From Mycolicibacterium mucogenicum DSM 44124 (GTDB lineage Bacteria > Actinomycetota > Actinomycetes > Mycobacteriales > Mycobacteriaceae): a DNA stretch of 64,000 bases. The notes under the pieces were generated by a model. That model searched no databases. It worked only from the letters and a program-made list of their open reading frames with translations, and had not been told where the DNA came from. The stretch is from assembly GCF_005670685.2 (NCBI RefSeq), contig NZ_CP062008.1, positions 1,054,001 through 1,118,000 of the forward strand, given 5' to 3'. The translations under genes and the position numbers were made by a program. Positions 1-64,000 of this stretch are shown here, one piece after another. Numbering within the stretch: the first letter of the stretch is position 1; every line of letters starts with the position of its first letter.

Positions 1-495
1 AGCCGACTGCCCGATGCCGTTGACGGCGGTGATGTCGTTGGCCCCGATCATGATGACCGCGGCGTCCGGCGGTGGGCCGGCCACGAACATGGCGTCGATC
101 TGGCCGGACAGGCCTTTCGACGTCGCCCCGACGATCGCCTTGGTGGACAACCGGATTCGCTTGCCGGACTGCTGCGCGAGCCCGCGGGCGAGCAGGACGC
201 CGGGCACCTCGTCGGCGTCTCGGCAGCCGTACCCGGTGGCGGTGGAGTCACCGAAGATCATCAGGTGCAGGTCGAACGGCACGCCGCGTTGCCACTTTTC
301 GACGGGTCCGCCCCCGGGGCTGTAGACGCCGTCGGCGCGCGGCGGGACCTCCCATGACTTGGGGATGACCCGGCGCGCCTTGGCCGCTTGGCCGCTCAGG
401 AGGTTGCGGGCCCCGACGTAGACCGATCCCGTCGAGGCAATGGTGGCTGCGGTCGCCAGAGCGATTGTCGTCCGGCGCGGTGCACGTATGCCCAC
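1..495 (-). CDS. SGNH/GDSL-family hydrolase, 3' part outside window
   Basis: Lipase/esterase-like SGNH hydrolase, homologous by position and sequence to Rv1075c. Translation from a GTG at 495 gives a hydrophobic N-terminal segment (about residues 9-30, signal or anchor), then the block I motif FGDSTATGYG with nucleophile Ser84, and the block III motif GAND around residues 151-154. The catalytic Asp/His block lies beyond the window edge, so only 165 codons are visible. A TAGACT box ends 8 nt before the GTG, suggesting a leaderless transcript. It is divergent from lipU. The family is clear; the substrate is not. Confidence 0.85.
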   Translation of the reverse strand, partial: MGIRAPRRTTIALATAATIASTGSVYVGARNLLSGQAAKARRVIPKSWEVPPRADGVYSPGGGPVEKWQRGVPFDLHLMIFGDSTATGYGCRDADEVPGVLLARGLAQQSGKRIRLSTKAIVGATSKGLSGQIDAMFVAGPPPDAAVIMIGANDITAVNGIGQSA

Positions 496-701
496 GGCGT
501 TCAGTCTAGGTCGGTTGCGGAGATTCGCAGGTCGATGAACCGCGGGCAGCCCGGTCACGTAGTCATATCGACTGGGGCATTAATTCGGCGACTTTGATTG
601 TTGATCTATGTAGCAGTGGCAAGCTAAGTTACGCGGGTTGTCTATTAAGTGACGTAAATAACGAAGTGCACCGGAACTACAAAGGCGTAGGAGTGGTGGC
701 G
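496..701. promoter_or_regulatory. Divergent intergenic region with TAAGTKACG direct repeats
   Basis: This AT-richer gap separates the SGNH hydrolase from lipU. It contains two direct repeats, TAAGTTACG (625-633) and TAAGTGACG (646-654), exactly 21 bp apart or two helical turns, upstream of the lipU ribosome binding site AGGAG at 689-693. The spacing suggests an activator or repressor site for lipU; the binding protein is unknown. Confidence 0.4.
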
Positions 702-1754
702 ATGACCGCACCGAGCAGGGTTGTCAGAACCCATAGTGTTGCTATAAGTCCTGTTAAGGGGCGGAAACCACGCCGCTACCCGGTCAGCGACGGCGCACCG
801 GTAGAGATCGTCGAGGACGGTCCCAGCCTCGCCGGCCGCCTGATGTCGGTAGCCGCGACACTCGCCATCAAGTCAACTCTGACCATCGGCAGCTACGTCC
901 CGAAGGCCCCCTGGCCGTGGGGAATGGTGGACTTCGTCGCTCGCGTCATGAGGCCCGAGCCGGGCACCGTCCGCGCCACGATTGGTTTGCCGAACTGTAC
1001 GGCGCACCTGGTCCGCGCCAAGGGCGTGCTGCCGGCCGACGGCCGTCGCAGCGTCATCCTCTACATGCACGGCGGGGCATTCCTGACCTGTGGCGTGCAC
1101 ACCCACGGCCGCGTCGTCGGCGCGTTGTCGAAGTACGCCGACGCCCCCGTTCTGGTCGTCGACTACCGGATGATCCCGAAGCACTCGATCGGCGAGGCCC
1201 TCGAGGACTGCCACGACGCCTACCGGTGGCTGCGCCTGAAGGGCTACGAGCCGGATCAGATCGTGCTGGCCGGGGATTCGGCTGGTGGTTACCTGTCGCT
1301 GGCGCTGGCCGAGAAGCTCCAGGAGGAAGGCGAGCTGCCGGCCGCGGTGACGACGATGTCGCCGTTGTTCGAGATCGACAACGAGAGCCGGGCGCAGCAC
1401 CCGAACATGAAGTCCGACGCGATGTTCCCGGCGCACGCCTTCGACGCGCTCATCGAACTCATCGAGGACGCCGCGTCGCGCCACATCGTCGACGGAAAGC
1501 CCGAAGAGGTGTACGAGCCGCTCGACCACATCGAGCCCGGCCTGCCGCGCACCCTGATCCACGTGTCCGGTTCCGAGGTGCTGCTCAACGACGCCCGCAA
1601 GGCCGCGCACATGCTGGCCGCCAGCGGTGTGCCGGTCGAGGTGCACGTCTGGCCCGGCCAGATGCACGTGTTCCAGCTCGCGGCCCCGCTGGTCAAGGAA
1701 GCCGACCGCTCGCTGAAGCAGATCGGCGAGTACATCCGCGAGGCAACCTGGTAA
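702..1754 (+). CDS. lipU: HSL-family alpha/beta hydrolase (LipU-like)
   Basis: Carboxylesterase/lipase of the hormone-sensitive-lipase family, matching Rv1076 (LipU) in sequence and place. The oxyanion-hole motif MHGGAF and the nucleophile elbow GDSAGG are plain, followed by an Asp in the VSGSEVLLND segment and the catalytic His in GQMHVFQL. I chose ATG 702 (350 aa) because AGGAG lies 8 nt upstream; the open frame extends to 594 but those 36 residues look non-coding. It likely hydrolyses short to medium acyl esters in lipid turnover. It is transcribed towards cbs, 42 nt downstream, and may be co-transcribed. Confidence 0.88.
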   Translation: MTAPSRVVRTHSVAISPVKGRKPRRYPVSDGAPVEIVEDGPSLAGRLMSVAATLAIKSTLTIGSYVPKAPWPWGMVDFVARVMRPEPGTVRATIGLPNCTAHLVRAKGVLPADGRRSVILYMHGGAFLTCGVHTHGRVVGALSKYADAPVLVVDYRMIPKHSIGEALEDCHDAYRWLRLKGYEPDQIVLAGDSAGGYLSLALAEKLQEEGELPAAVTTMSPLFEIDNESRAQHPNMKSDAMFPAHAFDALIELIEDAASRHIVDGKPEEVYEPLDHIEPGLPRTLIHVSGSEVLLNDARKAAHMLAASGVPVEVHVWPGQMHVFQLAAPLVKEADRSLKQIGEYIREATW

Positions 1755-1796
1755 TCCCGCATGCGCGACCCGGGTGCGGCCTGACAACATGTACCC

Positions 1797-3191
1797 ATGC
1801 GCATCGCCAGGCACGTCAGTGAACTCATCGGCAATACGCCTCTGGTCCAACTGAACTCGGTTGTTCCAGCGGGTTCGGGGGTGGTGGCGGCCAAGATCGA
1901 ATACCTCAACCCCGGCGGCAGCGCCAAGGACCGCATCGCGGTCAAGATGATCGACGCCGCCGAAGAGGCCGGACTGCTCAAGCCGGGTGGGACCATCGTC
2001 GAGCCCACCTCCGGTAACACCGGTGTCGGGCTCGCCATCGTCGCGCAGCAGCGCGGCTACAAGTGCATCTTCGTCTGCCCCGACAAGGTCAGCGAGGACA
2101 AGCAGAACGTGTTGCGCGCGTACGGCGCTGACGTCGTCGTCTGCCCGACGGCCGTGGCCCCCGACCACCCGGACAGCTACTACAGCGTCTCCAACCGGCT
2201 CGTCACCGAGATCGACGGCGCCTGGAAGCCGGACCAGTACTCCAACCCGAACGGCCCGGCCAGCCACTACGAGACCACCGGCCCGGAGATCTGGGCCGAC
2301 ACCGACGGCAAGATCACGCATTTCGTGGCGGGCGTCGGTACCGGCGGCACCATCACCGGCACCGGCCGCTACCTCAAAGAGGTCTCGGGCGGCCGGGTGA
2401 AGGTCGTCGGCGTCGACCCCGAGGGCTCGGTGTACTCCGGCGGTACCGGCCGGCCGTACCTCGTCGAGGGTGTCGGTGAGGACTTCTGGCCGTCGGCCTA
2501 CGACCCGAGCGTCCCCGACGAGATCATCGCCGTATCCGACGCCGATTCGTTCGAAATGACCCGGCGCCTGGCGCGCGAAGAGGCCCTGCTGGTCGGCGGC
2601 TCGTGCGGTATGGCCGCGGTCGCGGCGATCAAGGTCGCCGAGCGCGAGGGGCCCGACGCTCTCGTCGTCGTGCTGCTGCCGGACGGCGGAAGAGGTTATC
2701 TGTCAAAGGTTTTCAACGACGAGTGGATGTCGTCGTACGGCTTCCTGCGCACCCGGCTGGACGGCTCGCCCGAGGAACACACCGTCGGCGACGTGCTGCG
2801 CGGCAAGTCCGGCGGGCTGCCGGACCTGGTGCACACCCACCCGTCGGAGACGGTGCGCGACGCCATCGGCATCCTGCGCGAGTACGGCGTCTCGCAGATG
2901 CCGGTCGTCGGGGCAGAGCCGCCGGTGATGGCCGGCGAGGTCGCCGGCAGCGTGTCCGAACGTGAGCTGCTCTCAGCGGTTTTCGAAGGCCGGGCGAAAC
3001 TGGCCGACGCCGTGGCGCAGCACATGAGCCCGCCGCTGCCGCTGATCGGTGCCGGCGAGCTGGCTTCCGCGGCGGCCAAGGAACTGCGTGTCGTCGACGC
3101 CGTGATGGTCGTCGACGACGGCAAGCCCGTCGGCGTGCTGACCCGACACGATCTGCTGGGATTCCTGTCACAGGGCGGCTCGCGTAAATAG
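1797..3191 (+). CDS. cbs: Cystathionine beta-synthase
   Basis: PLP enzyme condensing serine (or an activated serine) with homocysteine to cystathionine, the first step of reverse transsulfuration. The fold-type II core spans about residues 1-310 with Schiff-base Lys44 in NPGGSAKDR and the phosphate loop TSGNTG. Residues about 330-460 form a CBS-domain pair, the usual regulatory module; there is no haem-binding extension. The 464-aa length is normal for mycobacterial Rv1077. The partner step, metB, sits 5.4 kb downstream on the same strand, so the window holds enzymes of both transsulfuration directions. The start at 1797 has a possible box AACAT just upstream. Confidence 0.93.
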   Translation: MRIARHVSELIGNTPLVQLNSVVPAGSGVVAAKIEYLNPGGSAKDRIAVKMIDAAEEAGLLKPGGTIVEPTSGNTGVGLAIVAQQRGYKCIFVCPDKVSEDKQNVLRAYGADVVVCPTAVAPDHPDSYYSVSNRLVTEIDGAWKPDQYSNPNGPASHYETTGPEIWADTDGKITHFVAGVGTGGTITGTGRYLKEVSGGRVKVVGVDPEGSVYSGGTGRPYLVEGVGEDFWPSAYDPSVPDEIIAVSDADSFEMTRRLAREEALLVGGSCGMAAVAAIKVAEREGPDALVVVLLPDGGRGYLSKVFNDEWMSSYGFLRTRLDGSPEEHTVGDVLRGKSGGLPDLVHTHPSETVRDAIGILREYGVSQMPVVGAEPPVMAGEVAGSVSERELLSAVFEGRAKLADAVAQHMSPPLPLIGAGELASAAAKELRVVDAVMVVDDGKPVGVLTRHDLLGFLSQGGSRK

Positions 3192-3276
3192 CCGCGTAAG
3201 TCGGGGGAGATTGACTTATCTTCTCCGATAGGGCGAGACATTCACCTCTCGCTGGTTCACCATTCGAAAGGCCGCA

Positions 3277-3657
3277 ATGACCGAGTACCCGCCTCCGCCG
3301 CCCGGGAATTTCCCGCCGCCCCCTCCGGGGAATTTCCCGCCGCCGCCGCCGGGTGGTTACCCGCCGGCCGGTGGATATCCCGCTGCCGGCGGCCCGCCGG
3401 ACAACAACCTGGTGTGGGGCATCCTCGTCACCATTTTCTGCTGCTTGCCCTTCGGCATCGTGTCGATCGTCAAGGCCACTCAGGTATCCGGGCTGTGGGC
3501 GCAGGGCCGGCCCGACCTGGCGCAGGCCGCCGCCGATGACGCCAAGAAGTGGGCCATGTGGGGCGCCATCGCCGGTGCCGTCGTGGCCGTGCTCTACATC
3601 ATCTTCGTCGTCGTGCTCGGCGCGTTCTCGTTCTCGACGTCGTCCTATTCGGGATAG
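3277..3657 (+). CDS. Proline-rich CD225/dispanin membrane protein
   Basis: Small 126-aa protein. Residues 1-42 are Pro/Gly-rich with PPPPPGNF repeats. The rest is a CD225/dispanin-type two-helix domain: helix one starts NNLVWGILVTIFCCLPFGIVSIVKA, a loop holds the GLWAQGRPDLAQAAADDAKKWA segment typical of the family, and helix two follows to residue 118. The molecular role of bacterial dispanins is not established. It opens a run of Pro-rich membrane proteins at the place of the M. tuberculosis pra gene. AAAGG lies 9 nt before the ATG. Confidence 0.82.
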   Translation: MTEYPPPPPGNFPPPPPGNFPPPPPGGYPPAGGYPAAGGPPDNNLVWGILVTIFCCLPFGIVSIVKATQVSGLWAQGRPDLAQAAADDAKKWAMWGAIAGAVVAVLYIIFVVVLGAFSFSTSSYSG

Positions 3658-3669
3658 GTCACTCCTCCA

Positions 3670-4098
3670 ATGCAACACCTGCAGCGGCCCAAGGCGGTTA
3701 GTCCGCTCCTTGGGCCGCTCGGTGTTGCGGCCGGCGCCGGCGTCGTGTGCTGCGCGATCTGGCTGAGCAATCCGACTGTGCCGGGCGGCCCGATCCCGGT
3801 TTGTCCGACCAAGGCGCTGTTGGGCATCGATTGCCCCGGCTGCGGGAGCATGCGAATGCTGTATTCCGTGATGCACGGCGACCTTTCGGCTGCATTGCAC
3901 TTCAATGCGGTGGGTCTGGTCGCCTTGGTATTGCTCGTCTGGTCCTATGGCGCTTGGACCTATGGCCGCATTGTGGGCCGAAAAATCACCAGTTGGCAGC
4001 ATCGGGGCTGGGCCGCTCCGGCCGTTTTGACGGTAATGTGCATTTGGTTTGTTATTCGCAATGTGCCGATAGCGCCGTTCATTTCGTTGTACGTGTAG
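3670..4098 (+). CDS. DUF2752 membrane protein
   Basis: 142-aa integral membrane protein with about three hydrophobic helices. It carries the DUF2752 hallmark: CPTKALLGIDCPGCGSMR followed by a helix with HGDLSAALHFNAV. The CPGCG cysteines could bind metal or form a disulfide, but no function is known. It follows the dispanin gene by 12 nt and precedes the larger Pro-rich membrane protein by 52 nt, so co-transcription is likely. No strong ribosome binding site is visible, and a later start is possible. Confidence 0.75.
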   Translation: MQHLQRPKAVSPLLGPLGVAAGAGVVCCAIWLSNPTVPGGPIPVCPTKALLGIDCPGCGSMRMLYSVMHGDLSAALHFNAVGLVALVLLVWSYGAWTYGRIVGRKITSWQHRGWAAPAVLTVMCIWFVIRNVPIAPFISLYV

Positions 4099-4150
4099 TT
4101 CACGTTTGTAATTGGAAACGCCACATCCACATCGCTCGGAGGGACGAAAG

Positions 4151-5260
4151 ATGACGGACCAACCGACGGAAGGCACGCCGCCGGACGCCAATAAGCCGAC
4201 GGAGTACATTCCGCAGCCACCGCCGGGTGGGTTCCCCCCGCCTCCGGGAGGCGCTCCGACGGAATACATTCCGCAGGCGCCGCAGGGTGGCTACCCGCCG
4301 CCTCCGCAGGGTGGCTACCCGCCGCCTCCGCAGGGTGGCTACCCGCCGCCGCCTCCGCCGCCCGGCGGATTCCCGCCGCCTCCGCAGGGTGGTTATCCGC
4401 CGCCGCCGGGGCAAGGTGGCTACGCCCCGCCGCCCCCACCGCCGGGTGGTGCCTACCCGCCGCCCCCGCCGCCGCAGGGCGGCTTCGCGCCGCCGCCTCC
4501 GGGGGCCTACCCGCCGGCCGGATACCAGTACGGCGCGCCGGGTGGTGCCGCCCCGTTCAGCGTCGGCGACGCGCTGTCGTGGGCATGGAACAAGTTCACC
4601 AAGAACCCGGGACCGCTCATCGTGTCGACGCTGGTCTACGGCCTCATCGTCGGTGTGATTGTCGGCATCGTGGAGTTCAGTGTGCTGGGCTTGGCTGAGA
4701 CTTCGGTGTCGAGCTACTCGGCGGATGACGCCGGCTTCAGCTACTCGTACAACGTCACGTCACTGGGACCGGCCAGCATCGCCGTCTTGGTGCTCGGTTA
4801 CCTCGTGCTGCTGGTAGTCGCGGCGGCCATCTCGTCGGCGCAGTACGTCGGCCTGCTGGGCATCGCCGACGGACAGCCGACCACCATCGGGTCCTTCTTC
4901 AAGCCGCGCTACATCGGCCCGATGATTCTGCTGACGCTCATCGTCGGTGTGCTCGTGGCTATCGGCTACGTGTTGTGCGTGATCCCTGGTTTGATCGTCG
5001 CGCTGTTCGCGATATTCGCGCACGCGGTCCTGGTCGACCGCGGCCAGTCGCCGATCGACTCGCTGAAGGCCAGCATCGAGATCGTGAAAGCCAATGTCGG
5101 ACAGGTGATCCTGGTGTGGCTGGTGGCCGGCCTGATCGGAATCGCCGGTGCGCTCGCGTGCGGCGTCGGTGTGCTGGTCTCGGCGCCGGTGGCCTCGCTG
5201 ATGCTGGTGTACACCTACCGTCGTCTCAGCGGTGGTCAGGTCGCCCCGCTGACGCCGTGA
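4151..5260 (+). CDS. Pro/Gly/Tyr-rich multi-pass membrane protein
   Basis: 369-aa protein. Residues 1 to about 130 are almost pure Pro/Gly/Gln/Tyr with PPPPQGGYP repeats and a duplicated PTEYIPQ motif. The remainder holds six or so hydrophobic helices in a DUF975/glycerophosphodiester-phosphodiesterase-membrane-type domain beginning FSVGDALSWAWNKFTKNPGPL. Such tails are cytosolic and disordered and are often seen in mycobacterial membrane scaffold proteins; the actual role here is unknown. ATG 4151 is preceded by GGAGGG with 7-nt spacing; an in-frame ATG at 4112 lacks one. A strong stem-loop follows at 5270-5305. Confidence 0.8.
   Translation: MTDQPTEGTPPDANKPTEYIPQPPPGGFPPPPGGAPTEYIPQAPQGGYPPPPQGGYPPPPQGGYPPPPPPPGGFPPPPQGGYPPPPGQGGYAPPPPPPGGAYPPPPPPQGGFAPPPPGAYPPAGYQYGAPGGAAPFSVGDALSWAWNKFTKNPGPLIVSTLVYGLIVGVIVGIVEFSVLGLAETSVSSYSADDAGFSYSYNVTSLGPASIAVLVLGYLVLLVVAAAISSAQYVGLLGIADGQPTTIGSFFKPRYIGPMILLTLIVGVLVAIGYVLCVIPGLIVALFAIFAHAVLVDRGQSPIDSLKASIEIVKANVGQVILVWLVAGLIGIAGALACGVGVLVSAPVASLMLVYTYRRLSGGQVAPLTP
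4295..4342 (+). repeat. Two identical 24-nt tandem units coding PPPPQGGY
   Basis: Positions 4295-4318 and 4319-4342 are identical and encode the same eight residues. Diverged units lie before (about 4272-4294) and after (4374-4397, two substitutions). Such an array can vary in copy number between strains. Confidence 0.85.
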
Positions 5261-5269
5261 CGTCGTGAT

Positions 5270-5305
5270 CTGTTCGGGGGCCGCTGGGTCGCGGCCCCCG
5301 AACAG
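5270..5305 (+). terminator. Perfect 15-bp stem-loop after Pro-rich protein gene
   Basis: The arms 5270-5284 (CTGTTCGGGGGCCGC) and 5291-5305 are perfectly complementary around a 6-nt loop. There is no U-tract, which is common for mycobacterial terminators. It separates the Pro-rich membrane group from the RDD gene pair. Confidence 0.8.
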
Positions 5306-5338
5306 GCATGACGGCAGTACCAACTGAGACGGGACGAC

Positions 5339-5809
5339 TTGAACTACACACCATGGTGGGCCCGCGTGGTGGCCAGCCTGATCGACCGGTTCCCTCCGCT
5401 GTTCGTCATCGTCGTCGGCGGTCTGGTCGAGCGCTCCCAGCGCGTGACGAAATGCCTTGCCGACCAAGCGGACTACAGCATCGGCCCGTACTGCGCCACC
5501 GGGAACTCTGTTGCCGGCGTGCTGATCTGGCTGGCCGGCCTCATCGTCGCGCTGTTGTTCATGGTGTGGAATCATGGCTATCTGCAGGGCACCACGGGCT
5601 CCAGCCTGGGTAAACGGGTGCTGCATTTCCAGGTGATCGACGAAAAGACGGGCCTGCCCGTCGGTTTCGGTCGCTCGGTGCTGCGGCAGCTGGCCCACGT
5701 CGCCGACGCCATCCCGGTGTTCGCCGGGTACCTGTTCCCGCTGTGGGACGCCAAGCGGCAGACCCTGGCCGACAAGATCATGTCGACCGTCTGCGTGTCG
5801 ACGCGATGA
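5339..5809 (+). CDS. RDD-family membrane protein 1
   Basis: 156-aa RDD domain protein: N-terminal YTPWWARVVASLIDRF with the Arg and Asp of the family name, a second helix ending MVWNHGYLQGTTGSSLGKRVL, and a third segment ending [19 protein letters not shown] proteins are small membrane proteins, some proposed as ion transporters; the function here is unknown. The start is taken as TTG 5339 because the frame is closed by a TGA at 5309 and no ATG or GTG opens it at a sensible place. Its stop overlaps the next RDD gene by ATGA. Confidence 0.78.
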   Translation: MNYTPWWARVVASLIDRFPPLFVIVVGGLVERSQRVTKCLADQADYSIGPYCATGNSVAGVLIWLAGLIVALLFMVWNHGYLQGTTGSSLGKRVLHFQVIDEKTGLPVGFGRSVLRQLAHVADAIPVFAGYLFPLWDAKRQTLADKIMSTVCVSTR

Positions 5810-6303
5810 TGGCGTACGCCCCGTGGTGGCGACGAGCCGCTGCGGCCGTCATCGACCTGCTGCCGCTCGTGGTACTCACCGCGGCCGGCGCGGCGCTGGT
5901 GTGGTTCACCCGAGATCGGCTGTGCGACACCGATACCTCCGCGTTCGACGGCGGCGCCCAATGCGGCGACGGCTACTCGACGCTGGGCTATGTCAGTCTG
6001 GTGGCCACCTGGGCGCTCATGGTCGGCTATCTGGTCTGGAACTTCGGCTACCGTCAGGGCCGCACCGGCGCCAGCCTCGGAAAGACCGCCCTGCGCTGCC
6101 GGGTGGTCGGCCAAACCTCAGGGGCGCCAATAGGTTTCGCGCGGTCACTGCTGCGACAGGCGGTGCACCTGGCCGACCTGTCAATCGTCGGCTACCTGTG
6201 GCCGCTGTGGGACGCCAAGCGGCAGACCTTCGCCGACATGGTCATGGAGACCGTCTGCGTGACGCCGCCGCGCACGCGCACCCCCGTCAGCGGAACGCAC
6301 TGA
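5806..6303 (+). CDS. RDD-family membrane protein 2 (tandem paralogue)
   Basis: 165-aa RDD protein beginning [19 protein letters not shown]. It shares with its upstream neighbour the same order of motifs ([33 protein letters not shown]), so the pair arose by tandem duplication. The start ATG overlaps the upstream stop by four bases, implying translational coupling and perhaps a heteromeric complex. A paired-Cys insert around residues 41-56 ([14 protein letters not shown]) resembles the extracytoplasmic cysteines of paralogue 1. Its end overlaps the convergent dehydrogenase by 17 nt. Confidence 0.82.
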
Positions 6304-7453
6304 CTCCCGTCAACGCCTGCCCGATCACCAGCTGGTGCACCTCGGACGTGCCCTCGTAGGTCAGTACCGACTCGAGGTTGTTGGCGTGCCGGATCACCGG
6401 GTACTCCAGCGTGATGCCGTTGGCGCCCAACAGGGTTCGGCACTGCCGGGCGATCTTGATGGCCTCGCGGACGTTGTTCAGCTTGCCGACGCTGACCTGC
6501 TCGGGCTGAATCTTGCCGGCGTCCTTGAGCCGGCCGAGCTGCAGGGCCAGCAGCTGCGCCTTGCCGAGTTCGACGGCCATGTCGGCGATCTTGGCCTGCG
6601 TCAGTTGGTATTCCGCCAGCGTCTTGTCGAAAACCGTACGGGTGCCGACGTAGTCCAGCGTCGCCTGCAGGCAGTCGCGGGCCGCGCCCACCGCACCGAA
6701 CACGATGCCGAACCGCGCCTCCGACAGGCAGCTCAGCGGGCCGGACAGACCGCGCGCGCCGGGCAGCCGCGCGGACTCCGGCAGCCGGACGTCGTCGAGG
6801 CTGAACTCAGAGGTCACCGAGGCCCGCAGCGACATCTTGCGCGTCATCTCCCGGGCGCTGAAACCCGGTGTGTCCGTAGGCACCGCGAACCCCAGCACAC
6901 CTTCCTCGGCGCGGGCCCACACCACCGCGACATCGGCGACCGAGGCGTTGGTGATCCACATCTTCGACCCGTTGAGCACCCAGTCGTCGCCGTCGCGGCG
7001 GGCGGTCGTGCGCATGCCACCGGGGTTGGAACCGAAGTCCGGCTCGGTGAGACCGAAACAGCCGATCAGGTCGCCGGCGGCCATGCCGGGCAGCCACTGC
7101 TCCCGCTGCTCCTCGCTGCCCCAGTGATGGATCGCGAACATCGCCAGCGAGCCCTGGACCGAGACGAGGGAACGAATGCCGCTGTCGACGGCCTCCAGCT
7201 CCTGGCACACCAGCCCGTACGCCGTCGCCGTCGAACCGCTGCAGCCGTAGCCGGTGAGGTGCATACCGAGCAGGCCCAGCTTGCCCACCTCGGCGGCGAT
7301 CTCGCGCACCGGAACCGAACCGTTCTCGAACCACTCGGCGATGTAGGGACGCAGCCGCTGCTCGCCGAACTGGCGCACCATGGTGCGCAATTCGATGTCC
7401 TCGGCGCTCAGCAGGTCGTCGGTGCCGAGCAGATTGTCGATCGAGGCTGTCAT
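6287..7453 (-). CDS. Acyl-CoA dehydrogenase, glutaryl-CoA dehydrogenase type
   Basis: 388-aa FAD-dependent acyl-CoA dehydrogenase. The signatures [14 protein letters not shown] and the C-terminal [16 protein letters not shown], whose Glu (about residue 370) is the catalytic base, place it with glutaryl-CoA dehydrogenases (lysine/tryptophan breakdown, also decarboxylating). The Arg in the [10 protein letters not shown] segment fits that subgroup. M. tuberculosis has a similar fadE gene elsewhere, not at this site, so this is an insertion between cbs and metB relative to that genome. Substrate assignment is inferred from overall resemblance. Confidence 0.85.
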
Positions 7454-7537
7454 GGTGCAGTTCTACACCGGGAGTTCGGCGTAAAGCGAGAGCAGGCCCC
7501 GGCTACGCTGGTCGCTCAGGGACAGACGGGGTGGACG

Positions 7538-8056
7538 ATGACTGAGCAGGAACAGAACCAGGGCGCGGGCGAGCCGGAGGCGTCGACCCCGGCTTACGGC
7601 ATGCCGCCGCTGCCGGCCTACGGAGGCGAGCCCTACCCGTCCATGCCGGCGCCCGAGCCGTTCCCGCCGCCGGCCGCCGGTTTCCCGGGGCCGGGTTACC
7701 CGCCGCCGGTCGGGCCGTATCCGCCTGCGGCCCAGGGCTATCCGGGTGTGCCGCCGATGCCCGGCATGATGCCGTTCGGTTATGCGCCGGTGCCGAAGAC
7801 CAACGGTCTGGCCATCGCGTCGTTGGTCTGCTCGCTGCTGGGACTGGTGACGTGCGCCGGCACCTCGATCCTCGGCGTGATCTTCGGGCACCTCGCCAAG
7901 TCGCAGATCAAGCAGAGCGGTGAAGAGGGCGAGGGCATGGCTCTCGCGGGCTTGATCGTCGGCTACATCGGTTTGGCGCTCTTCGCGCTGATCGCCATCT
8001 TCTACTTCGGTCTGATCGCGCTCATGCTGGGCAGCAGCGGCAGCACCACCTACTAG
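7538..8056 (+). CDS. Pro-rich DUF4190 membrane protein
   Basis: 172-aa protein: residues 1-85 are Pro/Gly/Tyr-rich, then a DUF4190 module begins [39 protein letters not shown], with two transmembrane helices. DUF4190 proteins are widespread in actinobacteria with no defined biochemical role. The ATG at 7538 follows GGGGTGGAC; a GTG at 7531 is an alternative. A TACGCT box at 7504-7509 could drive a short leader. The TM2 gene lies 14 nt downstream and is probably co-transcribed. Confidence 0.8.
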
Positions 8057-8070
8057 ACGGGACCCACACA

Positions 8071-8565
8071 ATGACGAATCCGTACGAGCCGACGTCGCAT
8101 GCATACGAACCCGGCGACAGTTCCAGCCAGCAACAGCCGGGTGAACCGCAGTTCGGGCAGCCGGAGTACCCGGGCTACCCGCAGCAGCCCGGTTTCCAGC
8201 AGCCCGGGTACCCGCCGCCCGGCTACCCGCAGCAGCCGGGCTACCCGCCGCCGGGTTACCCGCAGCAGCCGGGCTACGGCTACATGCCGCAGTACGCGGC
8301 TGATCCGTCTGCGCCCTGGGGCCGCGACCCGCTGACGGGACTGCCGCTGTCGGACAAGTCGAAGGTGACGGCGGGCCTGCTGCAGATCCTGTTGGGCGGC
8401 TTCGGCGTCGGGCGATTTTATCTCGGCTACACGACCATCGGCGTGCTCCAGCTCGTCGTCTCGTTGGTGACCTGCGGCATCGGCGCCATCTGGCCTTTGA
8501 TCGACGGCATCATGATTCTGATGGGGAACGTTCCCGACACCCAAGGGCGCAAGCTGCGCGACTAG
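8071..8565 (+). CDS. Pro/Gln/Tyr-rich TM2-domain protein
   Basis: 164-aa protein with a long N-terminal tail of repeated PGYPPPGYPQQ units (11-residue period, residues about 40-75). The TM2 domain follows: KSKVTAGLLQILLGGFGVGRFYLGYTTIGVLQLVVSLVTCGIGAIWPLIDGIMIL, two helices joined by the family's polar G-x-GRFYLG turn. Function unknown; TM2 proteins are often small membrane organisers. The stop codon TAG (8563-8565) forms the first half of a -10-like box for metB. Confidence 0.83.
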   Translation: MTNPYEPTSHAYEPGDSSSQQQPGEPQFGQPEYPGYPQQPGFQQPGYPPPGYPQQPGYPPPGYPQQPGYGYMPQYAADPSAPWGRDPLTGLPLSDKSKVTAGLLQILLGGFGVGRFYLGYTTIGVLQLVVSLVTCGIGAIWPLIDGIMILMGNVPDTQGRKLRD

Positions 8566-8568
8566 GCT
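8563..8568 (+). promoter_or_regulatory. -10-like box TAGGCT for leaderless metB
   Basis: TAGGCT lies seven bases before the metB GTG and uses the upstream gene's stop codon as its first three bases. The geometry matches other leaderless candidates in this window, so metB could be transcribed on its own. Confidence 0.45.
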
Positions 8569-8575
8569 GGCGCCT

Positions 8576-9748
8576 GTGAGTGAGCAGCGCAGCCAGGCAG
8601 ACCACTACCGCGCCTACGGACCCGCGACCCGGGCCATTCATGCCGGGTTCCGGCCGGACCCACAGACCGGTGCCGTCAACACCCCGATCTATGCCAGTTC
8701 GACGTTCGCGCAGGACGGCGTCGGCGGGCTGCGCGGCGGGTTCGAGTACGCCCGCACCGGCAACCCGACCCGGGCGGCGCTGGAGGCACTGCTGGCCGCG
8801 GTCGAGGGCGGGCACTACGGCCGTGCGTTCAGCTCCGGCATGGCGGCCACCGACTGCGCGCTGCGCGCCGTGCTGCGTCCGGGCGACCACATCGTCATCC
8901 CCGACGACGCCTACGGCGGCACCTTCCGGCTGATCGACAAGGTGTTCACGCAGTGGGGCATCACGCACACGCCGGCGCAGCTGTCGAACCTCGACGAGGT
9001 GCGCGCGGCGATCACCTCGAAGACCCGGCTGATCTGGGTGGAGACCCCGACCAACCCGCTGCTGTCCATCGCCGACATCTCGGCCATCGTGCAGATCGCC
9101 GCGACATCGGGCGTAAAGGTGTTGGTGGACAACACCTTTGCCTCACCGGCGCTGCAACAGCCGCTGTCGCTCGGGGCGGACATCGTGCTGCACTCGACCA
9201 CCAAGTACATCGGCGGCCATTCGGACGTCGTCGGTGGCGCGTTGGTGACCAATGACGAAGAGCTGGACTCGAAATTCGCGTTCCTGCAGAACGGTGCCGG
9301 CGCGGTGCCGGGCCCGTTCGACGCCTACCTGACCTACCGCGGCCTCAAGACGCTGCCACTGCGCATGCAGCGGCACTGCGAGAACGCCTTGCGGGTGGCC
9401 GAATTCCTCAATGACCACAAGGCCGTCTCGACGGTGCTGTACCCGGGTCTGTCGAGTCATCCGGGCTACGAGGTGGCGGCCAAGCAGATGAGCGGCTTCG
9501 GTGGCATGGTGTCGGTGCGGCTGCACGGCGGCGAGCAGGCCGCACGCGAATTGTGCTCGCGCACCGAGATTTTCATCCTCGCCGAGTCGCTGGGTGGCGT
9601 GGAGTCGCTGATCGAGCATCCGGGCGCCATGACGCACGCGTCCACCGCCGGCTCGCAGCTGGAGGTGCCGAACGATCTGGTCCGGCTGTCGGTCGGCATC
9701 GAGGATGTCGCCGATCTGATCGGGGACCTGGAGCAGGCCCTGGGTTAA
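8576..9748 (+). CDS. metB: Cystathionine gamma-synthase
   Basis: Fold-type I PLP enzyme making cystathionine from an activated homoserine and cysteine (forward transsulfuration towards methionine). Schiff-base Lys210 lies in HSTTKYIGGHSD; the phosphate-binding FSSGMAATDC and the VETPTNP segment (about residues 155-161) are present. The 390-aa length and location match Rv1079. GTG 8576 is the start. Its last four bases overlap the convergent GPP34 gene. Cystathionine gamma-lyase activity is also possible in this family and cannot be excluded. Confidence 0.92.
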   Translation: MSEQRSQADHYRAYGPATRAIHAGFRPDPQTGAVNTPIYASSTFAQDGVGGLRGGFEYARTGNPTRAALEALLAAVEGGHYGRAFSSGMAATDCALRAVLRPGDHIVIPDDAYGGTFRLIDKVFTQWGITHTPAQLSNLDEVRAAITSKTRLIWVETPTNPLLSIADISAIVQIAATSGVKVLVDNTFASPALQQPLSLGADIVLHSTTKYIGGHSDVVGGALVTNDEELDSKFAFLQNGAGAVPGPFDAYLTYRGLKTLPLRMQRHCENALRVAEFLNDHKAVSTVLYPGLSSHPGYEVAAKQMSGFGGMVSVRLHGGEQAARELCSRTEIFILAESLGGVESLIEHPGAMTHASTAGSQLEVPNDLVRLSVGIEDVADLIGDLEQALG

Positions 9749-10407
9749 CTCAGGGCAGCCCGCACCGCGGCGGCCGTGACGGCGAGGTTCACCTCGGCGA
9801 CGCCGGTCTCGTACTCGTTGACCCAGTGGCCGCTGGCGATGTCGCCGGCGCGGGCATGCACCCACCGCCAGCCGCGGTCATTGAGGCTCATCAGCGAGCC
9901 CAGACCGTCGACGGTGTGCAACAGCGTCACGATGGCCGCCGTCGCCGGTGCGGGCGGTCTGCGGTCGAACAGGGCCGACAGCATCTCCGCGCGCGCCTGG
10001 CCGACGCGCGTCCGGTCGGTCAGCGGCAAGGCGTAGTGCGCCCGGAACCTGTTGCCGCCCAACGGCTGACGGCGCAGCTGTCCCGCGCGCTCCAGCCGGT
10101 CGATGAGACTGTCCTCGGTGCTCTTGCGCAGTTTGGACATGACGTCGGCAGGTCGCCGCGGCCGCTGACGAAGCAGCTCCAGTGCCGGCGCGGACACCGG
10201 GTCGACGGCGTCGTCGCCGGAGAGGGCGACCAAATGGCCGTCGGGTGCGCCGTCACCTGGCGCGGCGGGCCGAATACGGCACGCCAGCGCCAGGTCCAGC
10301 AGGACGGCACCGGACAACACCCGGTGCCGACGTGGTTGATCCAGACCCGGCTGTGCGGACGAATTGTCCAGGAGCAGCAGATACAGGTCTTCGGCGATCT
10401 GAGCCAT
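9745..10407 (-). CDS. GPP34 (GOLPH3-like) phosphoprotein family
   Basis: 220-aa protein of the GPP34/GOLPH3 fold, recognised by the N-terminal IAEDLYLLLLDN, followed by LSGAVLLDLALACRI and helical segments ending in a hydrophobic ALS tail. Eukaryotic relatives bind PI4P at the Golgi; actinobacterial copies have unknown roles, possibly at membranes. As I recall, M. tuberculosis has no gene between metB and greA, so this is a lineage-specific insertion. It is 46 nt downstream of greA on the same strand and may be read through from it. Confidence 0.82.
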   Translation of the reverse strand: MAQIAEDLYLLLLDNSSAQPGLDQPRRHRVLSGAVLLDLALACRIRPAAPGDGAPDGHLVALSGDDAVDPVSAPALELLRQRPRRPADVMSKLRKSTEDSLIDRLERAGQLRRQPLGGNRFRAHYALPLTDRTRVGQARAEMLSALFDRRPPAPATAAIVTLLHTVDGLGSLMSLNDRGWRWVHARAGDIASGHWVNEYETGVAEVNLAVTAAAVRAALS

Positions 10408-10453
10408 GGGCTGTCAGCTGGTGGCCGGCGGGGTAGCGCCGGCCGTCGCAGGG

Positions 10454-10948
10454 CTAGGCGTGATAGGGCTCGGCCTTGACCAGCGTGACCTTGACGGTGG
10501 CGCCGCTGGGCACCGTGTAGCTGCGCTCCTCGCCGACCTTGGCGTCGATCAGCGCGTGGCCGAGCGGCGAGTTGGGGGAGTACACCTCGAGCTTGCCGTC
10601 GGTGACGCCTTCCTGGCGCGTGGCGATGAGGAACGTCTCGGTGTCGTTCTGGTCGCCGTCGTAGTAGACGGTCACGACCGAGCCGGGCAGTGCCACACCG
10701 GACTTCTTCGGTGCCTCGCCGACCTTGGCGTTGTTGAGCAGTTCCTGCAGCTGACGGATGCGAGCTTCCTGCTGGCCCTGCTCTTCGCGGGCCGCGTGGT
10801 AGCCACCGTTCTCGCGGAGGTCGCCCTCTTCGCGGCGGTCGTTGATTTCGGCAGCGATGACCGGACGGTTGGCGATCAGCTGATCGAGCTCGGCCTTCAG
10901 GCGCTCGAATGCCTCTTCGGTGAGCCAGGTGACCTGGGTATCGGTCAT
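10454..10948 (-). CDS. greA: Transcription elongation factor GreA
   Basis: 164-aa Gre factor that enters the RNA polymerase secondary channel and stimulates transcript cleavage to rescue backtracked complexes. The N-terminal coiled coil (about residues 8-78) carries acidic tip residues in [24 protein letters not shown]; the C-terminal FKBP-like domain ends with [23 protein letters not shown]. Position matches Rv1080c. A strong AGGAGAG lies about 8-14 nt upstream of the ATG. A 263-nt leader region precedes it. Confidence 0.95.
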
Positions 10949-11211
10949 GTCTGCTGCTCTCCTGTCGTAGTAAGCGTGCGTGTATGCCCGGGCGGTCTGT
11001 CCGGGGTTGCCCCGTTGCTTGGGGCCGGCGGTGCTGCGATTGCGAGGGCAGGTCCAGGTCCCCCAGAAGGTGCCAGCAGGTGCCCGCTAATGCAGCAATA
11101 CACGGCCCCAGTCGGAACCGTGTACTGAGCAAGCGTACCACTTGGGCGTCTCCGAACGGTCATGATTTCGCAGTTCGGAGTTCGCCGGATGGTTGGTCAG
11201 CCGGCCGCCAT
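10949..11211 (-). promoter_or_regulatory. greA upstream region with TACACGG inverted repeat
   Basis: The gap between Rv1081c-like gene and greA holds an inverted repeat TACACGG (11099-11105) / CCGTGTA (11118-11124) about 150 nt before greA. It could be an operator or part of a 5' leader. A 72-codon open frame spans most of the gap but looks non-coding. Confidence 0.35.
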
Positions 11212-11634
11212 TCAGGGCGCGACGAGGTACGACGGCACGTCGGTGCCGCAGCCGTAGACGTCGCCGACGACCGGCGGTTTTGTGGACTTCACGACCGCCG
11301 TCACCTGGACTGTCTTGGCCTCCGCCGGCACGACGAGGATCTCGCGCCGTCCGGTTTCGCTGCCGTCGAGAGCCCTGGCCCGCACGATGCACACCGCGGG
11401 TTGGGCCGGGTCCTCGCGGGTGACGGAGATCGTCACCGCAACAGTTTCGTTGTCGATGAGTTTGTAGGTGCTCAACTCACCCTTGACGGGCGATGTCCCC
11501 AGGCGCTGGAAACCGACGAACGCAAGCGCCACACCAGCGACGACGATGAGGAGCGTGAGGCCGATCGCGATACGGCGACGGGTCAGCCGGGACATGCGCT
11601 GGCGCCCGTAGCGGGCGGTCGGACGCTCGATCAT
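11212..11634 (-). CDS. DUF4307 membrane-anchored protein (Rv1081c-like)
   Basis: 140-aa protein: Arg-rich cytosolic start (residues 1-21), one transmembrane helix (IAIGLTLLIVVAGVALAFVGF, about 22-42), then a beta-rich external domain with LSTYKLIDNETVAVTISVTREDP and two cysteines (CIVRARA and YGCGTDV) that could pair. DUF4307 is actinobacterial and of unknown function. It stands divergent from mca, with 120 nt between, as in M. tuberculosis. Confidence 0.82.
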   Translation of the reverse strand: MIERPTARYGRQRMSRLTRRRIAIGLTLLIVVAGVALAFVGFQRLGTSPVKGELSTYKLIDNETVAVTISVTREDPAQPAVCIVRARALDGSETGRREILVVPAEAKTVQVTAVVKSTKPPVVGDVYGCGTDVPSYLVAP

Positions 11635-11754
11635 GGCTGCTTTGGGTGCCCCATCGGTCGGTTCGGATTGCTTGGACTGGAACTATAGGACGCAGCGACA
11701 TGGTTGGACTGCACCGAGTTGTCCCACCGAGTAGAGACAGTAGGTAAGGCACAC

Positions 11755-12621
11755 GTGAGCGAACTGCGGTTGATGGCGGTGCACGCGCACCCCGACGACG
11801 AGTCGAGCAAGGGTGCGGCCACCATGGCCAAGTACGCGGCCAACGGCGCCCGGGTCATGGTCGTGACCCTGACCGGCGGCGAACGCGGCGACATCCTGAA
11901 CCCGGCGATGGACCTGCCCGAGGTGCACGGCCGCATCCATGAGGTACGCCGCGACGAGATGGCCCGGGCCGCCGAGATCCTCGGTGTCGAGCACCACTGG
12001 CTGGGGTTCGTCGACTCCGGACTGCCCGAGGGCGATCCGCTGCCGCCGCTGCCCGAGGGCTCGTTCGCGGTGGTGCCGATCGAGGAGCCCGTCCGCCGGC
12101 TGGTACGGGTGATCCGCGAGTTCCGGCCGCATGTGATCACCACCTACGACGAGAACGGCGGCTACCCGCACCCCGACCACATCCGGTGCCACCAGGTGTC
12201 GATGGCCGCGTACGAAGCGGCCGCCGACCACGTGCAGTTCCCCGACGAGGGCGAGCCCTGGAGCATCTCGAAGCTGTACTACGGCCACGGTTTCCTGCGC
12301 CGGCGCATGCAGATGCTGCAGGACGAGTTCGCCAAGCACGGGGAGGTCGGGCCGTTCGAGAAGTGGCTGCAGCACTGGGACCCCGAACACGATCCCTTCG
12401 CCAACCGGGTGACGACCCGCATCGAGTGCGCCGACTTCTTCGAGCAGCGGGACCAGGCGCTGCTGGCCCACGCCACGCAGATCGACCCGAACGGCGATTT
12501 CTTCCGCGCGCCCATCGAATGGCAGCAGCGGCTGTGGCCGACCGAGGAGTACGAATTGGCCCGATCCAGGGTTCCGGTGACGTTGCCCGAGACCGATCTG
12601 TTCACGGGAGTATCGCTGTGA
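11755..12621 (+). CDS. mca: Mycothiol S-conjugate amidase
   Basis: Zn-dependent amidase that cleaves mycothiol conjugates of toxins and drugs, releasing mercapturic acids for export. The zinc/catalytic motif AHPDDE begins at residue 11 (His12, Asp14, Asp15) and the third ligand lies in GGYPHPDHI near residue 140; the Mca-type HEVRRDEM region is present. The GTG at 11755 is the natural start (288 aa), giving [15 protein letters not shown]; the frame runs 17 codons upstream. It distinguishes from MshB by overall likeness to Rv1082 and by synteny. The next gene starts inside its stop codon. Confidence 0.9.
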
Positions 12622-12908
12622 TTTCTGTTCCGCTCACCATCCTGCTGGCCGAAGGTCCACGCCAGACGGGTCCCGACTTCGGCAAGGCCAGCCCGGCCGG
12701 GCTGGTGATCACGCTGATCCTGCTGATCGCCGTGGTGGCCCTGGTCTGGTCGATGAACCGGCATCTGCGCAAGCTGCCCGAATCCTTCGACCCCGCGCAC
12801 CCCGAGCCGGATCAGGCCGTCGACGACGGCACCGTCGGCGGCGTGCCGCACGATGCGCCGGCGGGCGACACTGGGCCTGACAGCACTACAAAGCCGGAAG
12901 CTGGGTAA
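12618..12908 (+). CDS. Small single-pass membrane protein (Rv1083-like)
   Basis: 96-aa protein starting at a GTG that overlaps the mca stop (GTGA), so translation is probably coupled. One transmembrane helix ([19 protein letters not shown], about residues 28-46) is followed by an acidic, Pro/Asp-rich cytosolic or external tail. No catalytic motif is visible. Gene order mca - this - DUF255 protein is the mycobacterial norm, suggesting a shared role around thiol metabolism. Confidence 0.78.
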
Positions 12909-12918
12909 GACTCCAGGT

Positions 12919-14898
12919 ATGGCTAATACCCTCGGCTCAGCCACCAGCCCATACCTGCGCCAGCACGCCGACAACCCGGTGCACTGGCAGCAGTGGACAC
13001 CCGAGGCGCTGGCCGAAGCCGCGGCCCGCGACGTGCCGATCCTGCTGTCCATCGGCTACGCGGCCTGCCACTGGTGCCATGTGATGGCGCACGAGTCGTT
13101 CGAGGACTCGGACGTCGCTGCGGTGGCGAACGAGAACTTCGTCTGCATCAAGGTCGACCGGGAGGAACGTCCCGACCTCGACGCAATCTACATGAGCGCC
13201 ACCGTCGCGATGACGGGCCAGGGCGGCTGGCCCATGACGTGCTTCCTGACGCCAGACGGCCGGCCCTTCTTCTGCGGCACGTACTACCCGAAAAGCAACT
13301 TCCTGCAGTTGCTTTCGGCTGTCACCGACACCTGGCGGAACCGGCGCGACGAAGTCGAGCAGGCCTCTGACCAGATCGCCACGGAGCTGCGCAAGATGTC
13401 GTCCGGGTTGCCCTCGGGTGGGCCGGCGCCGTCGCCCGAACTGTGCGACCACGCCGTCGCCGCGGTGCTGCGCGACGAGGACCTCACCCGCGGTGGCTTC
13501 GGCCGGGCGCCCAAGTTCCCGCCGTCGGCATTGCTGGAAGCGCTACTGCGACACCACGAGCGCACCGGGTCCGCGCTCGATGCGGTGGAGCGCACCGGCA
13601 CCGCGATGGCGCGCGGCGGCATCTACGACCAACTGGCGGGTGGCTTCGCCCGGTACAGCGTCGACGCCTCGTGGGTGGTGCCGCACTTTGAAAAGATGTT
13701 GTATGACAACGCTTTGCTGCTGCGGGTGTATGCGCACTGGGCGCGGCTGACCGGAAACCCGTTGGCGCGCAAGGTTGCCGATGAGACGGCGCGGTTCATC
13801 ATCGACGACCTCGGCGACGGCGGCATGTTCGTCTCGTCGCTGGACGCCGACACCGCCGGGCACGAGGGCCTGACGTACGTGTGGACGCCGGCCGAGCTGG
13901 TGTCGGTGCTGGGCGACGACGACGGTCGTTGGGCCGCTTCGCTTTTCGAGGTCACCGACACCGGGACGTTCGAACACGGCAGCTCGGTGCTGCAGCTGCT
14001 GGCCGACCCCGACGATGCCGAACGCTTCGAGCAGGTCCGCGCGAAGTTGATGGCGGCACGGGCATTGCGGCCCCAGCCGGGGCGTGACGACAAGGTCGTC
14101 ACCGCATGGAACGGCTTCGCCATCACGGCGCTGGCGGAAGCCTCGATCGCGCTCGGGAAACCCGAATTCCTCGACGCCGCAACGGGTTGCGCCCGCCGGC
14201 TACTGGATCTGCATCTCGTCGACGGCCGGCTGCGCCGGGCCAGCCTGGGCGGCGCCGTCGGCGACAGTGCCGGAATCCTGGAGGACTACGCGGCGCTGGC
14301 GACGGGTCTGTTGACGCTGCACCAGGTGACGGGTGACTCGTCGTGGCTGACTGCCGCGCACTCCCTCCTCGACACCACGCTCACGCACTTCACCGACCCC
14401 GACCGCGGCGGCCGGTGGTTCGACACCGCGGACGACGCCGAGGCCCTGCTGGTGCGCCCCGCCGATCCGGTCGACGGGGCGACGCCGTCGGGCGCGTCGT
14501 TGGTCGCCGAGGCGCTGCTGACGTTCGCGCACCTCGCCGCCGAACCCGAGCGATACATCAATGCGGCCGCCGCCACGCTGGCGGCCGCGACCCCGATCCT
14601 GGCCCGCTCGCCGCGCGGCGGCGGCCACTGGCTGGCGGTCACCGAAGCGGCCGTCCGCGGCCCCATCCAGATCGCGGTGGCGTGCGCCGGGCCGGATTCG
14701 GAATTGCTGAGTGCGGCACGCAGATTGGCGCCCGGCGGCGCCATCGTCGTCGGCGGTGCCGAAGGGTCGTCGGTGCTGCTCGACGGCCGTGGTCGCGTGA
14801 ACGGTCGGGACGCCGCGTACGTCTGCCGTGGCCAGGTGTGCGACCTGCCGGTGACGACGGCGGGGGATCTCGCCGCTGCCCTCGGGGCGGCCGTGTAG
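12919..14898 (+). CDS. DUF255 thioredoxin-domain protein (YyaL/SPATA20-like)
   Basis: 659-aa protein. Residues about 1-165 form a thioredoxin-like DUF255 domain with the active-site motif AACHWCHVMAHESF and the conserved GQGGWPMTCFLTPDG. The rest is an alpha/alpha-barrel resembling N-acylglucosamine 2-epimerases, seen in GRAPKFPPSALLEALLRHH and WVVPHFEKMLYDNALLL. Biochemical function is unproven; a redox-linked role fits the CxxC motif and the mca neighbourhood. The start is ATG 12919 (MANTLGSATSPYLRQHADNPVHW), 10 nt after the upstream stop. Confidence 0.88.
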   Translation: MANTLGSATSPYLRQHADNPVHWQQWTPEALAEAAARDVPILLSIGYAACHWCHVMAHESFEDSDVAAVANENFVCIKVDREERPDLDAIYMSATVAMTGQGGWPMTCFLTPDGRPFFCGTYYPKSNFLQLLSAVTDTWRNRRDEVEQASDQIATELRKMSSGLPSGGPAPSPELCDHAVAAVLRDEDLTRGGFGRAPKFPPSALLEALLRHHERTGSALDAVERTGTAMARGGIYDQLAGGFARYSVDASWVVPHFEKMLYDNALLLRVYAHWARLTGNPLARKVADETARFIIDDLGDGGMFVSSLDADTAGHEGLTYVWTPAELVSVLGDDDGRWAASLFEVTDTGTFEHGSSVLQLLADPDDAERFEQVRAKLMAARALRPQPGRDDKVVTAWNGFAITALAEASIALGKPEFLDAATGCARRLLDLHLVDGRLRRASLGGAVGDSAGILEDYAALATGLLTLHQVTGDSSWLTAAHSLLDTTLTHFTDPDRGGRWFDTADDAEALLVRPADPVDGATPSGASLVAEALLTFAHLAAEPERYINAAAATLAAATPILARSPRGGGHWLAVTEAAVRGPIQIAVACAGPDSELLSAARRLAPGGAIVVGGAEGSSVLLDGRGRVNGRDAAYVCRGQVCDLPVTTAGDLAAALGAAV

Positions 14899-14901
14899 CG
14901 T
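14896..14901 (+). promoter_or_regulatory. -10-like box TAGCGT for ketosteroid-isomerase-like gene
   Basis: TAGCGT sits seven bases before ATG 14909. Its first three bases are the stop codon of the upstream DUF255 gene, as at metB. Confidence 0.4.
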
Positions 14902-14908
14902 GCGGCGC

Positions 14909-15271
14909 ATGCCCAGCGCTGAGCAGATCACCGAAAACGTCAACCGCTACCTGGACCTCGTCGACGTCGCCGACGCCGATGGGATCGCGCAGCTGTACGC
15001 CGTCGATGCCGCCATCGAGGACCCGGTCGGCGGTGAGGTGCACGTCGGCCGTCAGACGATTCACGGCTTCTACTCGAACATCGCGGGCACCAAGAACTCC
15101 CACGAACTGCACACGCTGCGGGTCTGCGGCCACGAGGCCGCGTTCTACTGGAGCCTGACCGTCAACGGCGCCATGCGCATCGACATCATCAGCACCATGA
15201 ACTTCGACGCCGAGGCCAAGATCACGTCGATGAAGGCCTACTGGGGCCCGGCGAACGTCACCCAGCTCTGA
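14909..15271 (+). CDS. Ketosteroid-isomerase-like SnoaL-fold protein
   Basis: 120-aa NTF2-fold protein closely resembling steroid delta-5-3-ketoisomerases: NRYLDLVDVADADGIAQLYA, AIEDPVGG and MKAYWGPANV align by eye with the Pseudomonas/Comamonas enzymes. Catalytic Tyr14 and the base Asp38 are present, but the second oxyanion-hole Asp (Asp99 in Comamonas) appears to be Ser95. It may act on steroid intermediates or be a variant with altered chemistry. The start ATG 14909 is chosen over GTG 14900. A perfect 22-bp palindrome follows the stop. Confidence 0.8.
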   Translation: MPSAEQITENVNRYLDLVDVADADGIAQLYAVDAAIEDPVGGEVHVGRQTIHGFYSNIAGTKNSHELHTLRVCGHEAAFYWSLTVNGAMRIDIISTMNFDAEAKITSMKAYWGPANVTQL

Positions 15272-15273
15272 GC

Positions 15274-15322
15274 GATTTGTGCACGATTTTCCGCGCTGGC
15301 CGCGGAAAATCGTGCACAAATC
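15274..15322. terminator. Perfect 22-bp palindrome, copy A of a repeated element
   Basis: Arms 15274-15295 and 15301-15322 pair without mismatch around the 5-nt loop CTGGC. The stem contains TTTGTGCACGATTTTCCGCG. It lies between convergent genes, so it can terminate both strands. The same stem recurs at 19395-19447. Confidence 0.85.
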
Positions 15323-15323
15323 C

Positions 15324-16127
15324 CTAGGAGAAGACCGCGAACCACATCGCGATGTAGTGGCAGATGGCCGCGACCGCGGTGCAGGCGTGGAAGAACTCGT
15401 GGTGCCCGAACGTCCGGGGCCACGGGTTGGGCCACTTGAGCGCGTAGAGCACGCCGCCGATCGAGTACAGCGCGCCACCGACGATCAGCAGCACGACGGC
15501 CGTGACGCCCGCGCCGTCGAGGATCGGGCCGATGAACCACGCCGCCACCCAGCCCAACAGGATGTACAGCGGCACGCCGAGCCAGCGCGGTGCCGTCGGC
15601 CACAGCATCTTGAGGGCCACGCCGGCCAGCGCCCCGCTCCACACGATCCAGAACAACAGCCAGCCGTCGGTGCGCACCGCGAGGAGCGCGAACGGCGTGT
15701 AGCTGCCGGCGATGAAGATGAAGATCATCGAGTGGTCGAGGCGCTTCATCCAGATGCGGGCGTTCTGCGATTTCCAGTTCACCCGGTGATAGGTGCCGCT
15801 GACGGTGAACATCGCCACGATGGTGAAGGTGTACAGCAACGTCGCCAATCCGGCGCGCGTGCCCTGCATGGCCCACGACACCGAAACCAGTGCGGCACCG
15901 GCAAAGAACGCAACGACCGCCGAGTAGACGTGGATCCAGCCGCGGGCGCGGGGCTTGCCGAAAAATTCGACGACGCTTTCCACGACCACGTCGGGAAGCG
16001 TTTCCGAATGGCGCAGCACCGCGGCGGCACGGTACGGCTTGGTCATGTTCGACGGTGCCTCAGCCCGTTCGGAGGCAGCCGGATCTGTATTGCTCGGAGC
16101 GGTCAACGTTCCTCCACTAACAGCCAT
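15324..16127 (-). CDS. Hemolysin III / PAQR-family membrane protein
   Basis: 267-aa protein with about seven transmembrane helices. The family's metal-site residues appear in [10 protein letters not shown] (first His), [16 protein letters not shown] (Asp-His) and the C-terminal [10 protein letters not shown] (His-x-x-x-His). Bacterial relatives are called hemolysin III or YqfA; a ceramidase-like hydrolase role is proposed for the PAQR superfamily but is unproven here. Position equals Rv1085c. The first 27 residues are polar and may not be translated: an internal ATG gives [10 protein letters not shown]. Divergent from the prenyl synthase, 35 nt away. Confidence 0.85.
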
Positions 16128-16162
16128 GGGATACCCAGAAGTCCACAGTAGTCTGGTTTCTC

Positions 16163-16960
16163 GTGGACATCATTCCCCCGCGCCTCAAGGAACCGGCATA
16201 CCGGCTCTATGAGCTGCGGCTGCGTCAGGAGCTTGCGCACTCGAAAGCGCAACTGCCACGCCATATTGCGGTGCTGTGCGACGGGAATCGGCGCTGGGCC
16301 CGTGAGGCAGGTCACGACGACGTCAGCTACGGCTACCGCATGGGTGCCGCCAAGATCGCCGAGGTGCTGCGCTGGTGCCAGCAGGCCGGCATCGAGATGG
16401 CGACGATCTACCTGCTCTCCACCGAGAACCTGCAGCGCGACCCGCAGGAGCTGGCGCCGCTGATCGACATCATCACCGACGTCGTCGAGGAGATCTGCGC
16501 GCCCGACAAGCACTGGACCGTGCGGACCGTCGGCGACCTCGAGCTGCTCGGTGAGGAACCGGCCAAGCGGCTGCGCGACGCCGTCGAGTCGACGGCCGAG
16601 CACACCGGCGCCGGTTCGTTCCACGTCAACGTCGCCGTCGGTTACGGCGGCCGCCAGGAGATCGCCGACGCGGTGCGCACCCTGCTGAGCAAGGAGCTCG
16701 CCAACGGTGCGACGGCCGAAGACCTCATCGAGGCGGTGACCGTCGACGGCATCTCCGAGAACCTCTACACGTCAGGCCAGCCCGACCCCGACCTCGTCAT
16801 CCGCACGTCGGGGGAGCAGCGGCTCAGCGGGTTCCTGTTGTGGCAGAGCGCCTATTCGGAGATGTGGTTCACCGACGCGCACTGGCCGGCTTTCCGGCGG
16901 GTGGACTTCCTGCGTGCGCTGCGTGACTACACGCTGCGGAACCGCCGCTACGGAAAATAG
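16163..16960 (+). CDS. Short-chain Z-isoprenyl diphosphate synthase
   Basis: 265-aa cis-prenyltransferase (UppS family), orthologous by place to Rv1086, the (2Z,6E)-farnesyl diphosphate synthase that feeds decaprenyl phosphate synthesis for the cell wall. The catalytic Asp40 lies in [12 protein letters not shown]; region V is [23 protein letters not shown] 16163 is the start; TAGTCT lies 8 nt before it, so the message may be leaderless. Chain length cannot be read from the motifs; the C15 assignment rests on synteny. Confidence 0.88.
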
Positions 16961-16981
16961 CGTTCGTGCCAGACTGAAGAC

Positions 16982-18346
16982 ATGGCTGCGCTGTCGGCAG
17001 TGGTCTTCGCCCTGAGCTGGTGGCTGGGGCTGTACCTGCTGGCGCGCGATCCCCGCAAGCCGATCCTGGCGTGGTCCGCGGTCGGGTTGTGCAGCTTCGC
17101 CGTGGTGGTCGCCGTCGACGCGATCCGGCTGGCGGGCGACGCACCGACCGGCCCGCTGAGCCACATCGAGGCCTATCTGGCCGTAGTGCCCGGCATCGCC
17201 TGGCTCACCGTGCTGCTCGAGTTGTCCCGGCCCGTCGATTCGGCGCGCAGCCGGTGGGGCTTCGTCGCGGTGGCGACGGTGGCGGCCATCGCCTTGGTGG
17301 GCGCCGGGATCTCCGGCGGTGTGCACCCGCCGCTGCGGCCCGGGCACTGGGTCATGGTCGGCGCCATCGCCCTGTCGGCGTTCAGCGCGCTCGCGCTGGC
17401 GGTGCGACGGCTGCGTCGCGGTGCGTCGTCCCGCAAGATCGTCCCGGCGGTGGTGGCGGCGACCATCTTCTTCGGGCTCGGCAACGCGATCCTGCTCATC
17501 CCGTTGGGACTCCTGCCGAGCTGGCTGGTGCTGGCGTCCGCGGCCTTCGACGTGCTGCTGCTCGGTATCGCGGTGGCGTGGTGGGACGCGTTCGACGAAG
17601 GTCAGGCCCTGCGCGCAGGCATGCGCCGCTCGCTGGTCGGCAGCATGGCGGTGGCCGTGCTGTTCGGCGGCCAGGTGCTGATCGGCCTGGCGGTCACCGG
17701 CGAGCATCTGGCGCTCATGGTGTTGTTGTTCACCAGCCTCGCCGTGGCGATCGCGATCAACGTGCTGGCCGACCCGCTGTCGGGGCTGCTGGACCGGCTG
17801 GCCTTCGCCCGCGAACCGGACCTGCGGGCCGACCGCGCCGCGCTGCGCCGCACCGAGGCGGCCCTGCCGCTGCGCGCCACCAACCCGCTGGACCACGTTG
17901 ACGACGAGACCTTCGTCCGCCTGACCCGCCGCGCGCTCGGCCACTACGCCGACCTCTCCAAGCTCGTCGCCTCCCCGCTGACGACGCTGCCGGTGATCGA
18001 CGACCGGCTGGCCCGCCGCGGCGCGCCCGACCAGCCGCTGGAGCGCGCCAACGAGCTCAAGGATTTGCTGGCCGATCGCATCGCTGCCCTCAAGCCACGG
18101 GACGGCGGCGACTTCGGCACCACCGAGCAGTGGCGCCACTACAACTCGCTGTACTTCCCGTACGTCGTTGGGGTCCGGGCTTACGCGCAGAACGCCACCG
18201 CGGCCGGGCTCGACCCGGTGGCCCGGCAGGCGTGGCAATGGTTCGTCACCGAAGTGCCGCAGCGGTCGCTGCACAACTGGCAGAACGCGGCGGCGCGGGT
18301 GATCGCCGCCGACTTGCGCGGTACCCCGGTGTCAACGCTGACCTAG
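16982..18346 (+). CDS. Conserved membrane protein, about seven helices, unknown
   Basis: 454-aa protein. About seven to eight hydrophobic helices occupy residues 1-265, starting MAALSAVVFALSWWLGLYLL; a soluble C-terminal part of about 190 residues follows, rich in Arg/Leu/Asp (LTRRALGHYADLSKLVASPLTTLPVID, YNSLYFPYVVGVRAYAQNA). I do not recognise a named family with certainty: the N-terminus resembles 7-TM sensor modules, without a kinase or cyclase domain after it. It lies 21 nt after the prenyl synthase and may share its transcript. Confidence 0.75.
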   Translation: MAALSAVVFALSWWLGLYLLARDPRKPILAWSAVGLCSFAVVVAVDAIRLAGDAPTGPLSHIEAYLAVVPGIAWLTVLLELSRPVDSARSRWGFVAVATVAAIALVGAGISGGVHPPLRPGHWVMVGAIALSAFSALALAVRRLRRGASSRKIVPAVVAATIFFGLGNAILLIPLGLLPSWLVLASAAFDVLLLGIAVAWWDAFDEGQALRAGMRRSLVGSMAVAVLFGGQVLIGLAVTGEHLALMVLLFTSLAVAIAINVLADPLSGLLDRLAFAREPDLRADRAALRRTEAALPLRATNPLDHVDDETFVRLTRRALGHYADLSKLVASPLTTLPVIDDRLARRGAPDQPLERANELKDLLADRIAALKPRDGGDFGTTEQWRHYNSLYFPYVVGVRAYAQNATAAGLDPVARQAWQWFVTEVPQRSLHNWQNAAARVIAADLRGTPVSTLT

Positions 18347-18474
18347 GCACCTCGCGTCGCTGACCTGCGGTTGGCAGTGCCTGGCAGTAATCGGCAGCGT
18401 TTGGTGCAGACGGGGTGGCCCGGTTCGAGCAGTGTCGTGGGTGTCCCCAACCGGCACCGCAAGGAGTGACCGCC

Positions 18475-18894
18475 ATGACCGCAATCAACCCCGGGCTCCA
18501 CACCCGCCCGCTGTCCGACAGTTCCGATTCCCTGCTCCGTTTCGCCCTCCGCGTCGACGGCACGTTGTGCTCGCTCACCGGCCTGCTGATGGCGTTCACT
18601 GCTGATCCGCTGTCCCGGTTGTCGGGGCTGTCGGCGACGTCCGAATGGATCATCGGCGCGGTACTGGTCGTGTGGGGGTTTGCTCTGTACGTCATGGCCG
18701 CCGTGCCCAGGATTCGGCGCGTCGGGACCGGCGTGCTGATCGGCAACCTGATCGGCACCGTCGCGGTGCTGGGTGTGCTGGCTTCCGGAGTGCTCCCGCT
18801 GACCGCGGCAGGCAACGTCCTCGTGCTGGCCGTCATGGCCGTCGGCCTGGGCTGCGCCTGGCTGCAATACCTCGGAGTGCGCCGTCTGGCGTGA
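18475..18894 (+). CDS. Four-helix membrane protein, paralogue 1
   Basis: 139-aa protein with four predicted helices, preceded by an ideal AAGGAG at 18461-18466 (8-nt spacing to ATG 18475). It shares the opening LLRFALRVD, the central LVVWGFALYVMA and the closing LQYLGVRRLA with the next gene, so the two are tandem duplicates. No catalytic residues stand out. Function unknown. Confidence 0.78.
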   Translation: MTAINPGLHTRPLSDSSDSLLRFALRVDGTLCSLTGLLMAFTADPLSRLSGLSATSEWIIGAVLVVWGFALYVMAAVPRIRRVGTGVLIGNLIGTVAVLGVLASGVLPLTAAGNVLVLAVMAVGLGCAWLQYLGVRRLA

Positions 18895-18985
18895 CTCCCT
18901 TCCCGCCGGGCGGGGGCGTCGCTGAAAGAGGTTGCAGTTGACGTCCCCGCGCCGGCCTTCCAACCCCTCCACCGAAAGGAAACCC

Positions 18986-19387
18986 ATGACCACCATCACC
19001 GCACCCGCCCGCGTCCGCTCCGACCGTCTGCTGCGTCTGGCCCTGCGCGCCGACGCCCTCGTCAGCGGCACCGGCGGCGTCATCCTGGCGGCCGCGGCCG
19101 GCGCCATCGCATCGGAGTCCGGCATCCCGCGGCCGGCTGTGTACGTCCTCGCCACGGTGCTTGTTGTCTACGGTGTCGGCGTCTACGGGCTCTCGACCCT
19201 GGCGGCGGTGCGTCGTCCCGGTATCGCGGTGGCGATCGCCAACGTGGTGTTCACCATCGCCGCGGTGCTGGCCGTGATCGACGACGTCTGGCCGCTGACG
19301 GCGACGGGCGTGGCCATGCTGATCGTCAGCGCCGTCTACACGCTGGCCATGGCGGAGTTGCAGTACCAAGGCGTCCGCCGCGCCTGA
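18986..19387 (+). CDS. Four-helix membrane protein, paralogue 2
   Basis: 133-aa protein paralogous to its upstream neighbour (LLRLALRAD ... LVVYGVGVYGLS ... LQYQGVRRA). The ribosome binding site AAAGGA lies 5 nt before ATG 18986. The pair occupies the place where M. tuberculosis has a PE/PPE-type region between Rv1086 and coaA, so it is part of a lineage-variable site. Function unknown. Confidence 0.76.
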   Translation: MTTITAPARVRSDRLLRLALRADALVSGTGGVILAAAAGAIASESGIPRPAVYVLATVLVVYGVGVYGLSTLAAVRRPGIAVAIANVVFTIAAVLAVIDDVWPLTATGVAMLIVSAVYTLAMAELQYQGVRRA

Positions 19388-19394
19388 CCCCCCG

Positions 19395-19447
19395 GGGATT
19401 TGTGCACGATTTTCCGCGCCTACCGCGGAAAATCGTGCACAAATCCC
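19395..19447. terminator. Perfect 24-bp palindrome, copy B of a repeated element
   Basis: Arms 19395-19418 and 19424-19447 pair perfectly around loop CCTAC. The stem is the same as at 15274-15322, extended by two G:C pairs. It separates convergent paralogue 2 and coaA. Confidence 0.85.
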
Positions 19448-19450
19448 TGT

Positions 19451-20389
19451 TCAGAGCTTGCGGAGGCGCAGCCGGTTGATGGAGTGGTCGGCGTCTTTGC
19501 GCAGCACCAGCGTGGCCCGCGGCCGGGTCGGCAGGATGTTGTGGATCAGGTTGGGCAGGTTGATGGACTGCCAGATGTCGCGGGCAGCGAAGATGGCCTG
19601 CTCGTCGGTGAGCGTCGAGTAGTGGTGGAAGTGCGACTGCGGATTCGCGAAGGCGCCCGCCCGCATCGCAAGGAACCGCGACACGTACCACTGCTCGATG
19701 TCCTCGATGCGGGCGTCGACGTACACCGAGAAGTCGAACAGGTCCGAGATCATCAGCGCCGGTCCGGTCTGCAGGACGTTGAGGCCCTCGATTATCAGGA
19801 TGTCGGGGTGCCGGACGACGACCTTCTCGCCGGGCACGATGTCGTAGATCAGGTGCGAGTACACCGGGGCGGACGCCTGATCGGCGCCCGACTTGACCGC
19901 GGTGACGAACCGCATCAGTGCGCGACGATCGTAGCTCTCGGGAAAGCCCTTGCGGTGCATGATCTTTCGTCGCATGAGTTCGGCGTTCGGGTACAGGAAC
20001 CCGTCGGTGGTGACGAGGTCGACGCGTGGGTGGTGGCCGAACCGGGCGAGCAGCGCCTGCAGCACGCGCGCGGTGGTCGACTTGCCGACGGCGACGCTGC
20101 CGGCCACGCCGATGATGAACGGCACCGGGCGGTCGGGATTCTGCTGTGGTTCGCCGAGGAACTCCGCCGTCGCGGCGAAGAGGCGCTGCCGGGCGGCGAC
20201 CTGCAGGTGGATCAGACGGGCCAGAGGCAGGTAGACCTCTTCGACTTCCAGCAGGTCGAGCTGCTCGCCCATACCGCGCAGGCCCAGCAGTTCATGAGCA
20301 GTGAGTTTCAGGGGAGTCGCCATACGCAGCGCGCGCCATTGGCGCCTGTCGAACTCGACGTAGGGACTCGGCTCGCTCGGCCGCGGCAT
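19451..20389 (-). CDS. coaA: Pantothenate kinase, type I
   Basis: 312-aa P-loop kinase phosphorylating pantothenate, the committed step of coenzyme A synthesis. The Walker A is [21 protein letters not shown] (about residue 93 on), with the type I signatures [22 protein letters not shown] and [22 protein letters not shown]. Length and position match Rv1092c, essential in mycobacteria. Start ATG 20389. It lies divergent from the metallopeptidase-like gene. Feedback inhibition by CoA is known for the family. Confidence 0.95.
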
Positions 20390-20452
20390 GTGCCCAGTCT
20401 TGCAGTCATTGCCGGGCGATGAACGCGGGGGTACCGGCTAACGTGGGCGGGT

Positions 20453-21685
20453 ATGAGCGCTGGGCAGATCCCGATGCCGGTTCCCGACACCGCCGCCGAC
20501 GGCTTGATCCACGAATACTTGCTGCTCGGTCTGCGGTTCGACCGCATCGAGGAGGGCTACGTCGACTCGTTCACCGGCGACCCGGCGTTGCGGAAGCAGG
20601 TCGCCGATGAACCCGCGCCGGACCCCGCGGCACTGGCCCGCCAGGCCCGCCGGCTGCACGGCGAGGTCGACGGTTCCGGGCTGGACCCGCAGCGCGCGGA
20701 CTACCTGAAGGCGCATCTGCGGGCCCTGGACTGCGCGGGGCGCAAGTTCGCGGGGGAGGACGTCGGCTTCGTCGACGAGGTCCGCGACTACTTCGACGTG
20801 TCGATCGCCAAGGGCGACGAGGACCGCTACCGCGAGGCGCATCGCCTGCTCGACGAGGCGCTGGGCGGCAGTGGCCCGCTGGTGGAGCGCATGCAGGCCC
20901 ACCGCTCGGGCGAGGAGATTCCGCCCGAGCGGCTCGAGGAGTGCATCCACGCGTTCTCGTCCGCGCTGCGCGACCGGGTCAGGGTCGACTTCCCGCTGCC
21001 GGACACCGAGACCATCAACTACGAGATCGTCACCGACAAACCCTGGTCGGGCTTCAACTACTACGAGGGCAACTACCGGTCGACGGTGGCGGTCAACGCG
21101 GACCTCAAGCAGCAGATGTCCAACCTGCCGCGGCTGGTGGCGCACGAGTCGTACCCGGGGCACCACACCGAGCACTGCCGCAAGGAGGCGGGCCTCGTCG
21201 AGCTGGGCGGCCAGACCGAGCAGACGATCTTCCTGGTCAACACCCCGCAGTGCCTGATGGCGGAGGGTCTCGCGGACCTGGCGCTGTACGCGGCGGTGCC
21301 CGAGAACTGGGGTGCGTGGGCCGCCGAGATCTACAAAGACCTGGGCCTGCGCTTCGATGGTGAACGCGCAGAAGCGATCTCACGGGCCAGCGCGGCGCTG
21401 GCCGACGTCCGCCAGGACGCCGCGCTGATGCTGCACGACGAACACCGCGACGCCGACGATGTGGTCGCGTTCCTGCAGCGCTGGCTGCTGACCAGCCCCG
21501 AGCGGGCCCGGCAGTCCATGCGGTTCCTGTCGTCGCCGCTGTGGCGCGCGTACACGTCGACGTATGTCGAGGGCTACCGGCTGCTGCGCGGCTGGCTCGA
21601 CGCCCGGCCCGACGGCGTCAGCCTCACGGCGCGGTTCGGCCGCCTGCTTGACGAGCCGCTGATCCCGTCGTCTCTGCGGAGTTAG
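20453..21685 (+). CDS. DUF885-like putative zinc metallopeptidase
   Basis: 410-aa protein. The clear motif VAHESYPGHHTEHCRKE (about residues 225-241) with downstream AEGLADLALYA matches the HExxPGHH...E pattern of DUF885 proteins, thought to be zinc metallohydrolases. The rest is helical and acidic; there is no signal peptide, so it should be cytosolic. Substrate unknown. It starts at ATG 20453 with TAACGT 9 nt upstream, and is divergent from coaA. Confidence 0.78.
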   Translation: MSAGQIPMPVPDTAADGLIHEYLLLGLRFDRIEEGYVDSFTGDPALRKQVADEPAPDPAALARQARRLHGEVDGSGLDPQRADYLKAHLRALDCAGRKFAGEDVGFVDEVRDYFDVSIAKGDEDRYREAHRLLDEALGGSGPLVERMQAHRSGEEIPPERLEECIHAFSSALRDRVRVDFPLPDTETINYEIVTDKPWSGFNYYEGNYRSTVAVNADLKQQMSNLPRLVAHESYPGHHTEHCRKEAGLVELGGQTEQTIFLVNTPQCLMAEGLADLALYAAVPENWGAWAAEIYKDLGLRFDGERAEAISRASAALADVRQDAALMLHDEHRDADDVVAFLQRWLLTSPERARQSMRFLSSPLWRAYTSTYVEGYRLLRGWLDARPDGVSLTARFGRLLDEPLIPSSLRS

Positions 21686-21727
21686 CCGCCGGTGGTGACC
21701 CTGCGGCGCGAAAGCGCCGGAAAGGCC

Positions 21728-22150
21728 ATGCCGCTCAACATCTTGTTGGTGGGGTGGATGGCGATCGGGCGGGGCTTGTTTGTCCCCCTGGGTTGGATGA
21801 CGGTGTTCGTCGTCCTCGTCTCGCCGGTGCTGCTGATCTGCCTGACGATGACGACCAGGATGATCCGGCAGCTGCCCGGGCGGGAGCTGACCCCTGCTCA
21901 GACCCGCGCGCAGGTGACCGTGTGGTCGGCGATGTTCGGCTTCGGCGTGTTCTGCGCCGACGGCGGCGACAGCGGCACCACGTCGTCGATCCTGATGAAA
22001 CTGCTCGGCGAGCCGTCCTGGTCGGAAACCGCGAGCCTGGCGCTGTGGTGGGCCTGCGTCATCGCCGGGCCCGTCGCGTGGTGTGTGCTGTTCGCCAAGC
22101 TCAGCGGTAGCCGTGCGCCCGCCCAGCCGCCGTTTCCGCACCCCGGCTAG
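21728..22150 (+). CDS. Small multi-pass membrane protein
   Basis: 140-aa protein with three or four hydrophobic segments (ILLVGWMAIGRGLFVPLGWMTVFVVLVSPVLLICL; VWSAMFGFGVFCADGG; LALWWACVIAGPVAWCVLFAKL) and a Pro-rich C-terminus. No family is recognised. I prefer ATG 21728, preceded by GGAAAGG; a GTG at 21692 would add 12 basic residues. It lies 42 nt after the metallopeptidase-like gene and probably shares its transcript. Confidence 0.65.
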   Translation: MPLNILLVGWMAIGRGLFVPLGWMTVFVVLVSPVLLICLTMTTRMIRQLPGRELTPAQTRAQVTVWSAMFGFGVFCADGGDSGTTSSILMKLLGEPSWSETASLALWWACVIAGPVAWCVLFAKLSGSRAPAQPPFPHPG

Positions 22151-22187
22151 GCGTCACCCTGGGGCGGGAGCGATGCGACCAGCGGAT

Positions 22188-22193
22188 TAGTCT
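22188..22193 (+). promoter_or_regulatory. -10-like box TAGTCT for leaderless glyA
   Basis: TAGTCT is six bases from ATG 22200, and no Shine-Dalgarno sequence of the usual spacing fits better than the GGGGG tract directly abutting the start. Confidence 0.4.
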
Positions 22194-22199
22194 GGGGGC

Positions 22200-23672
22200 A
22201 TGACCTCTGACGCTTCCGTGTCCAACGCCGGCCTGGGTGCCGAGTACGCCGCCACCGCCAGCGAGGCCTACCAGGCGGCGCTGCGGGTCATCGAGCAGGT
22301 CGAGCCGCGGGTCGCTGCGGCCACCCGGAAAGAGCTTGAGGATCAACGCAGTTCGCTGAAGCTGATCGCCAGCGAGAACTACGCGTCGCCGGCCGTGCTG
22401 CTGACCATGGGCACCTGGTTCTCCGACAAGTACGCCGAAGGCACCGTCGGGCACCGGTTCTACGCCGCCTGCCAGAACGTCGACACCGTCGAGGCACTGG
22501 CCGCCGAGCACGCCCGCGAGCTGTTCGGCGCGCCGTACGCCTACGCGCAGCCGCACTCGGGCATCGACGCCAACCTGGTCGCCTTCTGGGCCATCCTGGC
22601 CACCCGCATCGAGGCTCCGGGCCTGGCCGAGCTGGGCGCCAAGCACGTCAACGACCTGTCCGAGGCGGACTGGGAGAAGCTGCGCAACAAGCTGGGCAAC
22701 CAGCGTCTGCTGGGTATGTCGCTGGACACCGGCGGCCACCTGACCCACGGCTTCCGCCCCAACATCTCGGGCAAGATGTTCCACCAGCGCAGCTACGGAA
22801 CCGACGCGCAGACCGGGCTGATCGACTACGACGCCGTCGCCGCTGCCGCCCGCGAGTTCAAGCCGCTGGTGCTGGTCGCCGGCTACTCGGCCTACCCGCG
22901 CCGGGTGAACTTCGCCAAGATGCGCGAGATCGCCGACGAGGTCGGCGCCACCCTCATGGTCGACATGGCCCACTTCGCGGGCCTGGTGGCCGGCAAGGTG
23001 TTCACCGGCGACGAGGACCCGGTGCCGCACGCCCACGTCACCACCACGACGACGCACAAGTCGCTGCGCGGCCCGCGCGGTGGCCTGGTGCTGGCGACCG
23101 AGGAATACGCCCCGGCTGTCGACAAGGGCTGCCCGATGGTGCTCGGCGGCCCACTGTCGCACGTGATGGCCGCCAAGGCCGTCGCGCTGGCCGAGGCCCG
23201 TCGGCCCGAGTTCCGCAGCTACGCCCAGAACGTCGCGGACAACGCCAAGTCGCTCGCCGAGGGCTTCCTCAAGCGTGGCGCGACGCTGGTCACCGGTGGC
23301 ACCGACAACCACCTGGTGCTGCTGGACGTGCAGTCGTTCGGCCTGACCGGCCGCCAGGCCGAGTCGGCGCTGCTCGACGCCGGCGTCGTCACCAACCGCA
23401 ACGCCATCCCGAACGATCCGAACGGCGCCTGGTACACCAGCGGCATCCGCTTCGGCACCCCGGCGCTGACCACGCGCGGCTTCGGCGCCGACGAGTTCGA
23501 CAAGGTCGCCGAACTGGTGGTCGACGTGCTGAACAACGCATCGGCCGACGCCGGCCCGAACGGCCCGTCGAAGGCCAAGTACACGCTGGCCGACGGCACC
23601 GCCGACCGCGTCCGCGCGGCGTCGGCCGAGATGCTCGACGCCAACCCGTTGTATCCGGGTCTGACGCTCTGA
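22200..23672 (+). CDS. glyA: Serine hydroxymethyltransferase, long form
   Basis: PLP enzyme interconverting serine and glycine with tetrahydrofolate; main source of one-carbon units. Schiff-base Lys287 lies in [16 protein letters not shown]; the [12 protein letters not shown] and [10 protein letters not shown] motifs are present. At 490 aa it is about 65 residues longer than the usual GlyA as I recall it from M. tuberculosis (about 426). The excess is a longer N-terminus and an insert around residues 135-168, before [15 protein letters not shown]. It sits at the glyA1 locus between coaA and desA2, so it is either a replaced or diverged copy. Confidence 0.9.
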
Positions 23673-23687
23673 TTTGACGCCCGAGAT

Positions 23688-23730
23688 GGGACCTATGACC
23701 TCCAATCGCAGGACTTTGGTCATGGGTCCC
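23688..23730 (+). terminator. 13-bp stem-loop after glyA
   Basis: GGGACCTATGACC (23688-23700) pairs with GGTCATGGGTCCC (23718-23730) with one T:G wobble and a 17-nt loop, then TTCTTTGG. It fits an intrinsic terminator of glyA. Confidence 0.75.
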
Positions 23731-23775
23731 TTCTTTGGTCGGCGGGGCAGATTTCAAAAACATGTGAACTCGGGT

Positions 23776-23781
23776 TACAGT
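23776..23781 (+). promoter_or_regulatory. -10-like box TACAGT for leaderless desA2
   Basis: TACAGT is followed by seven bases and ATG 23789, with no ribosome binding site, which suggests a leaderless message. Confidence 0.45.
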
Positions 23782-23788
23782 TACTTTC

Positions 23789-24610
23789 ATGGCTGAGAAA
23801 CCGGTTGCCAACGCACTGACCCTCGAGCTCGAGCCCGTGGTGGACACCGAGCTGTCCCGGCACCTCGCGACTGAGGAAGCCTGGTACGCCCACGACTACG
23901 TGCCGTTCGAGCAGGGTGAAAACTTCGCCTTTCTCGGCGGCACCGACTGGGACGCCTCCGGTGTCACGCTGCCCAAGCCGGTCACCGATGCGCTGGAAAT
24001 TCTGCTGATCACCAAGGACAACCTCGCCGGCTACCACCGTGAGCTGGTCGAACACTTCATCCTCGAGGACAAGTGGGGCCGCTGGCTGGGCCGCTGGACC
24101 GCCGAGGAGCACCTGCACGCCATCGCGCTGCGCAACTACCTGGTGGTCACCCGCCAGATCGACCCGACCGCCAACGAGGACGTGCGCGTCGAGCACGTCA
24201 TGAAGGGCTACCGGGCCGACAAGTTCAGCCAGATCGAGACGCTGGTCTTCATGGCGTTCTTCGAGCGGGCGCACGCCGTCTTCACCCGCAACCTGCAGGC
24301 CCAGATCGACGAGCCGGTGCTCGCCGCCATGGCCGGCCGCATCGCCCGCGACGAAGAGCGGCACGAGGAGTTCTTCGCGAACCTCGTCTCGCACCTGCTG
24401 GAGACGCACCGCGACGAGACCATCGCCGCCATCGCGGCCCGGGCCGCCGGCCTTGAGGTCATCGGTGCGGACATCGACGCCTACCAGGACAAGGTCCAGG
24501 TTGTTGCTGACGCCGGCATCTTCGACGGTGCGGCGCTGCGCACGGTCATCTCCGACCGCATCAAGGCGTGGGGGCTGAGCGACGAACCGTCGCTCGCTCA
24601 GTTCATCTAG
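23789..24610 (+). CDS. desA2: Acyl-ACP desaturase DesA2
   Basis: 273-aa soluble diiron desaturase-family protein, matching Rv1094 in size and place. Helical core with metal-ligand motifs EEHLH (Glu107, His110) and DEERHEE near residue 190. M. tuberculosis DesA2 is linked to mycolic-acid precursor modification, although its desaturase activity is debated. Upstream of phoAT-phoH2 but separated by 66 nt. A leaderless start is likely. Confidence 0.9.
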   Translation: MAEKPVANALTLELEPVVDTELSRHLATEEAWYAHDYVPFEQGENFAFLGGTDWDASGVTLPKPVTDALEILLITKDNLAGYHRELVEHFILEDKWGRWLGRWTAEEHLHAIALRNYLVVTRQIDPTANEDVRVEHVMKGYRADKFSQIETLVFMAFFERAHAVFTRNLQAQIDEPVLAAMAGRIARDEERHEEFFANLVSHLLETHRDETIAAIAARAAGLEVIGADIDAYQDKVQVVADAGIFDGAALRTVISDRIKAWGLSDEPSLAQFI

Positions 24611-24676
24611 ACGTCACAAAAGAGTCACGGCGCGCCAGTGAGCGCGCGGCCGTCGCCGGGGGTAGCGTCGCCGGTG

Positions 24677-24808
24677 ATGGCTAGCGAATTGCTCTGCTAT
24701 CCGGGCGGTACCCGATTAGAGATTGGGACCGGCCCCGGTCCAGGTACCGCTGCGTCCACCGAAGTACTCGTGTGGGGCCGCACGGGCCGAGGAGCGCCAC
24801 GTGTCTGA
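24677..24808 (+). CDS. phoAT: PhoAT-like antitoxin of PhoH2 (43 aa)
   Basis: Short open frame reading [11 protein letters not shown]...PRV, 43 codons plus TGA at 24806-24808. It overlaps the phoH2 GTG (24801) by eight bases, the arrangement known for mycobacterial phoAT-phoH2, where the small upstream product acts as antitoxin. TAGCGT at 24662-24667 stands six bases before a GTG (24674) and nine before ATG 24677, so translation may begin at either on a leaderless message. Identity rests on position and overlap, not on sequence comparison. Confidence 0.65.
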
Positions 24809-26114
24809 TTCGCAGGTCCGTACCTACGTGCTCGATACCTCCGTGTTGCTGTCCGATCCCTGGGCATGCACGCGTTTCGCTGAGCACGAAGTGGTTGTCC
24901 CCCTGGTGGTCATCAGTGAGCTGGAGGGTAAACGCCACCACCACGAACTGGGCTGGTTCGCCCGGCAGGCCCTGCGCATGTTCGATGACTTGCGATTGGA
25001 ACACGGTCGGTTGGATCAGCCGATTCCTGTTGGGACGCAAGGGGGAACGCTCCAGGTCGAGCTGAACCACGTCGACCAGTCGGTGCTGCCCTCGGGCTTC
25101 CGCACCGACACCAACGACCACCGCATCCTCGCCTGCGCCGCCAACCTCGCGGCCGAGGGCAAGCGAGTCACGTTGGTCAGCAAAGACATTCCGCTGCGCG
25201 TCAAGGCCGGCGCGGTGGGCCTGACTGCCGACGAGTACCACGCGCAGGATGTCGTGACGTCCGGCTGGACCGGCATGACCGAGATGGACGCCTCGCCGGA
25301 AGACATCGACACGCTGTTCGCCGACGGCGAGGTGGACCTGTTGGAAGCGCGGGATCTGCCGTGCCACACCGGAATCCGCCTGCTCGGTGGCACGTCGCAC
25401 GCGCTCGGTCGGGTCAACGCCGAGAAGCGGGTGCAGTTGGTCCGCGGTGACCGCGAAGTGTTCGGCCTCCGGGGAAGGTCAGCCGAACAACGCGTCGCCC
25501 TCGATCTGCTGCTCGACGAGTCCGTCGGCATCGTCTCCCTCGGCGGCAAGGCCGGTACCGGTAAGTCGGCGCTGGCGCTGTGCGCGGGGCTCGAGGCGGT
25601 GCTCGAGCGCCGCACCCAGCGCAAGGTCGTCGTGTTCCGGCCGCTGTATGCCGTTGGCGGACAAGACCTCGGCTACCTGCCGGGCAGCGAGAGCGAGAAG
25701 ATGGGCCCGTGGGCGCAGGCCGTCTTCGACACCTTGGAAGGCCTGGCCAGCCCGGCCGTGCTGGAAGAGGTGCTGTCCCGCGGAATGCTGGAAGTGTTGC
25801 CGCTGACCCACATTCGCGGCCGCTCGCTGCACGACTCGTTCGTCATCGTCGACGAGGCCCAGTCACTCGAGCGCAACGTGCTCCTGACCGTGCTGTCCCG
25901 GCTGGGCTCGGGCTCTCGGGTGGTGCTCACGCACGACGTGGCACAGCGCGACAACCTGCGCGTCGGCCGGCATGACGGTGTCGCCGCGGTGATCGAGAAG
26001 CTCAAGGGGCACCCCCTGTTCGCGCACATCACCCTGATGCGCAGCGAACGCTCGCCGATTGCCGCGCTCGTCACCGAGATGCTCGAGGAGATCAGCCCCG
26101 GCACCCTGCCGTGA
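24801..26114 (+). CDS. phoH2: PhoH2: PIN-domain ribonuclease fused to PhoH ATPase
   Basis: 437-aa two-domain protein. Residues about 5-135 form a PIN-domain RNase ([21 protein letters not shown] and the later [13 protein letters not shown] acidic set). Residues about 220-437 form a PhoH helicase-type ATPase with Walker [11 protein letters not shown] (about residue 248) and Walker [11 protein letters not shown] (about 350). PhoH2 unwinds and cleaves RNA and works with PhoAT as a type II-like toxin-antitoxin pair. GTG 24801 is preceded by GAGGAG at 24789-24794. Its 3' end overlaps the convergent oxidoreductase by 23 nt. Confidence 0.92.
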
Positions 26115-27093
26115 CGCGGTTGTCGAGGATGACCTTGCCGACGGTCTCGCCGGACTCCAGCAAGCGGTGAGCCAGCCCGGCATCGCGTAGCGGTACGACG
26201 GTGTCGACCACCGGGTGGATTGCCCTTGTGTCGAACAAGGGCAATACCTCGCGGATGACGCCGGCGACGATCGCGGCTTTCTGATCGGCCGGGCGGGCCC
26301 GCAGCATCGTGGCGGTCACGCTGGCTCGCTTGGCCATCAGCAGGCCGAGGTCCAACATCGCGGGCTCTGTGGAACCGCCGATGACGACCAGATGTCCGTC
26401 GGGTGCCAGGCAGTCGAGGTTGCGTGCCAGGTAGCTCGAGCCCACTACGTCGAGGATGGCGTCAACGCCCCGACCTCCGGTGGCCGACAGCGTGGCGGCG
26501 ACGAAATCCTCGGTGCGGTAGTTGATCGCTGTGCGCGCACCGAGGTCACGCCCGGCGCGCACCTTGTCGTCGCTGCCGGCGGTCGTGATGACGTCAGCCC
26601 CGATCGCGGCGGCCCATTGAATGGCGAACGTGCCGATGCCGCCACCGGCGCCGTGGATGAGCACGGTGTGCCCGCCGGTGAGTCCGGCGACCATCGCGAG
26701 GTTGGAGTACACCGTGCAGGCCACCTCCGGAACCGCGGCGGCTTCGATCATGCTCAGCCCTCGCGGGATCGGCATCACCTGGGTCGCACGAACCGCCACC
26801 TGGTCGGCGTAGCCGCCGCCGTCGAGCAGAGCGCACACCTGGTCGCCCGGCGACCAACCGGTGACGCCTTCGCCAACTGCGACGATGGTTCCCGCACATT
26901 CCAGTCCGAGCGGCCGCGGCGCCCCGGGCGGCACCGGGTACCGTCCGCGCCGCTGAAGCAGGTCGGCGTTGTTGATCCCGGCGGCCTCGACGCCGATCAC
27001 CACCTCGCCCGGGCCGGGAAGTACGGGGGCCACGGCTTGCCATTGCAAGACGTCTGGGTCGCCGGGGCGATCGAACAGCACTGCTGAGGGCAT
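26092..27093 (-). CDS. NADPH:quinone oxidoreductase family (MDR superfamily)
   Basis: 333-aa medium-chain reductase. GroES-like half with [23 protein letters not shown], Rossmann motif [15 protein letters not shown], and the quinone-reductase profile lacking zinc-ligand cysteines (PIG3/Qor-like). It likely reduces quinones or reactive carbonyls with NADPH. ATG 27093 has AAGGAC upstream; the frame extends to 27324 but reads as an Arg/Pro shadow. It lies 28 nt after the SRPBCC gene, so the two form an operon. Confidence 0.87.
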
Positions 27094-27121
27094 GTGAAAG
27101 GTCCTTTGCCTGGTTGAGTGA

Positions 27122-27679
27122 CTATGCCGCGGTTGCCGCGCGGTCGGCCGCCCAACGGGCGATGCTCTGGGCGTACCGCGGGGTCTCGACGCGGCAGTGG
27201 CGCCCGGAGGCGTCCTGACGGGCCGCGGCCGCCTCGGCGAAGGTCTGCCCGTGCTGGGCGATGAACTCCAAGAAATGTTCGGTGGGGTGCGAGGTGACCG
27301 TATTGGTGTAACGGCAGCGGTCACCGTCGAGCTGCTCCATGCGCAGCTCCCAGATGACCTGTGTGCTGGTCCACCCGAGCGGAGTCAACACATCAGACAG
27401 CGACACCATCCGGCAGTAGTGCGGCTCGGCGACCTCGAACCGGTACTGCTGCACCACCAACCCGGTGCCGATCATCTCCACGTTGATGGACATAGGGGTG
27501 CCGTCGTCGTCGACGGTATAGCCGGCTGCCTTGTGGTCGCCCGGGGCGCACCGCTGATATTCGTGTGTGGGCAGGGTTTTCAGCCACCGCGCGATGTCGA
27601 CGTGATCGAACGGCGCCTGCACCTCTGCGGTCACCCGCGCCTGCGACAAGATCAGATCCTCACGAACCGCCGAACTCAT
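27122..27679 (-). CDS. SRPBCC-like START-fold protein
   Basis: 185-aa protein with the alternating pattern of an SRPBCC/polyketide-cyclase fold (VTAEVQAPFDHVDIARWLKTLP ... GTPMSINVEMIGTGLVVQQYRFEV ... STQVIWELRMEQLDGDRCRYTNTVTSHPTEHFLEF). Such proteins bind hydrophobic ligands in a central cavity. No catalytic residues can be assigned. Operon partner of the quinone oxidoreductase, suggesting a shared small-molecule detoxification role. Family call moderate. Confidence 0.68.
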   Translation of the reverse strand: MSSAVREDLILSQARVTAEVQAPFDHVDIARWLKTLPTHEYQRCAPGDHKAAGYTVDDDGTPMSINVEMIGTGLVVQQYRFEVAEPHYCRMVSLSDVLTPLGWTSTQVIWELRMEQLDGDRCRYTNTVTSHPTEHFLEFIAQHGQTFAEAAAARQDASGRHCRVETPRYAQSIARWAADRAATAA

Positions 27680-27820
27680 GAAATGCTCCCTTCAATCCGA
27701 TGTTGTGTGTGATCAACCCTGCTCGAAGGGAAACTCGGGCACCACGCCGCTAGCCGCACATTCGGCGGTAGTGCTAGCCCCCACACGTCCCGGTGTCAGG
27801 GACCAGCCAGCCGCGGCCGG

Positions 27821-27826
27821 TAGCAT
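27821..27826 (+). promoter_or_regulatory. -10-like box TAGCAT for the NodB deacetylase
   Basis: TAGCAT is seven bases before GTG 27834, and no Shine-Dalgarno is visible between, implying a leaderless transcript. Confidence 0.45.
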
Positions 27827-27833
27827 TTGTCCC

Positions 27834-28709
27834 GTGCCACGCCGACCCGATAGCCCGTTCTGGTCCTATTGGCGAACCGTCCTCGGCGTGTGCGCCGGTG
27901 TGACGATCGTCGTGGTCGGGTGCCAGACCGGCAATGTCGCCAAGGCAGACGAGGTCGACTGCAGCAAGTACAAGTGCATTGCGCTGACCTTTGATGACGG
28001 TCCCAGCCCGTACACCGACCGGCTGCTGAAAATCCTGCAGGACAACGACGCCAAGGCGACGTTCTTCGAGATCGGCAACAAGGTCGCCGCCAACCCCGCC
28101 GGCGCCAAGCGCGTCGTCGACGCCGGGATGGAGCTGGGCAGCCACACCTGGGAACACCCCAACATGACGACGATCCCGCCGGAGTTCATCGCGGGTCAGT
28201 TCAGCAAGGCCAGCGACGCCATCGAGAAGGCCACCGGCCAGCGGCCGAAGCTGGTGCGCACCGCGGGCGGCCTGATCAACGACCAGGTGCTCGCCGAGGC
28301 GAAGAAGCAGGGCCTGGCCGACATCAACTGGGACGTCATCCCGTTCGACTGGGCCAATGACTCCAACACCGCGGCGACCCGCTACATGCTGATGAGCCAG
28401 ATCAAGCCGAATTCGGTGGTGCTGTTCCACGACACCTACTCGTCGACGGTCGATCTGGTGCAGCAGTTCATCCCGGTCCTCAAGGCCAACGGCTACCACA
28501 TGGTGACCGTCAGCCACATGGTCGGCCACCGTGAGCCGGGCACCAGCTATGGCAGCCGGGAGAACGGCCCGCCGGTCAACGACCTGACCGATATCCCGCC
28601 GGCGGAGATTCCGACGCTGCCCAACACCCCGTCGCCGCCGCCGATGCCGAACATCCCGATCACCGACATCCCGGGCGCCAATTCCGGCGGCTCCAACAAC
28701 GGTCAGTAG
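27834..28709 (+). CDS. NodB-domain polysaccharide deacetylase, membrane-anchored
   Basis: 291-aa exported carbohydrate esterase 4 protein, homologue of Rv1096, which has peptidoglycan N-deacetylase activity. An N-terminal helix (about residues 11-30, VLGVCAGVTIVVVGCQ) serves as signal anchor; a Cys in VVVGCQT resembles a lipobox but lacks its usual context. NodB motifs follow: TFDDGPSPY (catalytic and metal Asp near 53-54), GSHTWEHP (metal His), RTAGG and LFHDTY. The C-terminal 50 residues are Pro-rich (IPPAEIPTLPNTPSPPP). GTG 27834 is the start. Confidence 0.88.
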   Translation: MPRRPDSPFWSYWRTVLGVCAGVTIVVVGCQTGNVAKADEVDCSKYKCIALTFDDGPSPYTDRLLKILQDNDAKATFFEIGNKVAANPAGAKRVVDAGMELGSHTWEHPNMTTIPPEFIAGQFSKASDAIEKATGQRPKLVRTAGGLINDQVLAEAKKQGLADINWDVIPFDWANDSNTAATRYMLMSQIKPNSVVLFHDTYSSTVDLVQQFIPVLKANGYHMVTVSHMVGHREPGTSYGSRENGPPVNDLTDIPPAEIPTLPNTPSPPPMPNIPITDIPGANSGGSNNGQ

Positions 28710-28790
28710 GTACGCCGAGCGGCTGCCGCAGAGGTAGGTGCCGCCACCGGAAGTACGTGGCTTCAATCACGACGGGCCGCGGCTGCGGTG

Positions 28791-28887
28791 ACTGAACCCA
28801 GGTACTTTTTCCGGCCACCAACGGTCCCTGAGTGCAAAAACCACCGGCACGTTGCCATTGCGATTGAACTCAGGGACTTTCCCGCCG
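28791..28887. repeat. Imperfect direct repeats with an embedded hairpin
   Basis: Two copies resembling TGAACYCAGGKACTTT occur at about 28792-28807 and 28865-28880. Within the same stretch GTCCCTGAGT (28824-28833) pairs perfectly with ACTCAGGGAC (28868-28877) across a 34-nt loop. It lies between the convergent deacetylase and coiled-coil genes and probably terminates one or both. Confidence 0.5.
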
Positions 28888-28938
28888 GGTCCCGCGCCGC
28901 CCGCCAACGCATCCTCAATCCACGGCGTGCAGGGCGCG

Positions 28939-29298
28939 CTACGCAGTGGGGAAGCGGTCGACGATCGCGTCGACCATGGCCAGGAGTTCGGCGATGCGCC
29001 CGTGCAGTACGTCGAGGTGCTTGTCGGCACCCTGCTTGGCCGCCCGGCGCTCCGTCACCGCCAGTTGCAGGTGCAACTCGGCCAGTTCGTCCTCGAGCAG
29101 TTCGATGAACAACCTGGCCTGCAGGACATCCGCATTGCGCTGACCCGGTGATGTCGTCACGAGTTTGAGGACCTCGGCCTGGGGTTTGGACAGCCGCTCG
29201 CCGGTGTGCGTGTGCGGCATGTGGAAGCGGCCGTGCGTCATGCACGGGACGGCATCCAGCCGGGCACCTCGGTGCGAATCGGTGAGGTCGGCCGTCAT
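28939..29298 (-). CDS. Small helical protein between NodB and fum genes
   Basis: 119-aa protein, largely helical and charged in its second half (ARLFIELLEDELAELHLQLAVTERRAAKQGADKHLDVLHGRIAELLAMVDAIVDRF), with heptad-like spacing consistent with a coiled coil. The start is uncertain: ATG 29298 (MTADLTDSHRG) or one of two later ATGs. The start region is His-rich. I do not recognise a family; its place equals that of Rv1097c but I cannot confirm homology. Confidence 0.55.
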   Translation of the reverse strand: MTADLTDSHRGARLDAVPCMTHGRFHMPHTHTGERLSKPQAEVLKLVTTSPGQRNADVLQARLFIELLEDELAELHLQLAVTERRAAKQGADKHLDVLHGRIAELLAMVDAIVDRFPTA

Positions 29299-29411
29299 TG
29301 CAACACAATCGCAAACGCACGGGTCGAATCCCGTTTCCCGGCAGTATCTGTCCAGTAAGGAGCTGTTCACATTGGCTTCACCTGCGGTGTGAGATGAGCC
29401 TGCGGGAGGGC

Positions 29412-29449
29412 AACAAAAAAGTGCCCCCTTCCGAAGAAGAGGGCACTTT
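29412..29449 (-). terminator. Intrinsic terminator of fum-glpX operon
   Basis: Arms 29418-29430 and 29437-29449 form a 13-bp stem with one mismatch and a 6-nt loop. On the minus strand the stem is followed by TTTTTTGTTG, a true U-tract, rare in this window. It lies 43 nt after the fum stop. Confidence 0.82.
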
Positions 29450-29491
29450 CGAAGCGAAACTGATCGCCGACTGCTCTGGAGGCTCCTCGCG

Positions 29492-30904
29492 CTAGCGCTC
29501 GTCGCGGACCTTCGCCATGGCCAGCACGTCGAGGCGCTTGTCCAGCTCGGCCAGGGAGAGGTTCTCGCCGATCAGGCCGCGGTCGATGACCGTCTGCCGG
29601 ATGGTCTTCTTCTCCTTGAGGGCTTCCTTGGCCACCTTGGCGGCTTCCTCGTAGCCGATGGCCGAGTTCAGCGGCGTCACGATCGACGGCGACGACTCCG
29701 CCAGCGTCCGCAGGTGGTCCTCGTTGGCGACGAGGCCGTCGATGCACTTGGAGGCGAACAGCCGCGAGACGTTGGACAGCAGCGTGAAGGACTCCAGCAC
29801 GTTGCGGGCCATCATCGGGATGTAGACGTTCAGCTCGAAGGCGCCTGACAGGCCGCCGACGGTGACGGCCGCGTCGTTGCCGATGACCTGCGCGGCGACC
29901 TGGGTAACCGCTTCGGGCAGAACAGGATTCACCTTGCCCGGCATGATCGAGCTGCCCGGCTGCAGGTCCGGCAGCTGGATTTCGCCGAGGCCGGTCAGCG
30001 GGCCGGAGCCCATCCAGCGCACGTCGTTGGCGATCTTGGTCAGCGACACCGCGATGGTCTTCAGCGCGCCGGACGCCTCGACGAGTCCGTCGCGAGCGGC
30101 CTGGGCCTCGAAAGAGTCTGCGGCGGTGCGCAGTTCGGCGATGCCGGTCTGGTTCACCAGCACCTCGACGACCTTGGCGCCGAAGCCGTCGGGGGCGTTC
30201 AGGCCGGTGCCGACGGCGGTGCCGCCGATGGCCAGCTCACCCAGCCGGGGCAGCGTCGCCTTGACGCGCTCGATGCCGGCCTCGATCTGGCGGGCGTAGC
30301 CACCGAACTCCTGGCCCAGGGTGACGGGGACCGCGTCCATGAGGTGGGTGCGGCCGGACTTGACGACGGTGCGCCACGCGCGGGCCTTGTTGGCCAGCGA
30401 CTCGTGCAGCACCTCGAGGGCCGGGATCAGGTGGCGCACAGCGGCTTCCGTCGCCGCGATGTGCGTGGCGGTGGGGAAGGTGTCGTTGGAGCTCTGCGAC
30501 ATGTTGACGTGGTCGTTGGGGTGGACCTCGACACCGTTGCGCGCCGCGATCGAGGCGATGACCTCGTTGGCGTTCATGTTCGAGCTGGTGCCCGAGCCGG
30601 TCTGGAACACGTCGATGGGGAACTGGTCGTCGTGCAGACCGTCGGCGATCTCACCGGCGGCGGCGATGATCGCGTCGGCCTTCTCGGGGTCCAGCAGACC
30701 CAGGTCCTTGTTGACCTGTGCGCAGGCGCCCTTCAGCAGACCCAGCGCGCGGATCTGGGTGCGCTCCAGGCCGCGGAACGAGATCGGGAAGTTCTCCACG
30801 GCCCGCTGCGTCTGCGCGCGCCACAGGGCGTTGATCGGCACCCGGACTTCGCCCATGGTGTCGTGCTCGATCCGGTACTCGGCTTCGACAACGTTGTCGG
30901 ACAT
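29492..30904 (-). CDS. fum: Class II fumarate hydratase
   Basis: 470-aa fumarase C type enzyme of the TCA cycle (fumarate to malate), homotetrameric and cofactor-free. Superfamily signature [11 protein letters not shown] (about residues 318-328, catalytic Ser loop), [11 protein letters not shown] (catalytic His region) and [14 protein letters not shown] are present. ATG 30904 is preceded by AAGGGAG; the upstream 57 codons are not coding. It follows glpX by 29 nt, an operon conserved in mycobacteria (Rv1099c-Rv1098c). Confidence 0.95.
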
Positions 30905-30933
30905 GTGCTCCCTTTTGTTGAGGTGAACGGAAA

Positions 30934-31968
30934 CTACGGCAGGGGGTGTGCGGCGGAGAGGTCCCCGGTGAAGTCCACCGCGGAGTACTCGTTGAGCTTG
31001 GACAGCCGGTGGTAGGCCTCGATCATCCGGACGGTGCCGGACTTCGAGCGCATCACGATCGACTGGGTGGTGCAACCGCCGGCGAAGTAACGCACACCGT
31101 TGAGCAGGTCGCCGTCGGTGACGCCGGTGGCGCAGAAGAAGACGTTGTCGCCGGCGACCAGGTCTTCGGTGGTGAGCACGCGCTCGAGGTCGTAGCCGCG
31201 GTCGAGGGCCCGCTGGCGCTCGTCATCGTCGGTGGGGGCGAGGACGGCCTGGATCGCGCCGCCCATGCAGCGGATGGCGGCCGCGGCGATGATGCCCTCC
31301 GGGGTGCCGCCGATACCGGCCAGGATGTCGGTGCCGGATTCGGGGCGGCAGGCCGAGATGGCGCCGGCGACGTCGCCGTCGGAGATCAGCCGGATGCGCG
31401 CGCCGGCCTCGCGGACCTCGCTGATCAGCTGGGCGTGGCGGGGCCGGTCCAGGATGCACACCGTGACGTCGGCGACCGACTCGTTGAGGCGCTTGGCGAC
31501 GCGGCGGATGTTCTCGCCGATGGGCACGGTGATGTCGATGACGTCTGCAGCGTCGGGGCCGACGGCGATCTTGTTCATGTAGAAGACGGCCGACGGGTCG
31601 AACATGGTGCCGCGCTCGGAGACCGCCAGCACCGAGATGGCGTTGGGCATGCCCTTGCTCATCAGGGTGGTGCCGTCGACCGGGTCGACGGCGAAGTCGC
31701 AGTCGGGGCCGTCGCCATTGCCGACCTCTTCGCCGTTGTAGAGCATCGGGGCGTGGTCCTTCTCGCCCTCGCCGATGACCACGACACCGCGCATCGAGAC
31801 CGAATTGACCAGCTCACGCATGGCATCGACGGCCGCGCCGTCGCCGCCTTCCTTGTCGCCACGGCCGACCCAGCGGCCGGCTGCCATGGCGCCGGCTTCG
31901 GTCACGCGGACCAGTTCGAGGGCGAGGTTGCGGTCTGGGGCTTCCCGGCGCGAAGGCGTCATGCGCAA
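30934..31968 (-). CDS. glpX: Fructose-1,6-bisphosphatase class II
   Basis: 344-aa GlpX-type FBPase, the gluconeogenic phosphatase of mycobacteria. Metal and substrate motifs: [30 protein letters not shown] and [20 protein letters not shown]. Being Mg-dependent it controls growth on lipids. Position equals Rv1099c. First gene of a two-gene operon with fum; divergent from the DUF4245 gene. Confidence 0.95.
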
Positions 31969-32003
31969 ATTGTCCCATTAGCCGGTGTGCCCGGGGGAGC
32001 TGG

Positions 32004-32009
32004 GATACT
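32004..32009 (+). promoter_or_regulatory. -10-like box GATACT for the DUF4245 gene
   Basis: GATACT is seven bases from GTG 32017, with no ribosome binding site between them, which suggests a leaderless start. Confidence 0.45.
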
Positions 32010-32016
32010 GAGCACC

Positions 32017-32715
32017 GTGACGTCATCATCCCCGGAACCTGAGGGCCAGCCTGTGCCCGCGCCCGACGTGGTCACCGAGGGCCAGTCGGTGCCGGTGCCG
32101 CGCCCGGCGAAGGACCGGCTGCTGCAGGACGGCCGCGACATGTTCTGGTCCATCGCCCCGCTGGTGGTGGCGTGTATCGCGCTGGCCGGGATGCTCGGGA
32201 TGTGCTCGTTCGCGCCGCAGGGTCCGGGCAAGGGGCCGGCACCCCAGTACGACGCCCCGGCCGCGCTCAAAGCCGACGCCGCCGCGCTGCGCATCCCGAT
32301 CCGGGTGCCGGAGCTGCCGTCCGGTTGGCACGCCAATTCCGGGTCGCGCGGTGCCATCGAAGCCGGTCGCACCGATCCCGTCACCAAGCAGCCGACGCGC
32401 GCGCTGACGTCGAAGGTCGGCTATCTGACCGCCGCGGGCATGTTCGTCGCGCTCGTCCAGAGCAACGCCGACGAGGAGAAGCTGGTGTCCTCGATCCACA
32501 CCGGCATGTATCCGACCGGCGCGCAGGACATCGGCGGCGTGCACTGGGTGGTGTACGAGGGTGCCGGCGAAGACCAGCAGGGCACCGAACCGATCTGGAC
32601 CGCGAAGCTCGACGGGCCGACGGGCCCGTCGCAGGTCGCGGTCAGTGGTTCGGCGAGTCCGGCGGACTATCGGACTCTGGCTGAGGCGACGCAGAAGGCG
32701 CAGCCGCTGCCTTAA
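32017..32715 (+). CDS. DUF4245 membrane-anchored protein (Rv1100-like)
   Basis: 232-aa protein: acidic Pro-rich cytosolic start (residues 1-42), one transmembrane helix (SIAPLVVACIALAGMLGMCSF), then an external DUF4245 domain with RIPIRVPELPSGWHANSGSR and VGYLTAAGMFVALVQSNADEE. Function unknown. The GTG at 32017 gives the expected start. Its last 74 nt overlap the convergent AI-2E transporter gene, an unusually long overlap. Confidence 0.83.
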   Translation: MTSSSPEPEGQPVPAPDVVTEGQSVPVPRPAKDRLLQDGRDMFWSIAPLVVACIALAGMLGMCSFAPQGPGKGPAPQYDAPAALKADAAALRIPIRVPELPSGWHANSGSRGAIEAGRTDPVTKQPTRALTSKVGYLTAAGMFVALVQSNADEEKLVSSIHTGMYPTGAQDIGGVHWVVYEGAGEDQQGTEPIWTAKLDGPTGPSQVAVSGSASPADYRTLAEATQKAQPLP

Positions 32716-33865
32716 CCGGCGGCGTGCGACGGGCCCGGATCGCGGCGATGAGCCGTCCGAGACGGCCCGGGGCGTGGGGTGCGTCGGGTTCCGGCTCGCT
32801 CAACGGAACACCTTTGTAGACAGCGAGATACACGCTGATCGTGGTGACCACGACGATCATCAGCACGGGGCCGATCACCAGGCCCAGGAAACCGAACATC
32901 GCGATCCCGGAGAACACCGAGAGCAGCATCAGCGCCGAATCCAACCGGGCCGCCTTGGGCACCAGGATGGGCCGGAGCACGTTGTCGATGTTCGTGACCA
33001 CGAGGACGTGGAACAGGATCACGAACAGGCCGCCGCCGACGTTGCCGAACAGCGCCAGGCCGATGCCGAACGGGATGCTGACGATGCCGCCGCCCAGCGG
33101 GATCACCGACAGCGCGCTCAGCAGGATCGCGAAGATGAAGAATCCGTCGTGGAAGCCCGCGATGTAGATCGAGATCGCGCCCGAAACACCTTGGGCCAGT
33201 GCGATGACGAACTGGCCGAGGACCGTGCCGCGCACCATCGCGCCCATCTTGGCCAGGTACAGGTCGGTGACGTCCTCGCCGAGGGGGTTGAGCCGACGGA
33301 TCAACAGGATCAGTTCATCGCCGTTGACCAGCATCGAGATGAACACGTAGATGAAGATCACGGCACCGGCCAGCGCGCCGAACAGCCCGCCCGCCGCGGT
33401 CTGCAGCACGTTGAGGCCCCACTCGCCGGCGCGCTGCGCGAAGCTGACGATCCATTTCTGCACCGACTCGGGCGTCAGCGTCACGTGGTGCAGGTACGGG
33501 ATTTGTGCCAGTAGGTCATTGGCGGCCTGCAGCGCCCGGGTGCCCAGCGCGCCCATGTCGTTGCGGCTGACCCAGTCCGACACGTTGCGGATCATGGTGG
33601 TGATCTGGACGACGCCGATGGCGACGGCCCCGCTGATCGGCACGACCACCACGAGTAGCGCCGCCAGCAGGGTCAGTGTGGCCGACAGGCCGGTGCTCAG
33701 CCGTGCCGACAGCCGGCGGAACAACGGGGTGAACAGATACGCCACCACTCCGGCCACCACGACCAGCATGAACTGCCCGCGCAGGAAGTACGCGCCGAAT
33801 CCGACCGCCAGGATCGTCGCGATGGCGAGCGCCCGCTTCTGGGTGACCGTGAAATCGGTGTCCAT
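32642..33865 (-). CDS. AI-2E family transporter-like membrane protein
   Basis: 407-aa polytopic protein of the AI-2 exporter / PerM superfamily: LTLLAALLVVVVPISGAVAIGVVQIT, GAVIFIYVFISMLVNGDELI and the family's GFHDGFFIFAILLSALSVIPLGGGIVSIPFGIGLALFGN are plain, with about eight helices. Members act as permeases of unknown substrates. The C-terminal 45 residues are cytosolic, Pro/Ala-rich. ATG 33865 is the start (MDTDFTVTQKRALAIATIL). Rv1101c equivalent, last core gene before the accessory island. Confidence 0.87.
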   Translation of the reverse strand: MDTDFTVTQKRALAIATILAVGFGAYFLRGQFMLVVVAGVVAYLFTPLFRRLSARLSTGLSATLTLLAALLVVVVPISGAVAIGVVQITTMIRNVSDWVSRNDMGALGTRALQAANDLLAQIPYLHHVTLTPESVQKWIVSFAQRAGEWGLNVLQTAAGGLFGALAGAVIFIYVFISMLVNGDELILLIRRLNPLGEDVTDLYLAKMGAMVRGTVLGQFVIALAQGVSGAISIYIAGFHDGFFIFAILLSALSVIPLGGGIVSIPFGIGLALFGNVGGGLFVILFHVLVVTNIDNVLRPILVPKAARLDSALMLLSVFSGIAMFGFLGLVIGPVLMIVVVTTISVYLAVYKGVPLSEPEPDAPHAPGRLGRLIAAIRARRTPPVKAAAAPSASPQPESDSPPDSPNH

Positions 33866-33897
33866 GACGGTGATTCTGACGGATCTGCCGCCGGTTG

Positions 33898-34662
33898 TTA
33901 TCCCGACGCGAGCTTGAGGATGTGGCTCATGATGTCGGGGTAGCGCTTCAGGTGGGCGCCGCCGTTGAGGTCGAGCACCTCGCCCGTCATCCATGACGAC
34001 TGCTCCGAGCACAGGAACAGCACGGCGTTCGCGATGTCCTCGGGCGTACCGGCGCGGCCCAGCGCGGTGTTCTCCACGTACTCGTCGACGACGCCGGGAA
34101 CCATCGCCGCACCTTCGGTCAGCGGCGTGTGCACGAAGCCCGGTGCGACGGCGTTGACGCGAATTCCCTTGGGGCCCAGCTCCAGTGCGGCCACCTCGGT
34201 CAGCATCGACAGGCCCGCCTTGGCGGCGCTGTAGGCGCTCATCCCGATCGCCGGCTGGCGCCCGTTGAGCGACGAGATGCACACCAGGGACCCGCCTTCA
34301 CGGAGCTGCCGTCCGGCGTACTTGGTCACGATGAAGGAACCGGTCAGGCAGCAGTCGACGACGGCACGGAAATCTTCGACCGGCGTGTCCACGATGAGCC
34401 CGAAGGTCGAGAATCCGGCGCAGCTGACGACGGCGTCGAGCTCGCCGGCCTGCTCGAAGGCGGCGGCGACGGATGCCTCGTCGGTCACCTCGACCGTGAC
34501 TGCGGTGTGCGGTTCACCGAGTTCGGCGGCGCGGGCCTCGGCGAGTTCGGCGTTCCGGTCGGCAATGGTGACGCGGTAGCCCTGCGCGGCCAGGCCCCGG
34601 GCAGTGGCCCAGCCGATACCGGATGCCCCACCGACGATGAGGGCGTTGCGCTGTGTGCTCAC
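33898..34662 (-). CDS. Short-chain dehydrogenase/reductase
   Basis: 254-aa classical SDR: cofactor motif VGGASGIGWATARGLA, NAG-type segment replaced by SCAGFS, catalytic Ser in CISSLNG, and YSAAK (Tyr/Lys). The ADR after the second strand favours NAD(H). The substrate is unknown; the C-terminus (LNGGAHLKRYPDIMSHILKL) resembles 3-oxoacyl/steroid reductases. A palindromic operator candidate lies 56 nt upstream. First gene of the variable island. Confidence 0.85.
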   Translation of the reverse strand: MSTQRNALIVGGASGIGWATARGLAAQGYRVTIADRNAELAEARAAELGEPHTAVTVEVTDEASVAAAFEQAGELDAVVSCAGFSTFGLIVDTPVEDFRAVVDCCLTGSFIVTKYAGRQLREGGSLVCISSLNGRQPAIGMSAYSAAKAGLSMLTEVAALELGPKGIRVNAVAPGFVHTPLTEGAAMVPGVVDEYVENTALGRAGTPEDIANAVLFLCSEQSSWMTGEVLDLNGGAHLKRYPDIMSHILKLASG

Positions 34663-34717
34663 TGATTTCTCCCCTGCCGTGATCGACGACCGGCCAGACC
34701 GGGGCGCCGCAGTGTGA

Positions 34718-34735
34718 ACAGATTAACAAATCTGT
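34718..34735 (-). promoter_or_regulatory. Operator candidate ACAGATT-N4-AATCTGT
   Basis: ACAGATT (34718-34724) and AATCTGT (34729-34735) form a perfect 7-bp inverted repeat with 4-nt spacer, upstream of the SDR gene. The shape fits a TetR-type repressor site. No regulator gene adjoins it directly. Confidence 0.55.
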
Positions 34736-34794
34736 CTACACCCGGAGGCTCGAGTGGCGTTCAGAACTTGGATGCCAGCGCACCGTGTCAGTTA

Positions 34795-34834
34795 TGTACT
34801 GAAAAATACAGTCGATGTACTGTGTAGTACATCG
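34795..34834 (+). promoter_or_regulatory. TGTACT operator cluster before DUF417 gene 1
   Basis: CGATGTACT (34813-34821) and AGTACATCG (34826-34834) are a perfect 9-bp inverted repeat with spacer GTGT. A further TGTACT half-site lies at 34795-34800, 21 bp from the next one. The core TGTACT-N4-AGTACA recurs at 38813-38828 between the TetR and peroxiredoxin-like genes. Confidence 0.65.
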
Positions 34835-34884
34835 ATGGCGTCCGTGAGGGACGGCACTCACCGGTTCAGGCAAGGACGGGTCCG

Positions 34885-35364
34885 TTGATTGTTCAGCCTT
34901 CGGTTCAGGCGCACCGCATTACGACCATGGGCCAAATCGCAGCCAGATATGGCCTTGTCGTCGTATTGGCCTGGATCGGCGTCGGCAAGTTCGTGAAGAT
35001 GGAAGCTCACGTGCTGATCGAGCACAGTCCGCTGATGTCGTGGGTCTATCAGCTGCTGAGTCATCACGCCGTCGCTGCGGCATTGGGCACGGCCGAGATC
35101 GTCGCCGCGGCGCTCATTGCGGTCCGCCCGCTATGGCCGCGGCTGTCGGCGGTGGGCAGTGCGATGGCAGTGGTGCTGTTCCTCGGCACGCTGAGCTTCC
35201 TGTTCACAACTCCGGGTCTCGTAGCCGGGCATGCCGGTCCCGTGCCGATCCTGGGTGCGTTGCCAGGCCAGTTCCTGTTGAAGGATCTGGTGCTCATCGG
35301 GGTGTCCATCTGGACATTGGGTGACGCGCTCGGCCACCGCATGCCGAACCGGCCCCGCTCCTGA
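34885..35364 (+). CDS. DUF417 (RclC/YkgB-like) membrane protein 1
   Basis: 159-aa protein with four helices. The family pattern is clear: ARYGLVVVLAWIGVGKFVKMEAHVLIEHSPLMSWVYQLL, then SAVGSAMAVVLFLGTLSFLFTTPG and GQFLLKDLVLIGVSIWTLGDAL. In E. coli the DUF417 protein RclC belongs to the reactive-chlorine-response regulon. The start is TTG 34885, with AAGGACGGG upstream; ATG 34927 is the alternative. Expression is probably controlled through the TGTACT operator 50-90 nt upstream. Paralogue of the gene at 36036. Confidence 0.82.
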   Translation: MIVQPSVQAHRITTMGQIAARYGLVVVLAWIGVGKFVKMEAHVLIEHSPLMSWVYQLLSHHAVAAALGTAEIVAAALIAVRPLWPRLSAVGSAMAVVLFLGTLSFLFTTPGLVAGHAGPVPILGALPGQFLLKDLVLIGVSIWTLGDALGHRMPNRPRS

Positions 35365-35502
35365 TCGCAATCTGTTCCGGCGCAGCATAATTCACCGCGA
35401 CCGACCGAATGCGGTCAGACATCGAGTGTGCGGCGTCGCGATGGGCAGCCGGCGCGCGGCAGGACAGGCGACCTGCTGCACGCCGGTGAACCGGCCGAGC
35501 GC

Positions 35503-35856
35503 CTATTTGGCGTTCGGGCAGGCGATGTCGACGTAGACGGTGTTCAGACCACCAGGCTCCATCGTCATCATGGTGACGTCGGACGCCGTCACCGTGACTT
35601 TCAAGCCGGAGATGCTGGCGACCTTGCACTCGGACAGCGGAACATTCGGGTGTCCCTCAAGCCAATTGATCGACACGTCGTATCCCGCCTCTTGCAGCTG
35701 CTGAACGGCGATGCTGGCTGGTCCGTTGCCGGGGGTGGGCAGGATCTGGGAGTTGGCCGCGGCGTTCGGCGCGGCCGCGAGAGTCAGCGTGGCACCGCCG
35801 ACCACGGCCCAACGGATGATCTTGCCCAAGCTCAGGGTGTTGGTGGCATTGCTCAT
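35503..35856 (-). CDS. Small secreted protein, 117 aa
   Basis: Signal peptide at residues 1 to about 34 (IIRWAVVGGATLTLAAAPNAAANS) followed by a mature part of about 83 residues: ASIAVQQLQEAGYDVSINWLEGHPNVPLSECKVASISGL ... VYVDIACPNAK, with two cysteines likely in a disulfide. The QQLQEAGYDV segment recalls PASTA-like beta-alpha folds, but homology is not established. The ATG at 35856 is preceded by GAGGAG. It is transcribed against its neighbours inside the stress island. Confidence 0.75.
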   Translation of the reverse strand: MSNATNTLSLGKIIRWAVVGGATLTLAAAPNAAANSQILPTPGNGPASIAVQQLQEAGYDVSINWLEGHPNVPLSECKVASISGLKVTVTASDVTMMTMEPGGLNTVYVDIACPNAK

Positions 35857-36035
35857 GATGTGTACTCCTCGTTTCTCGGTAGGGGCGGCAGCCCATTTCG
35901 CCGAGTAAGTGTCGGCGCGCCCCAACTTCGTTACAGCGGGTTTCCGGCGTCGTGTAACGCTCACGTGGCGGCAGCGCACTCAGTTTCGTAAGCGCCGGCG
36001 GACTTCCCGCCGCGAGGGAGCTGAAGGGGTAACCA

Positions 36036-36539
36036 ATGACCGCGACCAAGATTCGGGACTACACACTGTCAGCGATATCAGAGGCCATCGTGAGTCGAAT
36101 TGCCGGCCATCTTGCCCGCTACGGCCTTGTCGTCGTAATCGGGTGGATCGGCCTGCTGAAGTTCACTTCGTATGAGGCACAAGGTATTCAGCCGCTCGTT
36201 GCGCACAGTCCATTCATGAGTTGGATGTACGACGTCTTCTCCATCTCGACATTCTCGTCCCTGCTGGGTGTGCTCGAAGTCGGCACTGCGGTGTTGCTCG
36301 CCGTCAAGCCGTGGTGGCCGAGAGTGTCGGCGGTCGGAAGTCTGATCGCCGTCGGCTTGTTCATCGCGACGATCAGCTTTCTGTTCACCACGCCGGGGAT
36401 CGGCGAGGCGGCTGCCGGTGGCTTTCCTGCGCTGTCGATGACGGGCCAGTTTCTGATCAAAGACGTTGCATTGCTCGGGATTTCCGCATGGACATTGGCT
36501 GATGCGCTGCAGGCGGGGCGGGCGGCGAATCGTGTCTGA
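36036..36539 (+). CDS. DUF417 (RclC/YkgB-like) membrane protein 2
   Basis: 167-aa paralogue of the 34885 gene: LARYGLVVVIGWIGLLKFTSYEAQGIQPLVAHSPFMSWMYDVFS is closer to E. coli RclC than paralogue 1 (the EAQGIQPLV segment). Four helices; GQFLIKDVALLGISAWTLADAL closes the domain. AAGGGG lies 8 nt before ATG 36036. Its stop overlaps the reductase gene GTG by eight bases, so the two are translationally coupled and head a likely operon of four genes. Confidence 0.85.
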   Translation: MTATKIRDYTLSAISEAIVSRIAGHLARYGLVVVIGWIGLLKFTSYEAQGIQPLVAHSPFMSWMYDVFSISTFSSLLGVLEVGTAVLLAVKPWWPRVSAVGSLIAVGLFIATISFLFTTPGIGEAAAGGFPALSMTGQFLIKDVALLGISAWTLADALQAGRAANRV

Positions 36540-37248
36540 ACAGTCCTTCGATTTTGGCGGCCTGCGTGCGCTGTTCATCAACTGCACCCTCAAGAGATCG
36601 CCTGAGGTCAGCAATACCGAAGGTTTGATCGACATCAGCAGTCGCATCATGGTGGCCAACGGAGTCGAGGTCGAGGTGGTGCGCGCCGTCGACCACGACA
36701 TCGCCACCGGCGTGTGGCCGGACATGCGGCAGCACGGGTGGGCCACTGATGACTGGCCCGCGATCTTCGGCAAGGTGCTGGCTGCCGACATCTTGGTGCT
36801 CGCCGGACCGATTTGGTTGGGCGACAACAGTTCTGTGATGAAGCGCGTACACGAACGGCTCTACGGAGGTTCGCATCTGCTCAATGACGCCGGGCAGTAT
36901 CTGTACTACGGCCGGGTCGGAGGCTGCCTGATCACCGGCAACGAGGACGGCGTCAAGCATTGTGCGCAGAACGTGCTCTATACGTTGCAGCACATTGGAT
37001 ACACCATTCCGCCGCAGGCCGACGCCGGCTGGATCGGGGAGGCTGGCCCGGGTCCGTCCTACCTCGACCCGGGTTCGGGCGGACCGGAGAACGACTTCAC
37101 CAACCGAAACACCACGTTCATGACGTGGAACCTGATGCACGTGGCGCGGATGCTGCGTCATGGCGGCGGCATCCCGGCCTACGGCAATGTTCGGTCCGGA
37201 TGGGACGCTGGTTGCCGGTACGACTTCACCAATCCCGAGTATCGCTGA
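36532..37248 (+). CDS. Flavodoxin-fold NAD(P)H-dependent reductase
   Basis: 238-aa protein of the NADPH-dependent FMN reductase / flavodoxin-like class. FMN phosphate loop LFINCTLKRSPEVSNTEGLI near the N-terminus and the flavin-contact GPIWLGDNSSVMKRVHERL (about residues 88-106) are visible, with GGCLITGNEDG and C-terminal Trp/Tyr-rich parts typical of the subgroup. GTG 36532 overlaps the DUF417 stop. It may reduce quinones or oxidised flavins in oxidant defence; substrate inferred only from context. Confidence 0.8.
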   Translation: MSEQSFDFGGLRALFINCTLKRSPEVSNTEGLIDISSRIMVANGVEVEVVRAVDHDIATGVWPDMRQHGWATDDWPAIFGKVLAADILVLAGPIWLGDNSSVMKRVHERLYGGSHLLNDAGQYLYYGRVGGCLITGNEDGVKHCAQNVLYTLQHIGYTIPPQADAGWIGEAGPGPSYLDPGSGGPENDFTNRNTTFMTWNLMHVARMLRHGGGIPAYGNVRSGWDAGCRYDFTNPEYR

Positions 37249-37269
37249 GCGACTATGCTCCCGGTCATC

Positions 37270-37905
37270 ATGACCAGAGTCGTAGGTGACGAAGACGCTC
37301 TCGTCGCCGCGTTGAAGCGCGGCGACGAGAGCGCGTTCGTCGAGCTGGTGGATCGCCACACTCCGGCGCTGCTACGGGTTGCGCAAGGTTATGTACCTAC
37401 CCGGGAGATTGCCGAGGATGTCGTACAGGACACCTGGATCGCATTGCTCAAGGGGATCGGCTCGTTCGAAGGCAGATCCTCCTTGCGCACTTGGCTTTTC
37501 GCGATCTTGATCAATATTGCCAAGAATCGGGGTGTCCGTGAACGCCGGGACGCCGATCTGGCGGTGGTTGCATTCACCGGTGGAACCGTCGACCCCGCGC
37601 GGTTTCGTGGCACTGACGACCCCTACCCCGGGCACTGGCTGCCGACCGCCGCACCGTCGCCGTTCCCGGATAGCCCCGAGGGATCTGTCCTCGGTCAGGA
37701 ACTGATCACGGTCGCCCGGCAGGGGCTCGACAAACTGCCCGAACGCCAACGTGTCGTGGTGACGATGCGTGACATGCTGGGATTGGACTCCGACGAGGTC
37801 TGCGAGCTGCTCGAGATCACCGCAGCCAACCAGCGCGTCCTGCTCCATCGAGGCCGCGCCGCCGTCCGGCAGGTGCTCGAGGACTATCTGAGGGATACGG
37901 CATGA
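37270..37905 (+). CDS. ECF-type RNA polymerase sigma factor
   Basis: 211-aa extracytoplasmic-function sigma factor. Region 2: EIAEDVVQDTWIALLKGIGSFEGRSSLRTWLFAILINIAKNR (core and -10 binding); region 4: LPERQRVVVTMRDMLGLDSDEVCELLEITAANQRVLLHRGRAAVRQ. A long linker of about 50 Pro-rich residues separates them. No sigma-1.1 or SnoaL extension. The start is ATG 37270 or ATG 37255. It lies 21 nt after the reductase gene and overlaps the anti-sigma gene by ATGA, so sensor and sigma are co-expressed. Confidence 0.9.
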   Translation: MTRVVGDEDALVAALKRGDESAFVELVDRHTPALLRVAQGYVPTREIAEDVVQDTWIALLKGIGSFEGRSSLRTWLFAILINIAKNRGVRERRDADLAVVAFTGGTVDPARFRGTDDPYPGHWLPTAAPSPFPDSPEGSVLGQELITVARQGLDKLPERQRVVVTMRDMLGLDSDEVCELLEITAANQRVLLHRGRAAVRQVLEDYLRDTA

Positions 37906-38141
37906 CGACCAATCCGATTGACTGCAACGAACTCGTCGAGTTGGTGACGTCTTACCTCGACGGAACTCTCGATCTGGAGGACCGGGCGCGCTTCGACATG
38001 CACCTGCTCGAATGTGACGGCTGTGAGAACTACCTTCAACAGTTCCGCAGCACTATCGCGACCGTCGGCAAGATCGGTGCGGATGAGTTCGACCCCGGCT
38101 TCCGGAACCGTCTGATCGACGCATTCCGCAACTGGCGCTGA
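37902..38141 (+). CDS. Zinc-binding anti-sigma factor (zf-HC2)
   Basis: 79-aa soluble anti-sigma factor without transmembrane helix. Zinc motif His34-x3-Cys38-x2-Cys41 (MHLLECDGC) with Cys8 as probable fourth ligand, as in RsrA-type redox-sensitive ZAS proteins. Oxidation of these thiols typically releases zinc and frees the sigma factor. Overlap with the sigma gene by four bases supports partnership. It ends 15 nt before the convergent TetR gene. Confidence 0.88.
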   Translation: MTTNPIDCNELVELVTSYLDGTLDLEDRARFDMHLLECDGCENYLQQFRSTIATVGKIGADEFDPGFRNRLIDAFRNWR

Positions 38142-38156
38142 AGATTCAGGGCGGCG

Positions 38157-38783
38157 CTAGCTGGACCGCCCTCGTTTGGGTGCCGGCCCCACGGCGGCTG
38201 CCAATGCGGTATCCAACGCGTGTCGCAAGGGTGCGACATCACCACTGACGTCCGCCAGCAGCATGCCGCCCTGATAGGCCGCAAGCAGCGCGGCGGCCAA
38301 CACTGTCGGCTCGGTGCCCGGCAATAGCCCGCCGCTGTCGGCGACCCGTTGCAGAGCGTCGGCCATGACCTGTTCCCAGCGGGCGAACCCCGACTTGAGC
38401 GTCGCTCTGGCCGGGCCGTCGTCGGCGCGGTCCAGCTCATAGACGAGCGAGCCGATGGGGCAGCGGATGGGATCATCCGAGGCTGCGTGGGTGCGGAGTG
38501 CGTCGGCGCACCAGGCCCTCAGATCGGCCGCGGTGCGGACGTCGTCGAACGACGGCTGGACCGACGACAGCACCCTGTCCACCTGGAAGCGGACCACGTC
38601 GGATACCAGGTCGGCCTTGTCGGCGAAGAAGTGATACAGCTGGCTGCGGCCCGCCCCGGCGGCGTTACCGATCTCATCGAGCGTGGTGGCCCGTACCCCC
38701 TGCCGAGCGAACAATACGCACGCTGCTTCGAGGATCCGGGTCACCGTCGCACGCCCGCGGTCGGTGGACGGTTCTGTAATCAC
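38157..38783 (-). CDS. TetR-family regulator with Cys108
   Basis: 208-aa TetR repressor: HTH in residues about 12-58 (ATTLDEIGNAAGAGRSQLYHFFADKADLV), then a helical ligand domain. Cys108 in PIRCPIGSLVYEL aligns by eye with the position of Cys106 in E. coli NemR, the HOCl/electrophile sensor, though a Cys there is frequent in this branch. It is divergent from the peroxiredoxin-like gene across a 101-nt region with several inverted repeats, implying autoregulation and control of that gene. Confidence 0.88.
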   Translation of the reverse strand: MITEPSTDRGRATVTRILEAACVLFARQGVRATTLDEIGNAAGAGRSQLYHFFADKADLVSDVVRFQVDRVLSSVQPSFDDVRTAADLRAWCADALRTHAASDDPIRCPIGSLVYELDRADDGPARATLKSGFARWEQVMADALQRVADSGGLLPGTEPTVLAAALLAAYQGGMLLADVSGDVAPLRHALDTALAAAVGPAPKRGRSS

Positions 38784-38786
38784 CGC

Positions 38787-38828
38787 ACCAATGTATCAAT
38801 TGGTCCAATATCTGTACTTTGTAGTACA
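38787..38828. promoter_or_regulatory. Operator region between TetR and peroxiredoxin-like genes
   Basis: Three inverted repeats are stacked: ACCAAT (38787-38792) / ATTGGT (38799-38804), the overlapping ATTGGTCCAAT (38799-38809), and TGTACT (38813-38818) / AGTACA (38823-38828). The first two fit the TetR autoregulatory site next to its start at 38783; the third is shared with the region before DUF417 gene 1. Confidence 0.65.
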
Positions 38829-38884
38829 TTGCGACGAATGTTGCTGGCTGACAACGCCTCAGTGCCGACTGATGGGAGATAACA

Positions 38885-39430
38885 GTGGTTCTCGATGTGG
38901 GGGACAGGTTTCCCATCGACGTTGCGGTGACATACCCGGGCGGGGACGTCAGCGTCGCGCAGTTGATCGCGGCTGGACCTGTGGTGGTGGCATTTCACCG
39001 GTTGTGGTGTCCGTTCTGTCAGCAGGCTGCCCGCGACCTCGATCGTGTCAGCGACCCCCTCGCCGCTGCGGGCGCGCGCGTGGTCATCGTCTACCGCGAT
39101 GACATCGACACGGTGTGTACGTCGTGTGTGGAGCGCGGCCTGGCCGTTGACTGTGCCAGTGACCCGCGGCAGGAACTTGAGCGTGCCACCGAAGTAGGTC
39201 GTTTCTCGGTCGGCCGTTATGCCATGTTCTCGCCGATGCGCCTGATCCGCGTCTTGCGCGCGGGTAGCCGCGCGGGCAAACCCACGTCGGACGTTCTGCA
39301 GGGACGCGGCACGTTCGTCGTCGGCCGTGACGGGCGCATTGCCTACGCCCACCACGCCGTCACGGCAGCCGACATTCCATCGGTCGACGATATTGTTGCC
39401 GCGGTGCGAGCGCTCGCAGTCGATCGGTGA
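38885..39430 (+). CDS. Peroxiredoxin-like (AhpC/TSA-type) CxxC protein
   Basis: 181-aa thioredoxin-fold protein. The active-site segment VVVAFHRLWCPFCQQAARDL (Cys42, Cys45) is typical of AhpC/TSA_2-like peroxiredoxins; a second pair CTSC (Cys78, Cys81) and the Thr-Phe-Val-Val-Gly strand (GTFVVGRDGRIAYAH) follow. It probably reduces peroxides or other oxidants. GTG 38885 is preceded by GGGAG. Divergent from the TetR gene and preceded by the TGTACT-N4-AGTACA site. Confidence 0.82.
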   Translation: MVLDVGDRFPIDVAVTYPGGDVSVAQLIAAGPVVVAFHRLWCPFCQQAARDLDRVSDPLAAAGARVVIVYRDDIDTVCTSCVERGLAVDCASDPRQELERATEVGRFSVGRYAMFSPMRLIRVLRAGSRAGKPTSDVLQGRGTFVVGRDGRIAYAHHAVTAADIPSVDDIVAAVRALAVDR

Positions 39431-39525
39431 TGATCAGGCTGCCCTGCTGATCCTATTGGAGGTCATGGAAAGCTCGGTGATCTGATACTGGCGGGCGAAC
39501 TGGCCGCAGGATGATGTGCTCGCCG

Positions 39526-40116
39526 TCAGTGGTGACGGTGGTAATGCCGTGCCGCTCGCGTGCGATTGGCGCAGATGTTCTGGGTGCAGAATTTTCGGCG
39601 CGCGTCCTGCGCGACGAAAAGCATACTGCAAGAAGGGTTCTCACAACGGCGCAGCCGCTCTGACGTTGGCCCAACCAGAAAGTCGATGAGGCTGTCAGCG
39701 ATGAAGGCGACAGCAAGCTGATATGGCTGATCGGTGGGCGCGTGATAGTCGATGTCCGATGCCCAGCCGGTGGGGACGCGCACCAACTTCCTGGTCCGTG
39801 GAACATCGGCAGCAATGCGATTCACATAACTCACGGCGCCGTCATTGGGTGGCGTGCCGGCAATTTGTGCGTCGAGGATCTCGCGGATGGCCTGGCGCAA
39901 TTCGACGGTGGGGCCCATCGGTGGTGGCAACGCAGCGTCGGGCAGGCGATCTTGCTGGAGGTCCCACCACAGGCGGCAGGCGGTCTCGTTGGCGAGCAGG
40001 TCGGTGGCCGGTGTGGTCGCCGTGATGATCGTGTCGGCCAAATCCACCGCCAATGGCTCACCGGCCACGGGAAATCCGGCGTGCTGCGCGCGCTCCAGTC
40101 TCGATGTGGCCGCCAC
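39526..40116 (-). CDS. CGNR zinc-finger regulator (ABATE-like)
   Basis: 196-aa protein. N-terminal helical stress-sensor-type domain (AVDLADTIITATTPATDLLANE opening typical of ABATE proteins) and a C-terminal CGNR zinc finger: CENPSCSMLF ... RRKFCTQNICANRTRAARHY, four cysteines. The eponymous CGNR reads CANR here. Such proteins are putative transcription regulators. It is divergent from the DinB-like gene across a region with repeated TAACG motifs, likely its own operators. Start ATG 40116. Confidence 0.82.
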   Translation of the reverse strand: MAATSRLERAQHAGFPVAGEPLAVDLADTIITATTPATDLLANETACRLWWDLQQDRLPDAALPPPMGPTVELRQAIREILDAQIAGTPPNDGAVSYVNRIAADVPRTRKLVRVPTGWASDIDYHAPTDQPYQLAVAFIADSLIDFLVGPTSERLRRCENPSCSMLFVAQDARRKFCTQNICANRTRAARHYHRHH

Positions 40117-40119
40117 CGA

Positions 40120-40198
40120 ATTAACGGTAGCACTCCGTTGACAACGTTAGCCGCCATCGCGTAGAACACTAACGATAAATATCTACTACTAACGTTAG
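40120..40198. promoter_or_regulatory. Array of TAACGNTAG-like operator motifs
   Basis: The divergent promoter holds TTAACGGTAG (40120-40129), CAACGTTAG (40141-40149), CTAACGAT (40168-40175) and the perfect palindrome CTAACGTTAG (40188-40197). The repeats are the most conspicuous feature of this otherwise AT-rich gap. Confidence 0.6.
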
Positions 40199-40209
40199 GT
40201 AGGGTTCTG

Positions 40210-40779
40210 ATGAGACCTCTTGAATTGCTCTCCGGGGCCGATGCCCGACTGGTCGGCCTCGTGTCGACGTTGACGGCGTCGGACCTCGACCTGTCGAGTC
40301 CGTGCGCGGGATGGTCGGTGCGGTCGCTGCTGAGCCACACCACCTCCTCGATCGACGCCTTCGCGGCTGCCGTCGATGGCCGCGGCGGGCCGACGGAAGC
40401 GGAATTGTTCAGTGGCGCTGACATTTTGGGGTCGGACCCGTTGGCAGTTGTAGAGCAGTCGATCGGCCGTTCCCAGCGTGCATGGGCCACCATCGGTGAC
40501 TGGCAGCATCCAGTTACCACGGTGCTCGGATCGATGCCGGCGGCCGAGGCGATCAGCATCATCACCTACTCGACACTCATCCACAGCTGGGATCTTGCGG
40601 TCGCCGTGGGACGAACGGTCGAGTTCGATGACGCTGAGGCTGCGCTGGCAGAGAGCGTAGGTGCAGCACTTGTGCCCGCTCTACAACCTCAGGGCTTGTT
40701 CGGTCCGGGGGTTGATTTGGGTGGCGACGCCAGTCCGACGCAGCGGGTCATCGCCTTCGCCGGCCGCAATCCACTTTGA
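40210..40779 (+). CDS. DinB-fold mycothiol-dependent enzyme-like protein (TIGR03086)
   Basis: 189-aa protein of the maleylpyruvate-isomerase-like / TIGR03086 metal-binding group: LLSGADARLVGLVSTLTASDLDLSSPCAGWSVRSLLSHTTSSIDAFAAAVDG with metal His in SHTT, and a later THSWD-like segment (TLIHSWDLAVAVG) supplying the second His. The family includes mycothiol-dependent isomerases and transferases; the reaction here is unknown. ATG 40210 follows a GTAGGG tract. Divergent from the CGNR regulator, which probably controls it. Confidence 0.78.
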   Translation: MRPLELLSGADARLVGLVSTLTASDLDLSSPCAGWSVRSLLSHTTSSIDAFAAAVDGRGGPTEAELFSGADILGSDPLAVVEQSIGRSQRAWATIGDWQHPVTTVLGSMPAAEAISIITYSTLIHSWDLAVAVGRTVEFDDAEAALAESVGAALVPALQPQGLFGPGVDLGGDASPTQRVIAFAGRNPL

Positions 40780-40789
40780 TCCGGCTACC

Positions 40790-41665
40790 TCACCCGTTCC
40801 GCACACACCGGAAGCCGACGTGGCTCATCCCCGTATCGACCGCTTGGGGACGACGGGCCGCCGGCCGGTAGCGGAGACAGTAGCTGTCCGCGCACAGAAA
40901 CGAACCGCCCTTGATCACCCGGCGCGGTACCGGTGTGCCCGGCTGATCCGGGTCGTAACTGTCTGCGGCGCAACAGGGTTGGCTGTCACGGGTCGCGCCG
41001 TAGAAGTCGGTGGTCCATTCCCAGACGTTGCCTGCCATGTCGAACAGGCCGTAGTCGTTCGGCGGGAAGCTGCCCACCGGTGTGGTCTGGCCGTAGCCGG
41101 TGTCGGGCAGGTAGGGGAATTCGCCGTGCCAGAAGTTGGCCAGCCGTTGGCCGGGTTGTTCGGGTTCGTCGCCCCACGCGTAGGTGGCGCGGTCCAGGCC
41201 ACCGCGCGCCGCGACCTCCCACTGCGCCTCGGTGGGCAGGGCCAGCCCGGCCCACTCGGCGTACGCCGCGGCGTCCTCGAACGCCACGTGTACGACGGGA
41301 TGTTGCTCCCGATTCCGCAGCGAAGACTTCGGGCCCCGCGGGTGGTTCCAGCACGCGCCCGGCGTCCACGTCCACCACTGGCTGAGGTGACGCAGGTCGA
41401 CGGGGCCGGGCGTGCGCCGGAACACCATCGAGCCGGGTTGCAGGTTCTCCGCTGGAGCGCCCGGATAGTCCGCGGGGTCGAGCGGCCTTTCGGCCACTGT
41501 GACGTAGCCGGTGGCTTCGACGAATGCGGCGAAGTCCGCGTTGGTCACCTGGCGGGGCTGAATCCAGAAGCCCTCGACGGTGACCTCGCGCGCGGGCGCC
41601 TCCTCGGGGTAGTGCCCGTCGGAACCCAGCACCGCCGTCTGCCCAGGAATCCAGACCAAGGTCAA
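40790..41665 (-). CDS. Formylglycine-generating enzyme (sulfatase activator)
   Basis: 291-aa FGE/SUMF1-fold protein. It oxidises the active-site Cys of type I sulfatases to formylglycine using O2. The catalytic pair Cys258 and Cys263 lies in GGSFLCADSYCLRYRP, with spacing as in human FGE Cys336/Cys341; LTEAQWE-type LPTEAQWEVAARGG and NVWEWTTDFY are further hallmarks. The start is TTG 41665, which overlaps the HAD stop as TTGA, giving LVWIPGQTAVLGSDGHYPEE. Third gene of the sulfatase operon. Confidence 0.88.
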   Translation of the reverse strand: MTLVWIPGQTAVLGSDGHYPEEAPAREVTVEGFWIQPRQVTNADFAAFVEATGYVTVAERPLDPADYPGAPAENLQPGSMVFRRTPGPVDLRHLSQWWTWTPGACWNHPRGPKSSLRNREQHPVVHVAFEDAAAYAEWAGLALPTEAQWEVAARGGLDRATYAWGDEPEQPGQRLANFWHGEFPYLPDTGYGQTTPVGSFPPNDYGLFDMAGNVWEWTTDFYGATRDSQPCCAADSYDPDQPGTPVPRRVIKGGSFLCADSYCLRYRPAARRPQAVDTGMSHVGFRCVRNG

Positions 41666-42555
41666 CGGGGGAACACCTCGGCCCAGTCGGACCGCATGCT
41701 CGCCACGGTCCAGCCCTCGGTCTTTGCCAACTCCAGGACCCGTTCGGCCCCTGCGATGTAATCGAATTCGCGCTCGGCGTCGTCGTGCCGCACCAGCAGC
41801 CGGAAGTTGCGGGCGTACTCGAGCATCTCGATATCGCCGTTGGAATTGCCCGCGGCGAAGATCGGCCGGCGCCCGGTCCGGCCCCAGATTCGGGCCGGTT
41901 TCACCGGGCCGTCGTCGAGGAATTCCGGCTGGGACGTGGTGTACAGGTCGCCGTCCCGGTATTGCAGCGCAACCGAACTGCCTATGACACGCTCCGGCGG
42001 GATGCCGTACATGCTGCCGGTGACGGGCCGCATGAAATCGCGTCCGCCGCCGGAGACGATGTAGCAGGTGAACCCGTTCGCCTCCAGGTACCGCAGCAGT
42101 TCGACCATCGGGACATAGCCGCACTCGGTGTACGGACGGTCCAGCGTCGGATGCCGGACCTCGGCGAAGAATCCCGTGACCCGTTCGGTGAGCGCATCGA
42201 CGGTGATGGCGTCGTTGGCCGAAAGAATGCCGGCGGCAAGGATTTTCAGATCACTGTCGTCGCCTTCGTAGTGCTTGGTGACGGCGTCGCCGAACCAGGC
42301 CAGGTCGCCGGACACGGCCGCGGTGTACGGCTGACGTGCGGCCAGCGACGGATCGGCAGCGGCCTGAGCCGCCAGCCGGCGCACCAGGAAATCCAGCTGG
42401 ACGTACGCCGGCTTCTCGCACCACAGCGTGCCGTCGTTGTCGAAGACCGCGATGCGGTCTTGCTGCGCAACGAAATCCGGGCCTTCGGTGGTGACCCGCC
42501 CGACGAAGTCGACGATCGCCGACTTCGTCGGGCCGTTGTTCCAGGACTCCAACAC
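41662..42555 (-). CDS. HAD-superfamily phosphoserine-phosphatase-like hydrolase
   Basis: 297-aa HAD hydrolase. Motif I AVFDNDGTLW (nucleophile Asp39, acid Asp41), motif II YIVSGGGRDF, motif III Lys in DGPVKPARIW and motif IV AGNSNGDIEML are all intact, with a helical C1 cap. The gene lies between the sulfatase, whose stop abuts its GTG start, and FGE. A phosphatase for a phosphorylated or sulfated small molecule is a fair guess; the substrate is unknown. Confidence 0.87.
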   Translation of the reverse strand: MLESWNNGPTKSAIVDFVGRVTTEGPDFVAQQDRIAVFDNDGTLWCEKPAYVQLDFLVRRLAAQAAADPSLAARQPYTAAVSGDLAWFGDAVTKHYEGDDSDLKILAAGILSANDAITVDALTERVTGFFAEVRHPTLDRPYTECGYVPMVELLRYLEANGFTCYIVSGGGRDFMRPVTGSMYGIPPERVIGSSVALQYRDGDLYTTSQPEFLDDGPVKPARIWGRTGRRPIFAAGNSNGDIEMLEYARNFRLLVRHDDAEREFDYIAGAERVLELAKTEGWTVASMRSDWAEVFPR

Positions 42556-44106
42556 CTAGTCGGCCGCCAGGAACTCGTGCAGCTTCTCGACGATCTGATC
42601 GATGCTGAAGCTGGCCGGTGGGTGCCGCGGCGGGAACTCCTTGAAGGTGTCGAGGAATGCCGCGGCCATCGCCGTCGCGTAGAAGGCGAAGAAGTCGCGC
42701 CGCAGGAACCACTCGTAGTACGTGTTCGACGTGATGTCGGCGTACTCGTAGGGGTCGGTGCGCAGGTTGAAGAGCTTGGGCACCCGCAGCGGCGTGAACG
42801 GCTCGGCCCAAATCCGCAGGGTGCCTTGGCAGCGCTGCTCGGCGAAGACGATCTTCCAGTTCTCGAAACGCATCGCGACCAGCTCCGCGTCGTCGTTGAA
42901 GTAGAAGAAGCCCCGGCGCGGGCTGTGCTCGACCTCGCCCGTCAGATACGGCAGCAGATTGAACCCGTCGATGTGGACCTTGTACTCGGTCTCGCCGTCG
43001 GCACCGGCCTTGTGGCCCTTCTTGAGCTTCTCGACGATATCGGGGTCGCCCGCGGCGGCCAGCAGCGTCGGCAGCCAGTCGTGGTGCTGGATGATGTCGT
43101 TGGAGACGGTGCCCGCCTTGATCTTTCCGGGCCAGCGGATCAGCTCCGGTACCCGGAAGGCGCCCTCCCAGTTGGTGTTCTTCTCGCTGCGGAACGGCGT
43201 GGTGCCGGCGTCGGGCCACGTGTTCCGGTGCGGGCCGTTGTCGGTGGAGTAGATGACGATGGTGTCGTCGGCGATGCCCAGTTCGTCCAGGACGTCCAGC
43301 ACCGTGCCGACGTTCTTGTCGTGGTCGATCATCGCGTCGTGGTACTCGGACTGCCAGATGCCTGCTTGCCCGCGGCTCTCCGGCTTCACATGCGTGTAGA
43401 GGTGCATGTGGGTGAAGTTGCACCAGACGAAGAACGGATTGCCCTCGTCGTGCTGGCGCTTGATGTAGTCGACGGTGCGGTCGGCGATGTCGTCGTCGAT
43501 GGTCTCCATCCGCTTCGCGGTCAGCGGCCCGGTGTCCTCGATGGTCTGCTTGCCGACCGGACCGAACTTCGGGTCGTCGGGTTCGGACGAGACCTCGGCG
43601 GTGGCCTTGCAGTTCATCACCCCGCGCGGCAGAGCCTTCTCGTACAGCCGCGGGAACTGGTCCTTGTGCGGGTAGTCGTACTGCTCGGGTTCTTCTTCGG
43701 CATTGAGGTGGTACAAGTTGCCGTAGAACTCGTCGAAGCCGTGCACCGTCGGCAGGTACTTGTTCAGGTCGCCGAAGTGGTTCTTGCCGAATTGCCCGGT
43801 GGCGTAGCCCAGCGGCTTGAGCAGTTCGGCGATGGTCGGATCCTCTGCGGCCCAACCAATGTCGACGCCCGGTATGCCGACTTTGCTCATCCCGGTGCGG
43901 TACACGCTCTGCCCGCTGATGAACGCTGCCCGGCCCGCGGTGCAGCTTTGCTCGCCGTAGGAGTCGGTGAAGCGCATGCCCTCGGCCGCGATGCGGTCGA
44001 TGTTCGGGGTGCGGTAGCCCATGAGGCCGTCGCTGTAACAACTCAGGTTGCTGATGCCGATGTCGTCGCCCCAGATCACCAGGATGTTGGGTTTGCCGTC
44101 GGGCAT
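42556..44106 (-). CDS. Type I arylsulfatase with CxAxR formylglycine motif
   Basis: 516-aa sulfatase. Metal-binding Asp pair in WGDDIGISN; the formylglycine site Cys55-Thr-Ala-Gly-Arg59 (EQSCTAGRAAF) is the Cys type, which requires FGE, encoded two genes downstream. FVWCNFTHMHLYTHVK and YSTDNGPHRNTWPDAG supply further metal and substrate ligands. No signal peptide, so it is probably cytosolic. It cleaves a sulfate ester of unknown nature. ATG 44106 is preceded by GAGGAG. Confidence 0.9.
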   Translation of the reverse strand: MPDGKPNILVIWGDDIGISNLSCYSDGLMGYRTPNIDRIAAEGMRFTDSYGEQSCTAGRAAFISGQSVYRTGMSKVGIPGVDIGWAAEDPTIAELLKPLGYATGQFGKNHFGDLNKYLPTVHGFDEFYGNLYHLNAEEEPEQYDYPHKDQFPRLYEKALPRGVMNCKATAEVSSEPDDPKFGPVGKQTIEDTGPLTAKRMETIDDDIADRTVDYIKRQHDEGNPFFVWCNFTHMHLYTHVKPESRGQAGIWQSEYHDAMIDHDKNVGTVLDVLDELGIADDTIVIYSTDNGPHRNTWPDAGTTPFRSEKNTNWEGAFRVPELIRWPGKIKAGTVSNDIIQHHDWLPTLLAAAGDPDIVEKLKKGHKAGADGETEYKVHIDGFNLLPYLTGEVEHSPRRGFFYFNDDAELVAMRFENWKIVFAEQRCQGTLRIWAEPFTPLRVPKLFNLRTDPYEYADITSNTYYEWFLRRDFFAFYATAMAAAFLDTFKEFPPRHPPASFSIDQIVEKLHEFLAAD

Positions 44107-44257
44107 GACAGAGCTCCTCGTTCGAAACGGAATTTCCTGTGCCCGTTCGACTTTACGGGTGGGTCAACGATTCCGATGGCCGTTCGGCCACCCGGTGAAA
44201 TCGGTACTGGTCAACGGGCGGCGGGAGGCGCACGCTTACTTAGGGAAGGTGATCGAC

Positions 44258-44533
44258 ATGTACGACAAGGATCTGACCAACAAGTGGCACGTCGAGATCG
44301 AGTTCTTCGAGGACGATGTCCACACCCACGCCTCCGCGCACGCCCGGCTGCGCGACGACACACTCACCACGACGGGGGATGCCTACCGCAACCCCAAAGA
44401 CCCGAGTGCGCCGTTGGTCGGTGAGGAGATCGCGGCGGCCCGCGCACTCATCGCGCTCGGCACCGATCTGCTCATGGCGGCGTCGGCGAACATCGAGAAA
44501 TCAACACAGCACCCGGTGCACCTCTACCGTTGA
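44258..44533 (+). CDS. DUF1876 small protein
   Basis: 91-aa protein: KWHVEIEFFEDDVHTHASAHARLRDDTLTTTGDAYRNPKDPSAPLVGEEIAAARALIALGTDLL, the DUF1876 pattern (dsRBD-like alpha-beta fold) found widely in actinobacteria, often among dormancy or stress proteins. Function unknown. ATG 44258 is preceded by AGGGAAGG; GTG 44249 is a weaker option. Divergent from the sulfatase operon, 151 nt away. Confidence 0.8.
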   Translation: MYDKDLTNKWHVEIEFFEDDVHTHASAHARLRDDTLTTTGDAYRNPKDPSAPLVGEEIAAARALIALGTDLLMAASANIEKSTQHPVHLYR

Positions 44534-44552
44534 CAGCGGCGCCAGAAACCTT

Positions 44553-44611
44553 GCGAGCAGACATAAAACTGTCATTTCTCAACAGAATTCGACAGTTTTA
44601 CGTCTGCTCGC
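44553..44611. terminator. 21-bp stem-loop between convergent genes
   Basis: Arms 44553-44573 (GCGAGCAGAC...) and 44591-44611 (...GTCTGCTCGC) pair over 21 bp with one A:C mismatch and a 17-nt loop. It marks the right edge of the accessory island and could terminate both DUF1876 and the dehydrogenase-like gene. Confidence 0.8.
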
Positions 44612-44636
44612 GGGGGAGAGGTGGCGCGTTACCTGC

Positions 44637-45713
44637 TTACTTCGTGGCTTCAACCGCTTCCATCTGGTGGAAGAGGTCGACGTAGTACGGCATGCATTCC
44701 TTCATGGCCTGCTCGGTGTTGAAGAGCGGCTCGTAGCCCAGGTCGCGCTTGGCCTTGGCGATCGAGAAGTAGTTGTTCAGGTAGAGGCGTTCCACCGCCA
44801 GCGGCTCGATCAGCGGCTCGGGCAGGGCGAACCGGAAATGCAGCCACTGCCACGCCATCATCACGCGGTGCACGAGCTTGCCGGACACGTAGAACGTCGG
44901 CAGCTTGCGGCCGCAGGCGGTGATGACGGGACGGGCGAACTCGAACATGTTGAGCGGTTCGCCGTCGTTGATGAAGTACGCCTGCCCGGGTGCGGTACCG
45001 CCGGGCACCAGGTGCTCGCCCGCCAGGATGAAGCCGTGGATCAGGTTGTGCACGTAGGAGTTGTCCAGCTTGATGTTCTTGTTGCCCACCAGCACCTTGA
45101 CGTGGCCGGCAAGGATGTTCTCGAACACCTTGCGGAACATGGTCTGGTCGCCCCGGCCCCAGATACCGCTGGGCCGGATGGAACACGTGAGCATACCGTC
45201 GACGCCGTTCTGCGACAGCACGAACTTCTCGGCGGCGACCTTGGTCTCGGTGTACAAGTCGTTGAATCGGGCGGTGTACGGCATGGTCTCGTCGCCGTTC
45301 TGGATGTCCTGCCCGCCCATGACCACGCTGTTCGACGCGGTGTAGACGAAGCGCTTGACGCCCGCGGCCCGGCCCAGCTTCACCAGGTTCTCGGTGCCGC
45401 CGACGTTCACGCCGAAGCTGCGGTTGCGGTACTCGTCGGTGACGGACGCACCGCCCATCAGGTCGATGATCGCCGCGGTGTGAATGATCGTGTCGATATC
45501 GGCGACGGCCTTCGACACATCCTCGGGGTTCGTGATGTCGCCGACCTGGGTCTCCAGGTTCGGATGCTCCGGCAGCGGCGAGGGCGCCCGGTCGAAGGAC
45601 CGGACATGGTGGCCGCGGTCGAGCAGTTCGGTCACCAGGTTGGCGCCGACGAAGCCAGACCCGCCGGTTACCAGCACACGGCCGAGGTCTGTGGTCAGGG
45701 AAGCATCACGCAT
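44637..45713 (-). CDS. 3-beta-hydroxysteroid dehydrogenase / NAD-dependent epimerase type
   Basis: 358-aa extended SDR orthologous by place and motifs to Rv1106c, the 3-beta-HSD that oxidises cholesterol to cholestenone. NAD motif VTGGSGFVGANLV, active-site YTETKVAAEKF, and the 3-beta-HSD-like IRPSGIWGRGDQTMFRKVFENI and NSYVHNLIHG. Membrane contact by a hydrophobic C-terminal half is possible. A role in sterol use also fits the ketosteroid-isomerase homologue at 14.9 kb. Confidence 0.87.
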   Translation of the reverse strand: MRDASLTTDLGRVLVTGGSGFVGANLVTELLDRGHHVRSFDRAPSPLPEHPNLETQVGDITNPEDVSKAVADIDTIIHTAAIIDLMGGASVTDEYRNRSFGVNVGGTENLVKLGRAAGVKRFVYTASNSVVMGGQDIQNGDETMPYTARFNDLYTETKVAAEKFVLSQNGVDGMLTCSIRPSGIWGRGDQTMFRKVFENILAGHVKVLVGNKNIKLDNSYVHNLIHGFILAGEHLVPGGTAPGQAYFINDGEPLNMFEFARPVITACGRKLPTFYVSGKLVHRVMMAWQWLHFRFALPEPLIEPLAVERLYLNNYFSIAKAKRDLGYEPLFNTEQAMKECMPYYVDLFHQMEAVEATK

Positions 45714-45776
45714 GGTGCAGGAGCATAACTGAAACGTGTTCCAGTTAACAGAGCGCGCAAAAAATTACCGCGCTGA

Positions 45777-45989
45777 TCAATTTTTGTCGTCGGCGCCCGT
45801 GGCGAGCGCGTCCTCGACTTTCTTGCGGGCGCCGGCCAGGTGCTCCTCGCACCGTTTTGCCAGCTGTTCGCCCCTTTCCCAGAGTTGGAGCGAGGTGTCG
45901 AGATCGAGTCCGCCCGCTTCCAATTTGCGGACGACCTCGATCAGTTCATCGCGGGCAGCTTCGTAGCCGAGCTGACTAATGTTCGTCAT
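45777..45989 (-). CDS. xseB: Exodeoxyribonuclease VII small subunit
   Basis: 70-aa Xse[59 protein letters not shown], the standard two-helix form that binds several copies to XseA in the single-strand nuclease complex. It overlaps the end of xseA by 14 nt, ensuring coupled synthesis. Confidence 0.93.
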
Positions 45990-47220
45990 ATATTCCTTCG
46001 CTCACGGTCGTGACGGCGCCGTCGGCCACCCGGATTCGGAGTCTGGTTCCCGCCGGGGCATCCTGCGCCGAGCGCAGGACCGCACCGGCCGCCGACAGGT
46101 TCTGCACCACGGCGTACCCACGGGCCAGCGTCGCGGCGGGCCCGAGCGTGGCCAGCCGCGCCGATAGGTGCCCGACGTGGTCGGTTTCGGTGGCGATGAG
46201 CCGCCGGATGTCGCGGCGCGCGGCAGCCACGGCCCGGGTGATCTCCTCGGCTCGGGCGTCCAGGGCCTGCAGTGGCTGCGCCAGCACCGGGCGGCCGCGC
46301 AGCTGACCGATGAAGCGTTCCTCGCGATGCACCCAGTTACGCAGCGCCTGCGCGCTGCGCCGGCGCAGATCGGTCACCAGGGCCTGCTCGGCGGCGGCGT
46401 CGGGGACGACGCGTTTGGCCGCGTCGGTCGGGGTGGCCGCCCGCAGGTCGGCGACCAGGTCGCACAGCGGGTTGTCCGGTTCGTGCCCGACGGCGCTGAC
46501 CACCGGGGTGGTGCACGCCGCGATCTCGCGGCACAGTGTCTCGTCGGAGAACGGCAGCAGGTCCTCGACGCTGCCGCCGCCACGCGCGATCACGATGACG
46601 TCGACGTGCGGCGCGGCGTCCAGCGCGCGCAGGGCCTCGACGATCTGCGGCACCGCGTTGGTGCCCTGCACCGCCGTGTTGCGAATATCGAAGTGGACTG
46701 CGGGCCAACGGCTTTGGGCGACGGTGACGACGTCGTGCTCGGCCGCTGAGGCGCGCCCGGTGATGAGGCCGATGGTGTTGGGCAGGAACGGAATCGGGCG
46801 CTTGAGCCGCGGGTCGAACAGGCCCTCGGCGTCCAGCAGGCGACGTAGCCGGTCGATGCGGGCCAGCAGCTCACCGATGCCGACGGCGCGAATCTGGCTG
46901 ATGCGCAACGAGAATGAGCCGTTGCGGGTGTAGAACTGCGGCTTGCCCAGCATGATCACCTGGGTGCCCTCCGACAGGGCAACCGGGGCGTCGTCGACGA
47001 GGGCGCGGGGGCAGCTGACCGACAGCGACATGTCCGCAGCCGGGTCGCGCAGCACCATCCAGGCCGTCGACTGCCGCAACTTCAGCTCGGTGAGCTGACC
47101 CTCGATCCAGATGGTGCCGAGCCGGTCGATGTACTTGGCCACCCGGGTGGATACCGCCCGGACCGGCCACGGGTTCTCGGCCGAGTTCTCGTTCCCGGCC
47201 GCTGCGGCAGCCGACGTCAC
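45976..47220 (-). CDS. xseA: Exodeoxyribonuclease VII large subunit
   Basis: 414-aa XseA with N-terminal OB-fold ([43 protein letters not shown]) and catalytic core with [17 protein letters not shown] and the [21 protein letters not shown] motif. It degrades single-stranded DNA from both ends in repair. Start ATG 47220, four nucleotides after the lipid-droplet gene stop, so three genes form an operon. Confidence 0.94.
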
Positions 47221-47224
47221 CGCA

Positions 47225-47809
47225 TCACTTCGCGGTCGCGCGGGTGATCCTGTTGGCCAGCAGCGTCTGGAATGGCGCGCGGGACTTCGTGTTGTTCTCG
47301 TAGGTCAGCAGCGCCTCGAGGTCGTCCACCTTGAGCTGGGGGAGCCGGGCGCGCAGCTGCGCCAGGGTCAGCTCGGCGTAGTCCAGGTCCTCGACGATCG
47401 CGGGGGTCACGACGCTCGAGCCGTTGGCGGCCGAACCATTCGTCGTCGCCTTCGGGGCCTCGGCGGCCCCGGTGCTGTACAGCGCGAACCGGCCTTCGGT
47501 CAGGCGCGCGCCGTCGGGCTGCTCGGTGGCCGGGCCCGCGGGATCGGCGGCGGCCGGCTCCAGCAGATCCTCGTCGAACGTGGCCCATTCCGGCTGCTCG
47601 TCCTTGGGCGGGAACCACTGCTCCAGGGTCTCGTCGCCCTTGTTGACCAGTTCGGCCAGGTCCTGCTGCATTTTCATGACCAGCTGGGCGAGCTGACTGG
47701 CCAGCGTCATCGGGTAGGTCAGGATGGTGTGGGGGAGCCGAATGGTCTCCTCGAGCGCGGTCGCAGCCGCGCCGACCAGCAGCCGGACTCCGTAGGGCGC
47801 AGTAGACAT
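47225..47809 (-). CDS. Lipid droplet-associated protein (Rv1109c-like)
   Basis: 194-aa protein. The N-terminus is amphipathic ([57 protein letters not shown]), matching mycobacterial proteins named for lipid-droplet association; the middle is Ala/Thr-rich and disordered, and the C-terminus ([47 protein letters not shown]) forms helices. Heads the xseA-xseB operon and is divergent from ispH. Confidence 0.82.
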
Positions 47810-47862
47810 GCTTGCCAGAGTACGGCTGGCTGTGGCCCTGCGTTGATCAGTACCCTTGTGCT

Positions 47863-48873
47863 ATGCCACCGACGATCAATATGGGCATTCCCGGCGCGAC
47901 CGTTTCGGTCGCCGGGGAGGCTATGAGCAAAACCGGCAAGCGCGTGCTGCTCGCCGAGCCGCGTGGCTACTGCGCCGGCGTGGACCGTGCGGTCGAGACC
48001 GTGGAGCGCGCACTGGAGAAGCACGGCGCGCCCGTGTATGTGCGCCACGAGATCGTGCACAACCGCTACGTGGTCGACACGCTGGCCAAGGCCGGCGCGG
48101 TGTTCGTCGAGCAGACCGATGAGGTGCCCGAGGGCGCCATCGTGGTGTTCTCCGCCCACGGCGTCGCGCCGACGGTGCACGAGGAGGCGGCGGCACGCAA
48201 TCTGCGGACCATCGACGCCACCTGTCCGCTGGTCACCAAGGTGCACAACGAGGCCAAGCGCTTCGCCCGCGACGACTACGACATCCTGCTGGTGGGCCAC
48301 GAGGGCCACGAAGAAGTCGTCGGCACCGCCGGCGAGGCCCCTGAGCACGTGCAGGTCGTCGACAACCCGGACGCCGTCGACAAGGTGACCGTCCGCGACC
48401 CGAACAAGGTCATCTGGCTGTCCCAGACCACGCTGTCGGTCGACGAGACCATGGAGACCGTCCGGCGCCTGCGGGAGAAGTTCCCGACGCTGCAGGACCC
48501 GCCCAGCGACGACATCTGCTACGCCACCCAGAACCGCCAGGTCGCGGTGAAGGCCATGGCTCCCGAGTGCGAGCTGGTGATCGTCGTCGGCTCGCGCAAC
48601 TCGTCCAACTCGGTTCGTCTGGTCGAGGTGGCGCTGAACGCCGGTTCCAACGCGGCCAAGCTGGTCGACTACGCCGAGGACATCGACCCGGCCTGGCTCG
48701 ACGGTGTCACGACCGTCGGCGTCACGTCAGGTGCGTCGGTGCCGGAAATCCTGGTGCGCGGCGTGCTCGAGCGCCTCGCGGAATTCGGCTACGACACCGT
48801 CCAGCCGGTCACCACCGCCAACGAGACGCTGGTCTTCGCGCTGCCGCGCGAGATTCGTCCGGCCCGGCACTGA
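47863..48873 (+). CDS. ispH: 4-hydroxy-3-methylbut-2-enyl diphosphate reductase
   Basis: 336-aa IspH (LytB2, Rv1110), last enzyme of the MEP isoprenoid pathway, producing IPP and DMAPP with a [4Fe-4S] cluster. Cluster cysteines occur in [11 protein letters not shown] (Cys37), [12 protein letters not shown] (about 126) and [11 protein letters not shown] (about 224). ATG 47863 is preceded by a TACCCT box six bases away, so the mRNA is probably leaderless; the frame extends to 47812 without a site. Confidence 0.94.
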
Positions 48874-48895
48874 TTTCCTAGCGCAGGCGCGGTCG

Positions 48896-48926
48896 GCGTC
48901 AGTCCCAGTTGTTGTGGGACTGACGC
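48896..48926. terminator. 12-bp perfect hairpin after ispH
   Basis: GCGTCAGTCCCA (48896-48907) pairs fully with 48915-48926 around a 7-nt loop. It overlaps the stop of the convergent DUF6542 gene and can end transcripts from both sides. Confidence 0.75.
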
Positions 48927-50023
48927 GGCCGGCGCTCTGCGTGCTGTTCTGCCGCATCGTCGTCCGCACCGCGGTACCGCACCCGTGACACGGGGTGGTG
49001 AGCGCCGCTGGGCGGCGCGTTGCGCGACGGACGGGCCGGGGACTGGTAGCGGTCGCCGGGCTCGTACGGTTCGCCGGCGTAGCGGCGACGGCGCGGCTCG
49101 GCCCCGGACGGGCGCTGCGTCGGCCGCTCGTAGCGGTCGCGCTCCCGCGGCTCCCGGTAGTCATAGCGCTCCTGCGCGGCGCGGCGCGGCTCGCCGGCCG
49201 GACGCGGACGGCGCCGCGGCTCGTCGGGTACGGCGTACGAGTCGGTGGCGGCCGGGCGGGGACGAGCCGGCCGCGGCCGACGCATCTGTCCGGGCACCGG
49301 TTCGATCAGCTCGGTGTCACTGACCTGCGCCCGGGCACGGGATGGCCGCGGTGCGCGCTGCGGATCGGCGGTGCCGCGGCGCGGCGACTCCGCGGCGGAC
49401 CGGCGCGACGGGTTCGCGCGGGTGCGGGAGCTGCGGGGCGTCTGGCCGGTGGTCAGCTTGGTGAGCTTGGCCGATAGCGTCGCGGCGAGACCGGCGGGAG
49501 CGACCTGATCGTCGTCCGCCTGACGGCGGCTGCGGCGCGGCTTGGGCTCGGCGACCGCCTCCTCCGCGTCGTCCTCGTCGAACGTCTGGAACTGCGGCAG
49601 GACGAACCAGCGGACCAGGCCGAGGACGAGAACCGTCGCCGCGGTGAAGAACATCGTCGGGAAACGCTCGATCAGCGGATACCCGCAATTGATCAGCAGG
49701 TCCTTGATGCCGGCGATCTTGTCGCTGTGGAACATGAAGTACGCGCCCGGCACGGCAACGAAGAGGATCAGCGGCGGCTGGATGACCGCGGTGAAAATCC
49801 CGGACCGCCGCACGCCGAGCACAGCGAGTACACAGCCGGCCACGTAGCAGAAAGTGAAGAATGCGCTGAGTTCTTTGTCACCGGTGCCGGCGTCGTAGGC
49901 GAAGCCGACCGCGGTGGCTGTGACCGCCAGCACAATGGCTCCCCACCAGGGGATTCCCGGGATGCTGGGCAGCGCCGAGCGGCGATCGAGGGCGGCTTCG
50001 GGCCCATGATGCTCTGCTGACAC
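48899..50023 (-). CDS. DUF6542 membrane protein with basic Pro/Arg-rich tail
   Basis: 374-aa protein, Rv1111c equivalent. Residues about 18-140 hold four helices (IPWWGAIVLAVTATAVGFAYDAG, FFTFCYVAGCVLAVLGV, FTAVIQPPLILFVAVPGAYFMF, MFFTAATVLVLGLVRWF), the DUF6542 domain. Residues about 150-374 are disordered, rich in Arg, Pro and Tyr (RPARPRPAATDSYAVPDEPRRRP). Such basic tails may contact nucleic acid or cell-envelope partners. Function unknown. Divergent from ychF. Confidence 0.82.
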   Translation of the reverse strand: MSAEHHGPEAALDRRSALPSIPGIPWWGAIVLAVTATAVGFAYDAGTGDKELSAFFTFCYVAGCVLAVLGVRRSGIFTAVIQPPLILFVAVPGAYFMFHSDKIAGIKDLLINCGYPLIERFPTMFFTAATVLVLGLVRWFVLPQFQTFDEDDAEEAVAEPKPRRSRRQADDDQVAPAGLAATLSAKLTKLTTGQTPRSSRTRANPSRRSAAESPRRGTADPQRAPRPSRARAQVSDTELIEPVPGQMRRPRPARPRPAATDSYAVPDEPRRRPRPAGEPRRAAQERYDYREPRERDRYERPTQRPSGAEPRRRRYAGEPYEPGDRYQSPARPSRNAPPSGAHHPVSRVRYRGADDDAAEQHAERRPRQSHNNWD

Positions 50024-50106
50024 TCCTAGACCGTACCGGCAATCTGGGCCGCTGTGCCTGCAGGCGGGCGTTGGGACGGTGTGGCGTCTCTTAAACTAAT
50101 GAACTC

Positions 50107-51180
50107 GTGGGTCTGAACCTGGGAATCGTCGGTCTGCCGAACGTCGGGAAGTCGACGTTGTTCAACGCGTTGACACGTAATGACGTGCTCGCGGCTAATT
50201 ATCCGTTCGCAACGATCGAACCCAACGAGGGTGTCGTACCGCTGCCCGACCCGCGGCTCGACAAGCTCGCCGAGATCTTCGGCTCCGAGAAGACCGTCCC
50301 GGCGCCCGTGACGTTCGTCGACATCGCCGGCATCGTCAAAGGTGCGTCCGAGGGCGCGGGCCTGGGCAACAAGTTCCTGGCCAACATTCGCGAGGCCGAC
50401 GCCATCTGTCAGGTGGTGCGCGCCTTCGCCGACGACGACGTCGTGCACGTCGACGGCCGCGTCGACCCCAAGTCCGACATCGAGGTCATCGAGACCGAGC
50501 TGATCCTCGCCGACATGCAGACGCTCGAGAAGGCGCTGCCGCGGCTGGAGAAGGAAGCCCGCACCAACAAGGACCGCAAGCCGGTTCTCGATGCGGTGGT
50601 CGCCGCCCAGGCGATCTTCAACGAGGGCAAGACGCTGTTCTCCACCGGACAGGACTGGTCGATCCTGCGCGAGTTGAACCTGATGACCGTCAAGCCGTTC
50701 CTGTACGTCTTCAACGCCGACGAGTCGGTGCTGACCGACGAGGCCCGCAAGGCCGAGCTGACCGCGATGGTCGCGCCGGCCGAGGCCGTGTTCCTGGACG
50801 CCAAGATCGAGGCCGAGCTGCTGGAGCTCGACGACGAGTCCGCCGCCGAGCTGCTCGAGTCCATCGGCCAGACCGAGCGTGGCCTGGATGCGTTGGCGCG
50901 CGCCGGTTTTCGGACGCTGAAGTTGCAGACCTACCTGACCGCGGGGCCCAAGGAGTCGCGGGCGTGGACCATCCACCAGGGCGACACCGCGCCCAAGGCG
51001 GCGGGCGTCATCCACACCGACTTCGAGAAGGGCTTCATCAAGGCCGAGATCGTCGCTTTCGACGACCTGGTCGAAGCCGGCTCCATGGCTGCCGCCAAAG
51101 CCGCCGGCAAGGTCCGGATGGAAGGCAAGGACTACGTCATGGTTGACGGGGATGTCGTGGAGTTCCGCTTCAACGTCTAG
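50107..51180 (+). CDS. ychF: Ribosome-binding ATPase YchF (Obg family)
   Basis: 357-aa YchF/OLA1, a TRAFAC NTPase that prefers ATP. P-loop GLPNVGKST at residues 9-17, G3 [21 protein letters not shown] in place of the NKxD motif (YVFNADES), and a C-terminal TGS domain ([22 protein letters not shown]). Rv1112 equivalent. GTG 50107 is the start. It is followed by a long perfect hairpin. Confidence 0.95.
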
Positions 51181-51204
51181 CCCCGGCAGCGCGCCGAAAG
51201 TGGA

Positions 51205-51241
51205 GAAGATTGCGAGATTTTCGCGAAATCTCGCAATCTTC
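51205..51241. terminator. Perfect 16-bp stem-loop after ychF
   Basis: GAAGATTGCGAGATTT (51205-51220) pairs without mismatch with 51226-51241 around loop TCGCG. The inner GATTTTCGCG resembles the inner GATTTTCCGCG of the repeated palindromes at 15.3 and 19.4 kb. Confidence 0.8.
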
Positions 51242-51257
51242 CGCACATTCGATGACA

Positions 51258-51263
51258 TAGATT
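51258..51263 (+). promoter_or_regulatory. -10-like box TAGATT for the DUF1801 gene
   Basis: TAGATT is followed by seven bases and GTG 51271. No ribosome binding site lies between, so the transcript is probably leaderless. Confidence 0.45.
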
Positions 51264-51270
51264 CACAGCT

Positions 51271-51612
51271 GTGAGTGGGGATTGGCGCACCGACCTGGTC
51301 GACGAGCTGCGGTCTTTGATCAAGCAAGCGGAACCGGATGTCGTCGAGGAGTTCAAGTGGTGCAAGCCCTCGAATCCTGATGGCGTGCCGACGTTTTCAC
51401 TGGACGGACTGATCTGCACGGTGGAGACGTATAAGGACAAGGTCAAACTGACCTTCGCCAAGGGCGCGGCCCTGAAGGACCCGGCGAAGTTGTTCAACGC
51501 CAGTCTTGATGCGGGAACCCGGCGCGCCATCGATCTGCACGAAGGCGACGAACTGGATGCCGACGCGTTCAAAGCACTGATTCGCGAGGCAGTGGAGGCC
51601 AACCGTAGTTAG
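51271..51612 (+). CDS. DUF1801 protein
   Basis: 113-aa protein with the DUF1801 pattern: LRSLIKQAEPDVVEEFKWCKPSNPDGVPTFSLDGLICTVETYKDKVKLTFAKGAAL ... FNASLDAGTRRAIDLHEGDELD. Members share a YdhG/frataxin-like alpha-beta fold and have no established activity. GTG 51271 is the start. It marks the beginning of an accessory stretch after ychF. Confidence 0.8.
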   Translation: MSGDWRTDLVDELRSLIKQAEPDVVEEFKWCKPSNPDGVPTFSLDGLICTVETYKDKVKLTFAKGAALKDPAKLFNASLDAGTRRAIDLHEGDELDADAFKALIREAVEANRS

Positions 51613-51646
51613 CGCGCCGGGGCGATCGGTACCAGGGGCCGATTGC

Positions 51647-52057
51647 TCAGTTGATGATCTCGCCGCGGTTGTCGGGGTGAACTGCCGCCAATCGGTCACG
51701 CCACATCTGGAGCTCCTCAGGTGTCAGCCGCCTCCAGTCCGTGACCTCGCTGACGATCCGGAGCGGGGCCGTACTGCGGTATGACCGCGTGGGGTTGCCC
51801 GGGAACTTCTTGTCGGTGACGTTGGGATCGTTCTCGAATTCGCCGGTCGGTTCCACGGCATAGACGCGCGGCTCGCCATCGCCGGCGGCGAGCTCAGCGG
51901 CAAGCCCGGCACCGTCGCGCAAGGCGGTGAAGTAGATGTGGTTCATCACGATCTCGGGCCGGTAGTTGGAGCGGAAACCGGCCGTAAGAAGTTCTCCCAC
52001 TTGCAGATCGGCTTTCGTGCCGTGAAAGAAGGGCCCGTCGTCCAAAGGCGCTGCCAT
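51647..52057 (-). CDS. arr: Rifamycin ADP-ribosyltransferase Arr
   Basis: 136-aa enzyme that transfers ADP-ribose from NAD to rifamycins and so inactivates them. The sequence is nearly that of M. smegmatis Arr as I recall it: FFHGTKADLQVGELL, SNYRPEIVMNHIYFTALRDGAG, VEPTGEFENDPNVTDKKFPGNPTRSYRS and EELQMWRDRL. The residues matching the catalytic trio (His19, Tyr49, Asp84 in M. smegmatis) are His12, Tyr42 and Asp77. The protein looks intact. Low rifampicin susceptibility is predicted. Confidence 0.95.
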   Translation of the reverse strand: MAAPLDDGPFFHGTKADLQVGELLTAGFRSNYRPEIVMNHIYFTALRDGAGLAAELAAGDGEPRVYAVEPTGEFENDPNVTDKKFPGNPTRSYRSTAPLRIVSEVTDWRRLTPEELQMWRDRLAAVHPDNRGEIIN

Positions 52058-52117
52058 GTCGACAGGCTACAAACTCGATTGCCGTCGCGCTTGTGCGTGC
52101 CGGGACGCGGGGTCCGG

Positions 52118-53089
52118 CTACCCGGTGTAGCCGGCGCCGGACCGCAACAGCTGCGCCGCTTGATCGACCATTCGCTCGATGATCGCGCCGGCGGGCTCGA
52201 TCGAGTGGATGAGCCCGGCGGCTTCGCCGAACACGACCCCGGCGTTGTCGGGGTCGCCGTCGGCGAACGCGGCGCGGTAGCGCGGACTCTCGATGTCGGC
52301 GTTGGCCGCCAATGTCTTCTCGTCGCCGTGCCACCGGTCGGTGAATGCGTTGCGCCGCATCCGCATGGTGAATTCCGGCGGCCAGTCGATTCCGCGGACG
52401 ACGTCGCCCGCTGTCGTGCGAATTGTGCTGTCCCCGTTGGATTCGACGATCGCTTCATGGTGACGCGGATGCACCAGCGCTTCGTCGGCCGCCCACAGCC
52501 GGGTGCCGATCAACACGCCGTCGGCGCCCAGCATGAGCGAGGCGGCGAGCGCCCGGCCGTCGGCGATGCCCCCGGCCGCCAGTAGCAGGGTGTCGGGGGA
52601 GCGGGCAGCGAGGAAGTCGGCGACCTCCGGGACGAGGCTCAGCGTCCCGCGCAGGGAACCGTGGCCACCCGCCTCGGCACCCTGCGCGACGACGACGTCG
52701 GCACCCACATGTATCGCCCGCTCGACGTGATCAAGGTTCTGGCATTGGCAAATGAGCACGGCGCCAACGTCTTTGACCTGGGTGGCGAAGACTCCGGGGT
52801 CGCCGAACGACAACATCACCGCGGCCGGACGGAATTCGAGCGCTTCGGCCACTACGCTGGGTGAGCGCTGCGCCGACCACGTGATGAATCCGACGCCGAC
52901 CCGCTCCGGGCCGGCGGCCGCGAATTGTGCACGGACCCAATCGGAGTCGCCGTAGCCGCCGCCGATGAGGCCCAGCCCGCCGGCCCGACTGACCGCCGCG
53001 GCCAGTGCACCGCCCGCGGCCAACGCCATGGGCGCCGAGACGATCGGATGCTGAATCCCGAGGCGATCGGTCAGGCGTGTGGTGATCAT
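52118..53089 (-). CDS. Nitronate monooxygenase / 2-nitropropane dioxygenase family
   Basis: 323-aa TIM-barrel flavoprotein. FMN and catalytic motifs: HPIVSAPMALAAGGALAAAVSRAGGLGLIGGG at the start, VVVAQGAEAGGHGS with the catalytic His near residue 150, and AGGIADGRALAASLMLGADGVLIGTRL. It oxidises nitronates or acts as a related FMN enzyme (trans-2-enoyl-ACP reductase homologues exist). Start ATG 53089; divergent from the riboswitch-controlled gdx gene. Confidence 0.87.
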   Translation of the reverse strand: MITTRLTDRLGIQHPIVSAPMALAAGGALAAAVSRAGGLGLIGGGYGDSDWVRAQFAAAGPERVGVGFITWSAQRSPSVVAEALEFRPAAVMLSFGDPGVFATQVKDVGAVLICQCQNLDHVERAIHVGADVVVAQGAEAGGHGSLRGTLSLVPEVADFLAARSPDTLLLAAGGIADGRALAASLMLGADGVLIGTRLWAADEALVHPRHHEAIVESNGDSTIRTTAGDVVRGIDWPPEFTMRMRRNAFTDRWHGDEKTLAANADIESPRYRAAFADGDPDNAGVVFGEAAGLIHSIEPAGAIIERMVDQAAQLLRSGAGYTG

Positions 53090-53117
53090 CTACCGATTAT
53101 CGGCGTCAGGGGTGCCA

Positions 53118-53177
53118 TCGAGCGTGGGGCTTTGCGCGAAGACACGCCCAGAATGCCTCGTAAAGCCCCACGTTCGA
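53118..53177. repeat. Long hairpin between the NMO gene and the riboswitch
   Basis: CGTGGGGCTTT (53123-53133) pairs perfectly with AAAGCCCCACG (53162-53172); the stem extends outward by TCGA/TCGA after one mismatch. The 28-nt loop has no clear motif. It stands between divergent genes, so it is not an ordinary gene-end terminator. Confidence 0.6.
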
Positions 53178-53252
53178 CGTAGGTGGTGACCGACCTGACA
53201 TTGCCACCCGCCTGCCCCTGTGAGAACTTGGTAACAGAGCCTTAACGCAGGC

Positions 53253-53300
53253 TTCCGGACGATGGGTGCCGTACCCGGTGTGCGACAAGACGGCCCGGGA
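53253..53300 (+). promoter_or_regulatory. Guanidine-III (ykkC-III) riboswitch
   Basis: The blocks CCGGACGA (53255-53262), GCCGTACCCGGT (53268-53279) and GACAAGACGGC (53284-53294) reproduce in order and spacing the conserved core of the guanidine-III riboswitch known upstream of actinobacterial SugE/EmrE genes. CCGG at 53255-53258 can pair with 53275-53278, and GCCGT with ACGGC (53290-53294), giving the pseudoknotted fold. The ribosome binding site GGGAG (53297-53301) directly follows the 3' strand, so guanidinium binding should open translation of the exporter. Confidence 0.9.
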
Positions 53301-53308
53301 GAAACATC

Positions 53309-53623
53309 ATGTCGTGGCTCGTTCTGGTCTTGTCCGGTGTCCTCGAAGCGGTATGGGCCACCGCGATGGGCAAGTCCGAGGGGTTCAGCAAGCTCTCGCC
53401 CAGCATCGTGTTCGCGGTCGCGCTCATCGCCAGCATGGCCGGCTTGGCCTACGCCATGCGTGACCTGCCGGTCGGCACCGCGTACGCCGTCTGGGTCGGC
53501 ATCGGTGCGGTCCTCACTGTGGTCTATGCGATGGCCGCCGGGGATGAGCCGACGTCGGTCCTCAAGGTCGTGTTCTTGACGCTGATCATCGGCGGCGTCG
53601 TCGGGCTCAAGCTCGTGCACTGA
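53309..53623 (+). CDS. gdx: SMR-family guanidinium exporter (Gdx/SugE type)
   Basis: 104-aa four-helix small multidrug resistance protein. The Gdx/SugE signature is GVLEAVWATAMGKSEGF with the essential Glu13, and AYAMRDLPVGTAYAVWVGIGAVLTVVYAM; it works as an antiparallel dimer exchanging guanidinium for protons. The guanidine-III riboswitch just upstream confirms the assignment over quaternary-ammonium QacE types. ATG 53309, ribosome binding site GGGAG eight bases before. Confidence 0.93.
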   Translation: MSWLVLVLSGVLEAVWATAMGKSEGFSKLSPSIVFAVALIASMAGLAYAMRDLPVGTAYAVWVGIGAVLTVVYAMAAGDEPTSVLKVVFLTLIIGGVVGLKLVH

Positions 53624-53662
53624 CGAAAGGCGTTGGAGTCGCTCGAGTCTCCACGGCATCGT

Positions 53663-53738
53663 CGATCTGGAGCTGTCACACACGGCGACATTGTCAAAAA
53701 ACCGAACATTGTCAGCCGATGCTGACAGCTCCAGATCG
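53663..53738. terminator. Nested hairpins between gdx and Lrp gene
   Basis: CGATCTGGAGCTGTCA (53663-53678) pairs perfectly with 53723-53738. Inside, TGTCAGC (53710-53716) pairs with GCTGACA (53721-53727), which competes with the outer stem. Two ACATTGTCA copies also occur. It separates convergent genes. Confidence 0.7.
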
Positions 53739-53785
53739 CAAGTGCCGCAGGGAGAGCCGACACGCCGAGCGGGCCGCTCGGCGTG

Positions 53786-54238
53786 TCACAGCGGCCGCAG
53801 CGACTTGATCGTCTTCATCGGGAACCGTGACGAGACGCGGTGGATGCCGGGGATCGCGAGCACCTTGCTCGTCAGGAACTGCTCGTACGCGGGCAGGTCC
53901 GCAACGGCGACGCGGACGAGATAGTCAGGCGAACCGAACAGCCGGTGGAGTTCGAGCACCTGCGGGTATTCGGCCATCGTGGCCTCGAACTTTTCGATGC
54001 TCTTCATGTCGAAGTCGGTGATCTCGACGTCGAGCAGCACCTCGAAACTCTGGTTCGCGGCGGCGGGTGAGATCAGTGCCTGGTAGCCGACGATGACGCC
54101 GTCGGCTTCGAGCCGCTGCACCCGCCGCAGGCACGGCCCCGGCGTGAGCCCGACTCTTTCAGCGAGGGCGACGTTCGCGATCCGGCCGTCTTCGCGCAGG
54201 ACGTCGATTATTGCTGTGTCGAGACTATCCATGACCAA
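53786..54238 (-). CDS. Lrp/AsnC-family regulator
   Basis: 150-aa protein: HTH at residues about 6-60 (LDTAIIDVLREDGRIANVALAERVGLTPGPCLRRVQRLEADGVIVGY), then a RAM ligand domain with VEITDFDMKSIEKFEATMAEYPQVLELHRLFGSPDYLVRVAVADL. It is divergent from azlC, so it should sense an amino acid and control the azlCD exporter, as AzlB does in Bacillus. The start may be ATG 54238 or 54232. Confidence 0.88.
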   Translation of the reverse strand: MVMDSLDTAIIDVLREDGRIANVALAERVGLTPGPCLRRVQRLEADGVIVGYQALISPAAANQSFEVLLDVEITDFDMKSIEKFEATMAEYPQVLELHRLFGSPDYLVRVAVADLPAYEQFLTSKVLAIPGIHRVSSRFPMKTIKSLRPL

Positions 54239-54312
54239 TTATTGCTCACCGCAGCCTCGGAGCGCAGTAAGTGGCAACCAAATTCTGCAGCTGACCTGGG
54301 ATCATTGTTGTC

Positions 54313-55020
54313 ATGGATGCTGCGGTGGCGACTTCTCGGAAGGCGGAGGTCGCCGCGGGCGTGCGGGCCTCGCTGGCAGCCGGACTCGGCATGTATCCGA
54401 TCGGCGTCGCCTTCGGCCTGCTGGTCATCCAGGCTGGCCTGCCCTGGTGGGTCGCCCCGGCACTGTCCATCGCCTGCTTCGCCGGGTCATTGGAGCTGCT
54501 GCTGATCGGCATGATCGTCGCGGTCACCCCACTGGCGACCATCGCACTGACGGCGTTCCTCGTGAACTTCCGCCACATCTTCTACGCGTTCACCTTCCCG
54601 CTGCACGTCGTGCGGAACCGGTTCGCCCGGGCCTACTCCGTCTACACCCTCGTGGACGAGGCGTACGCGGTGACCGCCGCCAACCCGCGCGGCTGGACGT
54701 CGTGGCGCCTGGTCACGATGCAGGCCGCGTTCCAGTGCTACTGGGTCGGCGGCGGTCTGACGGGCGTCCTGCTCGGCTCGATGTTGCCGGCGCGCATCGA
54801 AGGGCTCGAATTCGCTTTGTGCGCACTGTTCGTCACGTTGACACTTGACGCCTGTCGCTCTCGCGACGGCGTGCCGTCGCTCCTGCTCGCCGCCCTGAGC
54901 TTCTCAATCGCGATCGTGGTTGCGCCGCACGCGGCGTTGTTCGTCGGGCTGCTGCTGTTCATCGCCACGCTCGTGGCGCGCTACCTGTTGGTGCGGCGGC
55001 AGGTGGCCGTCGATGCTTGA
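54313..55020 (+). CDS. azlC: AzlC-family amino-acid export permease
   Basis: 235-aa polytopic protein with the AzlC pattern: GLGMYPIGVAFGLLVIQAGLPWWVAPALSIACFAGSLELLLIGMI, TAFLVNFRHIFYAFTFPLHV and YTLVDEAYAVTAANPRG. With AzlD it exports branched-chain amino acids or analogues. It overlaps azlD by eight bases and lies divergent from an Lrp gene. Start ATG 54313; the intergenic TTGTTGTC is weak as ribosome binding site. Confidence 0.9.
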   Translation: MDAAVATSRKAEVAAGVRASLAAGLGMYPIGVAFGLLVIQAGLPWWVAPALSIACFAGSLELLLIGMIVAVTPLATIALTAFLVNFRHIFYAFTFPLHVVRNRFARAYSVYTLVDEAYAVTAANPRGWTSWRLVTMQAAFQCYWVGGGLTGVLLGSMLPARIEGLEFALCALFVTLTLDACRSRDGVPSLLLAALSFSIAIVVAPHAALFVGLLLFIATLVARYLLVRRQVAVDA

Positions 55021-55336
55021 CCTCAAGTACCTCGCGGCCGTGCTGGCCACCGTCTTCGTCATCAATCTGGCCCTGCGCGCCGTGCCCTTCGCGATCCTTC
55101 AGCCGCTACGCAAGTCCCGCTTCGTCAACACGATGGCCACCTGGATGCCGGTCGGCATCGTCATGATCCTCGCCGCTGCCACTTTCCGATCGGTCTCCGG
55201 CGACGCAAAGCACCTGGTGTATGCGGCGATCGGTGTGGCCATCACCATCGCGGCCCACCTGTTGGGTGGCCGGCGGACGCTGCTCAGCGTCGGCGCTGGG
55301 ACCCTCGTCTATGTGCTGCTGGTGAATTCGTTCTGA
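55013..55336 (+). CDS. azlD: AzlD-family small subunit of amino-acid exporter
   Basis: 107-aa protein with three to four helices: LDLKYLAAVLATVFVINLALRAVPFAILQPLRKSRFVNTMATWMPVGIVMILAAATF, the conserved AzlD Pro-rich turn RAVPF. ATG 55013 lies inside the azlC end, coupling the two. The last 28 nt overlap the convergent VOC gene. Confidence 0.88.
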   Translation: MLDLKYLAAVLATVFVINLALRAVPFAILQPLRKSRFVNTMATWMPVGIVMILAAATFRSVSGDAKHLVYAAIGVAITIAAHLLGGRRTLLSVGAGTLVYVLLVNSF

Positions 55337-55704
55337 TCCTGTGCGAAGTACTGCACCAGGCAGAACTCGTGACCTTCGGGGTCGAACATGACGAGAACGA
55401 TGCCCTCGTCATAGTCGTGCCGAGTGCCTGACCAAGTTCCACCGAGATCCTCGACATGCCGGCGACCCTCATCGATGTCCGCGACTTCGACGTCCAGGTG
55501 AATGCGCACCTTCGTCGCCTTGGCCTCCGGTACCCGCTGGAAGGTGAGTCGCGGCGTCGGACCATTCCGGGAACCGAGCGTCGCCCAGCCTGGGTCGTCG
55601 CCGTGTTCGTAGGAAGGCTCGATGCCGAGCAGCTGTCCCCAGAACGTCGACATGCGGACCGGGTCGACACAGTCGATCGTCACTCCCGACCATTGGTTCG
55701 GCAC
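55309..55704 (-). CDS. VOC/glyoxalase-like protein
   Basis: 131-aa protein of the vicinal-oxygen-chelate fold: VTIDCVDPVRMSTFWGQLLGIEPSYE, LTFQRVPEAKATKVRIHLDVEVADIDEGRRHVEDLGG and VMFDPEGHEFCLVQYF, two beta-alpha-beta-beta-beta units. The Glyoxalase_6-like pattern often lacks enzymatic activity; substrate unknown. I favour GTG 55704 because AGGGAGGGG lies upstream; ATG 55737 is also possible. Confidence 0.77.
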   Translation of the reverse strand: MPNQWSGVTIDCVDPVRMSTFWGQLLGIEPSYEHGDDPGWATLGSRNGPTPRLTFQRVPEAKATKVRIHLDVEVADIDEGRRHVEDLGGTWSGTRHDYDEGIVLVMFDPEGHEFCLVQYFAQDQNEFTSST

Positions 55705-55777
55705 CGCGGCACGCCCCTCCCTCTGTGGATCAATCATGCGCTTGGCTGCGGGTGTGGGGAAGCGTTCAATTGTCTCC

Positions 55778-56920
55778 GTGGACGTCTTCACGGACAGGTC
55801 GGTGCGCGCGGTCCTTCAGGATTCGCTGACTTCCGCGAAAGCAATGGCCGGGGCGCGACCGCCGGCTGGCCAACCGCCGGTCGACGGGCCGAAGCTGCTG
55901 AGCGGATTCGTCGGCGCGACCAAAGATCAACGCCTCGTGGATATTCCGGCCAACCGGCGACCATGGACGCCGAGCGGTATAAGGGTCGAACGGGGCGATC
56001 GCGTCACGTGGCTGGCCTGGGGCCGGGCGTACGCGATGACTCAGCGCGGCATCGGGACCGGGCCGAGCTTCGGGATGCTCTGCCGCGTCGGCGACGGGCC
56101 TGTGCAGATGAGCGCGCGTCCCACGTACACCTTCACCGCGGATCGCGACGGCGAGGTGCTGTTCGGCGGCCGACTGCCCGCCGAGTTGCAGCCGAACGGT
56201 GAGGTCAAGACCGACCGCATCCCGTTCGGCGCGATGCGGGGCGGCTTCACCGCCGTCGTCGTCGTGTGGCCTGATGCGTCCGACCCCCTGACTGAGCTGA
56301 AACGGTTTGCCTCCCTTGACTCTTCGGGACTGTGCACCGTCGAGCATGAGCGACTGTCTGCGCCACCCGAACCGCCGCCCGGCTGGTTCCACCATCCGCT
56401 GCTCGGGCGCGAGGACGTGTACGCGAGTACCGCCGACACCATCACGGTCGACTGCGAGGACACCGTCGGGATCATCCGTCGCCCCGTCGAGCTGGACTTG
56501 ACCGATCAGGTCAGCCTGCGTTGGTCGTGGCGCGTCGACCGGCTGCCGTCGTCGTTGCCGGAGAACACGATGTTCACCCACGACTACGTGAGCATCGCAG
56601 CGGAGTTCGACGACGGGCGCGACCTCACCTGGCAGTGGAGTTCGACGCTGCCGTTGGGGCTGGCTTATCGGTGCCCGCTCGACCACTGGCGCCACCGCGA
56701 GACGCACATCGTGGTCCGCAGCGGATCGTCGGAACTGGGCAATTGGGTCACCGATGAACGGCCGGTGCTCGCTGACGCGCGTTCTGCCATCGGCGGCGAG
56801 GCGCCGAGGCGGGTCGTCGCGGTGTGGCTCATCGCTGTCAGCCTCAATCAGCACGGCTCGGCCGTCGGGGCGTTCCGCGATATCGAGCTCCACAACGGTT
56901 CCGAAGTTACGACCATCTAG
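55778..56920 (+). CDS. DUF3047-domain protein
   Basis: 380-aa protein. The C-terminal half matches DUF3047 (DLTDQVSLRWSWRVDRLPSSLPENTMFTHDYVSIAAEFDDGRDLTWQWSS ... HIVVRSGSSELGNWVTDERPVLADAR), a beta-sandwich of unknown function. The N-terminal part (IRVERGDRVTWLAWGRAY ... PTYTFTADRDGEVLFGGRLPAE) looks like a second beta-sandwich, possibly carbohydrate binding, which is a guess. GTG 55778 gives the most natural start; the frame reaches back to 55622. Confidence 0.72.
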   Translation: MDVFTDRSVRAVLQDSLTSAKAMAGARPPAGQPPVDGPKLLSGFVGATKDQRLVDIPANRRPWTPSGIRVERGDRVTWLAWGRAYAMTQRGIGTGPSFGMLCRVGDGPVQMSARPTYTFTADRDGEVLFGGRLPAELQPNGEVKTDRIPFGAMRGGFTAVVVVWPDASDPLTELKRFASLDSSGLCTVEHERLSAPPEPPPGWFHHPLLGREDVYASTADTITVDCEDTVGIIRRPVELDLTDQVSLRWSWRVDRLPSSLPENTMFTHDYVSIAAEFDDGRDLTWQWSSTLPLGLAYRCPLDHWRHRETHIVVRSGSSELGNWVTDERPVLADARSAIGGEAPRRVVAVWLIAVSLNQHGSAVGAFRDIELHNGSEVTTI

Positions 56921-56965
56921 CTCGGCTCGACGAGATTGTCGGTGGTCGCCGATATCGTGCGCGGC

Positions 56966-57364
56966 ATGAAGCTTGTTTCCACCCGCATCATCACCGCCGA
57001 CGTCCCGAGCCTGGTCGGCTTCTACGAATTGGTGACCGGGGCCGAGGCCGTCTGGGCCAACGAACTGTTCGCGGAAATCCCCACGCCGGTGGGCACTTTG
57101 GCGATCGGTAGCGACAAGACCGTGCCCTTGTTCGGGGCGGGTTCCGCCGAGCCGGCGGCCAACCGGAGCGCCATCATCGAGTTCATCGTGGATGACGTCG
57201 ACGCGGAGTACGAACGGCTGCGAAGCCGGTTGGACGAGGTCGTCACCGAGCCCACCACCATGCCGTGGGGTAACCGGTCGCTGTTGTTCCGCGATCCCGA
57301 CGGCAACCTCGTCAACCTCTTCACGCCGGTGAGAGACGATGCCAAGGCCAAATTCGGGGCGTAG
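56966..57364 (+). CDS. VOC/glyoxalase family protein
   Basis: 132-aa protein with two VOC modules: RIITADVPSLVGFYELVTGAEAVW, then IIEFIVDDVDAEYERLRSRLDEVVTEPTTMPWGNRSLLFRDPDGNLVNLFTPV. The conserved metal-ligand Glu of the C-terminal module is replaced by Asn (DGNLVNLF), so it may be a non-metal binding member. ATG 56966 lies seven bases after TATCGT (56953-56958): leaderless candidate. Confidence 0.8.
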   Translation: MKLVSTRIITADVPSLVGFYELVTGAEAVWANELFAEIPTPVGTLAIGSDKTVPLFGAGSAEPAANRSAIIEFIVDDVDAEYERLRSRLDEVVTEPTTMPWGNRSLLFRDPDGNLVNLFTPVRDDAKAKFGA

Positions 57365-57380
57365 TCGCTGGTATGCGGCA

Positions 57381-57386
57381 TAGCAT
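57381..57386 (+). promoter_or_regulatory. -10-like box TAGCAT for the methyltransferase gene
   Basis: TAGCAT ends six bases before GTG 57393. No ribosome binding site intervenes. Confidence 0.4.
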
Positions 57387-57392
57387 CTGCTG

Positions 57393-58139
57393 GTGAGCTT
57401 CGTCGTCTCGCCGGACGCGTACGGCCGCTACATGGGCCGATACGCCGAGCCGCTCGCGGACGTCTTCGCCGCCTTCGCCGGGATCACGGCCGGCGCCAAG
57501 GTGCTCGACGTCGGCTGCGGACCCGGCGCGCTGACAGCGCGGCTGCTGGCGGCGGGCGCCGAGGTCGCGGCCATCGATCCGTCACCGCCGTTCGTCGATG
57601 CGATTCGTCAGCGTTTCCCCGGGCTCGACGCCCGCCTCGGGACCGCTGAGGAACTGCCTTACGACACTGCGACTTTCGACGCCGCGCTCGCCCAACTGGT
57701 GGTGCATTTCATGACCGATCCCGCCGCCGGCATCGGGCAGATGGCGCGGGTGACCCGGCCCGGCGGCGTCGTCGCGGCGTGCGTGTGGGACGGCCCGACG
57801 GGTGCGCTGGCACCGTTCTGGGACGCCGTCCACGTGATCGACCCCGACGCACAGGACGAGGCGTTGCTGTCCGGCGCGCACAGAGGCCACCTCACCGAGA
57901 TCTTCGACGCCGCCGGGCTACGCGACGTGGCAGAGGACGCCATCGCCATCGACGTGCTGCACCCGAGCTTCGAGGAGTGGTGGGAGCCGTACACGTTCGG
58001 TGTCGGACCGGCCGGGGACTACGTCCAGCGCCTCGATGACGAGGGGCGCGGCAGGTTGGAAACCGTTGCGCGCGAACGTCTTGGCCACGGACCGTTCATC
58101 GTGACCGCAACGGCGTGGGCGGCGCGCGGCACCGTCTGA
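57393..58139 (+). CDS. Class I SAM-dependent methyltransferase
   Basis: 248-aa methyltransferase. Motif I VLDVGCGPGALTARLLAAG (about residues 34-52), motif II acidic residue in VAAIDPSPP, and LAQLVVHFM with a motif-IV-like region and RVTRPGGVVAACVWD (motif V). The fold is of the UbiE/Methyltransf_11 type; the acceptor is unknown. Starts at GTG 57393 and is convergent with a TetR gene five bases away. Confidence 0.87.
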   Translation: MSFVVSPDAYGRYMGRYAEPLADVFAAFAGITAGAKVLDVGCGPGALTARLLAAGAEVAAIDPSPPFVDAIRQRFPGLDARLGTAEELPYDTATFDAALAQLVVHFMTDPAAGIGQMARVTRPGGVVAACVWDGPTGALAPFWDAVHVIDPDAQDEALLSGAHRGHLTEIFDAAGLRDVAEDAIAIDVLHPSFEEWWEPYTFGVGPAGDYVQRLDDEGRGRLETVARERLGHGPFIVTATAWAARGTV

Positions 58140-58144
58140 TCCGG

Positions 58145-58735
58145 TCACGAAATGCCGAGTGCCGCGGCGACCAGATGCCAGAGTCGTTCGGCGGCCAGAT
58201 CCGGATCGGCACGCGGTGTGGCCCGGAGCTGTTGGGCGATGCTGTGCCGCAGTCCGCCGATGACGAACGCACCGGCGCTGTTCGCGTCGATGTCGTCGGG
58301 CAAATCACCGTCGTGCTGCCCGCGGCGGATGTTGTCGGCCGCGGCCTCGCTCATCGTCTGCAGGTGGACCGCTTCGAGTTCGGCGAGTTCGGGGTCCAGC
58401 GTCGCGCGGCCGAGCAGGATCGGCGCCAGCTCATCGTCGAAGTGGTAGACGACGAAACGGCGGGTGCGCTCGCGTTCCCGGACTCCCCAGTCGGCGTCGA
58501 CGGGTAGGTGCACGTCGGCGATGGCATGGCGCAGCCCGTGATAGAAGTCGTCGTAAACCGCTGCGAGAAGCCCACTTTTGGAACCGAAGTGGTGATAGAG
58601 GGCGCCGGTGCTGAGCTGCGCCCGGCGCGTCAGTGCGCTCAGTTCGAGCACCCCGTTGCCGCGCACCAGTTCGTCGCGCGCGGCGGTCAGAAGTTGTTGA
58701 CGTCCGATCGGGGCACGTGCCATAGTCCAAAACAT
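58145..58735 (-). CDS. TetR/AcrR-family regulator
   Basis: 196-aa TetR protein: HTH with LELSALTRRAQLSTGALYHHFGSKSGLLAAVYDDF, then a helical effector domain. The start is probably the internal ATG 58723 (MARAPIGRQQLL). The intergenic space before the divergent PhyH gene contains a perfect 9-bp inverted repeat, so it most likely represses itself and that dioxygenase. Confidence 0.86.
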   Translation of the reverse strand: MFWTMARAPIGRQQLLTAARDELVRGNGVLELSALTRRAQLSTGALYHHFGSKSGLLAAVYDDFYHGLRHAIADVHLPVDADWGVRERERTRRFVVYHFDDELAPILLGRATLDPELAELEAVHLQTMSEAAADNIRRGQHDGDLPDDIDANSAGAFVIGGLRHSIAQQLRATPRADPDLAAERLWHLVAAALGIS

Positions 58736-58755
58736 AACAGAACTCGGTTATGTTT
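58730..58755. promoter_or_regulatory. TetR operator candidate AAACATAAC-N8-GTTATGTTT
   Basis: The arms 58730-58738 and 58747-58755 are perfectly complementary with an 8-nt spacer. The site overlaps the start region of the TetR gene and lies 17 nt before the PhyH ATG. Confidence 0.7.
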
Positions 58756-58771
58756 CGGCGGGAGTGGAGCA

Positions 58772-59623
58772 ATGAGCACTGAAGTGTCATCTCTGGCGGA
58801 CTTGAGCGGCGACCTGGCCGGCACCTATCGCCGGACCGAGAGCAGCGGCGCGACCGTCGACCCCGCGATCGTCGATGCCGATCTCGCCACGATGGCGCGC
58901 GACGGCTACGTGATCCTGCCCGATCTGCTCAGTGCGACCCAGCTGGACGAGATTCGCGCGGCCGTGACGCCGATGCTGGATCGACACGGCCGCAACGGTT
59001 TTGAGGGACGGTCGACCCAGCGCATCTACAGCGTGCTCAACAAGACCGCGGCGTGCGACGTCATCGCCGACCACCCGCGCGTGCTGGCACTGCTGGACCG
59101 GATGTTCCTGCCGAACTATCTGCTGTCGATGCTCCAGGTGATCAACATCCTGCCGGGGGAGCAGGCGCAGATGCTGCACACCGACGACGGCTTCTACCCG
59201 CTGCCGCGGCCCCGCGCCGCGCTGGGCGCGGCGACCATCTGGGCCATCGACGATTTCACCGCCGACAACGGCGCCACCGACGTGGTGCCCGGCAGCCAGC
59301 TCTGGGGTGAGCGGCTGCCCGGCGACGACGTCGAGCGCAAGCCCGTCGTGATGAGCGCCGGGTCGTGCGTGTTCTTCCCCGGGACGCTGTGGCACGGCGG
59401 CGGCGCCAACCGCACCGACCGCCCGCGACTGGCCGTCACCGCCCAATACTGCGAGCCGTGGCTGCGGCCGCAGGAGGCCTTCACGCTGTCGATGACTCGC
59501 GACACCGCCCGCCGGGTGTCAGAAGACATTCGCCGCATGCTCGGCTACAGCATCCACCCGCCGTTCATCGGTCAGGTCGAAGGCATGCACCCGAAGCGGC
59601 TGCTGGAGATCGCCGGCGATTAG
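58772..59623 (+). CDS. Phytanoyl-CoA dioxygenase family protein
   Basis: 283-aa Fe(II)/2-oxoglutarate oxygenase of the PhyH family. Iron facial triad: His and Asp in MLHTDDGFYPL (about residues 134-138) and His in LWHGGGANRTDRPRL (about 209), the following Arg binding 2-oxoglutarate. It hydroxylates a small molecule not identifiable from sequence. GGAG lies 6 nt before ATG 58772. Regulated by the divergent TetR. Confidence 0.85.
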   Translation: MSTEVSSLADLSGDLAGTYRRTESSGATVDPAIVDADLATMARDGYVILPDLLSATQLDEIRAAVTPMLDRHGRNGFEGRSTQRIYSVLNKTAACDVIADHPRVLALLDRMFLPNYLLSMLQVINILPGEQAQMLHTDDGFYPLPRPRAALGAATIWAIDDFTADNGATDVVPGSQLWGERLPGDDVERKPVVMSAGSCVFFPGTLWHGGGANRTDRPRLAVTAQYCEPWLRPQEAFTLSMTRDTARRVSEDIRRMLGYSIHPPFIGQVEGMHPKRLLEIAGD

Positions 59624-59651
59624 CCCGCCTAATCGTCGACGATCAGGCGGA

Positions 59652-59879
59652 TCAGTACGGCACGTCGGTGGCGCCGGCGGATGTGTCCTTTTCGTCGTGA
59701 TTCGACTCGTGGAATCCGAAGTTATACGGGTTCGGGCCCTGTCCTGGCAGGTCGAATTCGTCGCCGCCGTAGGGCACATCGGGATCCGGATCGGCGCCGG
59801 CCATTGGGGCAAGACTGATCGCCCCGCCGATCGCAGCAGCGGCAATCCACGTTCCTACGAGCGCATTTTTCAATCGCAT
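59652..59879 (-). CDS. Small secreted protein, 75 aa
   Basis: Signal peptide at residues 1-29 (MRLKNALVGTWIAAAAIGGAIS ... AGADP), then an acidic mature part of about 46 residues rich in Asp, Pro, Gly and Asn (PYGGDEFDLPGQGPNPYNFGFHESNHDEKD). AGGAGG lies at good distance before ATG 59879. Mycobacteria export many such short proteins; function unknown. Confidence 0.72.
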   Translation of the reverse strand: MRLKNALVGTWIAAAAIGGAISLAPMAGADPDPDVPYGGDEFDLPGQGPNPYNFGFHESNHDEKDTSAGATDVPY

Positions 59880-59989
59880 GACGCCTCCTGAGGGCTTTCC
59901 CGTAACCGGGTAGTTGCCCACAAATGTTAGTCGCGGCACGACTGCGCTGACGCCGAATGCAATGAATTGACGGATTCGGGAATTCCAGG

Positions 59990-60682
59990 TCAGGCGAGAA
60001 TTTCAATTTCTTCGCCGAGCCGGTATCCCGGCGTCAACGACAATGAATCACCACTCCAGAACGACCCGGGATCGAAATAGTTCTCCCGTTTCTCGGTGAC
60101 CAGCAGTCCCATTTCCTCGTAGGTGATGGCCACTGTCTCGGCGCAATACGCGGTCTCGAGCCCGGCTGCCCGCCGGCGGTTCTTCTCCTTCTCGGCGGAT
60201 TCGCGAACCTTACGATGTACCAACGGAATTCCGCGTGTGTAGTCGCTGATCACCGGCGCCCGCCCGCGGAACCACCGACCCGTCAACCGGGCGGTGGTGG
60301 GGAACGCGGTGCCGTCCATGCGGGCCACCACTTTCAGGGCCAGGTCTTCCTGCTCGCGGGTGGCATACGGCGTGAGCTGGCGCAGCCAGCACCGCTGTCC
60401 GTACACGTACACCCACCGCTCGACGGCGGCGCGCAGATCGTTGAGTTGCACACCGCGGTGATGACTGCCGCTCCACAGGCATTCGAGTTTGTCGCCGAGT
60501 TCGGCGTGCCAGATCAGCGGCGGCAGGTCGTCGATGGCGACCGTCATGCCGACGTGGTTCACGGGGGCGTTGGTGAGCGTCTGAATGGCGCGGTCGGGCT
60601 TGGAAGCCCCACGGAACAACCAGATGTCGCCCGTCCGGGTCTCGGCCAGCGCCCGCTCCACTGTCACCGCGTTTCCAGTCAT
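59990..60682 (-). CDS. Permuted papain-like (NlpC/P60-type) hydrolase
   Basis: 230-aa cytosolic protein with a permuted papain-like arrangement: GDIWLFRGAS near residue 18, catalytic His in NHVGMTVAIDD (about 43), and catalytic Cys in TAYCAETVAITYEEMGLL (about 178). YiiX/YaeF-like enzymes of this type act on amide or ester bonds. No signal peptide is visible. TAAGCT lies six bases before the ATG, so a leaderless transcript divergent from the 56-aa gene is likely. Confidence 0.72.
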   Translation of the reverse strand: MTGNAVTVERALAETRTGDIWLFRGASKPDRAIQTLTNAPVNHVGMTVAIDDLPPLIWHAELGDKLECLWSGSHHRGVQLNDLRAAVERWVYVYGQRCWLRQLTPYATREQEDLALKVVARMDGTAFPTTARLTGRWFRGRAPVISDYTRGIPLVHRKVRESAEKEKNRRRAAGLETAYCAETVAITYEEMGLLVTEKRENYFDPGSFWSGDSLSLTPGYRLGEEIEILA

Positions 60683-60719
60683 CTGGGCAGCTTAGACATT
60701 CCCCGGCGCTTCGCTCGGC

Positions 60720-60725
60720 CATAAT
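60720..60725 (+). promoter_or_regulatory. -10-like box CATAAT for the 56-aa gene
   Basis: CATAAT is six bases before ATG 60732. A mirror-image box for the papain-like gene lies at 60689-60694. Confidence 0.45.
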
Positions 60726-60731
60726 CACTGC

Positions 60732-60902
60732 ATGCGTGGCGTGTGGAAGTGGGTTGGCCTGGCCGGTGTCGCGGGCGTGGTCGCCGGTGGCGTGTTGGTC
60801 GCGCGCGATCAGCGCAAGCGCGAGTCATATACGGCCGACGATATTCGCGCCCGGCTGCATCAGCGGCTCGCCGAATCCGGTGGGAGCCAGCCGACGGCGT
60901 AG
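60732..60902 (+). CDS. Single-pass small membrane protein, 56 aa
   Basis: 56-residue frame: one helix ([18 protein letters not shown], about residues 7-24), then a basic stretch (RDQRKRESY) and an amphipathic tail ([16 protein letters not shown]). The positive-inside layout is that of a real inner-membrane protein, and a leaderless promoter precedes it. It overlaps the end of the convergent cyclase gene by 43 nt. Unknown function. Confidence 0.68.
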
Positions 60903-61690
60903 AGCCGGTGGTCCCCGGTGAAGCCCTTCAGCTCTGCCACCCGGCCGCTGTCGAAAGTGATGTCCGCGCAGGAAGCCGAGGCGGACAAGGCATCTCGCAC
61001 GGCCTTGCTCACGAGCACCTCGCCGCCGTCGGCCTGACTCGCCACCCGCGCGGCCATGGCGACGTTGCGGCCGAACAGATCGTCGCCGCGTCGCACCGAC
61101 TTTCCGGTGTGAATCCCGATCCGGACCCGGACGCCGCCCGGCGCCTTCGCCAATTGCTGCTGCATGTCGATGCTGCAGCGCACGGCCTGCTCGGGCTCGG
61201 CGAAGGCGATCATGAATCCGTCGCCCTGACTCTTCACGACCAGCCCCGACTGCTTCTTGACGCACCGGCCGACCAACTTGTCGTGATGGTCGATCAGCCG
61301 CACCCAGGCCCGGTCACCCATGCGCTCGTTGAGGGCCGTCGATCCTTCGATGTCCGAGAACATGATCGCGACGCGGCCGGTCGGTGCCAACTTGGCCAGG
61401 TCCGGCCGCTCCACCTCGGCCCAGCCGGCGAGCTCCTCGATCGATGACCACATCGCGCCGCCGAAGCCCTCTTTGTTGATGAGGTTGGCGGTCTGCCACA
61501 TCGTCTTCACCGCGGCGCGGCCGCCGGCCAGCAGCAGATTGGTGCGGGGTTCGGACGGCGCGCGCAGCTCCTCGATCTCCTGCCGCGCGGCCCGCAGCCG
61601 GGCGCGCGTCACCCGCAACACGATGGTCTCGACGACGACCACCACGGCGAGCACACAGATGGCGATCAGCGAGATCGTCGATACCGTCAC
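60860..61690 (-). CDS. Membrane-anchored class III nucleotide cyclase
   Basis: 276-aa protein: one transmembrane helix (residues about 7-25), a coiled linker, and a class III cyclase homology domain from about 104. Metal-binding Asp113 (MFSDIEGST) and Asp157 (KSQGDGF), adenine-selecting Lys153 and Asp204, and transition-state Arg215 are present, but the partner Asn is Ala211 ([10 protein letters not shown]). It would make cAMP if active. Transcribed convergently with the 56-aa gene. Confidence 0.87.
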
Positions 61691-61724
61691 CGCTCAAGTA
61701 TCGAGGCGACGAGCCTCGATCGGG

Positions 61725-62612
61725 TCATTGACGGACGAACTGCACCACCGCGTCGGTGAACGCGTCGTTGTCGTCGCCGGCCGCGGTGTGCCCGGCATCG
61801 GACAGCTCGACGAACTGCGCGCCCGGCACCTTCTGCAGGAAGTCCTGCACGCCTTCGGTGCTGACCACGTCGGAGAGCTTGCCGCGGATCAGCAGGATCG
61901 GGATCTCGAGGTTGATCGCCGCGTGCTCGAGCATCTCGGCGCGCTCGAACGGGTCGTCGCCGGGCGCGGTGAGGAAGGCCGGGTCCCAGTGCCAGAACCA
62001 CTTGCCGTCGCGCAGCCGCAGGTTCTTCTTGAGGCCTTCGACGCTGCGCGGCCGGGTGCGGTGCGGCAGGTACGCCGCGACGGCGTCGGCGGCCTCTTCG
62101 AGCGAGGCGAAGCCGTCGATGCCGCTGAACATGAAGTCCCGGATGCGGGCGCTGCCGCTCTTCTCGAATCGCGGCACGACGTCGACCAGGACCAGTTTGG
62201 TGACCAGTTCGGGTCCGGCTTCATGCGCGACCGGCAAGCTGGTCAGCCCGCCCATGCTGGCGCCGATCAGCGCCACCGGCCGGCCGATCTGATAGATCAC
62301 CTGAAGGGTGTCGCCGGTCAGCGTCTCGAGTGAGTAGTTCGCCGTGGGGGAGCGGTCGCTGTCGCCGTGCCCACGGCTGTCCAGCGCGATCACGTGGAAG
62401 CCGGCGTTCGCGAGAATCTGGCCGGTGTTCTTCCAGGAGTGCCGGTTCTGCCCGCCACCGTGCAACATCAAGATGGTGGGCTTGTCGGCGGCGGCATCCG
62501 CGTCGCGGTTCCACTCGTCGGCCACGAGGGTCAGCTCGTCGACACCGCGGAATCGCACCGTTTGTGGACCGTTGCCGCCATCGGCCGGGGAAGTGCGTTC
62601 GTCGGTGCTCAC
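61725..62612 (-). CDS. Alpha/beta hydrolase (epoxide hydrolase / peroxidase-like)
   Basis: 295-aa hydrolase: oxyanion motif LMLHGGGQNRHSWKN, DSRGHGDSDRS, nucleophile elbow GASMGG (Ser about 122), acid in IRGKLSDVVS and His in LSDAGHTAAG. The nucleophile is Ser, so it is an esterase/peroxidase type rather than an epoxide hydrolase. M. tuberculosis bpoB-like genes are similar. Start GTG 62612 with GAGAGGA upstream; GTG 62630 is an alternative. Confidence 0.82.
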   Translation of the reverse strand: MSTDERTSPADGGNGPQTVRFRGVDELTLVADEWNRDADAAADKPTILMLHGGGQNRHSWKNTGQILANAGFHVIALDSRGHGDSDRSPTANYSLETLTGDTLQVIYQIGRPVALIGASMGGLTSLPVAHEAGPELVTKLVLVDVVPRFEKSGSARIRDFMFSGIDGFASLEEAADAVAAYLPHRTRPRSVEGLKKNLRLRDGKWFWHWDPAFLTAPGDDPFERAEMLEHAAINLEIPILLIRGKLSDVVSTEGVQDFLQKVPGAQFVELSDAGHTAAGDDNDAFTDAVVQFVRQ

Positions 62613-62749
62613 TGGGAATCCTCTCGTCACTTCTCCTGCACGTTACCGAGCTGTGCTAACTGAACCGAACGGGACCCTCGTCACCCCACGGTCTCTAGAC
62701 TCGGCCCAGGTGTCGCCGCCCGGCCGGGCGCGCGGCGAGAGGAAGGCAT

Positions 62750-63385
62750 ATGGCTGACGAGCACGGGCGGCACAGGAATCCCGACGAGGTGGACGACGAC
62801 GACACGAGCGCCCCGGACGAGACCCCGGATGCCGACGACGACGCACCGGCCATCTCCGACGAGGAAGCCCTCGCCTTCCTGAAACCGACTGCACCCCAAC
62901 GGGATAAGCGGGTGATCGCGGCACTGGTCGTGGGAGTGCTGGTGGTCGGCGCGCTGGGTGCGCTGGTGGCCTGGCTCGGTCAGCGTGAGCTGCAGTTGCG
63001 TCGCGACGACGCCCTGCACGAGATGTACCTGACGGCCGGGAAGCAGGTCGCGGTGAATCTCACGACCATCGACTACCGCCACGTCGACGACGACATCAAA
63101 CGCGCATTGGACACCTCGACCGGCGCCTACTTCGATGACTTCAAACAGCGCTCGACGGCGGTTGTGGACTCGGTGAAACAGCAGCAGTCGGCGTCGGTCG
63201 GCACCGTCACCGAGGCCGGCGTGGAGTCGGCGAACGACACCAGCGGCGTGGTCCTGGTCGCGGTGAAGGTGCACACCGAGGTCGGCAACGGGCCGCCGCA
63301 ACGCGACCGCTACTGGCGCGTGCGGCTGACGATGCAGAAGGTGGACGACAGCGCCAAGGTGTCGAAGGTGGAGCCGATCCAATGA
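62750..63385 (+). CDS. Mce-associated membrane protein 1
   Basis: 211-aa protein: acidic disordered start (residues 1-50), one transmembrane helix (VIAALVVGVLVVGALGALVAWLG), then an external NTF2-like domain with the Mce-associated pattern (VNLTTIDYRHVDDDIKRALDTSTGAYFDDFKQRSTAVVDSVKQQQ). Such proteins accompany lipid importers of the Mce class as accessory or stabilising units. ATG 62750; its stop overlaps the next gene by ATGA. Confidence 0.86.
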   Translation: MADEHGRHRNPDEVDDDDTSAPDETPDADDDAPAISDEEALAFLKPTAPQRDKRVIAALVVGVLVVGALGALVAWLGQRELQLRRDDALHEMYLTAGKQVAVNLTTIDYRHVDDDIKRALDTSTGAYFDDFKQRSTAVVDSVKQQQSASVGTVTEAGVESANDTSGVVLVAVKVHTEVGNGPPQRDRYWRVRLTMQKVDDSAKVSKVEPIQ

Positions 63386-64000
63386 GCAAGCACGGGATGG
63401 ATGAACCTGACGAGCCGGCCGGGGCAGAGGCTGAGCTCGAGTCGACGGAGCCGGAACAGGATGCGGCCGAGCCGGTCGAGGCCGAGCCGGCGGCACCCAA
63501 AGATGCTGTGCCGCAGTCGAACCCGGGCATCGCTTGGGTGCGGGTGGCGGCGTACCGGATCCTGCCGGTGCTCGCGCTCGTGCTCGCGGTTGTCGCGGGC
63601 GGGCTGTGGTACCTGACGTCGCGGCACGGCAATGAGGCCGACCAGGCCGCCGTGATCAAGGTGGCCAGCGACGGCACCGTCGCCCTGCTGTCGTATGAGC
63701 CGGACACGGTCCGTCAACAACTGACCGACGCGCGCAAGCTGCTCACCACACCGTTCCTCGATGAGTACACGACGCTGACCAAGTCGGTGATCCCCGGCGC
63801 CGAGCAGCGGCACATCTCGGCGGCGACGTCGGTTCCGGCCGCGGCCGCGGTGTCGGTCGAGGAAAACCACGCCGTGGTGCTGGTGTTCGTCAACCAGATC
63901 GTCCGGGTCGGTGACCAGCTGCCGACCAGCACCCCGACCAGCGCGCGGGTGACCCTGGAACGACTGGGGGGCCAGTGGCTGATCGCCAAGTTCGAACCGG
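63382..64000 (+). CDS. Mce-associated membrane protein 2, truncated by window end
   Basis: Second Mce-associated protein, 206 codons visible and open at the window edge. Acidic Glu/Pro-rich start (residues 1-48), one transmembrane helix (VAAYRILPVLALVLAVVAGGLWYL), then the domain ISAATSVPAAAAVSVEENHAVVLVFVNQIVRVG ... RVTLERLGGQWLIAKFEP. ATG 63382 overlaps the upstream stop. The pair has no mce operon in view, so its partner system must be elsewhere. Confidence 0.82.
   Translation, partial: MSKHGMDEPDEPAGAEAELESTEPEQDAAEPVEAEPAAPKDAVPQSNPGIAWVRVAAYRILPVLALVLAVVAGGLWYLTSRHGNEADQAAVIKVASDGTVALLSYEPDTVRQQLTDARKLLTTPFLDEYTTLTKSVIPGAEQRHISAATSVPAAAAVSVEENHAVVLVFVNQIVRVGDQLPTSTPTSARVTLERLGGQWLIAKFEP

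Follow-up and report, generated by a model that had tools for sequence, protein, structure and literature searches.

The island at 34795–39430 probably consists of two neighbouring, self-regulating stress circuits, one run by a TetR repressor and the other by an ECF sigma factor, each ending in one DUF417 membrane protein. It lies in a window of 64,000 nucleotides from Mycolicibacterium mucogenicum DSM 44124. Comparison of genomes makes the predicted wiring of both switches clear; the genes, the operator and promoter words and their conservation are read directly from the DNA. An earlier note had proposed that both regulatory layers act on one unit. The layers instead split the island, because operators and sigma promoters occupy different transcription units in the window. 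The signal is best read as an oxidant or electrophile, and specificity for HOCl is a guess. The features are as follows.

34795–34831, no strand: candidate TetR operators O1 (34795–34810, one mismatch) and O2 (34816–34831, exact), before DUF417_1
34885–35364, plus strand: DUF417_1 membrane protein, start TTG 34885 or ATG 34927
35503–35856, minus strand: HYP, small exported protein of 117 aa, signal-peptide-like start by eye, Cys77 and Cys113
35908–35935, minus strand: sigma promoter TGTAACG-N17-CACT toward HYP, predicted from the conserved word
35953–35980, plus strand: sigma promoter TGTAACG-N17-CACT toward the DUF417_2 operon, predicted from the conserved word
36036–36539, plus strand: DUF417_2 membrane protein, without cysteine (Pfam)
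36532–37248, plus strand: FMNr, flavodoxin-fold WrbA-like FMN reductase (PF03358)
37255–37905, plus strand: ECF sigma factor (profile matches)
37902–38141, plus strand: zinc-type anti-sigma factor, C8/H34/C38/C41
38157–38783, minus strand: TetR repressor of TetR_C_13 type, Cys22, Cys92 and Cys108
38792–38828, no strand: candidate TetR operators O3 (38792–38807, weak) and O4 (38813–38828, exact), between tetR and the peroxiredoxin-like gene
38885–39430, plus strand: peroxiredoxin-like protein (AhpC-TSA), WCPFC motif

The exported protein at 35503–35856, the 21-bp pairing of operators and the divergent sigma promoters had not appeared in the earlier note.

Gene content of the island

Nine window proteins were scanned with Pfam, and every gene that the earlier note had named was recovered (two DUF417, FMN_red, ECF sigma, anti-sigma, TetR and AhpC-TSA), as were Cys108 of the TetR and the HxxxCxxC motif (H34/C38/C41) of the anti-sigma factor. 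Both DUF417 proteins score above the PF04224 cut-off of 27 (69.8 and 115.6 bits). The two reach 47.7 and 95 bits with the RclC equivalog NF040476, below its cut-off of 275; by sequence they are family relatives of RclC, not RclC itself. Cysteine is also absent from DUF417_1 when it is counted from ATG 34927. The closest relative of DUF417_1 is found in Mycobacterium sp. ST-F2 (84%), and the next closest found (74–75%), in G062 and G080, have a TetR at a distance of roughly 1 kb. The entire island is syntenic in ST-F2 (L136), with operators at both places. An SDR gene at 33901–34662 was dropped as an island member, as ST-F2 has no called SDR next to its DUF417_1 operator.

The reductase at 36532–37248 matches FMN_red with 32.1 bits (Pfam cut-off 24), and its closest solved relative is BRAMP entry 5mji. 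The peroxiredoxin-like protein passes AhpC-TSA PF00578 (53.9 versus a cut-off of 26) and falls below the SelL-related redox protein model NF040769 (63.9 bits, cut-off 120). Regions 2 and 4 of the ECF sigma factor and the TetR_N and TetR_C_13 domains of the TetR were matched by Pfam. The HYP fold, a helix and three strands, was predicted with a mean pLDDT of 56.6; among its 28 PDB matches (best E 1.4) no relation to RclB was found.

Probable tandem operators and the proposed TetR circuit

The earlier note had reported TGTACT-N4-AGTACA at 34816–34831 and 38813–38828 as a shared operator, and both exact sites are present. Each has a second site 21 bp away, start to start (34795/34816 and 38792/38813), the weak partner at 38792 reading TGTATCAATTGGTCCA. 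The genome-wide search that the note had suggested found the exact word twice in the 6.1-Mb genome, each time inside the island and never at an unrelated locus, versus 0 for the reversed control. Within the window, a scan allowing up to two mismatches gave 3 matches versus a shuffle mean of 0.24. With one mismatch allowed, 4 places were found in the whole genome, 3 of them in the island; such sites alone are at noise level, because the reversed control likewise yields 4. The fourth (5429888, L155) was rejected, as it lies within an integrase-like coding region (by eye) and has no partner site.

A tandem pair is located upstream of tetR in 11 of the 14 named mycobacterial loci, in one of which (L149) the tetR match lacks residues 1–74. 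Together with L076 and L155, these 14 loci have 32 strong sites; a search for a partner up to 60 bp away found one at 21 bp for 24 of them, one at 33 bp for 2 and none for 6. The 24 reduce to 16 distinct pairs and one repeat count from L076, and they are not independent because several loci are close kin. A single strong operator was seen at the tetR promoter of ST-F2, and none near tetR in L144. The rarity of the word in its own genome and the presence of tandem sites ahead of tetR in related genomes strongly support the shared operator, and the tandem sites are very probably operators of the neighbouring TetR. That they serve another TetR of the genome, the neighbouring one having a different target, is highly improbable. 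In G027, G099 and G140 the exact motif is flanked by a different TetR and an SDR (labels by eye), which shows that the word is shared beyond the island TetR subfamily; however, such a reassignment fits poorly both with the tandem sites beside island-type tetR genes in those 11 loci and with the confinement of the exact word to the island.

In the proposed TetR circuit, the repressor would bind two tandem 16-bp palindromes two helical turns apart, at the DUF417_1 promoter and at the one that tetR shares with the peroxiredoxin-like gene. Release may occur via oxidant or electrophile modification of Cys108, perhaps with Cys22 and Cys92. Cys108 is kept in 13/13, but its presence alone does not identify a redox sensor, because it belongs to a Cys-Pro motif common to relatives of unrelated function (3dpj CPVG, 3qbm CPIL). 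The earlier note's oxidant-response unit draws support from the gene content and from the genes that follow the operator in related genomes, which encode peroxiredoxin-like, AhpD-like and OsmC-hydrolase proteins, a molybdopterin oxidoreductase and a disulfide reductase (neighbour tables exclude SDR matches below 120 bits). The oxidant signal in that claim is a guess; we infer it, together with binding, repression and release and the protective role.

We consider it unlikely that the TetR circuit is instead a xenobiotic or electrophile response, in which the ligand of the TetR would be organic (a halogenated compound, a quinone or a lipid derivative) and the DUF417 and peroxiredoxin-like proteins would handle secondary damage. 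In favour of this reading, three relatives have an exact operator immediately upstream of a haloalkane dehalogenase gene (L013, L079 and L082; 403–489 bits, cut-off 265), pointing to a possible organohalide signal, and a gene of this kind follows the TetR of G004. The island TetR also matches the LmrA/YxaF-like C-terminal model, and repressors of this type sense organic ligands. In contrast, the nearest TetRs of those genomes are just 40–46% identical (G136, G045, G004; in G067 on another contig), no close dehalogenase was found in the window or the 14 named loci (30–34% fragments in three), and redox genes make up most of the operator genes scanned in the close group.

Predicted divergent promoters and the proposed sigma circuit

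The two island copies of TGTAACG-N17-CACT are divergent, one facing DUF417_2, the flavodoxin, the sigma factor and the anti-sigma factor, and the other facing the exported protein. This word is present upstream of 42/54 sigma loci versus 3/540 shuffles, including 32/32 loci with DUF417 first; a 55th sigma match (G136, second copy) fell outside the fetched stretch and was dropped. A good promoter was not found in 12 of the 54, of which 11 belong to the 16 loci with the sigma gene first. The sigma factor occurs in 52 of 148 mycobacterial genomes, and an exact promoter match was found in 42 of these 52 versus 21 of the 96 without it (Fisher p 4.5e-12). Only position and co-occurrence carry weight, because the reversed pattern is often as frequent or more (own genome 3 matches versus 2; G021 0 versus 7). 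Two of the three exact matches in the own genome are in the island; the third, at 2442901, was dropped since the called genes on either side are on the opposite strand.

The anti-sigma ligands C8/H34-x3-C38-x2-C41 are conserved in 55–56 of 56 proteins. The island protein matches zf-HC2 and carries the RsrA-type ZAS pattern (H-x3-C-x2-C plus an N-terminal Cys), and it scores 29.8 bits, below the RsrA equivalog cut-off of 62.5. The ECF sigma factor would be held by its zinc anti-sigma factor and freed by thiol oxidation and zinc loss in the latter. Freed sigma would drive the divergent promoters toward DUF417_2, the WrbA-like flavodoxin, more sigma and anti-sigma factor, and the exported protein. 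A conserved promoter word upstream of the operon is what an autoregulated ECF operon is predicted to have.

Metal stress (Cu, Cd, Zn) in place of oxidants as the signal of the sigma circuit seems unlikely. In G045, one gene downstream of a relaxed sigma promoter encodes a DoxX-like protein (by eye) with weak similarity to HvfX (46.1 bits, cut-off 80), which is involved in copper-binding RiPP maturation. Caulobacter SigF/NrsF uses GTAACC-N16-CGAA and has DoxX and a YedY-type oxidoreductase as targets, with chromium and cadmium as signals, so that the GTAACC-type -35 and the targets resemble the island circuit, whereas the -10 CGAA and the signal do not (PMC3511200). Its anti-sigma factor is also a six-helix membrane protein, in contrast to the small zf-HC2 protein of the island, and DUF692 and DUF2063 were unmatched in the nine window proteins scanned. 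An oxidant or electrophile signal is preferred for both circuits.

Relation to known systems

The closest known systems are RcrR/RcrB, RclABC, whose RclA carries flavin, and RpoE2/HrsE; the model also rests by analogy on the first and the last. In uropathogenic E. coli, RcrR/RcrA/RcrB likewise has a TetR repressor adjoining a DUF417 membrane gene, and RcrR loses DNA binding under reactive chlorine in a cysteine-based manner; it has four cysteines (54, 88, 95 and 153), whereas the island TetR has Cys22, Cys92 and Cys108 (PMC9600549). In the island, correspondingly, the operator word found at tetR, the putative regulator gene, also precedes a DUF417 gene. The RcrR operon as described has no sigma/anti-sigma pair, whereas the island adds one along with a second DUF417 gene and a peroxiredoxin-like gene (PMC9600549).

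The trio of DUF417_2, HYP and FMNr is similar to E. coli RclABC, which comprises the cysteine-free DUF417 protein RclC, the small periplasmic RclB and RclA (PMC12096828). RclB, however, has no cysteines whereas HYP has two and its fold search was empty, and RclA is a HOSCN reductase whereas FMNr is a WrbA-like flavodoxin (PMC12096828). RclR is an AraC-type activator (PMC9600549), in contrast to the TetR and ECF sigma switches of the island. RpoE2/HrsE of H. influenzae pairs an ECF sigma factor with a small cytoplasmic anti-sigma factor, like the island pair, is raised by HOCl/H2O2 and controls MsrAB and a DoxX cluster that includes a DoxX-type membrane protein; the available text mentions no DUF417 and no TetR layer (PMC7907618). 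In M. smegmatis, NaOCl was reported to induce SigH and SigE, and it oxidises their zinc anti-sigma factors RshA and RseA (PMC5430705); the main text of that study contains no match to DoxX or DUF, a point against the model. The SigH/SigE promoters (GGAAY-N18/19-GTT and GGAACY-N16/17-CGTT; PMC5430705) differ from those of the island, with no exact match on either strand of its three promoter regions (34663–34926, 35857–36035 and 38784–38884).

DUF417 proteins are needed in E. coli against HOSCN (RclC, PMC12096828) and HOCl (RcrB, PMC9600549), and how they work is described as unknown in both sources. The predicted sigma regulon, with its two well-placed exact promoters, couples DUF417 to one exported protein and one flavodoxin; both are candidate DUF417 partners, so that the question can be put to the test in a second phylum. 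Direct, cheap predictions of start sites and binding follow from TGTAACG-N17-CACT and the tandem operator.

A broader reading, offered tentatively and at somewhat less than even confidence, is a mycobacterial RclABC-like envelope defence module run by two interchangeable switches, side by side or in series. Its parts would be a DUF417 membrane protein, a small two-cysteine exported partner and a flavodoxin or peroxiredoxin; its switches would be the ECF/zinc anti-sigma pair, acting through its two-way promoter, and the TetR, acting through its 21-bp tandem operators. In two other lineages the sigma gene has an operator ahead of it (L130 exact, L144 one mismatch), and such an arrangement is named for G047 and Mycolicibacterium sp. 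CR10, where the TetR would stand above sigma; in G000 and ST-F2 the two would act side by side.

The earlier note's suggestion that such a unit is undescribed in mycobacteria agrees with the open-licence literature, in which no description of an island-type system was found. It is qualified by an RclC-named gene, listed as enriched in human lung isolates of M. avium (PMC8525567).

Two proposed circuits within the candidate oxidant-defence island

All of the genes that the earlier note had assigned to the island were recovered by profile searches in the M. mucogenicum genome, a single contig of 6,099,273 bases, and the island architecture is very likely the one set out below.

Genes of the island and exact sigma promoter matches (n=3) in the M. 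mucogenicum genome
34885..35364 (+), DUF417_1, TetR circuit
35503..35856 (-), exported protein, sigma circuit
36036..38141 (+), DUF417_2, flavodoxin-fold FMN reductase, ECF sigma factor and zinc anti-sigma factor, sigma circuit
38157..38783 (-), tetR, TetR circuit
38885..39430 (+), peroxiredoxin-like gene, TetR circuit
35953-35980 and 35935-35908, divergent pair of promoter matches
2442901, promoter match

The two proposed regulatory layers (TetR and sigma/anti-sigma) are both present, but they do not converge on one unit: the predicted operators and sigma promoters lie at separate units, the sigma units of this genome lacking the operator and the TetR units lacking the sigma promoter. From these positions, two circuits are predicted in place of the supposed single unit, and a DUF417 protein is the end point of each. 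DUF417_1 and DUF417_2 share 54% identity; apart from that of Mycobacterium sp. ST-F2, the closest DUF417_1 relatives found (74-75%) have a TetR some 1 kb away in genomes G062 and G080. The peroxiredoxin-like protein is 94% identical to a Mycolicibacterium phocaicum protein and 82% to an M. mucogenicum protein. An operator precedes the sigma gene by 60-75 bp at fetched loci L130 (G047, exact) and L144 (Mycolicibacterium sp. CR10, one mismatch), and the circuits may therefore be wired in series. The signal is probably an oxidant or electrophile; reactive chlorine as the main signal is a tentative and somewhat doubtful proposal.

Probable operators and the genes behind them

Exact copies of the operator word TGTACT-N4-AGTACA start at 34816 and 38813, as the earlier note had reported, and a genome-wide search found no others. 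With one mismatch it occurs at four places in the genome, three inside the island, but the reversed control likewise gives four, so only exact matches and their arrangement were counted. At both island sites the motif is half of a tandem pair (34795/34816 and 38792/38813) whose start positions are 21 bp apart. A scan of genome contigs for TetR relatives identified 18 loci, including 14 from mycobacteria; upstream of tetR, 11 of the mycobacterial loci (L138-L143, L145-L149) have a pair of sites with the 21-bp spacing. L136 (ST-F2) has its pair, with a weak second site, at the DUF417_1 promoter and a single site at the tetR promoter; L137 has only a weak partner site, and no operator was found near tetR in L144. 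The tetR match in L149 is missing residues 1-74, so this gene may be broken or cut. The 14 loci, together with L076 and L155, contain 32 strong sites; a search up to 60 bp from each located a partner at 21 bp for 24 and at 33 bp for two, with none for six. These counts include kin: L139 is the same genome as G076 (L017/L076), L147 the same as G142 (L019), and L140/L141/L148 and L143/L146 are closely related. Single variant palindromes, e.g., TGGACT-N4-AGTCCA, are frequent near the genes of more distant TetRs (34-46%, L020-L045), some of which have no palindrome of note.

The genes behind operators of the close TetR group are a redox-leaning, not purely redox, set. Peroxiredoxin-like genes lie before or beside operators in L136-L141 and L148, a second AhpC-TSA protein in L137, and an AhpD-like protein in L138 (scanned) and, by sequence, L140, L141, and L148. 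In L142 (6731-10119; the only locus scanned for it), a molybdopterin oxidoreductase (PF00174) adjoins a close TetR relative with tandem operators, and a MerA/lipoamide dehydrogenase-type disulfide reductase, scoring 170.5 bits against the RclA model cut-off of 740, is just downstream of tetR; by sequence, the same arrangement is present in L143, L145, and L146. Operators are also found at an EamA transporter gene in L140 and at an arginase-family gene in L138. The peroxiredoxin-like gene, under predicted TetR control, is immediately followed by a second small exported protein of the family in two loci (L136:6933-7352 and L137:6896-7210), and the family thus seems tied to both circuits.

Across the genus the exact motif was found in 13 of 148 genomes at 17 places, two being the window sites; nine of the remaining 15 are in loci of the island kind and six are not. 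G078 has four, before a peroxiredoxin-like gene, a hydrolase gene with DUF417 next in line, an antiporter-like gene that has a sigma gene 2 kb away, and the flavodoxin. The G004 site precedes a SelL-like redox protein adjoining a TetR, the G047 site is upstream of the sigma gene by about 60 bp, and those in G045, G136, and G067 each precede a haloalkane dehalogenase. By eye, the palindrome is flanked by a different TetR and an SDR in G140, G027, and G099 (L006, L008, and L011, each at 1501-1516), and it lies at another TetR in G010 and at an apparent MarR/GbsR-like regulator in G117; no neighbour was recognised by eye in G084.

Haloalkane dehalogenase genes directly behind an exact operator in three mycobacteria (NF002043, above cut-off)
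L013:511-1440
L079:6764-7684
L082:8291-9088

With a haloalkane dehalogenase query, three of the 14 mycobacterial loci yielded just fragments (30-34%), and the window yielded no match. In G078, a 19-kb contig (L109:1-15500) carries sigma, anti-sigma, two TetRs, DUF417, an OsmC-hydrolase, flavodoxin, and two exact operators; it is the second such set in that genome and could be a mobile copy.

The sigma factor and its predicted promoter

Of 148 genomes, 52 have the sigma factor (E up to 1e-45), and 54 of its 55 matches were examined with their surroundings. The anti-sigma gene is beside sigma in 54/54 loci, and DUF417 is within the fetched stretch in 41/54 (two >6 kb away) and is the first operon gene in 32/54. 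De novo dyad counting found GTAAC-N18-CAC upstream in 40/54 loci versus 0.2 in shuffles, and TGTAACG-N16/18-CACT with at most one mismatch was present in 42/54 (shuffles, 3/540). Sorted by first gene, the promoter precedes DUF417 in 32/32, flavodoxin in 4/4, anti-sigma in 1/2, and sigma in 5/16 loci. Exact matches occur in 42 of 52 sigma-bearing genomes versus 21 of 96 others (Fisher p 4.5e-12), but because the reversed control is equal or commoner in many genomes (seven reversed versus none in G021; two versus three in M. mucogenicum), the genome-wide count alone is not evidence. The match at 2442901 was set aside; its neighbour genes are on the opposite strand. Among 74 fetched loci, many chosen for having sigma or DUF417, there were 73 relaxed matches versus 0 reversed, followed by DUF417, flavodoxin, sigma or anti-sigma genes, small exported family members and, by eye, a DoxX-like protein (L082) and SDRs (L110, L128); a few had no sensible gene behind them. 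No SigH/SigE promoter words were found in the three island promoter regions. Elsewhere in the order, a distant form of the sigma factor (about 50%) was matched in 25 of 298 genomes, 11 of the 25 in the same genus.

Conserved residues and related systems

Anti-sigma residues C8, H34, C38, and C41 are kept in 55-56 of 56 proteins; this type of ligand set is that of RsrA-type switches. The protein scores below the RsrA equivalog cut-off. RsrA disulfides are taken as described in PMC5430705. The TetR contains Cys22, Cys92, and Cys108. Cys108 is invariant in 13/13 relatives, Cys22 is kept only in the close four, and Cys92 in those four and two others. Both DUF417_1 (counted from ATG 34927) and DUF417_2 lack cysteine, like RclC, stated to be cysteine-free in PMC12096828. 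Their residues K42, E47, E81, K142, and D143 are invariant in 39/39, which suggests a non-thiol function inside the membrane. There are two cysteines in the exported protein; of its 35 homologues, the named ones are mycobacterial, and some members of the wider family lack the cysteines.

No publication on the island was found in searches of open-licence PMC papers. The TetR repressor RcrR, which HOCl releases via cysteines, adjoins the DUF417 gene rcrB, the main contributor to resistance (PMC9600549); joint action has been suggested for E. coli RclB and RclC (PMC12096828); and H. influenzae RpoE2, an ECF factor raised by HOCl, has a small cytoplasmic anti-sigma factor and, within its regulon, a DoxX gene (PMC7907618). 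The island resembles a union of the RcrR/rcrB, RclB/RclC, and RpoE2 systems, with a putative promoter and operator of its own.

Near the peroxiredoxin-like gene, window 39526-40779 contains CGNR-zinc-finger-like and maleylpyruvate-isomerase-like genes (by eye), with counterparts, also by eye and near that gene, at L136:4532-5785 and L137:4552-5817; synteny is kept in all three, with no obvious link. Further island neighbours (40790-44106) are, by eye, formylglycine-generating-enzyme-type, phosphatase-like, and arylsulfatase genes.
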